The notes under the pieces were generated by a model. The model was given only the letters and a program-made list of their open reading frames with translations, had not been told where the DNA came from and did not search any database. Shown here one piece after another: positions 1-64,000 of a stretch of 64,000 nucleotides of DNA. The translations under genes and the position numbers were made by a program. The stretch comes from Diprion similis (Eukaryota; Arthropoda; Insecta; Hymenoptera; Diprionidae): positions 9,423,981-9,487,980 of the forward strand of contig NC_060111.1 in the NCBI RefSeq assembly GCF_021155765.1, read 5' to 3'. Position 1 is the first letter of the stretch. The number at the start of each line of letters is the position of its first letter.

Positions 1-388
1 TCTTTTAGTTAGTTTCAGCGCCGAGCCTGTGGGGGGGGGGGGGGCAAGCCGGACTTGGCCCGGACGGCAATCGGAAGAAAGCGAGTTGACGGATTGCGAA
101 CAGATTTGACCAAGATATTTGACTTGGTAATAGAGCATAAAAAAATTTAAACACACTTCACATGTTTCTGGAGGTTTTTTCATAAAATTGTTAATCTTCT
201 ATCATTCATGAACGAATAGAGTTGAGAAAACGAGTTCGCTTAGCCGGAATGTGTTATTTACATATCAACTCATAACATATTTCTCCAAAATTTTCGTGTA
301 GGTTGATTTTTTTTTTAAAACAAATCACGTCGAAGAGAAATTTTTTTAGTAGTCGTACAGTTTTGCCAAACATATTTGATAAAAATTT
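1..388. other. AT-rich non-coding edge
   Basis: A run of 14-15 G (about 31-45) lies near the left edge. No gene is recognised. Confidence 0.4.
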
Positions 389-690
389 GGACGATTCTGA
401 GTATACAATTAATATCTACCAGTTTATTTCTGAATTGTCATTGAACGTTCATTTCCGAACGAATCACTTCTATCCGTTAACCTTTGGAGTACACACGAAT
501 TTTCTACATCGCTGAGTACATTCTGGATCTCGCAGACCAGATAGCCAGATACTCAGAATGTACTCGGCAATGGAAAAAATTTGTGTGTACTCCAAAGGTT
601 ATCGAATAGAAGTGATTCATTTGAAAATGAAAATTCAATGAGAATTCAGAAATGAACTGGTAGATTTTAATTGAATACTCAGAATCGTCC
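389..690. repeat. 302-bp foldback (palindromic) element
   Basis: The two halves are inverted copies. GGACGATTCTGAGTAT at 389 returns as its complement ending at 690, and the inner GAGTACATTCTG / CAGAATGTACTC pair flanks a loop of about 25 bases near 540. The two short ORFs here are mirror images of each other and are not genes. Arms are diverged by point changes, so this is an old insertion. No clear target duplication was seen. Confidence 0.8.
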
Positions 691-1348
691 AACACTTTCT
701 GTGTTTTTTTTACGGTCTACTATTTCAGAATTACTCATCCCATCACCTTTAAAAAATTCTTAGATATCCCTCAAGTATTGTAAAATCAATCCCCGTAGTT
801 CAAATACCTTTTCAGAAATATTAAATTATCGAAAAAAAATTCTGAAAATTTTTATTTTCATTCTATTTTCATGAAAAAAGGAAACTGTGAAAAAATTATC
901 ATTTTAAAAATTTTTTTAATTTTGAGTGAAAATTTGAAAAAATACTGGGTGTTCTCCGATATCTCGTTTCGTAATCAATCAGAGAAAACGTAATATACTC
1001 TTTCATTCGAAACTTGTTCACACAGCGCCAAGCCGGAGCGTAGGGCACCATGACGAAAACATTGCGACACATTGTGAGTTGACAATTAGATTAAGTTAGT
1101 GGTAGAGGGCGGCAGCCTTAGGTTTAGCCCCCCTTCCCGAAAACATCCTAGATCTGGTCCTGGTTGTTTCAAATAGTGATGTTGACCCTGATTCAAACAG
1201 CTACGTACTTGGCGAGCACATTCAATATCTGTACTTCGTCATAATGCCTATTTTTGCTATAATTTCAACTCCAAACTGGACAGTCTCAGCAAAGAACCAA
1301 GCGCAGCGAAAGTGGAGTTCCGGGGGAGTAAAATCTCTCGATGAATTA
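691..1348. other. Non-coding, nothing recognised
   Basis: AT-rich sequence with homopolymer runs. I see no exon-like segment, RNA gene or bounded repeat here. Confidence 0.4.
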
Positions 1349-3878
1349 AGGCGGTAGTCTGGTCTAGAGCGAGATTTTTGGCGTCATTTTTGGGTTGGAA
1401 TAATGTTTAAACCGTTGAAGCTGTCTTGATGAAATTTTACATATGTATTTATTGTTCCTTTGAGAATGTATCTACATTAAAAAAAAAAAATTATTTTAAA
1501 TATTTTCATGTATTTTTTCAGTTTTTTGCAACATGGTCCGCCGGAAACCGCCTCAATCACTGCCCACCCTGGGTGATGTTGTATGCACCTGAAAAAAAAA
1601 TATATTCTCAATCTGTATGAGTATTCTGAGCACTGGTAGTAAAATTAGCACTTGAAAAAATTTTGTTACAAAATAGCGGCCTGTTAAACTTTGATTAACG
1701 ATGTTTCATACATTTTCGGATATTCGACGAGTTATGTAAAATGTGGGCAAAATTATTGTTCGACTCAATTCTGCTACCAGTCCTCAGAAAGAAGCTACCG
1801 AAGGTATGTGCAAAATTTGAGCTCGATCGGTCATTTAGTTATAGAGATATCGTGGGCGCCAATTTGAAAACCATAGTTCTGAAATAAACGCGTTCAAAGT
1901 TTTGATACCGTTAGATGAGGTTTAAATTGAATTATCGATGCTTACTAGTTAATCTGTCAACCCGGGTCCATAGATTGCTCCTTCTTCCCTTTCATAAAAA
2001 TGGTCTTGCTCCAATAGTGCTTCCCTTCTATCAGTTCTGGCTTTTTTTGAGGCGAATCACGAACGTTTTTCGGAACGGTTGATTCTCTGTTGATCACGTA
2101 ACGTTACATATGCGTATGCTTGCTGTCCGATTTTTACACCCATCGTATGTAATATCTTCAATATTGTTGTGAACCCTTCGTTGAAAATACACGTAGCTAG
2201 AAAAGTGGCAATTTCAATCGTAACAGCTCCAGAGTGAATGTGTTTTAGAGCGAACATTCAAATCAATGAATTTACAGACTCATTATTGTTTTGCGTCTCC
2301 GCTCCTAGGCACTGCTCTAAAAAATCGTCCGACGAAAGATTTTCGTATATGGACTTTATCGTCTATAAGACTTGATCACAGATGGGCGGTCTATCATGTC
2401 TGAAATCTTCGAGTGACCCAGCAGTCTCTGTGTTACGCCACTTGCACCAGCTCGAAGGTCCTGGCGGGCAATACATGTGTTGAGGGTTTTCGTCACTTGA
2501 AGCATAGTGATAGAATGATGACCACACGGCTTCCTTCATTTCTTTGATTGAATGACAATTCCTTCTCGCCGATTACCTTGTCAGTCAATTTTCCTCTGCC
2601 TTTTCCACCTATACCTTTACATTGTTTTTTAACGTTACGTAATCTTGTTCCCATTCTTTTCGAAACATGTCCAATACACTCTTGTTTTTGTACAATAGTA
2701 TCTTTGCCGTAAGGACACGTATCTCCAATTGCTTTATACGTTTTGCAACCTCTTTCGCCAATGTATCCAGTGTATTGCACGCCGTATTTTTCTACCGATA
2801 GGAGAAACATTTCTAATGCCGCGTCAGCTTCCATCTTACCTGCACCGCCATGGCGGTTATTAGTACAGTCTTCGTGAGTTTCGAACCAATCATCGAATTC
2901 CTCAGTGGTCATCTTGTTTTTACTTACGGCACACGCTTGGCAAAAGTTTGATTTGACCACATTATCTAGCACTTTTTCGCTATATTTACCAATTATACTA
3001 GTCACGCCAAACCGTGAACTAAACCCTCGTTTTTTCCAAGTACCAACCCCCGACACTGTTAGCTTTGATGATGAAGATTCTTTTTCAAAAGTCAGATCTG
3101 TCTCCTCATCGACGGCTTTTTGCAGCACGCAATCGTACACAACAGCAACCGCGCAGTGCAATTTTTTCAACACAGCAGAATAATTTGCTTTTGAGATTCC
3201 CACTCCGATATCCATTATCCCACGAAATATATTGAGTCCTTCTCTGTCAATTCCTAACAATCGCATTGCCACCACAATCAGACGATTGATCTCAAATGTT
3301 TTATCGATAAACGGAGAAGTGTTGATATACCGGGAATCGCACATACATTTCATTTCGATTTTGAAACCCGACCCGCGAGACGCGGTTTTAGCGAAGGAAA
3401 CTTCGTTTTTACAAGTTTTAGATGCACTTGTTGAAAAGATGCACTTGTTAGATTCTCACTGCTTTCAACAGTATGCTGATTTCCTCGATATTCTCCATTT
3501 TTCGTCACTGAATTTCGATGCATGCGAAATTTATTCGATTCCGTACCTTTCTTACTGTTCATTTTACAGAATTATTTTCGTATCTGCCCTGTTCGAAGTT
3601 TGGGACGTAACTGAATCTAGCACAGTTCAAATACGTTGAAACAAAATGGAGAAGTATTCGAAATAATTCTGAGAGCTGTATTACCGTTATACTGTTTGGA
3701 GCCCTAGCGGACAGTGCCCCTTCCCGGAACGAGCACGCAGCTTACTTATAATTTTTATTGCTCTGCTAATTTTTGAAATATCAATAAACGGTTTTTACGA
3801 GCTTATTAAAAAACGTCTAAGGAATAATAGAAGGAAAAAAAGTCGATTTTTTCCAATTTCTAGACCAGACTACCGCCT
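1349..3878. mobile_element. Mutator-like (MULE) DNA transposon, decayed
   Basis: A 20-bp terminal inverted repeat pairs 1349-1368 (AGGCGGTAGTCTGG...) with 3859-3878. Between them lies a minus-strand Mutator-like transposase pseudogene. The repeat is perfect over 20 bp but the sequence just inside it is diverged. No 9-bp target duplication is obvious in the flanks, so the ends may have been trimmed or the flanks mutated. Confidence 0.7.
2057..3562 (-). pseudogene. Mutator-like transposase, frameshifted
   Basis: Translation matches the arthropod Mutator-like transposase family (the Mutator domain family found in many insects and cnidarians). The best part is the 286-codon reading frame at 2493-3353, with the family landmarks FEINR.IV.AMRLLG, GTWKKRGF, GKMEADAA and CIGHVSKRMGTRLR. 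Upstream sequence to about 3460 continues the same frame. The C-terminal block around 2390-2490 (PSSWCKW type) and the segment 2057-2257 (IEIATFLATCIFNEGF) continue the family in other frames, so at least two frameshifts break the gene. The expected acidic residue in the SGDGTWKKRGF motif is Val here (SGVG), and the YIGD.D motif reads YIGERG, so the catalytic acids are also lost. The family assignment rests on remembered motifs, not on a search. Confidence 0.75.
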
Positions 3879-4320
3879 CAAATGGGGGAGCTACCAATCT
3901 TATTCTAGCTAATTATTTTTCGTTTAAATTCTTATCAAAATCTAAAATAAAAATATTGACATTCTCAAAATGAGTTTAGCCGAAAAACCATGAATATAAT
4001 ATAATCCAATTAATGAAATCGTTTTCAGTTTGTCTGTAGATGACTGTAGAGCAGTTAGAATTGCGTGATAGTGAACAGATTTTTTTCAATAAAATTGTAA
4101 AAAATTCTACATGTATCTAGCCGACAATCATATCTAAAATTCAACATTTTCAATAAATTCCGTCATATACCGATAGAATATAGTATGTAAGGAAATCGTT
4201 TATTGTTGCAATCGTTTTAGAGTTAACCCCTTCTTCTGATTTATTAAAATTATAAAATTGTAGAGTTGATTTTATCATTGAGCAAAGATAACCGCAGTTG
4301 CTATTCGCACGGTTAAGTAT

Positions 4321-4612
4321 CTGCATGGTGTTTGTATGGAGTGTAACGTTCATCGCATTCCTATCATACCTAGGCCAAACCAGAACAAACTCTAACCTTT
4401 GGGCTGCAACAATCACCCTTCGCGTTTTTCGTACAGGATGTTGTGTTGTGGTTTCGGTCATGTCCCTATCACACGGAGACCCAACTTATTTTACCCTTTG
4501 GGCTGCGCACTAAAACGCAGAAGATGACTGTCGCAGCCCAAAGGTTAATAAGTTTGGCCTACGTATGACAGAGACGCGATGAACGTTACACTCCATAACA
4601 AACACCATGCAG
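4321..4612. repeat. 292-bp foldback element
   Basis: CTGCATGGTGTTTG at 4321 is mirrored by the segment ending CACCATGCAG at 4612. The arms share the TGGAGTGTAACGTTCATCGC block and the AACCTTTGGGCTGC block. The middle (CGTTTTTCG...GTTGTGGTTTCGG) recurs around 5985-6020 and 6335-6350, so this is one member of a local repeat family. Confidence 0.7.
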
Positions 4613-4990
4613 AGACGTGTTAACTGTTACGTCCTACGAGAACGAACCCAAAATTCTAAAAGTTTATTATATTTGGCTAAGTCACGGAGGTTCTGATTTA
4701 ATTACTCTATGACTTCATTCTACGATTTCGGTAAAGTTCTGAACTGTTTTCTATGATGTCTAAACCTCTTCGCTATTCTATTCAACGTCTCAATTTCTTC
4801 TCTAATATTCTGTTTACGGTACTATTTCTTCTCCAATATTCTGAATCGGGATTGATTACGTGGAGAAGTAGGAAAAGTTCAAAAGAGTCGCGGTTTCTCG
4901 CGGGTCTAGAACGATTGGTTGAGGCTGGTAATTATTTGGGGGTAAGGTTCCTGTCTAAGTTGTAGCGCTAATTGGTCGTATCGCTGTTAA

Positions 4991-5189
4991 CCCTTTGGAT
5001 ACATTTGACGTCTGAGCAGGGGGGTGACTACTTATCGTATAGGGAAAGATACCAGTGTCACCCCCCCTGCGTCTGAGACACGTCATTCACTTTTTTCCCC
5101 TAGGAGCGGATGACGTGTTTAAGACGTCAAACCAAAAATTAACCGTTCCACATGCAAATATTTTCTCAAATAAATCTGTACCCAAGGGG
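4991..5189. mobile_element. piggyBac-type MITE with TTAA duplication
   Basis: A 199-bp element begins CCCTTTGG and ends CCAAGGGG. It is flanked on both sides by TTAA (4987-4990 and 5190-5193), the piggyBac target. An inner pair (GTCTGAGCAGGGGGGTGAC against GTCACCCCCCCTGCGTCTGA) makes a subterminal inverted repeat. There is no coding capacity, so it must depend on a transposase encoded elsewhere. Confidence 0.75.
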
Positions 5190-5793
5190 TTAAAACGAAG
5201 GCGCTATCCCTAGTTCTGAGTATAAGGACTTCTTTATCTGTGAGCTATCCATGATTTTTCTTCCCACGTTTCCTATATTTAGTCTATTCGATTATCTTAA
5301 TTCAGTGCTGCGTTTGAAATCTATTGCAAGTGTTTATTGCTTGAGGTATTGCAGCTGAGTCGTAAATTAAGGGTTTTATGTGAAAGCTAATGTTGAAAAA
5401 TATAATGGTCAAATGCGAAAAAATATACCCATGTATGTACCATATATGTATGAGCTTGAATGATGAAGTAACGGTTAATCTAGTATATGAGAACTATCGA
5501 TATAAGAGTAGGTATTCCACGTTGCAATGGCAACTGTGTATGTCGGTATTAGTCTAAGAACTATGTACATACATTCGTTGGTAGAGGTAGGGTGCGGAGA
5601 AGGTGCAGCCATGGTTACCGGCAGGGAGGACACACGTACCCATGCGAATAGCACCGACGTTTACTTTGTACAATGATGACGTCATAACCCCAAATTTGCA
5701 ATTTCATAATTTGATTAAACCAGAAGAAGAGGTTAACTACAAAATAATTGCAACAATAAAAGATTGCCCTACAAACAATGCCCTATCGATATG

Positions 5794-6146
5794 GATTTAC
5801 GAAAATTTCGTCGAAAACAATTAATCGAAAACACAATTCATCGAAAACACAATTTGTCGCAAACACAATTCGTCGAAAATTTTTTCTTCCAGTTTTTAAT
5901 GTAAATGTGCTGAAAATGCCGAAGTTATTCTAGCCTTCCAGGTAGCCCAAGTTATTCTAACCTTTCGGGTGCCACTGACACCTTCTGCGTTTTCATTACC
6001 CTCGTGTGTGTTGTGGTTTCGGGGTAGCCGAAGTTATTCTAGCCTTTCCGGTAGCCCAAGTTATTCTAACGAATTGTGTTTTCGATGAATTGTTTTCAAC
6101 GAATTGTGTTCTCGATGAATTGTTCTCGACGAATTTTCCGCAGACG
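5794..6146. mobile_element. MULE-type MITE, 9-bp target duplication
   Basis: A 353-bp non-coding foldback is flanked by the 9-bp direct repeat ATCGATATG (5785-5793 and 6147-6155), the target length typical of Mutator-like elements. The ends contain repeated CGAAAACACAATTCATCG-like units, mirrored at 6075-6140. The middle has two copies of a block with GAAGTTATTCTAGCC and AAGTTATTCTAAC. It interrupts the right arm of the larger inverted repeat. Confidence 0.65.
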
Positions 6147-6585
6147 ATCGATATGTGACGGAATTTATTGAAAATATTGAATCTTATATATAATAGTCGG
6201 CTACATGCATGTAGAATTTTTTATAATTTTATTCAAAAAAATCTAACTGCACTACAATCATCGACAGATGAACTGCAGACGATTTCATTAATTAAACTAA
6301 ATTAAATTGATGGTTTGTCGGCTAAAACTGTGTTGTGGTTCGGAGGCTGAACTTATTCTAACCCTTGAGCTGCGACAGTCACCTTCGCCTTCCTACAACC
6401 GAGAGGTTCGTTTCAACTTTATACGCGATTGTCGGCTAGATACATGTAGAATTTTTTTTAATAGATCGGTTCACTATCAAACAATTCTAACTACACTACA
6501 ATCATCTACAGACGAACTGCAAATGATTCCATTAATTAGATTAGATTAGTTTGATGGTTTGTCGGCTAAACTTATATTAATTGTG

Positions 6586-8639
6586 TTCTTTCATATACAG
6601 ACATACGTATATATATATATCGAGAAGAAGCGTTGTGGGTGCCATATAGCGGCGAAAAGAAAAGGTACTATTTTCTTGAGTTTTGGCATCACATGTAGCA
6701 CCGAGTTGGTCCTCCTTCTCTCCACTTCTCTCTACCCTCCATAGTCAAACGGCGCTCTCTGCGTCCTCCCCTGCACGCGTAACTCAATCCAGCATGTCAA
6801 TGTTCGTGGACATGACTGACAATGATTAAAGGAAGGCTGCGTCGATTCTCGGAACGAGGGCCTTATCAAACTGGACGTAGAATTTTAGGGGTCGCTCCGG
6901 CACCTGACAGGTAAGTCAGCGGACGACAGGCTGCCGTCTGCCGTGTATGTTGCCCTTACAGCATCCGAGAAAGCTGGCAGTCGAAGTAGTACGGGAGATT
7001 CGTCATTTAGACCGTCAGTACGTGAATTCGTCACGAGCTGGAAACGGTAGTTGTCGGTAGCTGTTGATCCCTCCGTGATCGGGATCGCAGTCGTTCTGGT
7101 ACGCTGTTATCTTGCACCGAGACGCGGAATTACAGAATTTACAAAGTCAGCGTTTAAAAACGTTAGTCACCAGTAATTGTTGCCTATTTTGTATCGAATT
7201 TGCTTGGAGTACCCCGCCAGGGACACGTTTCCCGGGAATTTCGTTTAGTTTTGTGCCCTTGTAACGGACCATTCTAAAATGCCACGTTACAGTGGTTTAT
7301 ATGAAAAATCTCAATGATATAATAAATTTACTTACTTTCAGGAGGAGGTTCCATTTTAAATAATTCAAATTGCTCAATTCTACTAAAAGTTATTTCAGTA
7401 GCGCATGACCGATCCTACCTGCTCGAGCGTTTCGGCTGGAATAAGGCCCCAACTATTAAATGCAACATCTGCCACTTCCCTACCCTTGGAAAGGACGCCC
7501 TCTACCGGGTCCAATACTTAGCATTCTTTAAATTTAAACTTCATTTTTCGATTTATGACCAGCGATTTGGGATTTGGGAATTGGAACCACTGTGCGCCGT
7601 TGCCTCTCCCCGCTTTACCGTCAACAGCTACCCACCAAAATTTGTGAATGACTGACCAGCGACGAGGGAGAACCACCCCCCGCTCACCGTCGAAACATCA
7701 TACAGCTGCGCGGAGGAAGAATCGCAATCTACGAAATCAATGACAGATCAATTATTGCGTATTCTTGCGTGTATGACGTCACGTAGCGCGTAGCATACTG
7801 AGATCAGTGTTCCAGTGTTGCAACAGGTCGTTCGATTTTGAACTCACTCTAGTTCTGGCGATTGCGTGTTGTAACGTGATGAAGAGAAATCTTCTGTAAC
7901 GAGTACGGTTTGAGATTTTGCGAGATTATGTTGCTGCCGAAAAATTACGAAAGTGTTGGCGATTTCGTCCATTGGATGTGGAACGGTAAACGCTGCTATT
8001 ATATATAAGCGAATTTCGAAAGTAACGGAATAAATGCTTGACAAATAACGGATAAATATTTTGGATTTGCGTTGTCGACGTGTGCTCGAAATTCGTTTGC
8101 CGATTCTTTTACTTGGTGACCGTATCTTGAGTTTCGCGTTTTGGGTAGCGTAAATATTGAGTTTGTTGAGAATGTCGAGTAGAGTCACGGTTCCGAATTA
8201 CGTCTTTTTCGTCTTGTAATTTGCGTTTAGTATAAATTCTGAAATTTTTGGAATAAGAATTGCGTATCCCCGTGAAAAAAATCAGATCATCACTTTAATT
8301 TTTTTTCTGAAATCATCGTGTCACAGTATAAAATTCGTGCAGTTCTCGAAAATTAAATCATTGTTGCTTCCAATGGTGAAAATGGAATGTTCTTTTCAAT
8401 TCTTGTTTTCGTGTACTAGGGTAAAAACTATCATACAAAATAAATCTACTAAACAACAAGCTACTACTTCAACTAATGGAAATATCATCTGGGATTGAAC
8501 GGGATTGGAATGAAGAAAGTGGATTAGTTTTTTACTGTCACTATTACAGTCTGGTAGTAAATAACGCTTATCGTGTAATTTTCTGTTCACAATAATAAAT
8601 TTTTGCTGCATAGACGTATGTACGTACATACTTTACCAG
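6586..8639. other. Non-coding region, possible 5' exon
   Basis: The stretch 6740-7260 is less AT-rich than its surroundings and contains a consensus splice donor (CAG then GTAAGT at about 6911), so it could be a non-coding first exon of a gene leaving the window. I could not connect it to any coding exon. A C-rich block lies at about 7560-7700. Short ORFs here show no recognisable family. Confidence 0.3.
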
Positions 8640-8928
8640 TCAAATCGTATAGACTAAGAGTTCGCATGGAATGAGTACTGTTTTGTTAATCAGAGAATTC
8701 TTATTCGAACTGTTATTAAAAAGTTCCCAGTGATCGTCTGAGCCACATCTGCAATATGCTGCGTATTTTCCCACAACAGTGCGTAGAGCAATATTATTGG
8801 AATGAAAAGAAACTGCACCTCTCAGTTCAAACACATTATCAGTATGTATGATTTTTTTGTGAATATCGTCCAATTTCACTTTCATATGCGGTGCAATGTC
8901 ACTGGAACTTTCCTCATTTGGTGCTGGT
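8640..8928 (-). pseudogene. USP-like C-terminal (His box) exon
   Basis: The exon follows a polypyrimidine tract and CTACCAG, and ends at TGA (8640). It encodes about 96 residues ending in LLVYTI. The order ELRGAVSF, then a variable stretch, then GKYAAYCR, HWELFNN and a hydrophobic end matches the His-box end of USP-type deubiquitinases (G-H/K-Y-x-A-Y-x-R, W, N/D). The usual catalytic His of the GHY motif reads Lys here (GKY), so peptidase activity is doubtful. Confidence 0.5.
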
Positions 8929-9587
8929 AGAAAAAAAAGATCACTACTGAATTATACATAATTTTTGTAAATCTTAAAACATTACGAATCTGTGTTGGCA
9001 TAATTTATACTGTTGAAAATTACTGGGTAGAATTTCCTAAACTGTATTAAAAGTTTTATTCGAATACGGAACAGTGAATTCACCATACGTTCATGTTCAA
9101 TATATAAATACAATAAATATAATACACAATTTAGTAAATTCAAATTACTTTTTTGTGTTTTTCTTATGAATTTTAGTAAAATCATGTGATTTTATCATTA
9201 ATATTAGGCAAATACATAGTTATTTACGTTGCTACACCGAATTTATAAATTTACAATTTGATCTCGTAATTTGACAACTCTTTTTCACAGTAAATGTGTA
9301 GTAAGTTAACAATCATTTTCAACAGTGTATATTGTAGCTGGTGCAATTGTTCTGGCTTTTCAATCTATATCGCAATTTTTTAGAACGTTCAAATTGTTCA
9401 AATGGAGCTGTACTCAAAATGAGAAGACTACTTCAAATTCAGAAAAGTTTAAAGAACTTTCTAAACATTTTAGTTTCCTTCTCTGATATCCACGGTATTA
9501 CAAAGAATTTCAAAATCAGTAAATTTTTTCAAAAAGGCTAATACTTGGAAAATGCATGGTGAGTAATTATAACTTTATTGGGTTATA

Positions 9588-10185
9588 TTAACTGTATCGT
9601 AATGATAACCAAACTTCAATTATAATTGATCGTGAGTGTAGTAAATTACCTTCGTTTGTAAGAAGAATTTCGATAAAGAGGCGAAGGCAACCCAATTCAG
9701 GTATTACCCATTTGAAACCCATACACGTTTCGCCGTCGAATCTTGTATTTCTACACATCCCCATAGTACCCCTCAAACGCTGAGCTACCGTATCGTATAG
9801 GTTCTGCAGCGACATGTTGATCGTCGTATGGGCTATAACGTACACCGGCACATAAGTTGATGTATCGTAAGTACGCAATGCATCTCGGCAATAGATTTTT
9901 TCTCGAGCAGTTGGAAAATTGACTAGAATCTTGGAAATCAGATAAGATATCGTGTCTTCACATGCAATAGCTGTAGCATCGTACGCCAAAGGTTTTCTCG
10001 GATATGCACAGCAATCAATAAGAATTTTTGTTCGTTCGTGGTACGTATGCATAATGATGCCATCTTTGACAAAATTCTTAATCAAACGTAAGTACTCGTC
10101 ATTATTTATAATTTGATCGATCTGAGCACTGTATTTTGGACTGTCGTCGTATATGCAACAGAGACTTGATGCTAGACTGTCGAAG
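9588..10185 (-). pseudogene. USP-like Cys-box and middle segment
   Basis: One open frame runs from the CAFDSLASSL motif (near 10180) through a long helical stretch to a conserved-looking block with four cysteines (CRNTRFDGETC...) and a donor at about 9647. Immediately upstream of the Cys box the frame is broken: the preceding segment (LPKQIRSSLILKIGNRTKDL..., about 10190-10330) reads into it only after a frame change. That position is where the NTC motif should be. No introns are needed between the two halves, so this is a lesion rather than splicing. Confidence 0.45.
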
Positions 10186-12077
10186 GCACAGGTGTGTCAT
10201 AACTTTGCCTATATCTTTAATTGTGATAGGCTTCAAATCTTTAGTCCGGTTGCCAATTTTCAAGATTAGTGAACTACGAATTTGTTTTGGCAGGTTTAGG
10301 TTGACGTATCGTGAATGCGATTTTGGGAGAAGATATGAAGCTGGATTGCATTGTATTTTACTTTTACAGCTTCACTGGTTCGTGGCATCACTTTCCTCAA
10401 TTTGTACCGCAGAATATGTACGTGAATTTTTCAGCTGGTACAATGCAGCGTACATAAATACAACATCTCTAATCGATTCATAATAATACACGTTGTATTT
10501 TAATTCCAGAATCGCAAAAAGGGGGTTACTATGCTTCCACTCAGAATTAATGTACCGATGTTCCAATTGTCTGAGCGCGTTAGCGGTGGGGATAACCGCT
10601 GGCTCTGGATCACCTGTGAAATAACAGCGATATGTAATTTCATGTGTCAAAATTTTGCAAGTCGTTGCTAATCATGATACCACGTAATCAATTTCTTCAG
10701 TTCTGAGATTTATAACATATCCAAATATCTATTAGCAATATTCCAATATGGGATCCGATTGTAAGTATAACCAAAGTGCCCGTGAATTCAACGGAAAATT
10801 AATCCATTCTTGCTAGGCATAGCTACAGTAATATACACACTGAGAAAATTTTAATTGATCACGGTTCATAGAAAATTCAAGTAAAATAGATATCGTTGTA
10901 ATGAAGATCTAAATATTGTCGGAATTACAAGAAAATGTTGTATAAGTTAATCTTTAGTGTGATTATAGTTGTCAATACTACATTCTCTGGTTATAACAAT
11001 ATTGAATCTGTTCGTTTGGTTTACTACATTTTTTGAGTGGAATAAAACATCAATCCACTCTTGCCCCAACATCAAATTATTGCAGTAATTACGAAAACTT
11101 TAATATGAGTGAGAAGAATAGTAACACGTACTAAATTTTCTGGTTACAGCTACAAAACTTATTTTTATTCAATATCCAAAGCTATATTCTTCAATTGTAA
11201 TGAAAAAATGAAAATAGTTGATGACTGTATAATAACGTTAACAAGAAAAGCATACAAAATCATCAATGAACATACCTTGTGTCATAAACCTATTTTCCTT
11301 CGTTCTTCTGTGCATCCCGGGTGTTTCGCCTTCATCAACAATGAATTTTACAGCTCTGTCACGGGCATGTCCTATCATTCGACGTTTCTCTTTGGTTGTA
11401 CAACACTGATCAAATGATCCGCTGTATGTGCATGCCATCAATACTTTAGACTGAAATAATGATTAACTAAAATGTTACAACAATAAGTAGAGATAAATCC
11501 CGATGAAATTGAAGTTTAAGTCGTTTCATGCATGAATGTCAATTGATATTCGTTTTGTAACTGCATAGTAGACCAAGCAATGGGAAGACCTGGTAAAATC
11601 GTGACTAACGGAAACAGAGTTTCAGTATTACTTGTAATTCACACTCACCTCGAATCTTGAGGAGGCATACTATGAACACTGTCCTTAATTAGAGAGGCAC
11701 ACTTTTTGCATCTTCCAAGGATACTCACGTAATTCTGTGCTGTGACATATGCCTTTGCCCTACGAAATGCAAGAACGCAAGAAGCTAAATGGGTATTCTC
11801 TCAAAAATGCTCAGCTTTCATAAGTGTCCACGCTTTGGGTCTCAGAGCCAAGTACGTTCGGGATTTTCTGCTGTCCTTTCCTTTTTCACCTCTGCACTTG
11901 TACACCACTTCAGTTGGCAACATTATTTTCCATTCTCCGGGTTATAGTGAATTCTTTGTAATTTTCAGTATCCTCACATTGGTCACTCCAGCTACCTATA
12001 TTGGAAAATTCAACAATTGCTCAATTTGGAATCTATTTGTTGCAGATCTGAAATATACGGTTTCGAAAACTATGTGA

Positions 12078-13064
12078 ACCAATACCTAGCTCCGTATATT
12101 CATATCGAATTAAGGACGCGTGCACCATATCAACTAATTGAGTTCAGTATATAAGTAAGAGTACTTTTCACCCATAATAGGGGTTTTATGCCCTGAGTGC
12201 TCAGCGAAATCGCACGAAAATGTAAATCATTACGCACGTGATACGAACAATATTTTTTGCCATACGAGCCATAAACTTAGAAAAGTACAAAAATAGCCAA
12301 TTGTACAAAAATTGAAAGAAAGGCAGGGGAAGAGAGGGTCATGTATGTATATAGGCGCCGAAGGGATCGAGAGACGGAGCCTCGGTGGGGGTGCAGGGGG
12401 CAAGTCCCCCGCCCGGGGATTTGAGGTGTGCCCCCCCCCCCCCCCCATCCAAAACATATACTATCAATAATTAAATAAAACAACAATACTATATTATTAT
12501 TTATATTTATTAGCAATTAACTCTTGTAGTCTAAATTCTTCATCCCAAAAATCACTGTTCATGTTAGGTTATGAAAAGAAAAGTTCAAAACGAAATTTTG
12601 CAGTACGCGCGTGTTCACTCTTGAGCTTCTGAATGATGACTAAGGTGCGTATACAAACGTGTACTTTTACACTCTTACACTATACGGATAACAGAATCAG
12701 TGCTCCATATGACAGCGAGACAACTCGGGGATGTTAGAGTCGGGAAATAGTAAACAAAAAGGCGTTGCCCAATTCTCACGAATACAACTCTCACGAATAA
12801 CACTGCTTTTAAACTGACAATTTGCAGAATCAATGTGACCTCGACTATGAGTGTGAGAAACAATGATTTTGGGAATTTGGGTGCTTTTTTATTTTACACA
12901 TGCCGGTGCGTAAAACTGGATTTTACACCCGCAAAACTATGCGTTAAATCCCATTTTACGCATACGTATGGCAAAATATATGTTATACCGACGTTAAGGG
13001 CATAAGCTGGAGTCAAATTTCCAAATTGATTTTTTTCAGAACTGTCTATTAAAATTTATTTCAT
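12078..13064. other. Repeat-derived non-coding region
   Basis: It contains a G/C-rich island (about 12340-12447) with a poly-C run of about 16, next to a CAGGGGGCAAGTCCCCC hairpin. A similar GGGGG/CCCCC hairpin island occurs at 14155-14200. Frames across it are only low-complexity Gly/Pro. Nothing else is recognised. Confidence 0.4.
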
Positions 13065-13358
13065 AGTCGGGTCTCCCATTAGTGTCGCACGCAGTAGTGC
13101 CGCTCCCCCAGTTTTATGCGTGAACCGTTTCCCCCACTTCTAAGAAAATTAGAGCGAGCTATGATTTCTTACATTGTTCCGTCAACTGAAATTTCTTTTC
13201 CGCCCCATGTATATTTAGTTCGGAGTAGGATATTATATTCGACACAAAACGAACAAAAAGCCCTTGGTGAGCGCGGAGGTCGAAGGTGGGGGAATGCCAA
13301 TTCGCTAAACAATTCTTTCCCCTTTCATCTCTGCCCGGCACTAATAAGAGACCCGACT
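13065..13358. mobile_element. MITE with AGTCGGGTCTC ends
   Basis: A 294-bp non-coding segment starts AGTCGGGTCTC, CATTAGTG and ends CACTAATAAGAGACCCGACT, an imperfect inverted repeat of about 20 bp. The flanks hold AT-rich sequence with no clear duplication. The terminal GTCGG.TC motif resembles the pogo/mariner-type MITEs at 48529 and 51576. Confidence 0.5.
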
Positions 13359-13799
13359 GTATTGTTAATTCGCAAAAACAATAACTGTATAGTCTGAGTG
13401 AAGTCATCGGATTTAAGATGTATAAATCTAAGACGACTAAGCGTGACGACGGATAACCCGTCTTGATCTTACTATTCATGGCCCTATCACTAAAAGAATA
13501 ACTTTGCAATTTTTAAAATATTTTTATGCGTTTATTCAGTATGCTTTTTGATGTGTGTACTTCAAAATGAGGAAAGATTTATTGCGATGATACTCATATT
13601 TTTGTATAAGAAATAATACATTATGTAACAAGGGAATAAAGTCGACTTTTATTCCTACGTTACATATAGGACTGTATTTCCGACTCAACTCTGGTCACAT
13701 CTATTGACTCAAAAAGTGGGAATCACTCACGCACAGAAGCTGAGTGTTCTATGTCGACAGCAGCGCGAGCGGGTGATGCCCTTTTTGGGCAGTTTGCGT

Positions 13800-14040
13800 T
13801 TGCTGTTTTCGTTTTCCTTATTGGGGTCCAGTTGACCCCAACACCGACTTTAACGTACAATTTTTAAGTCAGCGCGCTTAAATCAGGGTTGTTTCTGCAA
13901 TTTGATGAAAAAAATATTGGGTTCCAGTTGACCCCAATACCGACTTTAAGGTACTTGAAATCAGCGAAATTGAATCATGGTTGTGCAACTAAGATATAAA
14001 TGATGAAAAAAATTGTAGGTCTCAGAGACCCCATGTATGT
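13800..14040. repeat. Two tandem units with GGGGTCCAGTTGACCCC dyad
   Basis: About 100-bp units begin near 13822 and 13917. Each carries the GG(G/T)TCCAGTTGACCCCAA dyad, then ACCGACTTTAA, a GTAC block and a TTGATGAAAAAAAT-like end. A third remnant (GGTCTCAGAGACCCC) follows at about 14017. Confidence 0.6.
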
Positions 14041-14209
14041 ATTGCATATTTTTTTTCCTTTTTTGAGTTCAAGAATTCCTCCCATATCTCGTTCCACGTC
14101 CTCCATCTTTCTTTTCTAAAAGTAATATTCGAGTCTATTTTTGGAGCGGGTCCAGGGCCGCAGGCCCTTGGGGGAGGGGGGCTCCCCCCGCTTAAGAATA
14201 TTCCTTTTT

Positions 14210-14251
14210 CATCATCATTATCGTCATCGTCATCGTCATCATTATCATATT
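14210..14251. repeat. CAT/CGT trinucleotide microsatellite
   Basis: Interrupted (CAT)n/(CGT)n run of about 40 bases. Confidence 0.8.
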
Positions 14252-14319
14252 CTATCGTGTAATTATTCTACCATATTTCCATTTTGCGGGAAAAAAGTAG
14301 ACTAAAGAGTAGTTTATTA

Positions 14320-14660
14320 TTGAAGCAGATGTAGATGTAGAACCTTCCAGATTTCAACGTTTTTCCGATCGACGCAGGCTGCTCATTGTTGTGTCGCAAC
14401 TTGTCTGACGATTCCGACAGCTGTTTGTTTTCATATATTCCGAGAATTCGTTCAAGATCGCAGCAGGTGTGGTTCTTATACCATCAACATTTTGCTGATC
14501 GACACCGTCCGCTCAACATCATGTCGATACTTGTCAGACGATGCGTTTGTTTTCTGCTACTTCAGCATCGATGCAGGTGTGGATCCAGAACCTTTAACGT
14601 AACGTTGTGTCGCAACTGGTCTGACGATTCCAAGAATTGTTTGTCTTCCTAAATTCTGAA
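14320..14660. repeat. Three diverged tandem units, about 120 bp each
   Basis: Blocks recur in order: GCAGGTGT(A)G, AGAACCTT or a variant, CAACNTTTT..CGATCGAC, TGTGTCGCAACTTGTC (or TCGATACTTGTCAG), GACGATTCC and TGTTTGT. They start near 14325, 14462 and 14566. The units differ by many substitutions and indels. The frame across them is not a credible gene. Confidence 0.55.
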
Positions 14661-16383
14661 AATTCATCGTTGCTATCCTTCCAAGGTCTCACTCCCCTCG
14701 GCTAGAACCTTATAGGAGCCGAGTTTTGTCGAACTGCATGAGTTCGCGCCTGCGCCTCGATCTTGCTCAATACGTGTTGGTACAGGTGGACGTGAGATTT
14801 TTTTTACCGATGATGGTGGTGACGTCACTATGGTAAAGGGTAGAACACCTGATTTTTTACCGATGAAGGTAAAAAAAAAGTATCACGAATGTATACATAA
14901 TTTTATCAAAAACGATGGTAACGTAGAGCGCAAGACGGATGAAAAAGGTTTGTATCCAGAACCGGCCTTACTTCTCTACTTACATTAACGCCTGCCTCAA
15001 CCCGAATTTTAGCAATAGAACTGTAGGTTTCGAACTGTCTGTGTTAGGGGAACATGACATAAAATTAGAAATTGTGGATCCAGATTTAGTAGAGCTAAAC
15101 GAGGTGACTGAAATTAACAGATGCATAAGTAAAAAGATACTTGACATATTTTATACACCTGGAATTCATCTGATATGAAAATTTAACAAAAAATTACCTG
15201 TCACATCTCGAGGTATACGAATATTGTATTCATGGAACAAGTTGGTGCTATGTATTTTCACTTATAATATTAAGTAAATATTCAGTTATAAAACAAGAAA
15301 AGTATTATAAGACGGTGAAAATTGTTTCAAAATATTACCGATTATGTCACATATAAAACCAACTATGAAAGAAGGCGACTACAAATTTTATTAAATTAAT
15401 AAATCGATGTAATAATTAATAAAAACAATTGATTTATTACAGTATAAATACGAGGCTACTTAAAATCAGTCTTGGATGTGGTGAAAAAACATATCAACAT
15501 AGGAAATGAATTCTGTTTTGGTTCAATTACTAATGGCATAAAGAAAATTGAAATTTGAGTGCCCGAACCCATGAAAATATTCGATTTCGAAAAGGGAGAT
15601 TACGTTGAAATCAGAGGTTGCGTAGGTACAAACAAACTATCATTTTCGAGTGTGACCAATGTGATTGGTAATGGTAATGATAGTCTGTATTAAACTTGAT
15701 AAAACAGTCTTTATTTATTATGTTTAATTGCGCACACAAATACTTGTTCTTGGAAGATGGTGCAAACGGCGAGTTAACGAAAAAAAAGGTTCTGGCTTCT
15801 CTTACAGCGTTTTTGACTACCATAGAAAAAGATAAAATCTGAGGTTAGACTCGAAACAAAATAACGGTAAAGGTAGTTTCACTATCTGCCGCCAGAGCTC
15901 CTCAACAAAGATAGTCGTTGTATCTAACAACAAAATACATTGTCCGCAATCCAGTGGCAATAGCGGGAAGACGTCCAGAAGCACAATCGAGCCCCAACTC
16001 ACGTGTGGCGGTGTTCCACGGCTCATCGTCACGTAGCTCCTTTTCACCTTACCTTAATTTTCAGCGCCAGGTCGGGTATGATTTTTCTCATCTAGCTCCG
16101 ATCCAAACTAGGAGATAGTGGCTAACTCGGACTCATAACCTGAGGATCGTGTTTCGCGGACTGTAGCACGGCTATCGAATTGAGGTTCTGCTGATCATCT
16201 CAAGAAAGGGGGGCGAGCAAGAGACTGCGATTAGAGAAAACCTTGACTACGAAAAGATGTAGATTCCGATATGACGTTTATTACCTTTACTTTCGGGGGT
16301 AATCCAAATTTACGAGGTTCACTTATTACTCTCGGGCACTTACAAACACTTACTACCACACATGATTGAATACTTGATTATGA
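14661..16383. other. Non-coding, nothing recognised
   Basis: ORFs such as 14939-15178 and 15918-16118 carry no motif I know and have no supporting splice context. A splice-like GGTAAAAAAAAAG context near 14860-14880 is low complexity. Confidence 0.35.
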
Positions 16384-16597
16384 CATGAAGCTGAAGCTAG
16401 CAGTCAGAGTAAGCAGCGAAGAGCGTTAAACTTTTTGGAAACAGAAAAATGCAGTTTAGTTTTACCCTCATAATTCTATACAAATATTAGGGGTTTAAGG
16501 TATTTCACAAAATTTAGATTTTCGGACTTCACTATCTGATTCGAATGAACATTAAAACGTTTGGCTGTTAATTCTGGCTGCTAGCTTCAGTCTCGTG
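16384..16597. mobile_element. Small MITE, about 40-bp inverted ends
   Basis: ATGAAGCTGAAGCTAGCAGTCAG at the left is mirrored by CTGGCTGCTAGCTTCAGTCTCGTG at the right (key shared core CTGAAGCTAGCAG). No coding capacity. The flanks show no clear target duplication. Confidence 0.5.
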
Positions 16598-17641
16598 AAA
16601 TAAACAGATATCTTTCGATCTAAAATAATGCACAGCATGGATCACTTCAACATACTTCAGAAGCAACATGGCAGCATCGTTTAGAATCACCTCAAATGTC
16701 ATTCAGAAATGGATAACATCAGCTGTCAAAGACGAAATGTCACATACAAGTTACATTCATAATGCGGGCTTTTCACTTACAATGGGCATTTAAAACAACT
16801 GAATGAACTAAAGCATTTCTTTTGTAGCTAATGAACTTGTAACGGATTCTATAACGGCACGAGTTTCCCCTTTTTCGTTATATCGTCTGTGAGGTAATCA
16901 GCATACGAGTGTCATCACTCATCGCAGATTTAGATGAAACGGCGTCAGTGCCAAACAAGTCTCATTAAACCCGCTCATTTATGTAGATATGTTATAATTA
17001 CTTCCAATTCACGCATTACAAATATTAGTGCAACTGCCTGAAAGGCGCAAGTTAATCATATTCTGCGTCCCTTGCCCATTCCGAATTGTTCTTAACGCCT
17101 ATTTTTCTATATATTATTAGAATTAGCGTCTTATATGATTCACCCACTTTACTTCCATATGACTGACCTGCTTTAATTTGTGCTTTTTGTGCAACTTCCG
17201 TTATATCTTTCTAATTAAATAAATAAACATTACAAACTTGAAGATATTTTCCTTGTCAGCCACCTATTAAAGACGATTTACGAATAGGATGAATTGGAAG
17301 ATTAGTAACAACTAATACGCGGCATTCTTTAAATTTGAATTGCTTCCACATAATTCGGAACCTATCGGTTTGAATTTCTTCAACGTTTGAGTTTCTTGCA
17401 TCAAAATTCGGAAATGTCAGATGTCAAACACGAACTCTCATTACATCCGGATTTAACACCAAATCAACTTTCAGAGTAATAAAATACAATAAAAGATTTG
17501 ACTTGTACGACTTGATTTAAAGGAATTCTTTGCGATCGTACACTGACACTCGACATGATCTAATCAGCAAATAATGAAACGCAAATAGTCAGTAAACACC
17601 GGCCAAACTACTAAAATGCACGTCTTCTCATACCTCACTTT
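16598..17641. other. Non-coding, nothing recognised
   Basis: AT-rich sequence without exon-like frames. Individual words recall the neighbouring MITE, but no bounded repeat could be drawn. Confidence 0.35.
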
Positions 17642-18008
17642 TAACAAAGGAAAAACGAGTTCATTTTATAATTTTGACAATTTTACAATGTGAATCAACG
17701 CTAAAACTAGTTCTGTTTACAATTAAGAAGGCTTTCGGTCGATGAAATAAAGACGTGCAACATTTTATTTCCTGGAATGGTGATTGCGGAATCAAACCAT
17801 GTGATGTTTTTGGGGGAAACCTCAAACGTTTAGCGACACGCGCAAACTTCCAGTTACCTGTAAGTAAACAGTCATCTATTTTTGATTCCGCAATCACCAT
17901 TCTAAAAACTAAAGAGATGCTTTTATTCCATCAAGTGAAGGCTTTCTTGTAAAAAGCACTAGTTCTAGCGTTGATTCTCATCGCAAAATTGTAATTTTTC
18001 CTTTGTTA
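17642..18008. mobile_element. Foldback MITE with TAACAAAGG ends
   Basis: A 367-bp element starts TAACAAAGGAAAA and ends TTTTTCCTTTGTTA, compatible with a TA target of the Tc1/mariner type. The inverted arms run about 150 bp inward, including AATCAACGCTA...ACTAGTTC and TGGTGATTGCGGAATCAAA against its complement at 17881-17900. Non-coding. Confidence 0.7.
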
Positions 18009-19279
18009 CAATGTTCCTTCATTTAGTTTAAGATTATTATACAAATATGCATAAAATTATACAAAATTACTTTTAAAATTTGAAGTATCGATGCTTACAT
18101 AGGTGATATCACTGCAGTTTTACCACGCGCGTTCTTTTTTTGGGCAAACCAGCCTACCGGTAACCTATGCAAGTGTCAGATACCACGCTCAGTGCGACAT
18201 GTATCTACTTTAATCCAAATATCTCCTAAACTAATGTAGATCCCATTTTGAAACTTTTTTGTATTATTCAAGTACTTTGAGATATTTTTGAAATTAACAA
18301 AAAAAAAAAAAGGTCGAAGTTACTAAAATTTCGGTATGAAATTTTTACTTCCGGCTTTTTACAAGAAAAAAAATAAAATTTTTGAATCTGATTTCATAAT
18401 TGAAAAGTACACTAAATTTCCTATAGAAACAACCAGGTTTAATATTTTATTGTAAGTTTGTTCAATTCGAAAAACTGCTTCCAAAAAACCCGTACTTAAA
18501 TTACGTCAATTCTTTAGTAGCCCATAACTTGACTAGTAAACGTCAAAAAAATAAAAAAAATGGGTGATCACATTCATACCTTGTGGAAGTACAATTAGGC
18601 CGAATATGATCGAATTTCAGAACCCCAAATTATTTTTCGTTGTCCGCTTCACGTGAAATGTCTAAAAAGTGACACCTGGCTAATCAGCGTACGAATAGAA
18701 TCGACACGGCATACCCGCTTTGACTGATCATGATAACTTTAACATCGATTAGCTAGGAATACAGTTTTAGTTTCTTTTTACAGCTTCGAGATTAAATAAC
18801 CTTTTTTCTAGTCTGGAGTACGCTTTAAGATGTAAATGCATACTGATACTTTAGTCCTAATTTTCAATCGGTTGTCCATCCATTAAATGGGTTTTTGGTT
18901 CAGACGTTTACTCTTGAGACAGTGATATTCAACCACATTATTATTCGACGGAGTGTACCAGATACACTACATTTATCACGAAAAATTAGTATAAATTTTT
19001 TGATAAGTACTTCAGTTTGTTAATCTTCTTTATTCATTCATCTACGTGATCTTTTTACTATTATTAATGAAATTTGACTACCACATAATGGTGTAGAATT
19101 TTTCCAGAAAGCTTTCAGAATTTCTACGCGATTGAATGCATAGGAAAATAGATAATAATATTTATAGTATAAAATCAAATATCTACTTAAGACATTGGTG
19201 ACTCATTACAATATGTAAACATAAAGTAATAAGTATTCAATGATATCATGTAGTTCGAGAAATTTATCATAGTCTGAAA
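18009..19279. other. 3' flank of the carrier gene
   Basis: No coding segment. Read on the minus strand, a candidate polyadenylation signal AATAAA (TTTATT at about 19029-19034) lies about 250 bases past the carrier stop codon. A 12-A run is at 18299-18310. Confidence 0.35.
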
Positions 19280-19741
19280 TTAACGTGGTTTTATTCGAAT
19301 GTAGTTCCAGCAGTCAAGCATACATTCGTAAGCATAAAACATAGTTGCATTAACAATGAAGGAGCGTAAAGCGATCATTTGAAATCCTTTGTAAAAGTTT
19401 ATGTAACCACCTTCTTTGAGTAGTTGTGTCCCGCAATGTATCATGCCTCTATAAAATGGATTCTTTGCATCATCTGCTTGGATTCTGGATTTAATCGTAT
19501 CCAAAGGTACTACTGGCATCCAGGATAGTACACCTATGTGATTTAATGGTCTCAAAAACATTTTCAACTCACTACACGCTTGGTTAAAGACCAATGAAAA
19601 TAAGAACCAATCAAATACTCACCCGCCATTCCTCCAGCCATTAATGTCTCGAATGGTCCTGGATTCAAGTCTAAGTGCCCGTGATAATTGAATCGTATGT
19701 ATTGATACGACCATATGTACAATCCACTGCCCAAAACATCT
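19280..19741 (-). CDS. SLC25 carrier, exons 5-6 (repeat 3 and C-terminus)
   Basis: Exon 5 (19623-19741) completes the WR codon split from exon 4 and ends MAGGMAG before a GTGAGT donor. An 89-base intron follows. Exon 6 (19280-19533, acceptor CACATAG) encodes the third signature VVPLDTIKSRIQ, a GGYINFYKGF half-repeat and the final helix, ending YIRIKPR and TAA. The intron-5 boundaries are unambiguous. Confidence 0.9.
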
Positions 19742-22700
19742 CTAATTTCGGAAGGAAGGTACTTTTAGTACAAACTGAATAATTGGTCATTTACATCGAG
19801 CGCCACCAATCAGTTCAATACAGTCCAAACTCGCTAACTCGAAAACCTTTATACATATAACTGACAAGGAAGATATCCCAGTTCGATCTTTCCAATTTGA
19901 TTACGCGTATAATATGTTGTAATAGACTAAAAACAAAGTGACACGTATTTTTTTGTATCTATCATTAAACACTTTAAGGGGATCAAAACGACTTCCAAAT
20001 ATGGGCGCACCCAACGGGGGTGATCTCTTGATATGCTTGATGGATTTAAATGAAACCAACGCTGAAATATTTCTAATATTCTAGCGTTAATTTCATTCAA
20101 ATACATGAAGCGCATTAAAGAATCACCCCGTTGGTTGCCCATCATTAGGGGTCGTTTTCACCACCTTAAAGTGTGTAATGGCAGATAAAAAAAATACGAA
20201 TCATTCAGTTTTTAGTCTACTATGACATATTACAAAAGTAATCAAATCGGAGAGATCGACCTGGAATACCTTTCTCGTGAGTTTTAGTCCGGTCCTAGCA
20301 AAAATCTCCATAACTTTAAAAACAAACAGAAAATAACTCGAAGCTTTCCGGCATATTAAGGGCAACTGTTTTACCGCTGTAAATGGAATTTAAAAATACC
20401 TCCCGATTTCTTCAAGTATTGACTTATTATTAACCATTGGGTTACATCTATCGTGACAAATATTTATGGCGACACCAGCTATGCAACTAAAGTAGCTTAA
20501 CACAAAGTTACCTAGAGACGCAAGTATTAAATAAACGCTTATGAAAACAACTGGAATCATAGATGACGAATTTCGGAAGCTCATTCTCTGGATCTCTCTC
20601 GCTCTACAAGAAGACGCGAGGTGAGCCAATCAGCCTAAATTCCTCGTATCAATTTTATAATTATTTCAATTCGGCTGTGTTTGAAACTTTACAAACGTAA
20701 ATTAGATTCATTGAACAGTATAAGTGTAAATTAGACTCGCATATCTCGTGATTTTGGGAATTTTTATAAATTTTTAAATCTGAAAATTGCAATACTTTCA
20801 ACTATTATGGGAGACCTTGAGCCACGTAGTTATTAGGACTTTGGAAATTCTTGCTTGCATCACACTCAATAACTTGGTGATGACCAATTATCGATTCACA
20901 TCGCAGAAATCACAAGAAATTATCTCATCTACAAAGCCGCCAAGCCGCTTTTAATTTCTGGAGCTATACCGAACTAAGTTACTTTAATGAACGTCTAGGT
21001 GTACTGTGCCACTATTATGTGTGTGAAGTTGGCGACGCCATTTTTGAATTAACCATTACGAATTGTGCTGAATTGTGCTATATTGTGCTGTAAACCAGAA
21101 CCTCTACATCAAATAGGCGAGCCTAGAACTGAAAAACAATTTTTTTTTTCGACGACCACCGCCATTTTATTTTTTTCTGAAAATCAAATTTGTGCTGAAT
21201 TCAAAAATCCTCGTCAAGTGTTATGCCACAATCAGCACGTACCCGAATTATTCGGATTTCCAGTGCAAAATTATTATTTAAATATATCAGCACCGCCATC
21301 TTGGAATAGAAATAATCCTACGGATGTGCTAGATTGTGCTAGGCCTGTGCTACGTTGTGCCGTAATCGAAAATGCCGAATTTCTGCAAAAGATCTCTGCC
21401 GGCAGAAATTGGATCGTAAAAGAAATAAGACTGCTGAATTTCCTCACCTGGAGAAACCAGAATCTCGTGAGCGGATCAATTTTAAAAGACAAAGCCGAGG
21501 ACTTTGCGATATCGCCGGACCACGAAAAGTTTTGGAACAATAATCAATGGCTGAAAAAATTTGAAAGGAGACGTAATATTACTTTCCAAAAACTGAGTGA
21601 CGAGAGTGCTAGTTTGAATGATGAAGTTCGCAGTTGGTGAAAAACTAAGTCAAAACTCCTGTGCAAAGATTATGAACCATGGGATGTGGTCAGCGCGGAT
21701 GGAGCTGCACTCTTCTATAAATGTTTTCTTAACAAGACATCGACGTTCAAAAATGAAAAGTGTCACGGGGATACACATAGCAAGGAGCAAGATACTCTGT
21801 TACGAGCAGTAAATGTGACGGGGACCGAAAAACTCAACCCTCTATATATATTGAGAAATCAAAAAAGTCACCGTGTTGTGCGAGTTTCAATTCCGCCCCT
21901 CTAGACTTCACTGTCAATAAAAAGACACGGATAAACGTAAAAATATTCGCAGAGTGACCAACCAAGATCGACAATCGAATGAAAAAAGCCAAGCGCAAGA
22001 TTCCTTCATTTAAAAATAATTCGAATATAGAAAATGGGAAAAAATCTCCGTCGACATCCTACAGGTAATGCGAATGTCAGATGAATCATGAAGAAACGAA
22101 ACTTAGAAGACATTCAAACATTATTTTGAAACTTGTGGATTTTGATTACAAACTGAAAAAGATTTTAAGTAAGAACCAGAGTCTGTGTTGAATGACAACA
22201 ACGATTAAAAGTGGACTGAAGTTTTGACTTATTATGACGCCGAAAATGTAACTTTTAAAGATTTTGTAAATTTTTACGACAAGGCTACTGTTACTGATTC
22301 ATTAACAAACTCGAACAGTGTTGATGCAGTCAGCAAAGATAAAGCGGTAAAAGAGATGATCAGCCAAAAATCAAGTATTATATTAGTTGTTTTTTCATCT
22401 TCGGAATTTACCATACGCAGGTGCTGCAAAGACGATTTTTCTGCTCATCTACCATCTCAGAAATTTCAGCCCTTGCCACAATCGGAGAAGATAACTAGAT
22501 TTTCAGAATTTTAGAATTCACTAGATTATTTTGATAGGCAATTCACATTAGTAAACCACATGTTTGATTTTTCTGCATACCCCAACCTATAAAACTCAAC
22601 CCGGACACAATCTGAGAAAAGAATCGCCGTAAATCGTTGATTTTTTAAAAACGAACGGGATCTAATTTTTTTGCTCGGCGATTCACATTTGCAACCACAA

Positions 22701-25700
22701 GTTTGAGATTTGTGCTCATCTTTTTACCTTTGCGTTCTTTTTCAATGAATCACCAACTTAAGTCTATTCTTGTCTCTGATCGCGGAAGGGGTGAGTTTTC
22801 TGGATAGGGGTGTAAGCAGAAAAATCAAACATGTAGTATGTGAATGTAAATTGTCGAGCAAAAAAATCCAGTGCATTCTGTGTTTTGAAAGTCGCAATTT
22901 CTTTCTTGTTATCTTCTCCGATCGTGGCAAGGGGTGAGTTTTCTGGGTAGGAGAATGAGCAGACAAATCAAACTTGTATTCCGTGAATATAAATCGTGAA
23001 GCAAAAAAATGAGGTCTCATTCGGTTTTCAAAAATCACCAATTTACGTCGGTTCTCGTCTCTGATCGTGAATGAGGTGAGTTTTTTGGGTAGAAGTCTGA
23101 GCAGAAAAATCGGCCTTGCAGCACCTTGTATCGTAAATTTCGAAGATCAACAAACAGATTAGGTTTCCATATGATAATATTTGATTTTCCGCTGATCGTC
23201 TCCTCCACCGCCGGGAGGATGGATTTTCAAGGTAAGGGAATGAGCAAAAAAATTAGAGTCATCAGATTACTTGATTTCGGCAAGAAAGGGTTGAGAAAAA
23301 AATTCATGCATAAAATGAAAAAATAGCAATATAAAAGGAATTAAATATGAAACAAAAAAAAACAGAGTCAAATAATAGATTTGTTCGAGAACCCTGTAAC
23401 TGATAGTGAGTGAACAACCATAGCCTACCATGTAGTAGATAATTATTTTTAATATAATTACCATACTGTTGTATGTGTGTCAAATTTTTTTACAAAAATA
23501 CATTCCATTTCTTGAATATGTATAGTATACATTGTATTTATGTATATATACGTCCTAAATTGAAGATCGCCTTCACTACATTCGGCGAGTATTTACGAAA
23601 ATCCATGTGTTGAAATTTGTGCATGACAATGCAGGAAATTTCGCGCTCGCTTCACATATGTAAAAAAGCATTCTTCGAAGAAAGTCGGGTAAAAAGATAT
23701 TGGTTGATGGTGTTACGTCCGACGTCCCGCCTCACGTTTCTCCCACCTTCCTCGACGCTTGTCTTTACCTACCATTCCCACACTCCATATCTTGTCATCC
23801 TATTTCCATCTTGGCTTACACCACTCGCTATCGCCCTTACCTTGCTATTTCGATCCCCCTCTACCCTGTATCCTCGCTCATTTTCTCATGCAAAAGACTT
23901 ACTCTGATTCCAACGCTCTTACCTCTTGCATTCAACTTCAACTCCCGTTCCCCAAAACCATTGTCTCAACTACTCCTCATCGACTTCACTCAATTTCTTA
24001 ATCAAAATAAAAGTTATAATCATTCTGTAATTACTGTTCTTTCCTTTCCGTTCCCTGAACGAAAACGGCGACGACTACGAACCTACAAAAATATCACCCG
24101 AACCAACATCATCGGGTGGGTACATGGACTGCCGTCCCCCTGTACCGTAACATTCTGGTGGCAGCGGTTTTGCCGTCGACCTACCCTTTGTTCAGTGCTT
24201 CGGAAAATCTACGCAAGAAAAGTATTAATACGCAAAACTTCCGATATCATATCAATAAGTGATAGCCACGTAGACAGTGTTCGCCGGCAAATCAAGTGCG
24301 TACCTGACAAATTCAGGACCCGCAACGAACTGTGCAACGAGTGGAAATATACGACGCAAGAAAAGTGTTAATACGCAAAACTCCCGATATCATATCAATA
24401 AGTGATAGCCACGTCAAGAGTGTTCGCCGGCAAATCAAGTGTGAACCTGACAAATTCAGAACCCGCAACGAACTAAATATACGGACGAAAGCCGATCTAT
24501 ACCACACATCACCTTTTGGAACCCAAAATTGTGATTAGCCCCCACCCGTTTCTGGACGCCTGCGACGCTGGAACAAGAATTTGGACCCAAGATTGGCATC
24601 ACTCAGATACCTGGAACACCAAACCGAGACTCTTCAACACGCAACGGACTTCCCCGCCTACACCCTCCTCTTGCCGACGGACGACGTGCATCACATCTTC
24701 AAGTCTCACCTGCCTTCAGCCGCCTACAACCATGCTGTACCTTGCGTTTGTATTCATCTTTGCTCTGTAAGTTTGTTGTAATCCTTAGTAATAAGTTGAT
24801 ATTTCATCCCCGTACCCATTGCCCATCTACGAAAATCGATATGGCACCAACTAATGAGACCGGTCCATCTTTTTGGTCAGTAAAAGACGTCTTACCGACG
24901 ATCCCTGCATTCGATGGCAACAACATGCCTTTTGACCAATTTGTGGAACAATTGCGCCACGTGGAAACCCTCATTAGAGCTTCAGACAAAATGACCCTTG
25001 CTAAATTTGCACAATCAAAAATTACCGGCCCCGCTTCCCAATATTTAGTAGGCATTAATTGCAACGACGTCGAAGACCTTATAACGGCCCTCAGCCGAGC
25101 ATACCGTCCAGACATCCCCGTACGTCAATTATCAATTCAATTAGATAGAATTACCCAACAACCGCGTGAGCGTGTCATCGATTACTCATGCAGAATAAGA
25201 GTAATATCAAACGAAATAAGCAAAGCTATCGAAAAAAAATACCCGCCAGACATAGCAAGCGCTTTGCTAAATGACTTAAGAAAAGACACTGCTAGAACAT
25301 TCATTAGAGGGCTTAGACCAGAATTAGAGTGGAGAATAGCTACCATCAGACCACTCCCTACCTTTGATATCGCCGTCAGCGTCGCCGAAAGCGAGGAGAC
25401 CGAGTTAAATAACCGTCAAATGCAACGCTTTGCACAATATTGTACTCCTCTTACACCTATGTATCCCCCAATTTCCGTCTCTGCCTGCCAAAACGATACC
25501 CCTCCACCTCAGGTGTCCATAACCCCCTCCCTCATCCCCCCTCTAATGTCATTGCCCACACCTGGTTACGCGCATCAGCAAGCGCCCGGTATCGAACCCA
25601 TGTCCTACGCCCAAGCGCTCGGTGCAAGCACCCTCGCACCTCCCGCAGATCGAACGAGGACCTCGCCGACTATTTGCCAATTCTGCAACCACCGAGGTCA

Positions 25701-28700
25701 CCTGATCACGGAATGCCATCGCCTGCAAAATACAAGATACTGTACCAAATGTCGCAGAATGGGCCACTTTTACAATGAGTGCAACCAACCCAGCAGAAGC
25801 GACAAACTGTACTGCGATAACTGTAAGCGCAGAGGCCACACATCAGACCAATGTAGATCTCCCCCGCGTGATAACCAAAACCATGTAAGTTCGAATCAAG
25901 ATTTAAACGGCAAGACTGCCCGCGGGGAGAACGCGCCCGCGAGCTATGCAAACAACTAGCGTTCCGATCCACAAGACACATCTTAATAACAGCTTCAGCT
26001 GATCCCCCTTTAATTTCAATCGATACCCCTGAATTGACAAAGATCTCTAAATTTATTATCGACACCGGTGCAGACGTAAACTTAATCAAAGAAAGTTGTG
26101 TTAAGCCCTTCGTACGTCGCACCACAGACGAACGTTTGACATTGACTGGTATAACGGACGAAAAGACGGAAACCATCGCAAAAACGGAAATACGCTTTAA
26201 TAACAACTCCCATACCTTTCACTTGGTCCCTGATTCATTCCCAGTCCCACATGATGGTATTTTAGGCCAACCCTTTTTACGAAAAGAGAAAGCAACTATC
26301 TCATTCAACTCAAACTCGGTAATGCTTGGATCCTCATTGCCAATCCACTTCAACAAAATCGAACAACCTCCTCCTGAAACCGCACGTGTTATCACAATAC
26401 AGGCCCGCACCGCGAAGGTCATCCCGATAATAGTTGCAAACCCAGATATCAAAGTAGGCTACCTTAAACACATTAATTTAGGCAACAATGTTCTTTGTGG
26501 TGAAGCAATAGTTCGAAATCAGAACGGCATCGCTTATTCCTACGTGTTCAATTGCAACGAATCTGTCGTAGAGATAGCATCTCCAACGGCAACCCTGGAA
26601 GAATTCGACGAACCACTGACCACAGCCATGCCCGAAATTAAGTCTACCCCGCCGAATAATTCTGACAAAAATAATGGACAAAAATCCCCCCTTCCTACCC
26701 AAACCACTTCTCATAATAATTCATTAATTCTTTCCACTAATAATCACATATCCCGTCCGCCCCATTACCCCCCCTCCAACCCCCGCCAGCTCACTGACCT
26801 CGCACATCAGCAACCTGAGCCCCGCATACCTGATAACAGTGCACCTCGTCGTGGCGCCGCAACAGTACTCTTAACTGACAGTAGGTCAGAGAGATTGGAC
26901 ACACTAAAGAATAGTGTGTGCCTCGATCATCTAAATGACACCGAAAAACAATCAACACTCGACCTGCTAACAGAATTTAACCATCTTTTCTATCTCCCGG
27001 GAGATAAATTAGGCCATACCAATCTAACCCATCACACTATCCCCACGACAGACGACACACCAATTCACACCAAACAATATCGTTTTCCAAAAATCCACAA
27101 AGATGAAATCGAATCCCAGGTCAATAAACTCCTTCGGCAAGACCTTATTAAACATTCCGCATCTCCTTATAATTCTCCGGTTTGGATCGTCCCCAAAAAA
27201 CCCGATATTGACGGTAATAAACGATGGCGCATGGTGATCGACTACCGAAAGCTCAACGAAAAAACAATCGGCGACGCCTATCCAATGCCCGACATCACCG
27301 AAATTCTTGATCAACTTGGCTCAGCTAAATATTTCTCTACATTCGACCTTGCTTCCGGCTTTCATCAAATTCCCATGCACCCCGATCACAGTGCAAAAAC
27401 TGCGTTTTCGACGCCCCGGGGTCACTATGAATTCTCCCGAATGCCCTTCGGACTAAAAAACGCCCCTGCCACGTTCCAAAGGCTCATGGATCAAGTCCTG
27501 CTAGGCTTACAAGGCAACGAGATGTTCGTATATTTGGATGACATAGTTATTTACGCTCGAAATTTACAAGAACATGAAATTAAATTCAGAAAATTGATGA
27601 AAAGACTAACTGAAGCCGGCTTGACTCTGCAGCCAGACAAATGCCAATTCCTGCGCAAAGAAGTCGTTTACCTTGGTCACCTTATCACTGAGTCAGGAGT
27701 TAGACCTGACCCCGGGAAGTTAGTAGCCGTGAAAGAATATCCCGTCCCGAAAAATCCCAAAAATGTTAAACAGTTCCTCGGTCTTTTGGGTTATTATCGC
27801 AGGTTTGTCCCAAATTTCGGAAAAATTGCAAAATGCCTCACTAACCTAACCAAGAAGGATACCCCTTTCATTTGGACATCCGAACACCAATCTGCCTTCG
27901 AAACCTTACGTGATTGTTTATGCAAAGAACCAATTCTCCAATACCCGGACTTCAGTAAGCCGTTTACGCTCACTACCGACGCGTCAAAATTCGCCATCGG
28001 TGCGGTTCTGAGTCAAGATAAGAACGGTGCCGACTTACCAGTAGCGTACGCATCCCGAGCACTCAAATCCGCTGAATTAAATTACTCGGTGCCCGATAAA
28101 GAATTTTTAGCCGCCTACTGGAGCATCAACCACTTTCGCCCCTACATCTACGGTCAGAAATTTACTTTAGTTACAGACCACGAGCCCCTCAAGTGGGTAA
28201 AAAGCGTTAAGAAGCCTAATTCTCGTTTATTACGATGGAGTCTAGAACTAGCAGAATACGATTTTGATACCAAACATAAATCGGGAAAAGCGAATGTCAA
28301 CGCCGATGCTCTATCAAGAAACACGCCGCCTGACGTCGCACAAATCCTTCCTATAGATGCAAAACGCCCTCGTCCCACGACCGAATCCTCTGACAGCAAA
28401 CCGAAAAAACGCACCAAAGAGACCCATCAGTACCCCCGACGCCCTCGACAGACCACAGACGAATCTACGAACCCGGCCCCGCTAAAATGCCCAAAAATCT
28501 CACAACCCACCTACCAAATGATATACCCCTCTGATTCTTCTGATCTCTCAGATGACGAATCCAGTGACAAAGAAACCGCAATGCCTTTTAAACCTCCCCC
28601 CTCCATCCCACCTCCGCACCCGGTTCATCCCTACCCGAAACGCCATCGAGAAACGAATTCCTCTACAAACCCTGGACCACGTAAGAGACCACACCTGAGC

Positions 28701-31700
28701 TACTTTTCGGACACTTCAACTAGCTCAGATGACCTACAAACCCCAGAGACGAACTCAGAAGTTGATGACATTAATTCGTCTACCGATTTACCTAGCTCCC
28801 CTCACATTCACAACCCCTCCTATAGCGATTTCCTTATAGAATGCGACACGTTCCCTCTTATGCGTAATAAATATATTAAAGAAATAAAAGCCGACCTACT
28901 ACAGCAAAAAGATAATTTGGCTCACTGCATATCAGCTGATTGCCAAATGTCAAAAGGAATCGCGTCACAGCTAAGAGAACGTAAATTCATAAATCGCGAA
29001 CAACTTAGAGAATTCAATCCGACTGTGACTGACGTTATTTCTACCACTCACGGACACCGAAAAATTTATAACCTAGTGACAAAGCCAAAGTACAATGACA
29101 AACCCTTACCACACGTTTTTTTTGATACCTTGGTCAACTTTAGGAAAACCTTGGAAGAAGATGGTGTAACATCTGTCTCAATCCCGTTAATAGGCTGCGG
29201 ACTCGACAAACTAGAATGGAGCACGGTGCGCAAAATGATCCACTATATTTTCAAAGATTCAAAAATGAATATCAACGTTTGTCGCCTTGACCCTCCGCTT
29301 TCAACCCCCACACACCACGACGACACAACGGTGTCCGTTGATAACGCCTCACCTGACCCCATCCCTTCCACATCTGGTAACCCCGCTCCCTCTCTTCGTC
29401 CGCCGCGTAAGAAACCGCGACCTCCGACCAAATCAGTCGCACCTCTCGCGACCCCACCTCCCCTCCCAGCCACGAACGTCGTCATGCCCGCGCCTGTAGG
29501 ACCCCCGCGTCGTGCTAAGAGACGCCCAACAGCTGTCCCCAGGCCAGCGAACTCTACTACTCACCCCCCTCCGCCTCCTCCCTCAGTACCCACACTGGCC
29601 TCTGATAACGACAACAGCTCCAACTCGCTCACGGATACCGAATACCATACATGCGCCCGACAATCCGAATCCGATATGGAAACCACACACCCTGACCATG
29701 ACATTGATCCCAATGTCGACGACGATTTGACCGATACCTCCCACGATTTCACGAACTTTGTTGACAACTTGGACGACATACCGGTAGCTGACAATGTCAA
29801 AGACACCAATGATGGTCTTTTGATGCTCAAAACCAATTATGCACACTTTATATCAACAGACTGCTCTTGGACTAAAGGCATATCATCACAACTTGCCCAC
29901 AATAATATCGTTGACCCAGATATAGTTATGACGCCCCGTCCACAGAAATTTGATATTATCGAATCCAAGCATAACAGCCGACAGATCTTTACTCTAGTAC
30001 TAAAATCAAAAGAATCAGATAAAAGCAACCTATATGATATTTTTCAACTCTTGTCTAAACTGAAAACAGTCTTGACCGATTCAATTCCGAAATCCCTCGC
30101 TTTCCCAATAACGGACGATAGTTTAGGTGGACTCGATCCTCGTGTTATCCGAAAACTCTTATCTTACCTTTTCGCAGACTTACAAATTCAAATTACGCTT
30201 TGCCGCAACACGACTGTCACCCCAGACGAATGTTTACGTAAAGAAATAATTAAAGAATGCCACGAATCATTAATTGGCGGTCATCAAGGCGTCACAAAAA
30301 TATACAACCGCATGAGACAAAAATATTTTTGGCCCCACATGAAAGAGCAAATCCAAGACTTTATAAGAACCTGTGAGAGTTGCCAAAAGAAAAAACTAGT
30401 AAGAGTAAAAACCAGGTTGCCGATGGTGATAACAGATACTCCTGCCGATGCATTCGACAAAGTAGCACTAGACATCGTTGGTCCTCTCCCCCTTACTAAA
30501 TCAAACAACAAATACCTTTTGACGATACAATGCAACTTGACGAAATTTCTGGACGCCATCCCTTTACCCGACGCCACTGCCAAAACAATAGGTGCAGCAT
30601 TCGCGAAAGAATACATTACACGTTACGGTGCCCCTCGAGCAATACTTACAGACCAAGGACAGAATTTCATGAGCACAGTCATTAAGCAACTTTGTAAACT
30701 CTTTAAAATAAAACAAATTCGAACTACAGCTTACCGCCCACAATCTAACGGATCGCTAGAACGCAGTCACCTTGTTCTCACCGAACACGTCAAGCATTAC
30801 ACGAATGCTGGTAAAGACTGGGATGAATACATCCGCTTTGCTATTTTCTGTTATAACACCGCGAAGCACGAAGGCACTAACTTCACTCCCCATCAGCTAA
30901 TTTTCGGTTCCCATGCCAGACTTCCGACAGACGCGAACCCTGCCAGCGCTTACACCCGTTCCTACGATTCGTTCCTTCTAGATTTAATTTCCAACCTATC
31001 CAGCATACGAAAAAACGCCGCGGCTAACCTCATTTTAGCAAAGCACCGTTCCAAGACGTACTACGACCGTCGTACCAATAACCAAAATTTCGAAGCAGGC
31101 CAAAAGGTCTATCTACTAAACGAAACCCGATCTAAATTTGACGACCACTATAAAGGAGCATATACGATCAAGCGCATAATTGACGATATCAATGCCGAAA
31201 TTTTCATCACCCCCCATAAGACCAAAATTGTCCATCTGAATAAACTCAAATTAGCACAGGAAGAAAGTGATTCAAATTAAACCACCTTTAGAAGTCAACA
31301 GCCGTATATTATCAATCTACCCGTAACTGCATCATATTCCGCCTCATGCCCTCGGATATCATTGCAGGTGCAACGCCCTAAACAGCGAGACAGACGAATC
31401 ATCCACTGTCATGATTAAACAACTGAAACAGAACCCGGGCATCTTCTTCGAACAACTGCAAGACTTGCGTACATATAACGAAGAATGGACCCTGCTAAAC
31501 TACGTGGACCTCCAAAACCTATTCGACCGACTTGACCAAGCATCAGATTTCTTGAATATAATAGAGAAAAAGTGCTCTTTGGCCAAGAGCAATTGCCAGA
31601 CCGGTAATCACATCCCAATGTTGGCTAACAGAATAAAAACCATGAAAACATGTCAAAAAAGAATCGAATACCTAGTCGGCCAACGCACAGGCGAATCGAC

Positions 31701-34700
31701 CCACTCTGAACTTGCAAAGCTAGCCCACCATCGCAAAACACGAGGCGCGATTAACTTCATTGGTAGCATATCAAAATCTCTATTCGGTACCCTAGACGTG
31801 GAAGACGGAGAATATTACAATCAACAAATCGACAACCTTTACAATGACAGCAGACACTTAGCATCTCTCCTTAATAAACAGACTAATATCGTCCAGTCAA
31901 CACTAGGCGCCTACAAAAAAGAACTCGACAGCATTATAAGCCACAACCACGAACGCGATACGTTACTTACGATTCTCTCGAATGATGCAGCTATCTCAAA
32001 AGCCTTAATTGCTGACAATACCTTTAGAACAACCTTACTCAACCGACTAATGGACTTGGACCGACACTTGAACGAATACGAACTTGACCTGTACAGCCTA
32101 TCAGATGCCATTCTTTTCGCACAAAAAGGTATTGTCCACCCCAAAATTCTATCACCGAACGAAATTATTTCTAGCCTTAAGCATATCCAGTCTCTTAGAC
32201 CGCAAATAGAATTCCCTATCCCACTAGACCCAAACTACGCCGAAGAATTAATTCGCATATCACAAATCGACATAGCGTATTCCAAGCCCAGGCTCCTTTA
32301 CGTTATATCCATCCCACTGCTCAACCCCGACGCCTATAACCTATACAGACTGCTCCCCGTCCCTGTAAGACAGACGTACGACTCAACAAATAACAAATTC
32401 GCCTACATTCAACCTGGCAGTGATTACGTAGCTATAGCACTTAACCGAGCGTCATACTTCCAAATTTCAGAATCTAAATTCACTGGATGCGTTTTGTCTT
32501 TGGGTAAATTCATATGCAAACTGACACAACCACTGTTTCACCCCTCAACTCACCGACTCTGTGAGGTTGGTCTTTTTCTAAACCCCTCTGAGAAAATTGC
32601 AAAAGAATGCGATATCAGACTGACCGCATTCGATGGTACCTACTGGACAGAACTATCTACATCCAATTCTTGGATTTTCTCGTCTTCCACTCTTGAAACT
32701 CTACATATTCTCTGCTCAAATGACCACACCTCCCGTGTGACGATCTCCGGCTCAGGAATTATCTCCCTGAACGACTTATGTACGGCTAGTACCTCTGAAG
32801 TAACCCTCAAAACCTCGAAACGTTCCCAATCTACCGAGACACTCTCCTACGTTCCCAAGGTTACCCTAGATTTGAGCGAAATATCCGTTAGTCTTGATTT
32901 TAATATTTCCACTGATTTATCCCTCGTCGCCATCCCCCCCTTGCGTGAACCTTCACACATTAACTCCCATGACCTTGCCATCGCTGGCGTTGCCCTGAAT
33001 GACGTGCTCAAACGCTCAGCCGATCTAAGCACACACTACCGTACTCAAAGTAACATGCATCGCCTCACCACCAGCCTCAGCTATGGCGGAATCGCCTTCG
33101 CGTCCCTCTCAGCAGTTTTCTTTTGCTACAAACTCTCATTATTTAGAAGAATCTCAAAAGTATACTCTTGCTGTAAACCCAGGCGAATACGCCACAACCT
33201 CGACTCACGTCATCCAAGACCGCAAATCCTTTCCCACCATGCCATTTCCCACCCTCACCTAGAAAATAGGTCATTCCCTAAGGACCTGTCTCCTCGCACT
33301 TCGTCGCTGCCCCGAGCTCATTCAGAAATTGAAATGATGGAAATGTCTAAGCTACGACAACACCCACGTAAACTGCCCCGCGATCAGAGCCTTGACGCTA
33401 GTTCCGACTCCCTCTTCATCTGGACAGACTAAGCCCTCTACTACATATTTATAAGAACATATCCATTGTTATGCCCAAATATCATTCAATAAAAATGTCT
33501 CAAATTACGCTATTATAATAACCGTATACACTATCTACAATTATACCCCTGACATTGTCATTTAACTTTGACTTGTATCCACAATATCTACAATCAAAAC
33601 CCTAAAAATTATAATTTAACTATAATCGTATATATACTATCTACAATTATACCCCTGACATTGTCATTTAACTTTGATTGTATCTATATTATCTACAATC
33701 AAAACCCTAAAAATTATAATTTAACTATAATCGTATATATACTATCTACAATTATACCCCTGACATTGTCATTTAACTTTGAGTGTATCTATATTATCTA
33801 CAATCAAAACCCTAAAAAATTATAATTTAATTATAATTGTACCTTTATAATATGTAACTACTACACGCTTAAATTATAAGAACATACCAACTGTTACAAA
33901 AAAAAAAAAAACATTTCTGCTAAAAATGTATACTAACCCGCTTAAACGCGCATTAACCCTAAGCGCTATACTCTTTAAGGCAAACTATATTGTAATCTTT
34001 CGTAAGTGAGTCGATACATTACCCAAAAATTCTGTTTTCCTTCGAACATTCGGCTCTGTACCCTCACCGAATGTTCTTCCCGAAGGGGGGGCGTGTTACG
34101 TCCGACGTCCCGCCTCACGTTTCTCCCACCTTCCTCGACGCTTGTCTTTACCTACCATTCCCACACTCCATATCTTGTCATCCTATTTCCATCTTGGCTT
34201 ACACCACTCGCTATCGCCCTTACCTTGCTATTTCGATCCCCCTCTACCCTGTATCCTCGCTCATTTTCTCATGCAAAAGACTTACTCTGATTCCAACGCT
34301 CTTACCTCTTGCATTCAACTTCAACTCCCGTTCCCCAAAACCATTGTCTCAACTACTCCTCATCGACTTCACTCAATTTCTTAATCAAAATAAAAGTTAT
34401 AATCATTCTGTAATTACTGTTCTTTCCTTTCCGTTCCCTGAACGAAAACGGCGACGACTACGAACCTACAAAAATATCACCCGAACCAACATCATCGGGT
34501 GGGTACATGGACTGCCGTCCCCCTGTACCGTAACAATGGAACTACAATTTGAGGAAATAATCATAGGAAAAGTCATATTCACGATTAAACAAACATTCTA
34601 GTGCACAATGAAGGCAGAAACCACTGTAAATCGTGATACCTTGCTATTCGAGGTAACTGGAGTATGTTTGTGTCGGATATCTTAAAAAACCTAAAATCTT

Positions 34701-37700
34701 ACGACAGAATTGTGTTCTGCTTATTGTACTCGAGTTATATTAAGGGTCTGATATGTACTATGCATGATGTAGATGAAATCTTGTCGTTTCAGCGTAATCA
34801 TTAACATTAAATAAATAAAAAGATATATCTTGAATATTACGTAAAGTGAACTCCCTAAAAAATCTAATGAGAATAAAGTTTGTAACCTTGAGGTGACGAT
34901 ACATCTTTAGGAGAAATCAGCATCTTCTAACTTTTTGAATCATCTAGAATTCAGTAATTCAAAATAAATCCAAATGAATTCATATTTTTTCTAAATTATC
35001 TTCAAAGTTTTTCTTAACGTGCTAAAAAACAATTTTTGTTCCAACCTTTCGTAATGTAAAGCTACTAAAACTTGATCCTCGTTAGATTTGGCAAAATTTT
35101 GACTGTTAAGCTTAACCGTCTTATTTCAATCAATGTTACCATGTTTTGCTGCTAACTCTAATTGAATATTGCAGCTAGTGTGCTAACTTTGATTGCTAGC
35201 TTCATATTGACTATCTAGAATGATTCAAAAGTATAGTATAAATTGATTTTAACTTTCAGTTTTAGCCCCGTTGGAAGTCTGTACCTCGGTTTGTAATATA
35301 ATGAGATTATTGTGTAGTCTTTTGAACTGACCTCCACAACATAGGTACTAAGCCTGCATAAAAACCTCGGATGCCATTTTGCTTATAAATATCCACACCA
35401 GTTAATATAGCTTTCGGTTTTTTCTTCAGTTTGCTTTCATCCTGTGGTTTGTATATTCCTGTAGAGAATACATTTTGAAATTATTACAACAAACTGCTAC
35501 TATGAACACACCTAGGTGTGCCAGCATATGTGGAGAGCAGTAAAATGTGAATCAAATAAAATGGATTTTAAGTCAAAATTGGATGAAAGAAATTATGCAT
35601 CTTAAGATGCTTATAAAGACGCGTTGTACACCTCGAAAACGCGGGGATGCAAAACTCTTATACCGCTCAAGCGATCAGAGTGAAACTTGGGCAGTTAATG
35701 CCTTATTTTGGCAAAAAGTGGAGCGACTTTTTACTTTTTCAAAATTTTCAAAAAAAATTTGCAGATTGTTTACCACCTACAGAAATTGGCCAAATTTTCA
35801 CAGTTGCGCTGAATGGATCGAACTATCCGGTATGATGCCACTCGGCGGTGATAAAACACACATTTTGAGCCCAGTTCCATGTGATTTGATAATGAATTGA
35901 CGAAATGGCAGCTGAACTGGTTTTCGATTATGAAGAACACCAAAATCTCATTTTGGTGACATTTGTCGGTAATTTCTTACCGACATTACACGCATATAGT
36001 ACCGGCATGCGCGTAATGTCGGTAACAAATGTCGCCAAAATGAGATTTTGGTGTACTTCGTAATCGAAAACCAGATCAGCTGCCATTTCGTCATTTCACC
36101 ATCAAATCTCATGGAACTGGACTCAAAATGTGTGTTTCATCACCGCCGAGTAGCATCTTACCGGATAGTTCGATCCTTTTCGTACAACTGTGAAAATTTG
36201 GTCAATTTCTGTGGTTGGTAACCAATCTGTAAAATTTTTTTGCAAATTTTGAAAAAGTAAAAAGACGCTCCACTTTCTGCCAAAACAAGGCATTAACTGC
36301 CCAAGTTTCACTCTGATCGCTTAAGCGGTACAGGAGTTTTGCATCCCCGCGTTTTCGAGGTGTACAACGCGTCTTTATAAGAACCTTAACTGCATCAATT
36401 ATTATATTACAGGGTGTAACATGTCACACGTGAACTATTAATTTCTGCTGTTTTCTCTGTAATATATCTATGGCATTCACGAAATCTATATATTGGTCTG
36501 TAAAATATGATATGAGACAATGCAACAGTATATTGTCGTTTCAAATGTCTATGACGTTCTGTACTGTCTAATGGGAGTATACACCCAATTCTTTGTATTT
36601 CTATGTTATTAATACGATGTAAATAAATTAGATAACTTTTCCAGATTGAAGTCGAACTTTGACAACGTCACTGGGACACGATACGATAACTTGACCAAGT
36701 CCACCTATGCAACCCCCTATGAATGTATCCAGATACCAGTTGGAAGTAGTGGGCATGTTCAAACTGGCACGGTGACCTCGTAATTCCTGCAAATTCCGCA
36801 AGCAATATCCGTAGATTCCAAAAAATACTGCATTCATAGTTCCAGAGCACAGGAGTGGAAAAAGCATCCCTCTATAGAGTCCATGAACCTGTACAGTATT
36901 ATACAATCATCTACGCCATATATGTCGATAACAGGTTCAAAATTCTATGTGAAATCTACAAATATATTCTGGATTAGAAATTTCAATTCTCTCCTGGCTA
37001 ACCATTTACTCTTATTAAAGAATATGAAGATGCCTATGAATAACGTTTGCTCTTGTTGCGAGTGATTCAACATTTTACCTCGGGTGCTCCACATTGAAAC
37101 GCATTACACAGCCTACCGAAATGAATTTGCTTTGAACTTTGTATACGGTAATAGCTACAGTATAGAACTCATTGTTAAATTCAAAATTAGGGTGAATAAA
37201 CTTGCATAATATGCTCGAATGGGAAGCTGCAACAATAGCAACGTACCTCGACTGCATATAAATGAAATTAACCAAAGAGCCGAAGCAATTAAGCGGTTCA
37301 TACCCCTTCCTTTCCAAGAATATCTAAAGCTATCTGAGAGTTCGATATTTTGGTGCTCATCATTTGCTGGTTGGTTTTAACTGTATCCATTGGATGCCCA
37401 ACCACAAGCCCGACAATTCCTAAGAAATTTATTGATACTAAACACAATCTCAGTTTGGCATGGATAACTTTGGGGCATTAACAAATGTGTAACGCTGCAT
37501 CTATTTATCTAGCAGTTGTACGAAAAAGCAGCAAGTTATTCATCCGACAACTACACAATTCATATAGCAATGTTGGATTTCATTCAAATTTATAATATCG
37601 TGAAACCTCACTTGAAGCCTAATTTATTTTAGACTTTGAGGCAGTCAGTCACTCTCCGCATTCTTACCAGTGGATTGTGTGTGTGGTTTTGGGTTTGTTA

Positions 37701-37955
37701 CTGATCACCAGAAGCTTAATTTATTATAACCTTCAAGGTACCACAAATCATTTGAACAAAGTTTCCAGATGAATAGTTTTGGCCTTATTCATCCAACTGC
37801 CAGAGTAATAACCATGTAGAATATTTATTCAAAAAGAGATAAGTGATATGTTATATGTTATATGTTGAACAATAAATAGAATAATGCTTGGATACGTATT
37901 TTGGCAGGGACTCACCAGCTCCCCAACCAGCAATAAAATTACAAAAGTCATCCAT
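19280..37955 (-). CDS. Mitochondrial carrier family (SLC25) protein, six exons
   Basis: Coding exons on the minus strand are 37916-37955, 37304-37419, 36637-36888, 35332-35441, 19623-19741 and 19280-19533. They sum to 891 bases, 296 residues plus stop, the standard SLC25 length. Every junction keeps frame and uses GT-AG sites. The product should be a six-helix inner-membrane carrier built of three repeats. The three signature motifs are present: GHPMDTVK, SCPSDVVK and VVPLDTIK (Px[D/E]xx[K/R]). Each repeat also has the half-repeat glycine-aromatic motif (GLYRGM, GFYAGL, NFYKGF). The closest remembered relatives are the amino-acid-carrier-like SLC25A45/47/48 group, but substrate cannot be told from motifs. 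The exon 3/4 junction has an alternative acceptor at 35459 that breaks frame, so 35442 is preferred. Intron 4 is 15.6 kb and holds the retrovirus in antisense. Confidence 0.88.
19878..20264. repeat. 387-bp foldback in intron 4
   Basis: CCAGTTCGATC at the left is mirrored by GATCGACCTGG at the right. Arms of about 170 bp share TTTGATTAC, TAATAGACTAAAAAC, CACTTTAAGGGG and ACCCAACGGGG. They meet near 20065 around AACGCTGAAATATTTC / ATTCTAGCGTTAAT. Confidence 0.7.
20265..21064. other. Intronic, nothing recognised
   Basis: Part of carrier intron 4. The ORF at 20390-20629 (minus) has no recognisable motif. Confidence 0.35.
21065..22400 (+). pseudogene. Tigger/pogo-type transposase relic
   Basis: The segment 21470-21640 encodes a CENP-B-type DNA-binding end (LVSGSILKDKAEDFA, then NNQWLKKFERRRNITFQKLS). 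The next segment, in a different frame (21686-21904), encodes the start of the DDE domain (VVSADGAALFYK, GEKCHG-like NEKCHGDTHSKE, VTGTEKLNPLYI). About 22224-22400 resembles the acidic Tigger C-terminal region (VTFKDFVNFYDKATVTDSL). Frameshifts separate the pieces, and sequence between 21905 and 22220 is too decayed to read. The first catalytic Asp (SAD) is kept; downstream acids cannot be placed. It sits in carrier intron 4 on the strand opposite to the carrier. Confidence 0.65.
22396..23150. repeat. 755-bp palindrome built of about 120-bp tandem units
   Basis: The left half holds about three head-to-tail copies of a unit with TTTTTCTGC(T)CAT, CAGAA..TCA.CCC, GCCAC..TC.GAGAAGA and a GGCGATTCACATT-like spacer (22430, 22570, 22680). 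The right half holds the complement of the same unit three times (to 22830, 22980 and 23120). The outer ends match as ATCTTCGGAATTTACCATA against TATCGTAAATTTCGAAGAT. The centre is about 22770. Confidence 0.65.
23151..23706. other. Intronic AT-rich flank of the retrovirus
   Basis: Nothing recognised. It ends at the ATGG target copy preceding the left LTR. Confidence 0.4.
23711..24152 (+). repeat. Left LTR
   Basis: Begins TGTTACG and ends CGTAACA, the expected TG...CA with a 7-bp inverted end. A polyadenylation signal AATAAA is at 24006-24011. ORFs within it are duplicated in the right LTR and are not genes. No convincing TATA box was found. Confidence 0.97.
24156..24173 (+). other. Primer-binding site
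   Basis: Three bases after the LTR, TGGTGGCAGCGGTTTTGC begins with the TGG that pairs to a tRNA CCA end. The tRNA was not assigned. Confidence 0.7.
24205..24480 (+). repeat. Tandem duplication in the retroviral leader
   Basis: Two copies of about 125 bases (24210-24332 and 24351-24473) share ACGCAAGAAAAGT.TTAATACG, CCGATATCATATCAATAAGT, GTTCGCCGGCAAATCAAGTG and CCGCAACGAACT. They differ at about ten positions. They lie between the primer-binding site and gag, where packaging or dimerisation signals usually lie. Confidence 0.8.
24732..24766 (+). CDS. Env leader exon (predicted signal peptide)
   Basis: An ATG at 24732 opens a short, strongly hydrophobic frame of 11 codons plus two bases that stops at a consensus splice donor (GTAAGT, from 24767). 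Splicing to the acceptor at 31367/31368 would keep frame with env, which itself lacks a signal peptide. Unspliced RNA reads into a stop right at the donor, leaving gag to start at 24841. The role is inferred from frame, hydrophobicity and splice signals. Confidence 0.65.
24841..25959 (+). CDS. gag: Gag polyprotein (capsid/nucleocapsid)
   Basis: 372 residues from the ATG at 24841. The frame is open from an earlier ATG at 24742, but the later start is preferred because the earlier one lies before the env splice donor and encodes an atypical hydrophobic lead. Residues about 10-200 look like a gypsy-type capsid (helical, with IRGLRPEL near 160). A proline-rich linker follows (about 200-270). The C-terminus has three CCHC zinc knuckles (C-x2-C-x4-H-x4-C) starting near residue 279, for RNA binding and packaging. 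The last 85 bases overlap the pol frame, which is entered by a -1 shift. Confidence 0.92.
   Translation: MAPTNETGPSFWSVKDVLPTIPAFDGNNMPFDQFVEQLRHVETLIRASDKMTLAKFAQSKITGPASQYLVGINCNDVEDLITALSRAYRPDIPVRQLSIQLDRITQQPRERVIDYSCRIRVISNEISKAIEKKYPPDIASALLNDLRKDTARTFIRGLRPELEWRIATIRPLPTFDIAVSVAESEETELNNRQMQRFAQYCTPLTPMYPPISVSACQNDTPPPQVSITPSLIPPLMSLPTPGYAHQQAPGIEPMSYAQALGASTLAPPADRTRTSPTICQFCNHRGHLITECHRLQNTRYCTKCRRMGHFYNECNQPSRSDKLYCDNCKRRGHTSDQCRSPPRDNQNHVSSNQDLNGKTARGENAPASYANN
25902..25960 (+). promoter_or_regulatory. Programmed -1 ribosomal frameshift site
   Basis: A canonical slippery heptamer T TTA AAC (25902-25908) lies in the gag frame, and the -1 frame at this point is the open pol frame (open from about 25875). 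Downstream are a small hairpin (GGCA...TGCC, 25909-25920) and a GC-rich stem (CGCGGG pairing with CCCGCG, about 25921-25941). The gag stop TAG follows at 25957-25959. Confidence 0.8.
25908..31280 (+). CDS. pol: Pol polyprotein with two macrodomain-like modules
   Basis: Expressed by -1 shift from gag. Residues below are numbered from the TTG at 26034, giving 1748. Aspartic protease has DTG at 10-12 and the flap-region GILGQPF motif. Reverse transcriptase spans about 350-560 with YLDD at 500-503. RNase H begins at TDAS (Asp 649) and ends near 755 at HKSGKANVNADALS. A Pro/Ser/Lys-rich linker follows. Macrodomain-like module 1 is about 933-1087, a second Pro-rich linker about 1090-1255, and module 2 about 1262-1393. 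Integrase has an HHCC finger (His 1410, His 1417, Cys 1447, Cys 1450) and a DD35E triad (Asp 1480, Asp 1540, Glu 1576). All catalytic motifs of protease, RT, RNase H and integrase are present. The protein is several hundred residues longer than usual gypsy Pol because of the inserted modules. Confidence 0.95.
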   Translation, partial: RQDCPRGERARELCKQLAFRSTRHILITASADPPLISIDTPELTKISKFIIDTGADVNLIKESCVKPFVRRTTDERLTLTGITDEKTETIAKTEIRFNNNSHTFHLVPDSFPVPHDGILGQPFLRKEKATISFNSNSVMLGSSLPIHFNKIEQPPPETARVITIQARTAKVIPIIVANPDIKVGYLKHINLGNNVLCGEAIVRNQNGIAYSYVFNCNESVVEIASPTATLEEFDEPLTTAMPEIKSTPPNNSDKNNGQKSPLPTQTTSHNNSLILSTNNHISRPPHYPPSNPRQLTDLAHQQPEPRIPDNSAPRRGAATVLLTDSRSERLDTLKNSVCLDHLNDTEKQSTLDLLTEFNHLFYLPGDKLGHTNLTHHTIPTTDDTPIHTKQYRFPKIHKDEIESQVNKLLRQDLIKHSASPYNSPVWIVPKKPDIDGNKRWRMVIDYRKLNEKTIGDAYPMPDITEILDQLGSAKYFSTFDLASGFHQIPMHPDHSAKTAFSTPRGHYEFSRMPFGLKNAPATFQRLMDQVLLGLQGNEMFVYLDDIVIYARNLQEHEIKFRKLMKRLTEAGLTLQPDKCQFLRKEVVYLGHLITESGVRPDPGKLVAVKEYPVPKNPKNVKQFLGLLGYYRRFVPNFGKIAKCLTNLTKKDTPFIWTSEHQSAFETLRDCLCKEPILQYPDFSKPFTLTTDASKFAIGAVLSQDKNGADLPVAYASRALKSAELNYSVPDKEFLAAYWSINHFRPYIYGQKFTLVTDHEPLKWVKSVKKPNSRLLRWSLELAEYDFDTKHKSGKANVNADALSRNTPPDVAQILPIDAKRPRPTTESSDSKPKKRTKETHQYPRRPRQTTDESTNPAPLKCPKISQPTYQMIYPSDSSDLSDDESSDKETAMPFKPPPSIPPPHPVHPYPKRHRETNSSTNPGPRKRPHLSYFSDTSTSSDDLQTPETNSEVDDINSSTDLPSSPHIHNPSYSDFLIECDTFPLMRNKYIKEIKADLLQQKDNLAHCISADCQMSKGIASQLRERKFINREQLREFNPTVTDVISTTHGHRKIYNLVTKPKYNDKPLPHVFFDTLVNFRKTLEEDGVTSVSIPLIGCGLDKLEWSTVRKMIHYIFKDSKMNINVCRLDPPLSTPTHHDDTTVSVDNASPDPIPSTSGNPAPSLRPPRKKPRPPTKSVAPLATPPPLPATNVVMPAPVGPPRRAKRRPTAVPRPANSTTHPPPPPPSVPTLASDNDNSSNSLTDTEYHTCARQSESDMETTHPDHDIDPNVDDDLTDTSHDFTNFVDNLDDIPVADNVKDTNDGLLMLKTNYAHFISTDCSWTKGISSQLAHNNIVDPDIVMTPRPQKFDIIESKHNSRQIFTLVLKSKESDKSNLYDIFQLLSKLKTVLTDSIPKSLAFPITDDSLGGLDPRVIRKLLSYLFADLQIQITLCRNTTVTPDECLRKEIIKECHESLIGGHQGVTKIYNRMRQKYFWPHMKEQIQDFIRTCESCQKKKLVRVKTRLPMVITDTPADAFDKVALDIVGPLPLTKSNNKYLLTIQCNLTKFLDAIPLPDATAKTIGAAFAKEYITRYGAPRAILTDQGQNFMSTVIKQLCKLFKIKQIRTTAYRPQSNGSLERSHLVLTEHVKHYTNAGKDWDEYIRFAIFCYNTAKHEGTNFTPHQLIFGSHARLPTDANPASAYTRSYDSFLLDLISNLSSIRKNAAANLILAKHRSKTYYDRRTNNQNFEAGQKVYLLNETRSKFDDHYKGAYTIKRIIDDINAEIFITPHKTKIVHLNKLKLAQEESDSN
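28830..29290 (+). other. Macrodomain-like module 1 in Pol (TARG1/OARD1 type)
   Basis: About 155 residues (Pol 933-1087). Shared landmarks with the TARG1/OARD1 class of macrodomains: an early binding strand and loop HCISADCQMSKGIASQL (from residue 964), a Lys in the LVTKPK motif (1017, a candidate for the catalytic lysine) and the IGCGLDKLEW motif with Asp 1058 at the catalytic-acid position. It ends in the usual final helix and strand (MIHYIF...INVCRL). In that family these residues bind ADP-ribose and hydrolyse it from acidic side chains. Activity here is inferred from motifs only. Confidence 0.8.
29818..30213 (+). other. Macrodomain-like module 2 in Pol, diverged
   Basis: About 132 residues (Pol 1262-1393), directly before integrase. 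It parallels module 1: HFISTDCSWTKGISSQL at the start, a Lys-containing FTLVLKSKESDK strand, and a shortened LGGLDP motif with Asp near 1368 in place of IGCGLDKLEW, then a helix (RKLLSYLF) and final strand (IQITLCR). The Cys and the LEW segment are missing, so ADP-ribose binding may be altered. Probably an internal duplication of module 1 or an independent second capture. Confidence 0.65.
31368..33432 (+). CDS. env: Env-like fusion glycoprotein (main exon)
   Basis: The exon starts after a TTGCAG acceptor (31367) and is in frame with the leader exon. The first internal ATG is 31411, giving 673 residues from there. It resembles the errantivirus Env / baculovirus F-type fusion protein family. 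A furin-type RxxR cleavage site lies at residues about 108-111, immediately followed by a glycine-rich hydrophobic segment fitting a fusion peptide, then a helical heptad-rich region. There is a C-terminal transmembrane helix at about 556-577 and a basic cytoplasmic tail of about 95 residues. No interruptions. The precise receptor and fusogenic ability are unknown. Confidence 0.88.
33433..34081 (+). repeat. 3' untranslated region with 105-bp tandem repeats
   Basis: After the env stop, nearly three copies of a 105-106-bp unit start at about 33535, 33641 and 33746. Each carries CTACAATTATACCCCTGACA, TTGTCATTTAACTTTGA, ATCTACAATCAAAACCC and ATAATTTAACTATAATCG. Copies are nearly identical. A 14-A run is at 33898-33911. 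Confidence 0.8.
34082..34093 (+). other. Polypurine tract
   Basis: GAAGGGGGGGCG immediately precedes the right LTR and would prime plus-strand synthesis. Confidence 0.85.
34094..34535 (+). repeat. Right LTR
   Basis: 442 bp, base-for-base identical to the left LTR by direct comparison. AATAAA at 34389-34394 would end the viral transcript. Confidence 0.97.
34540..35331. other. Carrier intron 4, 5' part
   Basis: AT-rich, no gene or bounded repeat recognised. It ends at the GTCAGT donor of exon 4 (minus strand). Confidence 0.4.
35332..37955 (-). CDS. SLC25 carrier, exons 1-4 (repeats 1 and 2)
   Basis: The start is ATG at 37955-37953, giving MDDFCNFIAGWGAG, the usual short matrix/cytosol lead into helix 1. 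Donors are GTGAGT (37915), GTATGA (37303), GTTATC (36636, weak) and GTCAGT (35331). Acceptors are TTCTTAG (37420), TGTACAG (36889) and ACCACAG (35442). Introns 1-3 are 496, 415 and 1195 bases. Intron 3 contains a 772-bp foldback. Exon 2 carries the first PMDTVK signature and exon 3 the second (CPSDVVKVRLQ). The weak donor of exon 3 is the least certain part of the model. Confidence 0.85.
35610..36381. mobile_element. 772-bp near-perfect foldback in carrier intron 3
   Basis: It begins CTTATAAAGACGCG and ends CGCGTCTTTATAAG. The arms are about 380 bp and match along their length, including AGCGATCAGAGTGAAACTTG and CAAAATCTCATTTTGGTG, leaving a loop of about 15 bases near 35997. ORFs in both arms are mirror copies and not genes. 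As carrier pre-mRNA it would form a long hairpin. It looks like a foldback-type DNA element; the target duplication could not be fixed. Confidence 0.85.
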
Positions 37956-38352
37956 CGCATCATTCTAATTAGTTGTAGCATTTTCACTCTAATCTACATG
38001 ACTAATCGACAGACAATTAATTTACATCATGATTTTTGTGTTGTGTACATACATACAACAGACACTTGAATACTAGGCACTAAATTACTCATTTGTCAAC
38101 GAATAAAGAGTCACAGCCTTGGGTTATTTTTAGTAACAATTTGTCGGGTCTGAGCGGATTTGGGGGTATTAGCAGTTTCACGTATTATCAACCAAGTAAC
38201 TGACCACGCCGGTAAAAGAAGTTCTGCATAACCAACAACGTATTGTGTGCATTGGTGTGCATCGACAAAAACGTAAGCATGGTCTTGCATACAAGTCCGG
38301 GAAACTGGAGCGTTTTTGAATGGTGGGAAGAGTCTCACAGAGCGTTGCCTCA
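37956..38352 (-). promoter_or_regulatory. Likely carrier 5' UTR and promoter region
   Basis: This is the only sequence between the carrier start codon and the P-type element upstream. No TATA or initiator element is convincing. The assignment rests on position only. Confidence 0.3.
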
Positions 38353-38640
38353 GTCAACGCCACGGTGTAAGAATAATAGGTAGTCCGGCTGCCCTATCCC
38401 CGCAATGCTAAGGCTTGTGATTATTTTAGCATAATTCAGTGCTCGGCCACCAGGCGGATACATGTCGCAAGGGCCAATTGTAAACAATAATGGCGGCACG
38501 TTAGTTTTCATGCTCTAAGTTTCAATCACAACAGAGGAGGTATAACCATTGAAATATAAATCGTGAATATAATCAACGATAACGGTGTTCAACGATATAA
38601 TATTTATTTATTATTTATTTAGATAAGAATACATTTAAAT

Positions 38641-38819
38641 ATGGTCAAGACTTGTTGTGTCTGTCATCAACGTGCTTCAGACGCGTATGGGAAGAACATA
38701 TCTTTTTTCAACGTTCCGAAAGAAATTTATTTGTATAATAAATGGAAAGACTCAATTGCTCGTATTGGTGTAGTTTTGAAAAAGGTTTTTGGAATACCGA
38801 CTCCTTACAAGTCATACTA
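38641..38819 (+). pseudogene. THAP domain start, nested element
   Basis: ATG at 38641 opens MVKTCCVCHQ with the CxxC half of a C2CH THAP zinc finger, then FFNVPKE and a KWKDSI helix, as in THAP DNA-binding domains. The frame closes at TAA (38817-38819) before the second Cys/His pair, so the domain is incomplete in this copy unless splicing rescues it. Confidence 0.55.
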
Positions 38820-38915
38820 AAATTGTAAAAAAGTGATTTTTTCCCTGATGTTTCGTTCCGTTCACGTTACTAACTTCAGCCTCATTAGAAAATAGTATCT
38901 AATCTATATTGCAGC

Positions 38916-39505
38916 AATTTTTTGGGATTATCCGGCAAGCAGGAGCTGCCAATGACCACCCTACGCTTCCCTCATTTTTGCAACTTTATAAATTGATATC
39001 AATATATCAACTGTTGAAACCCCCGAAATTTGGAAATTGTACAGTACAAGAAGATATGCACAAGCCTTTAGTTTCATTGGCAGATTACCCAATGATTTTC
39101 AAAAAGGATACTACACACATTTCAAAACATTTGCAAGAATTAAAGACAAAGTTAGACTCCATTATCCAAACAACAGAATGGGAATGCGAAGATGTTGTCA
39201 GGTTTGACCATGATTATACGTCGGCTTCGGTTGTCAATTGCATAATATATTATGTAACCGGATTTTTGTGTCGCAAATTAAGAAAACAAAATAAGTGTCG
39301 AGTATGTCAGAAAGCTTTTCAGTCTGTTAAAGATAATGATACTCTCAGCGAAGCGGAATTAATTAATATGAAAACCCGAGGTGGTTTAATTCATAGCAAT
39401 ATTTTTCTGTTTTCTCTTCTATCAGCGATCGAGAAATACTTTTGTAAGCACATAGAATCTGAAAATCGATCTGTATATGAATCGACTGTGTCTGACATGA
39501 TATAG
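38916..39505 (+). pseudogene. P-type transposase C-terminal exon
   Basis: Following a TATTGCAG acceptor, 196 codons match the C-terminal part of P-type/THAP9-like transposases: FFGIIRQAGAANDHPTLPSFLQLYK, then VVNCIIYYVTGFLCRKL and a Cys pair (CRVC). No catalytic RNase-H-like core precedes it within this element, so it cannot encode an active transposase. Confidence 0.7.
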
Positions 39506-40959
39506 AATTATAGCTTTTCATTTCCTTGCGAACAACACAAGGATGAAATTGTGACATATATCATGCACTAATCTATAACGATGAGAATGCGACAATGGGC
39601 AAAAATTCATACACGGGACATTTTAAAGCAGAGCCGTGAAAAGAGAAAATTATCAAGGTTGATGAGTACGTAGTTTTTAACAGGAAATTCGTAACGTTGC
39701 TGCAATAGAATATTGAAAAAAGGCACAATTTTGTGACTCAAATATTGTTATTGCAAAATAAGTGAGACACATAATGTTTGACTAAACTTCGAAAATTTTA
39801 TCGTATAATTTCGTGTGTTTGAAAATTTCAAACTTTTATCAATCATTCTGTTGCGGCAACGTTATGAATTTCAACCTCATAAGTTTACTCGTATTTATTT
39901 TATATTACTTTACATGTTTTATATATTTTATAATTTGATATTATTGTTATTTTATGTTGGCAACTGCAACTTTTGCTCAAATTTTAATATACATGACACC
40001 CTCATCTCCTCTTTTTCGAACACTGTGTGTGCCATAATTGTTTACCATTGACCCTTGCGACACGTATCCGTCTGGTGGCCAAGCACTGAATTATACTAAA
40101 ATAATCACAGCCACCAAGCCCCAGCCGGACCCACTGATCTCTACTATACACTGGATAGCACGGCTTCTCAGCTACAATTGGCTGTGAGGATTAGAAGCCA
40201 TTTGTTTGAAGGCAGAGTGACACTTTCTGGCGGTGAATTTAAACGGGTCTACCAAACGTTATACGAAACATCAGGTTAATACACGTATACCATAAAAATA
40301 TTGTGTGATTATCTTGAACTATCTTCAGTCGCATACGACGAATAATCAAGGAAATGAAACCTTACAGACACATAGTCAATATTAATAGCCAAAAAAGTAG
40401 CAAAAATGTACTGAATATAGTGATATAATTGGTAATCCCCGTGGCTAACTTTGATTTATGAATTTTCATTTCTTGGACATTAATATTGTTATAAAAAAAT
40501 ACAAAAACCGTCTACCAAATACATCAGTCAGGATGTTCTATTTTTGCCCTATAATGTATTTGTTTAAGTTTTGAGCAGAATTACCATCGAAATGATAAAC
40601 ATATTTCTCTTTAAATACGACTAAAATTATCCGTTTTCAAATCAATTGAATAATTTACTTGCATGATTAAATATAGAATTCAACTTATTTTACATATATT
40701 TATTCACGTATATCTTGGTTATAAAATTCATCATATGATTGTCAATTAGCACAATTTGTAGAAATTGTATAATAATATATTGATTGCATAATAGAAATGT
40801 GAGAGAATAATTCATTGTTTAATTTATAGATAATTATGTTGAGTGTACGATTTAAACGTGTGAGTGAATAATTGATTGTTCAATTCATATATTGATATTT
40901 CTACATTCATTTATTTGTTCATTTAGTCATTTTTTCATCAATTTATTTATTATATGACG

Positions 40960-41240
40960 TCAAATTTGATGTATGAATAAATTGTTGAAATTTGTAAAAT
41001 TCTTGTAAAGCATAATGGAATGATTATATGACAAATTGATTTGAAAATTTGATATATGAATAAATTGTTGAAATTTGTCAAATTCTTGTAAAGCATAATG
41101 GAATGATTATATGACGAATTGATTTGAAAACTTGATGTATGAATTAATTTTTTAAATTTGCAAATTCTTGTACAGCATAACGGAATGATTATATTACAAA
41201 TTGATTTGAAAATTTGATGTATGATTTGAATTAAAAAATT
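40960..41240. repeat. Three tandem units of about 83 bp
   Basis: Units begin near 40975, 41057 and 41140. Each has ATGAAT(A/T)AAT, AAATTTG..AAATTCTTGTA.AGCAT, GGAATGATTATAT and ATTGATTTGAAAA.TTGAT. Confidence 0.7.
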
Positions 41241-41419
41241 GATTGTATGATTGTATATTATTAACTTTTGTTATATTCGGCTAATATCGATATCCCTGAT
41301 TGATTCTGCTCGACATTGTCCTCGTTGTCTTCTAAAGATGTCAGATGGAACTGTAGCCCGAATTTTGTGATCTGTAAAAGAACAAGTTTGAATGCATAAC
41401 AGAATTACTACATCCCGAG

Positions 41420-41606
41420 CTCGGTAGAGAGTAGAACATTATAAAATGTTATTGAAAATGAATAGTAAAACGTAATGCAATTTAACATTATATATACGGT
41501 TTATAATTAGGATTGACAATATAAACTACCGATATTAATGTCTAATTGCATTGCGTTTTACTATTCATGTTTAGTGACATTTTATAATGTTTTCCCCTCT
41601 ACCGAG
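41420..41606. mobile_element. 187-bp MITE with CTCGGTAGAG ends
   Basis: CTCGGTAGAG...ACATTATAAAATG at the left is mirrored by CATTTTATAATG...CTCTACCGAG at the right, with further matching GAATAGTAAAACG / CGTTTTACTATTC. Non-coding. Confidence 0.65.
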
Positions 41607-41688
41607 TCATTTTATAAATTCTGTTCGCAGTTTTTTACTACTATCACAGGTATAATTATCATTAGATTGATTAATATCAGACGGCTTC

Positions 41689-43542
41689 TTAAATCTTTTT
41701 TGCTTCAGTGACTTTGAGTTTCAAAGCTTCAAAGCTTTCAGATGTGTAACCTGGTTCACCATTAATTGTAGAATACCACGAACTCAAGGTGGCAGGATCT
41801 GGCAGAGCATTACAAAACTTTCTACGTACAAACCCATAGCACTTAGGCGAAAAGAAATGTAGAGTCATAGCAAAACTCCTCAGGGCCGGTGGGTATTTTT
41901 CTCTTGATATGCCTAATCCTGGATTTCTACGTTTGCACCTCCATTGTCGCTTTTTAGCAGATGGTTCGTCATGTTTTATATTTTTTTGATTTCGCATATA
42001 ACGCTTTAGGAATTGAGATACATCATCTTCAGCGATTGAATCTAAGCAAGCAAGTCCTGCTTCTGGTAGTGCTCGAGACCTGCGCAGTTCACTTACGATA
42101 TCTTTCAACGATGAAATCTTGTTGTTCAATCTCTTAATCCGTTGCTTATGAGTCCTAAGTTCTTCCTGCAATTGCTTAATTTTTTTACTTGATAACATCA
42201 GTTTCTTTTTCGTGGTATTAGGTGAATTATCGTATTGGTGATCATGCTTGGTTATCCGAGTAATATGCCGCACAGTTGTAGGTGTTGCCGGCTGCCTGTT
42301 ATGTCTTGGAGTGTTTGGAAGGGAACAACTTTCCGCTGGTTGTACTGCTGGTTCACATTGAGTGTCCAGTCGGCAGCGTTTAGCCGCAGGTGATTCATGC
42401 AATAAATCAGGCTTTCTTTTCGCTGTTACCACATGCGTTTCTGTAAGATATAATGAAACTTAGCAGATTAAAAAGGGTAGGTATTCATAAAAAATGTTTT
42501 TTCCGCCATGCATGCTGTTATAAACTACTGTTATATGAATTAATTCCTTCAGTCTTTTGAAAATATATCAATTACAAATACTAAACCGACACAGACATTG
42601 AATCATGTCTAACCTTCAGGTATCATGGGTACAAATATTGTAGGAATTGCACTATTTCTCAAACGCAGGCAATTTCCATTTCCTGAAGGCCTAAAACAAG
42701 TCTGCTCGAAGTGATCGGAACAAATCAAACTGGCTTCGCTAGGGAGATAATTCTTCATTCCCATACCTTCCAACCATTTTTGTAGAAGTACAGGACTGCG
42801 TAGAGGAAATCTGAAAGCAAACAAAATTTGAAATAATATGTTCTTATTTGATTAGAATTATTACGAAATGTATCTGAGGTACTGATAAGAAAAAATCCAT
42901 ATTGCCTGATCTCTATAGTACTTAATGGAATTAATGTAAAATGAGAATTACTTGTGAAAAGAACGATGATCTCCATGTCTTCTTTTTACGGAACAATAGG
43001 CACATACTGATTTGTAACTTCCAAACAGAGTTGGAACACTTCCGTCAACTAAGGTTACATTAACTCCTGCTTTTCGCAAGCATTCGTTAGAAAAATGATC
43101 AGAGCACAGTTTCATGCCTTTTGTTGGTCTGAAGTTGCAGCCCATATCCATATTTTGCAACCAAGATTGCAGCAGTTCCGGTTGATTTAATGGAAATCTA
43201 TAGTGAAAACTTTATTTAAGCAACTATCATAATTTTGTCACAAAAGAGGTGGCCTCTTAACCTCCACATTTAATGTTTGAATCATGTTATACCATAATAT
43301 GAAAAGATTGAATGTATACATCATGCTACTAGTGAACGGATACACGAAAATAGTACTTTGAAACAAATCTCAAGCAGCATAATTTGAAGCAAGCCAATTT
43401 GACATAATCTATTTTTCCCAGAAATGACAGAAGCAATATAATTACACAACAATATATTTGAGTTTAATACTTACACGTGAAATGTTCTGTTAGATGCATC
43501 TTTGTTTGCCTGTTTTCCACAGTAGCAACATTTGTTCACCAT
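41689..43542 (-). CDS. Truncated P-type transposase with two THAP domains
   Basis: Exons on the minus strand are 43475-43542, 42952-43197, 42614-42810 and 41689-42440. They join in frame with GT-AG sites to give 420 residues. Exons 1-2 encode the first THAP finger (CxxC near residue 5, LCSDHF, SVPTLF). Exons 2-3 encode the second (CAYC, FPLRSP, LICSDHF, SAIPTIF). Exon 4 has a basic region, a coiled coil (KIKQLQEELRTHKQRIKRLNNKI) and the conserved P-type block YPPALRSFAMTLHFFSPK...WYSTINGEPGYT, then stops just before the catalytic domain. THAP fingers bind transposon ends and the coiled coil dimerises. Lacking the catalytic core, the protein cannot transpose but could bind DNA, like known P-element repressor products. 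Intact splicing suggests recent or maintained function. Confidence 0.75.
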
Positions 43543-43740
43543 TTTATTGAAAGAATTATTAATTATTGCTGGGACGAAAATTAATCGGTCGCCAGATACG
43601 CCAAGGCAACGTCAATGGTGAACGCTTTCGATCTGTCTGTCCACGGACCCGTTTAAATTTTGCGCCAGAAGGTGTCACTCAGCCTTCAAACAAATGTCTT
43701 CTAATGCTCACACGAAATTCGGCCTATACCCTATCCAGTC

Positions 43741-44038
43741 CACGGTCTTCTACACAGGTCTTGCAACTAGGCAAGAAGCTCAATAGGAGGCAGTGACTCC
43801 ACTATTGAAGCAATATCCAGGTGGCGTTGCGATCGAGGGATGTATAAACATAACCTAGAAAATATTATGTATCAGCGAGATTCTTGGGTTTGAATTCAAC
43901 GCTCGTGTAAAGCGCATGCGTGACTATCGTTATCTTTGTCGCACCGGGTATCCCTCGATCGCAGCGACCCTAGCGGCTTGGCACGTCAAGAGGACCACGT
44001 CGAGATTCACAGTTGCAAGACCTGTGTATAAGACCGTG
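43741..44038. mobile_element. 298-bp MITE with 8-bp target duplication
   Basis: The ends CACGGTCTTCTACACAGG and CCTGTGTATAAGACCGTG form a 28-bp inverted repeat reaching TTGCAACT. The flanking direct repeat is ATCCAGTC (43733-43740 and 44039-44046). It interrupts the right arm of the P-type element. Its CACGGT terminus matches that of the outer element. A pair GATCGAGGGAT / ATCCCTCGATC lies further in. ORFs here are not genes. Confidence 0.8.
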
Positions 44039-44100
44039 ATCCAGTCTATAGTAGAGATCAGTGGCCGGACCACCTATTATTCTTACACCGTGGTCAACGC

Positions 44101-45174
44101 ACAGAGTCTCACTTCGATTAGTGTGACGACAACCTTGAGTTCACGATTTGACCGCTAGGCTTGCTGCGATTTATAAGTACGGTACGAGAGAGAGACAGAA
44201 GCAGATATTCGTTCTCAGCCATATTCGCCTGAATATAACAAGTCTTTTCGTCTCTTTGCTAGAAGGACGTTGAAAAAATGTTGAAGGTTGAAGTTGTTTT
44301 TTTCCAAAATTTAGAAGCCATAATTGGAGTTTAATTGATAAAAATCACGCAAGTGCTTGAATAAATATCGTTAATTAAAATCGAAAGAAAGATAATCAAG
44401 CACTAGCGAAAAGATAGACGAATGACGCGCTTCGCCCGTGGACGCAGAGGCAGCGGGAGGAGATCGCAATAGACACTTGGGAATAAGCGTTATTAGAATT
44501 CGGGAGCCAGCTTAGGGAGAAGATATGTTGATCAGGCTCGTCGAAATGATCATTAGAGATAAAATAATAAGCCACAAGAAACCCCGGATGCGATATTAGT
44601 GGACCCAAACGGTCAACAAAAAGAAAGGATCAGACAAAAGTCTCGGGGCTTCGTGCGGTAACAAAAGCACAGTTACGTTAATATGACTGCATTAATCCAA
44701 GTTACTAAGGAACACAACTAACTTAACTTTCAGTACGGCAACAACAAAAGGTAAAGAAAACAACAAGACAAAGAAAAAGGGAACACTGGCAGACAGAAAG
44801 ATTCTCGTCTCAAGCGCAGTAGAGACAGAATTTAAGTGACGAGTTTTGGCTCGTCGCGGTAGCGGCAGTAACTCCGGGAAAACGTTTTTAGTCCTCGCTA
44901 GATGGCAGCAGCTCCTGGGCACTTTCGCAGTGTTCGCCGACCGCCGTGCCTTATCCCCTCGTTATTTGGATACGTGGGTGATGGCTCCGACAATGTTTAG
45001 ACGGTAGAGGGCTCTCAGGTAATCTCCGGTGTAATACCAACATCTCTAGTCTTGACATGTTTTCTTTTAGTTGGACTGGCCGATTTTATCGGACCAGGGC
45101 GATGGTAGTAACGGGATGCAGGGACGTCCGGTATTTGAGCCAGTTAGCTCGAGATTAGTCAGTTTACCTTCGAT
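44101..45174. other. Non-coding, nothing recognised
   Basis: No exon-like frame or family match. The ORFs at 44396 and 44692 (minus) are low in recognisable motifs. Confidence 0.35.
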
Positions 45175-45450
45175 GGTTTCTGATATACTCTCCAAGTGAC
45201 GTTCTGTCCGGTTCTACAATAGAGATCTATTGCTTCCAGATGTTTGAGCATATTGCGTTGTCCACGAAACGGCGTTTCGGAAAGGATTCAATTATTCATG
45301 CTGGATAATTTGTATTCACGTTTTGGAGGTTCTGCAGTCCTAGACCTTCATAGTTTATTGCAGTAATACTATTGACTTTATATTGTATTGATTATACCTC
45401 TTTTGTATTACAGTCTTATTTATCACCCGAGCTATAGGGCAGGGAGTAGC
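45175..45450 (+). repeat. Dispersed repeat, copy 1
   Basis: About 276 bp that reappears in the same orientation at about 47410-47660. Shared words include GGTTCTACAATAGAG, TGGATAATTTGTATT, TTATAGTTTATT-like and TATATTGTATTGATTATA. Copies are about 75-80% similar by eye. Confidence 0.6.
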
Positions 45451-45462
45451 TTGCCTATAATG

Positions 45463-45494
45463 CGTTGACTGAGGATATATATCCTCAGTCAACG
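45463..45494. repeat. Perfect 32-bp palindrome
   Basis: CGTTGACTGAGGATAT is followed directly by its exact complement. There is no loop. Confidence 0.9.
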
Positions 45495-45533
45495 TATAAT
45501 GTGGCTCTAAGCTCCGTGATTGCTCTGTGATGG

Positions 45534-45990
45534 TTTTGACACGTGATAGTATTCCCACACTCCCGCATTTCAGAAACCAGAAAGCGCATAGCTCAGATAC
45601 CTTCCGCCATCCCGGGAAAAATAAGGAATAAAATGAGCTATCGTGAGACTGTTTTCATGCAATATTGAGGTCAGGCAATGAGAACTAGTCATTGCAATAA
45701 TTTCGTAAATAAAATATGCTCTCGGGATCAACTGTGCAGACGACCGAGCACTCCAATCAAGGAACGCTCGGCCGTACCGGCCGTACGCCCGGCTCTTCGA
45801 CAGAGCATCTTTTTTTTACGAAATTATTGTAATTACTAGTTCTCATTGCCTAGCCTCAATATTGCATGAAAACAGTCTTAAGATGGCTCATTTTACCCCT
45901 TATTTTTCCCGAAATGGCGGAAGGAATCACAGCTATGCGCAGTTTAGTCTCTGAAATGCGGGAGTGTGGGAATAGTAACACGTGTCAAAA
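45534..45990. repeat. 457-bp foldback element
   Basis: TTTTGACACGTG..AGTATTCCCACACTCCCGCATTTCAG at the left is mirrored to 45990. The arms are about 190 bp, including TGAGAACTAGT and AATAATTTCGTAAA. They enclose a G/C-rich loop (45720-45810) with CTCGGCCGTACCGGCCGTACG. Confidence 0.8.
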
Positions 45991-47409
45991 AACCACATTT
46001 TTTTTCGATTTTCGTGATACAAGTAACCTTCTTAGATTCCGCTACGTAATAGCTATGGGCCGTCTAAATTTCAACCCTTCACGTTTGTTTCTTTATTAAT
46101 TATAGAAGAAAGAAGAATAAGTCTGCTCGGTCGGTAAAAGTAGGACTGCGTGTCACCTTTGAGCTATCTCTTTCTATACAACCCCCGCCACCTCGGTGCA
46201 CGTTTCAGGTATATACCTATATTTTCTACCAAAGAGGATAGTTTGCTACTGTGACGTCGGAGCGGCACTCCACGAAAATTCCCCAAATCTGCCACTAGAG
46301 ATTATCGCTGATGTTTAGCTAGACTTCACATCAGTAGTTGTGGGTCGCCAATATCGATTAATCACTGAAGTGAAATGGCCAACTTGATCGAATTCGCGTG
46401 ATTGGGTATTAACGGGGAGTTGGAAATTGTTGTAAATTATTGGAATGAAGTTTACTTTACCTTTCATAAGATGCCTTCTCCTGGAACTGTTGAATAGGTG
46501 TGATGAATCGAATGATCGCTGGGTGCTCGTATTTATTCAGATCGGTAGCGGTAGGGGTGTGAGATCCTCTCCTCAAGCATTGCCCCACAACAACGCATTT
46601 CTTCCCCTTATTCTAAGAATTAAAACTAGGTTGATATGCTATGCTATGGGATTTATTGGTGCCGGGTGCAAAGTTGGACTTTGGACTGTCCCCCCAACTC
46701 TTTGCTCCCTACTACCTCTCCTTATAATTAATCTAAGATTGAAAACTAGAGTGGTGTTCATTTTGTAAGATTTGAATTGGTGTATGCTATGGGTATGAGT
46801 TTCATGTATATGTGTGCTGGTGCAACGCGCTAGTGTATTTAGGGTGTATTTGTCGATAAGCGCGCGGTCCCTTGATAGCTGTACTGAAGGAGTAGGGGAT
46901 CTAACACAACTTTATGGGGTGGCCTTCGGGCGCGTAGAGCGTGTATGCTCGAGATCGCCGCGCGGACTTGGATCGCCGTTTCCTAGGGTTGAATCCGTGT
47001 AAGCCTTATCTACACCATTATGTTGGCTGTGATTTTATACAACGTCGGCGTTCTCGAGCGTACGGAGCTTTATATTACAAGCGTAGTCTTACTTGTAGAA
47101 TGTTCTAGTCTGCTAAAGAATATAATGATGAATTATATAGAAGATAATTGATTAATTTGCTTGCTTAATATTTAGCTGCGATACAAAAGCGTTTTATAAT
47201 ATAATATTTGTTATATTTTATCGAAGTACAAAGATGATTAATTCTGGAACAATAGTATATTTTGTCTCCAAAAATAATGTAGATGTTTTGATTTTGATGA
47301 TTTAATAATTGTCTATTCATCATTATTTTCCTGGGTTGCCTTTTGATTGCGTCGCCCTACAGAATCATCCCGTGCGTTCCCGTGTAGTTTTCCTTTGGTG
47401 GTTTTGTTA
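45991..47409. other. Non-coding, nothing recognised
   Basis: Short ORFs (46445-46768, 46814-47002) show no motif or splice support. Confidence 0.35.
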
Positions 47410-47690
47410 TTATGTTACTGATACACTCTTCAGGTAGCGCTCTGTACGGTTCTGCAATAGAGGTCTACGTTACCTCCAAAGTTTGGGCGCGTTGCCTACA
47501 ATACGGCGTTTTGGAAGGGATTCTATAATTCATGTTGGATAATTTGTATTTACGTTTTTGAAGGTATCGCAGTCCCTGGCCTTTATAGTTTATTTCTGTA
47601 ATGTTATTAATTTTATATTATATTGATTATATATCTTTTGCATTACAGTTTTATCCAACTCTCAAGCTGTAGGCAAAGATTATAGGATAG
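47410..47690 (+). repeat. Dispersed repeat, copy 2
   Basis: Second copy of the repeat at 45175-45450, same orientation. Confidence 0.6.
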
Positions 47691-48528
47691 AGTGGAAGGT
47701 CCATGGCCTGATCCAATATGGCGCCGACGAGGGTGCGGTAATACATGTGTATGTAACAGGTACGCATGGTATCTGCTCGTGTTCAATGTCCGTGTGACGC
47801 CCAGAGACATCTGGTGTTAAATATTGAACTATTACGAGGGTGCACACCAGAAGTCGCACGAAATTTGTCAGATCCCAATACTCTTTGGCTCTAAAGTCCG
47901 TGTTTGCAACTAGGTATAATTGTATAGTATTTGGATATAATGGTATTAGTAGATTGTAATAATAAAATAATATTATCATAGTCTCCTGTAATGTGAGGAT
48001 CCTGTAACACGGTTTCGGGACTCCTGATTAATGATAATTGTTGTTATACCTCATCTAGGGGCATTCAGATGGTTAGGTAGTTTCCTTGAATGACTTTCTT
48101 ACAGGGTTCTCACATTTAGAGTTTTGGTTAGTTGGTACTAATGTTAGGGAATAGTCATAAGCAATAAAACATAAGGACGTTCCGGTCGGAGTTTTTAGCG
48201 CTCTCGACTCGTTTCGGAACACAGCCGTAATTTCAGTGAGTTCGTCACTCAGGTAGAAATAACGTCATATCGGTACAGAAAGTCGGCCTCACGGTCGTAA
48301 GACCGTAGTCGGCCTCACCAAGCGGACCTTGTATAGGGTTTTTTGGATGTGCGCCGCATAGACTTGTCGAGATAGACTGCTCGGTCTGTGCATTGTGCTG
48401 AAGCCGTAATTAGAAAGAGAAAGTACAGTTGGAGTCGGACCTCGCTGTTGCACTATGGAAAGTGTGGGGATCAGCCGCCAGCAGGCGAAGCAATATATAA
48501 TGCGCGCAAGCGGGGAGTGTAGTACTTA
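47691..48528. other. Non-coding, nothing recognised
   Basis: Short dyads occur, such as GGCCTCACGGTCGTAAGACCGTAGTCGGCCTC (split, 48285-48315), but no bounded element or gene. Confidence 0.35.
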
Positions 48529-48700
48529 CAGTCGGACCTTGATTCTACGGAGTTTGATACTGCGGACTCTTCAGCCCGTTCGCAAGAGTAGGGGTAGATA
48601 GGATCTATGGAAGGGGTCTGAGATAGCGCCGGAATTCGTTCTCTGGGAACCTCTATTCTACGGAATTCAAAAAGTTGTTCGTAGAATCGAGGTCCGACTG
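48529..48700. mobile_element. 172-bp pogo/mariner-type MITE
   Basis: It starts CAGTCGGACCTTGATTCTAC after a TA and ends GTAGAATCGAGGTCCGACTG. The inverted repeat is about 22 bp. CAG...CTG ends and a TA target fit the Tc1/mariner-pogo group. Confidence 0.6.
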
Positions 48701-49743
48701 TGCATAAGTCTATGTATTTCCCCCACCTAGTCACCGATTAGAACAAGAGATCAGACTGCATACTCCACCACGCTATGGAACTTTACAATGACTGCGCTAC
48801 TTTTCATGAAATCTGAAATTACTAAACGACAAATTTTCAAGGACCAATTTTCCGTATGTTCGCCATTAAAGTTGGGTCTCTTTATTCTAGTCTCCGTGTC
48901 ACCTATGTTGGGACCGCGGCTTCATGATTAATGCACAGTCCACGGACGATATGGTCTAGGCATCTACTTGCAGTCGGTCGATAAGTGGCACTTCACGTCC
49001 ACTCCACAGGCAAGATAAACGACCATATATATGCCTGTGATATGAAAAACGACATATAATAATTAAAACCAACAAAGAGTACTTTGGCACATATCTCATT
49101 GGTGATATCATAGACGGGTGATATCTCTAGGAAGAAAATAAGAAGTAAAGAATCAAGAAGAAGAAGAAGAGGAGTGCTTTCTGCGCTCTCTAGCGGAGAA
49201 GGCATAGACTATTTAACTGTACGGTTTCACGGGTTTCACATTCATCCGCACGTCGAGTTCATCCTTCTTCTCTCTGCCTTTCAGTGACTTGACCACAGGT
49301 CTTGACTCTTTTTTAGCTACTCTAATTTTTCATATCCCGGTAATCGTCCTACGAGCTCCTTTCTGTAATAGACATATACTATAAAAGAACTTTCTGAATA
49401 TTAATTCAAGCATGTTTCATCTACGCGTTCACATGGGATCGCAGTATGCGACCACAGTTTAATACGATTTAGTAATAATAAAGCAAAGGAACCTGGCCCA
49501 AGTGTAACAAAGTACGGTACTGTTTTGTATTTCAAGCTGGATTGTGATTGGCTCAAACTAAGCCTCATTTCTCGAACCCATCATGCACAGCAGTTGGAAG
49601 AGGGGTTAGCAATCGAATAAAAGAAGTGATTTCGCGCGTTGACGGATTCTGAAATATCTTCATTAATCAAACATTCACGTCTCGACCCTCGCAACAATTG
49701 GGCAGGGAAAGCCGTAGCCACAAATAGTTGTAAAATCTTTGAC
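48701..49743. other. Non-coding; 5' flank of the isomerase gene
   Basis: Contains an (AAG)n tract at about 49157-49172. The last 100-200 bases before 49744 should include the 5' UTR and promoter of the zeta-class GST gene; no TATA box is clear. Confidence 0.35.
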
Positions 49744-52646
49744 ATGTCCGTGATGGGAAAGGTGAGATTAATACCGCATTATTGGCAAATGTTTTTATTC
49801 GCTCCAATCAATCTCCGGTTAATCGTCATTACTTGTCATTTGTTATAAGCGTGGATTTACATTTGTTAATATAATTTCTCTACTCGTTCATTCGGATTTT
49901 TAAATCAATAGTACGATTACTTCTTACTTGTTTATTTCGTAGATATCAGAATACCATTTACAGTCTGATTTTTTTTATCCTTTGAAAGTAAAATATTATT
50001 TAACTACCTAGAGAACTGTGAGTTAACATACTTGACTGATTTATAATGATGTTCTTGATTTACCGGTTTTCTGCAGCCGATACTTTACTCTTATTGGAGA
50101 AGTTCCTGTTCCTGGAGAGTTAGAATTGGTGAGTATTTATTTTATTCATCTCTTTGCATCGTGGTTATTCAAAGTTTATTACAAGGAATTACCTTAGGCC
50201 GTTTGTTATCTTTTGTTTTCGTTTTCCTAGAAAGTAACTCAATTGATAAGTAGTGTTTTTTTTTTTTTTTTTTTTTTTTCAATTATTATTATTCATTATT
50301 ATTCATAAACTGATGAAATTCATTTAATAGCATCTAGTTTTAAACCTTTATGCAAGTTTTGGAGCCTAATAAAGAATTCGAACTGAAATCTTATCAGTTG
50401 TTTCAAAGCTTTTATGATTAAATTTAAACTCTGATAAAGTAAAGGCAAACTAAAATTCACCTAACAGACAATGTTATTTAGAAAGAATTTATTTCCCATT
50501 GTTTAGTAACTAGAAGTTCATTTTACATTCATTTTCATTTGCTACAATATCATATACACAGATTGACGTGTGGTATATTATACAGCCCAACAATGTACAA
50601 TCGCACCACATTGTATGTGAAGAAATCACTGTTGATAAATTTTCCAATATAGTCTGGGCACATTATTTTCATAATCTTTTATTTGTCTTTTATAAAACAG
50701 AACATTTAAGCAGAATATGAATTATACATACAATTATACTAGATAATACAATAGAAAATTAAATTTAGTTGTTTCACTGAATTCCTGATATTTTCAGATT
50801 TTATGCTGTAATTAAACCAAATGCAATGGAGTTGGCTATTGATGAATGTATTACGATGTATAGAATTTGAAGAACGTTATAGACCTTATTAACGAATTAT
50901 CTAATTATGCATCAATATTTTTACTTTGGCAGCTCTCAACCTAAAGGAGATACCGTACGAAATAAAACCAGTAAGTCTTGTTAAGGGTGGTGGAGAGCAA
51001 CACTGCAATGAATTTCGTGAGGTTAATCCTATGGAACAGGTGCCTGCACTTCATATTGACAATCACACATTGATCGAGTCTGTAAGTTGAATATGTACTG
51101 TTTTGTATCGATAACGTAAATAAGGGAACAAAATTTATCATTCTCTGATTATTATTTTACTGAATAAATTGGTAATGACCAATTAAAATGGGAAAACCAT
51201 ACCAAGCTTCTATCTACCTGGCTACATTCATACTGGGAGAATTACGTAATAAACCGGTTGCTATGGGTGAGAAAAGATGCCTGCTAAGCAAGCAGTTTGT
51301 TTCCTAGAACTGACATTTTCATTACCTATGCAAACTGAATTAATGTTTAACGCATGAGACACGTATCTTCAATACCTGGTTTTCTAACTGAAAGATATGA
51401 GTGTTCCTCCACTTGAGAAACAAGTTTCTTCTGTATATAGGCCGGTTTCTGTATTGATGTTATGTGTTTTTCAATGACCTTATTAAAAAGTGGCGAGCTG
51501 GATGCCAATGGTAAATTTTTTCTGACTTCCCAATTACACGATAATAATAAAAATTATAGGTACCTTTCCCGAATACAGTCTGACCTCTCTATAAGAACGC
51601 ACAGCCTACAAGAAAAGAAAGAGAGAGACATAGAGAGTGAGCGAGCGAGGAGCTTGCGCATCACGGGGGTACTCGATTTGCGGAAAAACTCTTCCCCTCT
51701 GGGGCTTTGGTGTTCTTATTGAGAGGTAGGACTGCATTAAAAGGTTTGGTACGGAAACGTCTATGGGGCTGAAGTTCCTAACATTGACATCAACATACAT
51801 TTTTATGAGACATTGTTATTTCACAATTTTAAGGAAGTCTGCACTTTACTAAACCACATTAAAACAGAACATCATCATTTTATGCAAACTTAACTCCTTC
51901 AAAGCCATTCTAAAGTTGCAGGGCAGTCATTTTCTATCAATGTTTCATTACGTATGTCAGCATTGTTGAGTTCAACAGCGAAAGAATCTGACAAGTCTTC
52001 AGTTCGATCATTTTCTCTCGTACTACAGTGCAGCAATTTTTGTTTCATATGTAACAAAAAATTCATGTTCCAGTTGAACATTCTTCAGTACCTGGAAGAA
52101 ACAAGGCCACATCGGCCACTGATGCCAGCAGATCCGGTTAAAAGAGCCAGAGTCAGAGAAATCTGTGATGTCATTGCTACTGGCATTCAACCACTTCAAA
52201 ATTTAGTGGTATTAATCTATGTAGGTGAAGAACGTAAAAAGGAGTGGGCGCAGCATTGGATCACTCGTGGTTTTACAGGTATAAATTCAGGGCATTTTCC
52301 TCAAAATGGAATACATCATTTTTATCCGTTTTACGTTTAACTCGGCTAACATCAAAATCTCATCTGTTGATAATGTGTTGAATTGTGTACGATTAATTTC
52401 AATGGCACTGTTACAGCCGTGGAAAAACTGCTTTCTTCGAGTGCAGGTAAATATTGTGTCGGTGATGATATAACACTGGCAGACTGCTGCCTGGTTCCAC
52501 AAATATTTAGCGCCAGGAGGTTTCATGTCGACTTGAGGCCGTTTCCTACTATTCTGAGGGTTGATCGTCATTTGGAAAATCATCCAGCATTCACTGCTGC
52601 TCATCCCAATAACCAGCCTGATTGTCCTCCCGAAGCAACTAAGTAG
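49744..52646 (+). CDS. GSTZ1: Maleylacetoacetate isomerase (zeta-class glutathione S-transferase), five exons
   Basis: Exons are 49744-49761, 50077-50128, 50933-51081, 52074-52278 and 52417-52646. They total 654 bases and encode 217 residues, the normal length of this enzyme. All junctions use GT-AG and keep frame. The enzyme converts maleylacetoacetate to fumarylacetoacetate with glutathione in tyrosine and phenylalanine breakdown, in the cytosol. The family signature [11 protein letters not shown] is at residues 15-25 (Ser-Ser-Cys catalytic trio 15-17). Then come [25 protein letters not shown], the glutathione-binding region with the ES motif, YLEETRP and the C-terminal all-helical domain with [11 protein letters not shown]. 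It ends CPPEATK. The first exon is only six codons; the start chosen is the ATG in frame beside a GTGAGA donor. An ORF in 51462-51722 and the MITE at 51576 lie in intron 3. Confidence 0.93.
50253..50279 (+). repeat. Poly-T tract in intron 2
   Basis: About 26 consecutive T inside intron 2 of the isomerase gene. Confidence 0.9.
51576..51734. mobile_element. Pogo/mariner-type MITE in intron 3
   Basis: It begins CAGTCTGACCTCTCTATAAGAAC after TA and ends GTTCTTATTGAGAGGTAGGACTG, related to the 48529 element (CAGTC.GACCTC ends). The right flank reads CA, not TA, so the target copy is mutated. Confidence 0.55.
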
Positions 52647-52772
52647 CAAGCGAGGCAGACCACTCTCTTCCTCTTCTAATAACTGAAGATTGAAGGGTGG
52701 TGGTCCAATTAACGGTAGCTTGACAGTGGTAAAATATTAACAAGATTCAATTTGTTTTTTGTTATCTTTGTA

Positions 52773-52778
52773 AATAAA
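52773..52778 (+). terminator. Polyadenylation signal AATAAA, isomerase gene
   Basis: The first AATAAA after the stop codon, 127 bases downstream, in an AT-rich context. Confidence 0.6.
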
Positions 52779-55700
52779 TTCATTCATTCAATCTGAAGAT
52801 TAGAATGTATTGGGTGGGTATTTACCCCTGAGTGAGTAGCAAATACCATTTTTCTCAGAAATCTCTTGGTTGTGAATGGAAAAAAAAGAAAATCGTTCAT
52901 TAAGTGACTATGTTGTGATCAGTGAATAAAAGCGTTAACTACTACCGCACAAATATTCATGTTTAATGAGAATAGCTGCAGATTCGATGGTCCTACAAAA
53001 TCTCTATATTGAACATTCTTCAACAATTCGAGCCGTCAACTGATGAATGTAATTCTGTTACATAATTTGGCTACACATATACTGAGTGGTTAAATGATCT
53101 TGAGAAGTTTTTGTGATAATATTTTAAGGTTTCTTTGAAAAGAATGCAATTAAGCTGTCCATTAAAATTATGACTCCTCTGATTATCTGCAAATGGCTCT
53201 ATATTTTATTCACTTGGTGCTGGTACCAAATGTGTAACAAACCTCAGATTAAAAGTACACAAAATGTCCGGATATTCATTTTTATAGGTCTATGAAAGCA
53301 ATTTTGGATATACAACACAATAGCGAAAGAAATGTCACTGTGGCCGTAGGTTTTGTCTTTTTTTTTGTGACTTTTTATTTGACGTACATATGTAAGTGAT
53401 TCAGTGTGACGTTGTTTTGTCCTTTTTTTCATTTACAACTCAAGGTACTTTAATGTAAGGTCGTATCCACCCAGCTAAAGGTTTGGTACTCACCAATAGA
53501 ATTCGAGTTTTATAAGATTCAAAAGCTTAATTTGGGTAACTAATTTCGGATTCTAATGCAATTGTTTTCTATTTCGTACTACAGTAACATACCAGTTCGC
53601 GATAAGACTGTATTTTTAAAGAGTCTATGCCAAACAAATGTCTTCTTTGGCGACTTGAAAGTTGTTTACAATCGTTAGATATACTAATTACAGATTCTGT
53701 CCTGTGTTTTCCAAAGGTTTAGAAAAATAAAGAACCCTACGAAAAGTGTAATCAATAAGTAATGCTCTTAATTGAAAGACATATTGTTTTGACTGACAAA
53801 GATGCATTTTAAAAAGGATAAATTTGGAAGAACTACAGAAGGAATAGTCAATTGAATACTTTTTCAATCGATTGAACTCTTTCTATCATATTGTGATCTT
53901 GTTAAGCACCTACAGAGGGTCTTAGATTATGTTGTATACTGTTTTTATTCTATATTTCAAAATGTGTATGTTGAAAACGTGAGATCTTGCTACCATTATA
54001 ATAACAAACTTGAACGACTATTCACGTCACTGATTGGTAGATAAAATGGTCGACACGGTTTTTTCAATAGTGGACCATTTCAAAGTGAATCATTGAAAAC
54101 TTATTATTCCATTGGTAAAACTAGAGTTTATTATATAAGTATGTCATTTTTTATTTGCTCAGACATCAGGCTGATACTACTTTCATTATTTTATTGGTCA
54201 AATTTAACGACAGTTACTCAATAATGAAGTTTTTTAGTCGAGAAAGCAAATTTTCGAAAAAACACCGCATACAAATCGACCTGCGTTATAAGTCGAGTAC
54301 GATTTTGCAAAGGAAATTGGTTAGCAAAAACTTTGATTTATGTTTAGACCAATTCACAGTTCAAAATCAGATTCACATCTAGCACCTATTGCTTCACGTT
54401 TCTCGGTCTGAAATTTGTAATAGTTTCATCTGGATTCCATTTTGAAAAGTCTACACTGGCACAAACTATTTGAAGGTCAAGTAGTAATTTCGAACGATAA
54501 GTGTCAAATATGAACCTAGCTCAATTGTAATTATGGTTACATTCGTAAGGAGTTGAGTTATATTTTACCACTTGACAGCTACGCTCAAGCACAGACATGG
54601 TGAATAGCGAAGATAATACCGTAATTATATACAACAAAAATATATTTGAAGAGAAAAGTTACGAGCAAAATATTTATAATATAAAATATTACATCTACAG
54701 ATATTTCAACAATTACTTCAAACAATGGCACCATTTCTATGCTTGTATAGGGTAATACATGTTGGCCTATTTTGTTCTTAATTTCATTCTGTTCGCCTAT
54801 TAACTTGTTTTTTAATCTAAATTGGTAATACTGTCAATATATAATATTTGCATCATATTTTCTAAAAATTATTAACCTATTAAAAATAGGTTTTGTTGCT
54901 TAAAATCAAAAGTTTACTTTTTATACTTGTGATAATGTAATTTTGCGTTTATGCTTACTTTGTACTAGTAAGAAACAATTTAAAAAAAGGCAATGTGTAT
55001 CGATATAATATTACAGATCGATTCTGTACGTTTAAAATAATGAAGTCAAATTCAACCTTCCATTGAATTAGGAGGTTACTTTAAACAATACAAGAGTTCA
55101 TTGGTAGTAATGATAGATTAACCTACCGTGCTCAATCCATATTCTGATATTTGAGGAATGAAAAGTACAAAGCATCTTTCTAGTATACCACATGGGTACC
55201 TTTCATTTCTCTGCATTTCGGCTTTCTTGCCATATGTACCAATGACCTGAAGATTTCAGGTACTAGAAATTATGAAAGTAATAAGTTTACGTTATATGTA
55301 GCATTTAATGCATTCCTCAAGCTGAAAGGTAGAGATTACTAGTGTGCCGACTCTTAAGTTTACTTCAAAAGCATAAAATGACTCGTTCCTCGAATGAAAA
55401 TTACACTTTGTTATTTTATATGCACCCCTCCCCATTCATCACGCACATAAAATCAATCCTAGATTCGATATTTCTTAATTTCCCTCCTACGCAATTGAAA
55501 TCTAACATTTTGTACTGAAGAACGATACCTTGCACATTTAAAGACCCCGTAGGAAACATTAAAGCAACTTATTGCATCTTAATGTATTTCATTAAGTACT
55601 ACAATTTTTATTTCAAATTGTTTAAGATTTAACCAGAAGCTTGTTTCCACGAGATTCTAAAAATAACACTTCCATTTTTTTAGCAAATATTTTATCTTTC

Positions 55701-56210
55701 AATGTTTTTGAAACAAAAAACTTGACCATTTAATTAAACAAATCCCTGTTGCTCTTAGGCTTGAGTAGATTAGGGATTAGTTTGGTACCAAATAAAAATA
55801 ATTCGCCCCAAATGTCAGCTTTGAATTTTAAACAGTTTTCGAGTTATTGAAAAAACATTTTTTTTTTTTTCATTTCTATTTCTATATATTTTTTTTTTTT
55901 TTTCTTCTTCTTAATAATAAAAACAAAAATTAACAAATGGTGAATTTCTCCTAAATGCTTGGGAGAAAGAAACATAAAAGAATATTTTCCCTACAATTCT
56001 CAAATATAAAGCCATTTTTTTTAACTATGTGTTTTTTTTAGACATGTAATCGTCAAATTGTAACAAAGAACGTCTTTTGTGCTTAAACGCGTTAATACTA
56101 TTTTACCGGTAAAAAATTGTATAAATAATGATTACTTTTAACAAGAAATACGTATTATACTACGAAGATACCAATAAGATTAAGAAATATGCAAAAGAAA
56201 TCAAATAGAA
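52779..56210. other. AT-rich non-coding region
   Basis: No exon-like frame with a known family was found. T-rich tracts are at 55856-55870 and 55889-55903. The ORF at 54155-54382 has no recognisable motif. Confidence 0.35.
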
Positions 56211-56650
56211 TTAATCTTCGTCATCATCCTCTGTAATGACTACACAGTTTTCTGTTTTATTAAAAATACGACTCAAAATTTTTGCTGGGTTTGCAACTTT
56301 TGACAAATATCTAGCATGTGATAGATAATAAACTATCGCTGCTATGTGAGAACAGCAACCAACCGTATGTCTGCTATTCACAATCACAGCACATCTAGAA
56401 ATCCAATTTATCACATTCTTGTTAGGATGATACTCAATAAAGCAACGATATGTCTTTGCATTTCATTGATATGTCGAAATTTGATCTCAACTTGAAGAAT
56501 GTTTTCAGCTGTTTTTACCTACTAGAGGTTTATATAATACGCATTATGATCTTCATCCATTATTTCAACCAAACATGATACTGCTTGCGAAATCTGATAT
56601 GACCGAGTGAATAATATGTGCAAATCTATTTCAGTCATCCCTGGAAAATC
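56211..56650 (-). pseudogene. SWIM zinc-finger transposon protein relic
   Basis: A C-terminal fragment of an insect multi-copy SWIM-finger protein family. 56211-56448 encodes TYRCFIEYHP, RCAVIVNSRHTVGCCSHIAAIVYYLSHARY (the C..H SWIM core with CCSH) and an acidic tail TEDDDED. In another frame, 56450-56650 encodes TEIDLHILFTRSYQISQAVSCL and LQVEIKFRH, which precede the finger in that family. A frameshift near 56450 and no N-terminal half mark it as decayed. The family is known to me only by pattern. Confidence 0.55.
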
Positions 56651-57470
56651 GAGTAAATCATTTGTTAACTTTTATTTTTACAATTGACACAAAAAAAACT
56701 CAAAAACGTATGACTTTGACGACATATAACTTCACTGACTACAAGTTGAGCGATTTTTACTTCTTTTGAACTTGAAGGGAAACTAGTATCTAAAGGTCTC
56801 GTGGAAATTAGTACCAAATCTGAAACTATCATTTTACTAGTTAAAAATGTCTTCGAACCAGACCATGTATCAAAAATTTTACTACTAAATATCAATTGGG
56901 CTGAAGTGAATTTGCACACAGGTGCAAGTCAATGGTTTAACAAAAAACCTGGTTTTATTGGAAAATATATTTTTTTTTTAATTCGTGCAAAATTTCACTA
57001 CAATTGGGATACGTGATCGCGCATTATTATGTTTACCATTTTGCAGAACACTGTTTTGAGAGAAATAATTTCATTTTATAATATAAAGTTATACATTCAT
57101 TTCTCACCCTTACGTCGATTCCTGCTATAAAACGAATTACTCATGTTTCGAGTAGGTATAATGTTTGCTGCATTGTTGCATTCAGAATATTTTAAATTCA
57201 AGAGTCTCAAATATATTTGAAATTAAACTAAATAGAGTTTTTTTTCAAACCGATGTCTTGAAACTCTGAGTGACGGAGCCTCTTGATCTCTGGGCATATT
57301 TATTTTTAATATGAAATTGATAACTCAGTATTTTTTATTAACCATGAAAAGAGTAATTCAACATTAAAAATTGAATCAACTTTTCGGGCATCCAGTGGTA
57401 GGGGAAACTTGAAAAACTAAGAATCAGAAAAGTTAACAAAAAATTGGGAATCGCAATGTATACCCGGGTA
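56651..57470. other. Non-coding, nothing recognised
   Basis: AT-rich; overlapping ORFs on both strands at 56665-57016 carry no motif. Confidence 0.35.
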
Positions 57471-58501
57471 TGTACACTAGGGTGTCCCTTATTTAGGGTG
57501 TTGGTGAATTCTCGCCGCCCCACCCCCCAAATCAATTTGAAATAATTCGAAAACAATTGCCTAATTTTTTCAGATTTTTACCTCAATTCTAAGATATTCT
57601 ACTTTGTGGTCGAATATATATATTATTGTGGTATAATATACATTTTATTGTAAAAGTAAGAATGTTGAAAAAAATGTGTAACTGCGAGGTTTTAGTCGGC
57701 AATAGTGCTACTGTATGGGAAAAAATTCGCATAATCATACGACGCAATCTCGACGAATTGCACACCCTCGAAATCTGACTTTTTTTTTTATTTAGAGGGA
57801 GTGCAATTCGTCTAGATTTGCTGGTATCGTGATGTAAATTTTTTTACAGATAGTAGCACTAATGCCCACTAAATCCTCGCAGTTACAGATTTTTAAAAAT
57901 ATTATTACTCTTGCAACAAAATATATACTGATATTGCCTATTTTTCAGAATCTACCTCAACTCTGGGATAGTCCGCTTTGTGATCGAAGTTTCTTATGGA
58001 AATAATATGGGAAAAACTTGTTTCCTCGGTATATATTTTGTTGCAAGAGTAATAATATTTTAAAAAATCTGTAACTGCGAGGTTTTAGTGGGCATTAGTG
58101 CTACTATCTGTAAAAAAATTTACATCACGATACCAGCAAACCTAGACGAATTGCACTCCCTCTAAATAAAAAAAAAGTCAGATTTCGAGGGCGTACAATT
58201 CGTCGAGATTGCGTCGTATGATTATGCGAATTTTTTCCCATACAGTAGCACTATTGCCGACTAAAACCTCGCAGTTACAAATTTTTTTAACATTATTACT
58301 TTTGCAATAAAATATATACTGAGAAATAAAGTTTTTTCCATGTTATTTCCATAAGAAACTTCGACCACAAAAGACTATCTTAGAGTTGAGGTAAAAATCT
58401 GAAAAAATTAGGTAATTGTTTTCTAATTATTTGAAGTTGATTTGAGCGATGGGGCGGTAAAAATTCATCAACACTATAAATAAGGAACACTCTAATGTAC
58501 A
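57471..58501. mobile_element. 1.03-kb foldback element
   Basis: It starts TGTACACTAGGGTGTCCC and ends with the complement ending AATGTACA. The arms of about 500 bp match along their length: CTAATTTTTTCAGATTTTTACCTCA, ACTGCGAGGTTTTAGT and GACGCAATCTCGACGAATTG. Inside each arm is a further mirrored block (GAGGGAGTGCAATTCGTC), so the structure is a palindrome of palindromes. Non-coding. Confidence 0.8.
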
Positions 58502-61500
58502 TTTGAAATTTTGTGTCTTCGAGATACAGTGTAACTGCAAGCAGCATTACACGCTGCACATTCTTGCGACATCACATCTTAACGTATGTGAAAAGAAGCC
58601 ATAATTTAAGTGCAGTTGTTTGAGATTTTTACTTTGAAGTGAAACTTAGGATTAATTTGAACTCAATACTGAAAATAAGAGAGTATAATGGAATGTTAGA
58701 TAAAAATTGGCGCGTGTGTAACCGAGTACAAATGAAAGTCAGTCAATAATAAAACCGCTATAAGTCTTGTATTTTTATACTTTTTAAGCATAAAACAATA
58801 ACCCGTTTGCTCTGGAAAAATTGAAAATATTTGTCTAGAAAACCTGGGATACTCTGGAATTTTTAAATGCCCTGTCACCGGATACGCACACTTTCCAACA
58901 ATTTCATTTATATGAAAAGCATAAATATTTTCAAACTAAAATTGGCAGCGTGTGTAAAATCCAACTTACAAATGTACACGTGAAAATGTTTTAAAACAGT
59001 ATTTTCGCTACAACTCCTTGCGTAGACTGTAAAAATACTAATCAAATTCAAATTAGGGTACAGAATATTTATACTTCTGTATTTTGGATTCAAAGCTTGT
59101 GATACTTATTTGATATGTTTTAATTCTGAGCACATTGCAGTTGAAAGTTAAACATCTTCGCATGCCATTAATTTGGGTACTCATTTTTTGTTCAATTTGT
59201 TCTACGATTATTTGTAAGGGCAACTTTATCGATAGTTTCATTTAATTTCTAAGAAAATCTATTACAACACGATATACCAGCTGGCACAAGAAAAAATTTA
59301 TATTATCATTAATCTTATCACATACCTTCAAATTAATTCACTGTAATGTTTATTAAGAGTAAAACGTCGTTAGCTAAGTCATCCTTCAAAAATTTATGCA
59401 AGATGTCAGATCTGATTTCAGTAGACTGGAAATTTTAGACTCGTGCCTAAAAATTTTATCCCTCCGTATGAAAACATGTCTTGTTCAAAATTATGAACAT
59501 TTCATGCAGCGAACTATAATCAACTAAAATTGTACCTCTTCCATAAAGTCTTATTTTTTTATTCTATAAATCAGCCATGCTATTATTCTTCTTTTGCGGA
59601 AAAAATTAATTAACTTTTTTGCTGTTTTGCATCACACTCGTATTTTCTATGTACTAAATAGGATAGCTATAGACTTTGCGATTCGATTGAAGTTTGCAAA
59701 GCTGACCGGATGTGACAGAATTCACGTGGCATGCCGAACTGTGAAAACAGACCGATAATACGTAGCTACCATAAGTAAGTATCGGTTGAATGTATCCGTC
59801 AAAATATTAATCATAACCTCAAACACAACATTGTTTTTTAATCCGATTTAGGTACTTTAAGATTGCGAACAACATCTGGATATGTTGTGAAGAAACGAGG
59901 TATGGAATGACGAGATGAGCAAGTGTAAGCCTGTATGATAATTATTAATAGTAGTGTTTCTTAAACACTGAAAATACAGTATGACGATACACATAGATAT
60001 TTTATAAGTAAGAAAATTGATCATATAGATTTAATGCTTGTATAGAAGAATAAATTCTGTGTCATAGTACGTGAAAAAAGATTTAATCATGTATTACCCG
60101 ATTATTGATTAAAGATATGAGTTCGGCAAATTTGTTATTATACGAACCTATACGAAATACTTGGATGAAGAAACAATTTTTATTTTCAACGATTGAAAAT
60201 AGAAGCTGTTACTCGTTCAATTTTCTTCGATACGTTATATTGTTGATGGTTGAAGGAAGGTCAAATCATAATTTCCAGAAATATGTGAATCATATTTCAT
60301 TAGTTATTATCAATCCAGTAGCACATAAATAAATATAACAGACATCATTTTATGTTTTTTATAAAAAATATATAATTTATTCATTTCTTCTCCACCTGCA
60401 TACCTGACAGTTTTTCCATGCAACCAAATAAGTATATTCTTCAACATATTTCCATAGATTCTCGCTTTTCTATTTATTCGTTTTATATTTGAGCGTCTTC
60501 ACAGTTTATTTAATGATACCAACATGACTTATGTTGTTTTTATAATCAGTGGTTAAAAAAATATATTCACTTATCTATTGACTAGTTAAAGTAGAAGCTA
60601 AAATGAGGTTTTTCTTACGCACACAGCAGTAATGCCAATGACCAATGATTATCAATCGCCATCTGAATAAAGTTGTAAATTACTGCAGACTATCGTTTGC
60701 CAAAAGTATGTCTCAGAGTGTTAATATTATGGCATATTGATAGAGAATATCGAATAAATTTTATTCTCGTTTCAACTATCCTAATGTAGTATACGTTTAA
60801 AGTTATATTTGTTAATTTTTCCGGTGAGAATAACACATAATTTGTACTGGCAAGTTCATTCGTCAAGCCTCAAATTAACCATTATTCACATAAGTGTGTA
60901 CTAATCAAGTGTATATATAGGCTGATCCTGAATTTTGGAGTTGTGAATACCGTTTACAATGAGATAGGTTGCTGGACAAAATCAACCTGCGAAATTTTTC
61001 GAAATACCCGTAAAAAGTTTTATCCAATACAGGTATAGATATAATGTGTAGGGGTTAATATTTTTTACATAAATATATAATACAAAAAACTCACTAAATC
61101 TATAAAAGTTGAACACAAATATTGAAATCAACTATTGATTACACCAAATGCTTATTTATTTATATGCCATCTAGTGCAGCACACAACCCGCAAAAAGACG
61201 CTTAGAAAAGATATGGCCGACCAACTAGCGTACTAGTGATTGTTGAAGTGATGTTGATTTTAATCGATTTTATTTCTCGAATAGAATTTTTTTGCTTTTT
61301 TTCTAACTTCTTCAATCGCAGCATATTTTGTAAATATTTCGATAGTTGTTTGAGATGAATAAATTTACGTCCAGACCTTTTTGTAGATCTTTAGAAGATA
61401 CATGAACTTAGTTTATAACAGAACGTAGTTATCAGAAGAATAAAATTCTTTATTAATTTAAAATATTTCACTTTGAGCGCGTATCCACCAACTGATTTGA

Positions 61501-62190
61501 ATACTGACAAGTTGTCGGGGTTATTTCTTTGTATCACTGAATAAAAATTGAGATGGAAGAATAATTCAAAATTCAAAACGACGGACAGCATTATTTGTAA
61601 TCAAATATGTAAGTAATTGAATTTTCATGAAGATTAATATGTTTTTTTTTTTTTTTTATACTCGAAACTAGGTCTCAGTACAGCGACACAAAATTCAAAA
61701 TCAGATCGGTTTCTGATGTAACATGTACAGCCCGGATTTTCCAAAAGCCAAATAGTATGAGTATGAAAAATCAACATTTGAAATACCGGTGTTATCTCAC
61801 GGGTACCGTAAACAACAATTTTGAATCGTGAATGAAAAGTATGAAGACGAATGTTTCTTTTCGAATTTCAATGTTAGATGGTCGCAGATCGGCTTAAATA
61901 CGAAATTTTTTTTTTTATATTTTCCGATGTTTATTTCGAGCCCTGAGTCTCCCTTTGTTTGTATTTAATTTTTGAGCACTAGAATTTGTGCTTAGATATT
62001 GAGAACTAGAATGGAATTCTCCACACATCTTCTTCTTGTAAAATCGCAAATAACGACGATTTAAAATTCAACGAAGATTAACAAAAGTATAAAATACGAC
62101 GTGACATAGTTTAAAAAATGATTTAAAAAATAATATACCAAATTAAAACACCCACGACGCGTATGGAATATGCGATCTACAAGTAGATTA
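58502..62190. other. AT-rich non-coding region
   Basis: No gene recognised on either strand. A poly-T run of about 18 is at 61642-61659. Small ORFs such as 60105-60332 lack motifs and splice context. Confidence 0.35.
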
Positions 62191-62935
62191 AGGGCTGAGA
62201 ATAAAAATCTGAAAAAATTAAGAGAGCAATTTTTTCTACCTTCGGAACTGATTTATCACCAACCAACGTGATCTTCCATTTAACGACCACCCTGATATAT
62301 ATTTTACGGTTCTGCGGTCACAAAAAAGCACTTTTCAATTTTTTCAGATTTTTTCCCACAACCGTTATTTTTTTAGGATTATTCAAACCTGTCTATCAAT
62401 TGGCATTTTTACCAATCATTCGATTTTTTGGTGATTTAAAAAAATCTATTCCTAGCACTTTAAACATTTTGAACAAACGAAATACCATGTTTCAACGTTC
62501 CGAAAATTCTCAAAAAATTACCAACAATTCTGCGTCCGTGCGGGAAAAACATTTAAAATTAAATACAGAGTTTTTAGTAATATTTTGAGAATATTCGGAA
62601 CACTGAAACATGGTGTTTTGTTCATTCAAAATGTTTAAAGTGCTAGAAAAAAATAGAAGAATCGCCCCATCATGAAACGGGTCTCAGAACGAGTTTATTG
62701 AATTGTTGTTATATTGAATCCACCACTTTGAATTTTTAAATTTTGAGTGCAGATTCATAATCAGCAACCCAAGAACCACCCCCCCCCCCCCCCTCCCATA
62801 CCAAATTTCATCTAAATCCGTTCGGCAAGTTTGAGTTGAAATAAAAATCTGAAAAAAAATAGGGAACGTCGATTTGGTTGCGCGCCGACCGAAATTAAAA
62901 AATGACCTTTTTAATGACCACCCTAATATACTAAA
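62191..62935. repeat. Repeat cluster with CCACCCT end motifs
   Basis: Two direct copies of a ACCACCCTGATATA / ACCACCCTAATATA end occur at about 62286 and 62919. AAAAATCTGAAAAAATTA, a word of the 57471 foldback, occurs at 62204. A local inverted repeat pairs 62458-62520 (CACTTTAAACATTTTGAACAAACG) with 62578-62645. A C-run is at about 62778-62791. The frame at 62268-62588 is repeat-derived and not a gene. Confidence 0.5.
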
Positions 62936-64000
62936 TTATTAATTATGATATAATTTTGTGTTGACTTTATTGTACCTTTATTTCGAATAAAGAAAAAAAA
63001 ACGTATGAATTCTTATCAAAATCCAATATCGTTGTATACGATGCTGTACACCATTTTGGATACGTCATTTCGAATTTTGGATAAATTTTTTATCTCAAAT
63101 TTTATTCAATGACACGAAAAAACCTGATAACTTGTAATTCTTCCAATCAGTTGGACGGTGCGTACGTACGTTCCTAGTGAAACATTTCAAAATAAACAAT
63201 TGCATTTTGCTCAATAATTATGCGATTTATCGCAGAACGTCATCGAAGTAAGTTTATGTATCTTCCAGTATTTACGAAAAAGATCTGCATGTAAATTTTG
63301 ATATATCGGACTAATACACAGATATTTTCAAGGAACATAATAATTTATTATTTAATCTAATTATTTATGCTGCTAAATTTAAAAATACCAAAAACCGATA
63401 AAGTTGTCTTGTTTGAGAAACAAATAACGGATTAAAACCAAAATTCGTCACGAGTACATTCATTGGTCGGCCACGTCGCAAAAATCGGGTTTATTTACAG
63501 CACTAACAAGAACCTGTCTCTTGAATCAATATTTATAAACACTTTTCCTACTTTCAGAAGGCTATGGATAAATCGGACATGTGTAATTATATTTAATGAA
63601 TCTTTATCTGTTATTTCCTGCAATTCATTATTCGTGATAGAACGTATTAGCTAGGGTATACTATAAACATATCAGGGATCACTATAAATATTATTGTATG
63701 TACATTGTTACTTTCTTTTTTACATGTTCCTTGACATTTCGCAAACAATTCGCCGTCACGTGGTCTTTCTGAAGTGCGTTAAATGATGTGAAGGTGAATA
63801 ATGTAACATTGGTGATTTACTAGCCTATTATGACCAAAGTTTTCCAGGTTGTTCCTGACAAACGTATCTTGTTTTCACTCTCAATAATCAGTGTAACCAG
63901 ACTCTTTTCTATTCTAAAAATCAGGATTCTACCTAGCCAAGTCAAGATGATTAATGACCAGATGATGGCACTGATCAGTAGCTGGATGGATGGTAGGTGG
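62936..64000. other. AT-rich right edge, nothing recognised
   Basis: No exon-like segment, RNA gene or bounded repeat was recognised. Confidence 0.35.

Follow-up and report, generated by a model that had tools for sequence, protein, structure and literature searches.

An errantivirus-like element of the sawfly Diprion similis carries two TARG1/OARD1-class macrodomain modules between RNase H and integrase

The window, by which we mean the whole 64,000-nucleotide stretch of the Diprion similis genome that was analysed (NC_060111.1, positions 9,423,981 to 9,487,980), contains an errantivirus-like element in which LTRs, gag, pol in the order protease, reverse transcriptase (RT), RNase H and integrase, and env are all present, gag being recognized by position and a weak zinc-knuckle match only. 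All features described here lie on the forward strand. The 5′ LTR (23711..24152; 442 bp, TG...CA) is an exact repeat of the 3′ LTR (34094..34535), the identity extending one base upstream, and ATGG stands on both flanks of the element (23707-23710 and 34536-34539). The element is a young, errantivirus-like insertion. The gag frame (24535..25959; 474 aa open from stop to stop) has no ATG in its first 60 codons, and zf-CCHC falls below the cut-off in its weak zinc-knuckle region. It overlaps the pol frame (25875-31280; 1801 codons, stop to stop), and the overlap contains a TTTAAAC heptamer (25902..25908) that begins at codon position 3 of the gag frame and whose phase fits a -1 frameshift; this heptamer is the putative gag-to-pol frameshift site. 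A piecewise Pfam search of pol located the protease (26043..26300; RVP, E 1.4e-4, above the cut-off), the RT in two adjoining pieces (27192..27680; RVT_1, E 1.5e-7 and 1.2e-23), RNase H (27948..28259; RT_RNaseH, E 3.1e-39), the integrase H2C2 finger (30225..30395; Integrase_H2C2, E 1.1e-22) and the integrase core (30468..30740; rve, E 3.2e-9). The env frame is of the baculovirus F type (31327..33432, stop to stop, first ATG at 31411; Baculo_F, E 2.9e-55). The leader between the 5′ LTR and gag holds a 121-base direct repeat that is 93% alike (24211-24474), six tandem units of about 53 bases and of more than one type lie between env and the 3′ LTR (33543-33860), and 3′ of the element there is an inverted repeat with 365-base arms, 91% complementary and 58 bases apart (35602-36389).

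The original prediction held that the uninterrupted pol frame carries about 460 extra residues between RNase H and integrase, among them two macrodomain modules of the TARG1/OARD1 class. The open insert is real: window positions 28830-30212 encode 461 residues with zero stops inside the 1801-residue pol frame, and the integrase matches start just past 30213. From the RNase H match to integrase the interval (28260-30212) spans about 651 residues, more than had been stated, since module 1 is preceded by another 190 residues in which no domain was detected (28260..28829; 16% proline, mostly low-confidence coil in the model). Module 1 (28830..29303) is assigned by sequence match, model and active-site alignment; it matches human TARG1/OARD1 chains at E 4.7e-19 and shares 35% identity over 139 aligned residues with TARG1/OARD1/C6orf130 (PDB 4j5r, 4j5s). 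A proline-rich linker (29304..29768; 155 aa, 21% proline) leads to module 2 (29769..30206), which lies directly 5′ of integrase; neither the linker nor the 190-residue stretch had a match in the Pfam search. Module 2 is assigned by profile and model. A profile built without module 2 detected it at E 4.2e-10 in another copy, L009; the module 2 sequences of L009 and the window are 100% identical. The predicted class thus applies to both modules, and in the fold test the nearest known fold was TARG1 by sequence and by model, the structure models having been built on macrodomain alignments, an input that favours the macrodomain fold. The generic Pfam Macro profile reports one stretch only, at 14.5 bits against a cut-off of 22, and annotation by that profile would therefore miss both modules. 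In the window's own pol, the gap between protease and RT yielded no macrodomain.

The two modules differ in their active sites. The catalytic Lys of TARG1 is presumably residue 84; the Lys to Asp spacing of 41 residues in the TARG1 chain fits 84 and 125. The available parts of two papers describe TARG1 catalysis by a Lys nucleophile and Asp125 (PMC5179494, PMC5725667). In module 1 the equivalents of Lys84 and Asp125 are both aligned and kept, and the IGCGLD loop is present. Module 2 of the window keeps the Lys, has Gly for the Asp, and reads TDDSLG for IGCGLD (DDSLG in the GCGLD loop). A pair of hydrolase-class modules had been foreseen; module 1 fits that description with its Lys and Asp, and the two are not equivalent because module 2 is without the loop that bears the catalytic Asp.

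This division extends to other copies. The count covers fetched loci in which the profile match reaches across both columns, modules broken across frames being excluded. All 37 RNase H-proximal modules (20 from family A and 17 from lineages B-E) keep Lys and Asp, and three of them (L032, L040 and L041) have an altered GxG loop. Lys, GxG and Asp occur together in none of the 41 integrase-proximal (IN-proximal) modules: Asp is lost in 17 of family A, Lys in 5 of lineage B, and both in 8 of lineage F and 2 of lineage G. The loop is changed in another 9 of the 41, from lineages C, D and E, which have both the Lys and Asp letters, so that loss of activity is not proven there. Eight pocket columns are kept in all 12 representative catalytic modules tabulated; outside that table, from which four rows were left out, L030 deviates at two columns and L040 in the GxG loop. 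The pocket residues of module 2 are poorly conserved.

The module layout is not confined to one copy, and several lineages of the same genome carry it. A module 1 search of the 269-Mb genome scored the best 150 of 243 candidates, both modules and fragments counting separately, and among the matches listed there are eight family A places in which module 1 lies within a 1801-1802-codon frame. The TARG1 matches and the further copies and lineages reject chance or a single-copy origin as an explanation. Loci L009-L048 were picked by their module 1 match, and module 1 is present there by construction; only L049-L068 (20 loci) were picked by RT, partly for absence from the module 1 list. Where RT stood at 73% or more and RNase H and integrase were both found in RT-picked loci, a macrodomain lies between them in 10 of 10, at E 4e-4 only in one of these (L053); outside this count stand L061 (not readable), L052, L054, L055 and L056 (each without one landmark) and the short stretches L060 and L066. 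In L062-L064, from lineages at RT 60-64%, RNase H and integrase are 114-209 bases apart with no macrodomain between them. Open frames of about 1140 aa hint that several lineages at RT 50% or below lack the modules; others have 1389-1663 aa. The other lineages are 72-80% identical to the window in RT but 34-40% in module 1, and the modules thus change fast.

Each of lineages A-G has at least one copy with a module next to the integrase finger, and in L037 (lineage D) an IN-proximal module was not detected. Lineages F and G have the IN-proximal module only, with no module 1 found, so the catalytic module is dispensable in some lineages. In lineage F, a 679-residue open stretch runs from RNase H to the single IN-proximal module (L050:1069-3105); neither this stretch nor a 228-aa stretch of lineage E has a Pfam match. 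Modules also occur elsewhere in pol. In lineage B, copy L030 carries a degenerate module ahead of RT, the only one among 12 protease-RT gaps tested, and a lineage H copy (L045) has two modules after integrase, in the same frame until a stop inside the second.

Comparison of related copies points to constraint. In the lineage C pair L035/L036, which has long open frames, dN/dS is 0.07 for module 1, 0.18 for module 2, 0.27 for the linker and 0.01 for RT; in the lineage E pair L042/L046 it is 0.18 and 0.13 for the two modules. Values for module 1 are 0.12 and 0.31 against L040, 0.34 for L042/L044, 0.46 for the lineage D pair and 0.23-0.45 in lineage B, and those for module 2 are 0.75 for L029/L047 and 0.19-0.53 in lineage F. 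Within family A, module 1 ranges from 0.21 to 1.29, with few changes. From this pattern across pairs, both modules are probably under constraint, module 1 less firmly so within family A. Recurrence in a clade and signs of purifying selection in relatives, rather than a lone copy, are thus what the genome offers. In family A copies L026 and L028 compared with the window, dS is 0.26 for module 1 and 0.04-0.09 for the linker, module 2 and integrase, which suggests that their catalytic module was exchanged by recombination.

By RT, the elements of this genome fall into one supported clade (100/98, 19 rows) with those of Athalia rosae and Neodiprion virginianus and two further elements; their RT groups with that of Lampyris noctiluca errantivirus 1 (87/88, not starred) in a tree without classical members such as gypsy. 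For the module tree, nine incomplete or near-duplicate module rows were first omitted (four M1, four M2 and L048) and E_M2_L042 was lost as too short, which left 69 rows; these include 19 of the 120 short macrodomain proteins P0002-P0121 and are without the long matches P0127, P0129, P0132, P0135, P0142, P0143 and P0144 and without P0141. Of the 11 rows that bear the IN-proximal label, ten fall into a single group (99/95), within which the joining of lineages C and F has a long-branch warning; the eleventh, P0124_M2, is a middle module placed elsewhere in the tree. Family A, lineage B and the other sawfly elements contribute the catalytic modules that join this group (96/86). Another group (98/93) unites the catalytic modules of lineages D and E with P0124_M2 and with lineage H's two C-terminal modules, and it sits with host OARD1 and a beetle's OARD1 (91/83). 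The lineage C catalytic module falls with a module from the aphid Sipha flava, apart from the other catalytic ones (86/90). AU tests were run on 38 rows, after 31 of the 69 (long, near-duplicate or IN-proximal) had been removed. Forcing the D/E/H modules together with the A/B ones, with lineage C left out, is rejected (p-AU 0.0098), and a single origin of all catalytic modules has a p-AU of 0.047, for groups named after the tree was seen. At least two captures are therefore likely and not proven, because the groups were chosen after seeing the tree and the deep forks are weakly supported; the later capture would have come from an insect OARD1 and been inserted upstream of the old module. Host OARD1 is present as two tandem two-exon copies (C2:13.51 Mb), and the retroviral modules are uninterrupted.

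OARD1-like modules also occur in retroelements of other sawflies, aphids, a thrips and a glow-worm, at three positions in pol. A first list of 19 proteins (the best 7986 candidates being scored) comprises nine with RT, seven DNA ligase fusions and three others; a second, of 16 proteins, comprises thirteen with RT, two with a gag domain and one virga-like replicase, and P0131 and P0136 are common to both. The module lies after RNase H in the sawfly elements, Sipha flava, Lampyris noctiluca errantivirus 1 (LnoErV1; residues 473-610), P0151 and P0154, before RT in Aphis elements and their relatives and in P0138/P0139, and after integrase in P0137 and in P0152 of Frankliniella fusca; integrase was not seen in P0125 and P0154. 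For a capture shared by the glow-worm and Sipha RNase H-integrase modules with the sawfly clade, the trees and AU tests do not decide. A scan of IMG/VR returned 12 loci with a relative of module 1 at 34-37% identity.

Several observations concern proteins outside the sawfly elements. In the 69-row tree the Athalia rosae 'OARD1-like' protein P0002 clusters with retroviral catalytic modules; P0152, called 'OARD1' in Frankliniella fusca, is a polyprotein that contains RT and integrase and has a weak OTU-like match. Both gene names look like misannotations, and some 'OARD1' gene models, these two included, may be parts of retroelements. Seven DNA ligase-domain proteins (P0126-P0130, P0132 and P0135), one of them from Tigriopus californicus, have an OARD1 macrodomain; they resemble DNA ligase III. 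PF00645 (zf-PARP) is listed for five of the seven, and Lys and Asp are kept in the three fusions checked (P0126, P0128 and P0130). They appear to be a cellular pairing of ligase and de-ADP-ribosylase. The replicase of Ips virga-like virus 1 (P0153) has an OARD1-like macrodomain with Lys and Asp kept, and it pairs with the glow-worm errantivirus module in the 69-row tree (96/73) and not in the 38-row tree.

The element resembles several known systems in part. With TARG1/OARD1/C6orf130 it shares the fold, the pocket motifs and, in module 1, the catalytic Lys and Asp; unlike TARG1/OARD1, its modules sit uninterrupted and duplicated in a retroviral Pol, and module 2 is without the Asp loop. In non-primate lentiviruses a dUTPase lies between RNase H and integrase, likewise a captured enzyme at the same Pol junction, although its fold and chemistry are unrelated. 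RNA virus macrodomains are known tools against host ADP-ribosylation. Those of alphavirus nsP3 and insect virga-like viruses also lie inside a replication polyprotein and are distant fold matches, but there the hosts of the domain are RNA viruses, and identity to the alphavirus domain is far below that to TARG1. Errantiviruses (Metaviridae) such as LnoErV1 (PMC7093385) have the LTR-gag-pol-env plan of our element, in which env is of the F type, and the RT of LnoErV1 may belong to the same group. For the largest ORF of LnoErV1 the available text names RT/RNase H and integrase, assigned by HHpred; its main text contains 'macro' 0 times and does not name the OARD1-like module. Unlike LnoErV1, the present element has two modules and a proline-rich linker, one module catalytic-looking and the other degenerate. 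Macro-domain ORFs of fish epsilon-like retroviruses are credited, in a review, to Basta et al. 2009. In the accessible portion of that review, some of these viruses have additional ORFs for macro-domain proteins (PMC4977317); they are, like the element, retroviruses with a macrodomain, and differ, by the review's description alone, in having it in additional ORFs. Among the open-licence papers listed, judged mostly by title and abstract start, there was no report of a catalytic-looking macrodomain inside retroviral Pol, and 'macro' has 0 occurrences in PMC12992720. The supposition that no described retroelement has such a layout therefore stands for Pol within that literature, and the layout is not wholly unprecedented because the review's available text records macro-domain ORFs in fish retroviruses.

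We think it rather probable, from sequence and models, that the element is an insect errantivirus in whose Pol module 1 is a captured host TARG1/OARD1 hydrolase and module 2 an older macrodomain, non-catalytic and joined to the N-terminal end of integrase. Module 1, captured from host TARG1/OARD1 and delivered as part of Pol, would, by analogy with TARG1, strip single ADP-ribose groups set by host ADP-ribosyltransferases. Its candidate substrates are Gag/Pol, host proteins near the incoming complex and viral DNA ends, and removal of ADP-ribose could protect reverse transcription or integration; conservation and recurrence suggest that the element benefits. Module 2, because the loop with the catalytic Asp is lost, would be a non-catalytic, folded extension of integrase, serving in docking, spacing or weak ligand binding.

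It is possible, if unlikely, that the modules act on nucleic acid, module 1 clearing ADP-ribose from the phosphate ends of viral DNA (or RNA) and module 2 positioning integrase. The ends would be kept usable for strand transfer and gap repair, and placement against integrase would be the point. The location between RNase H and integrase suits this, as do the separate DNA ligase-OARD1-like fusions, e.g., in Tigriopus, and the reversal by human TARG1 of mono-ADP-ribosylation at 5′ and 3′ phosphorylated DNA ends in vitro, according to the available part of PMC5725667. However, aphid, thrips and some other elements have the domain before RT or after integrase, so proximity to integrase is not required. 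We give a low probability to a role in which the modules bind ADP-ribose as readers or tethers and so direct the integration complex towards chromatin ADP-ribosylated at DNA breaks, with hydrolysis secondary: the contact with the integrase finger across lineages A-G fits such a role, but the pocket residues of module 2 are poorly kept while the catalytic set of module 1 is kept, and L037 shows no IN-proximal module. That a captured host domain is passively tolerated at a permissive Pol site is very improbable, for although the RNase H-integrase junction is a known accessory-domain site (lentiviral dUTPase), the linker evolves fast, some pairs have dN/dS near 1 and lineages F and G have no module 1, it is disfavoured by dN/dS of 0.07-0.18 in L035/L036 and L042/L046, by Lys and Asp in 37 of 37 modules and by recurrence in other elements.

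Similar captures in elements of several other insects hint at a recurring conflict with the host. More tentatively, and with rather less than even confidence, insect errantiviruses may be in a standing conflict with host ADP-ribosylation, in which OARD1 has been captured into Pol repeatedly, the newest copy staying catalytic beside RNase H and the oldest becoming a non-catalytic N-terminal extension of integrase. That such modules occur in elements of sawflies, aphids, a thrips and a glow-worm, at three Pol positions, suggests a limit set by ADP-ribosylation on reverse-transcribing elements in insects. A standing conflict, if true, would mean that insects possess an unrecognized, ADP-ribose-based restriction of these elements.
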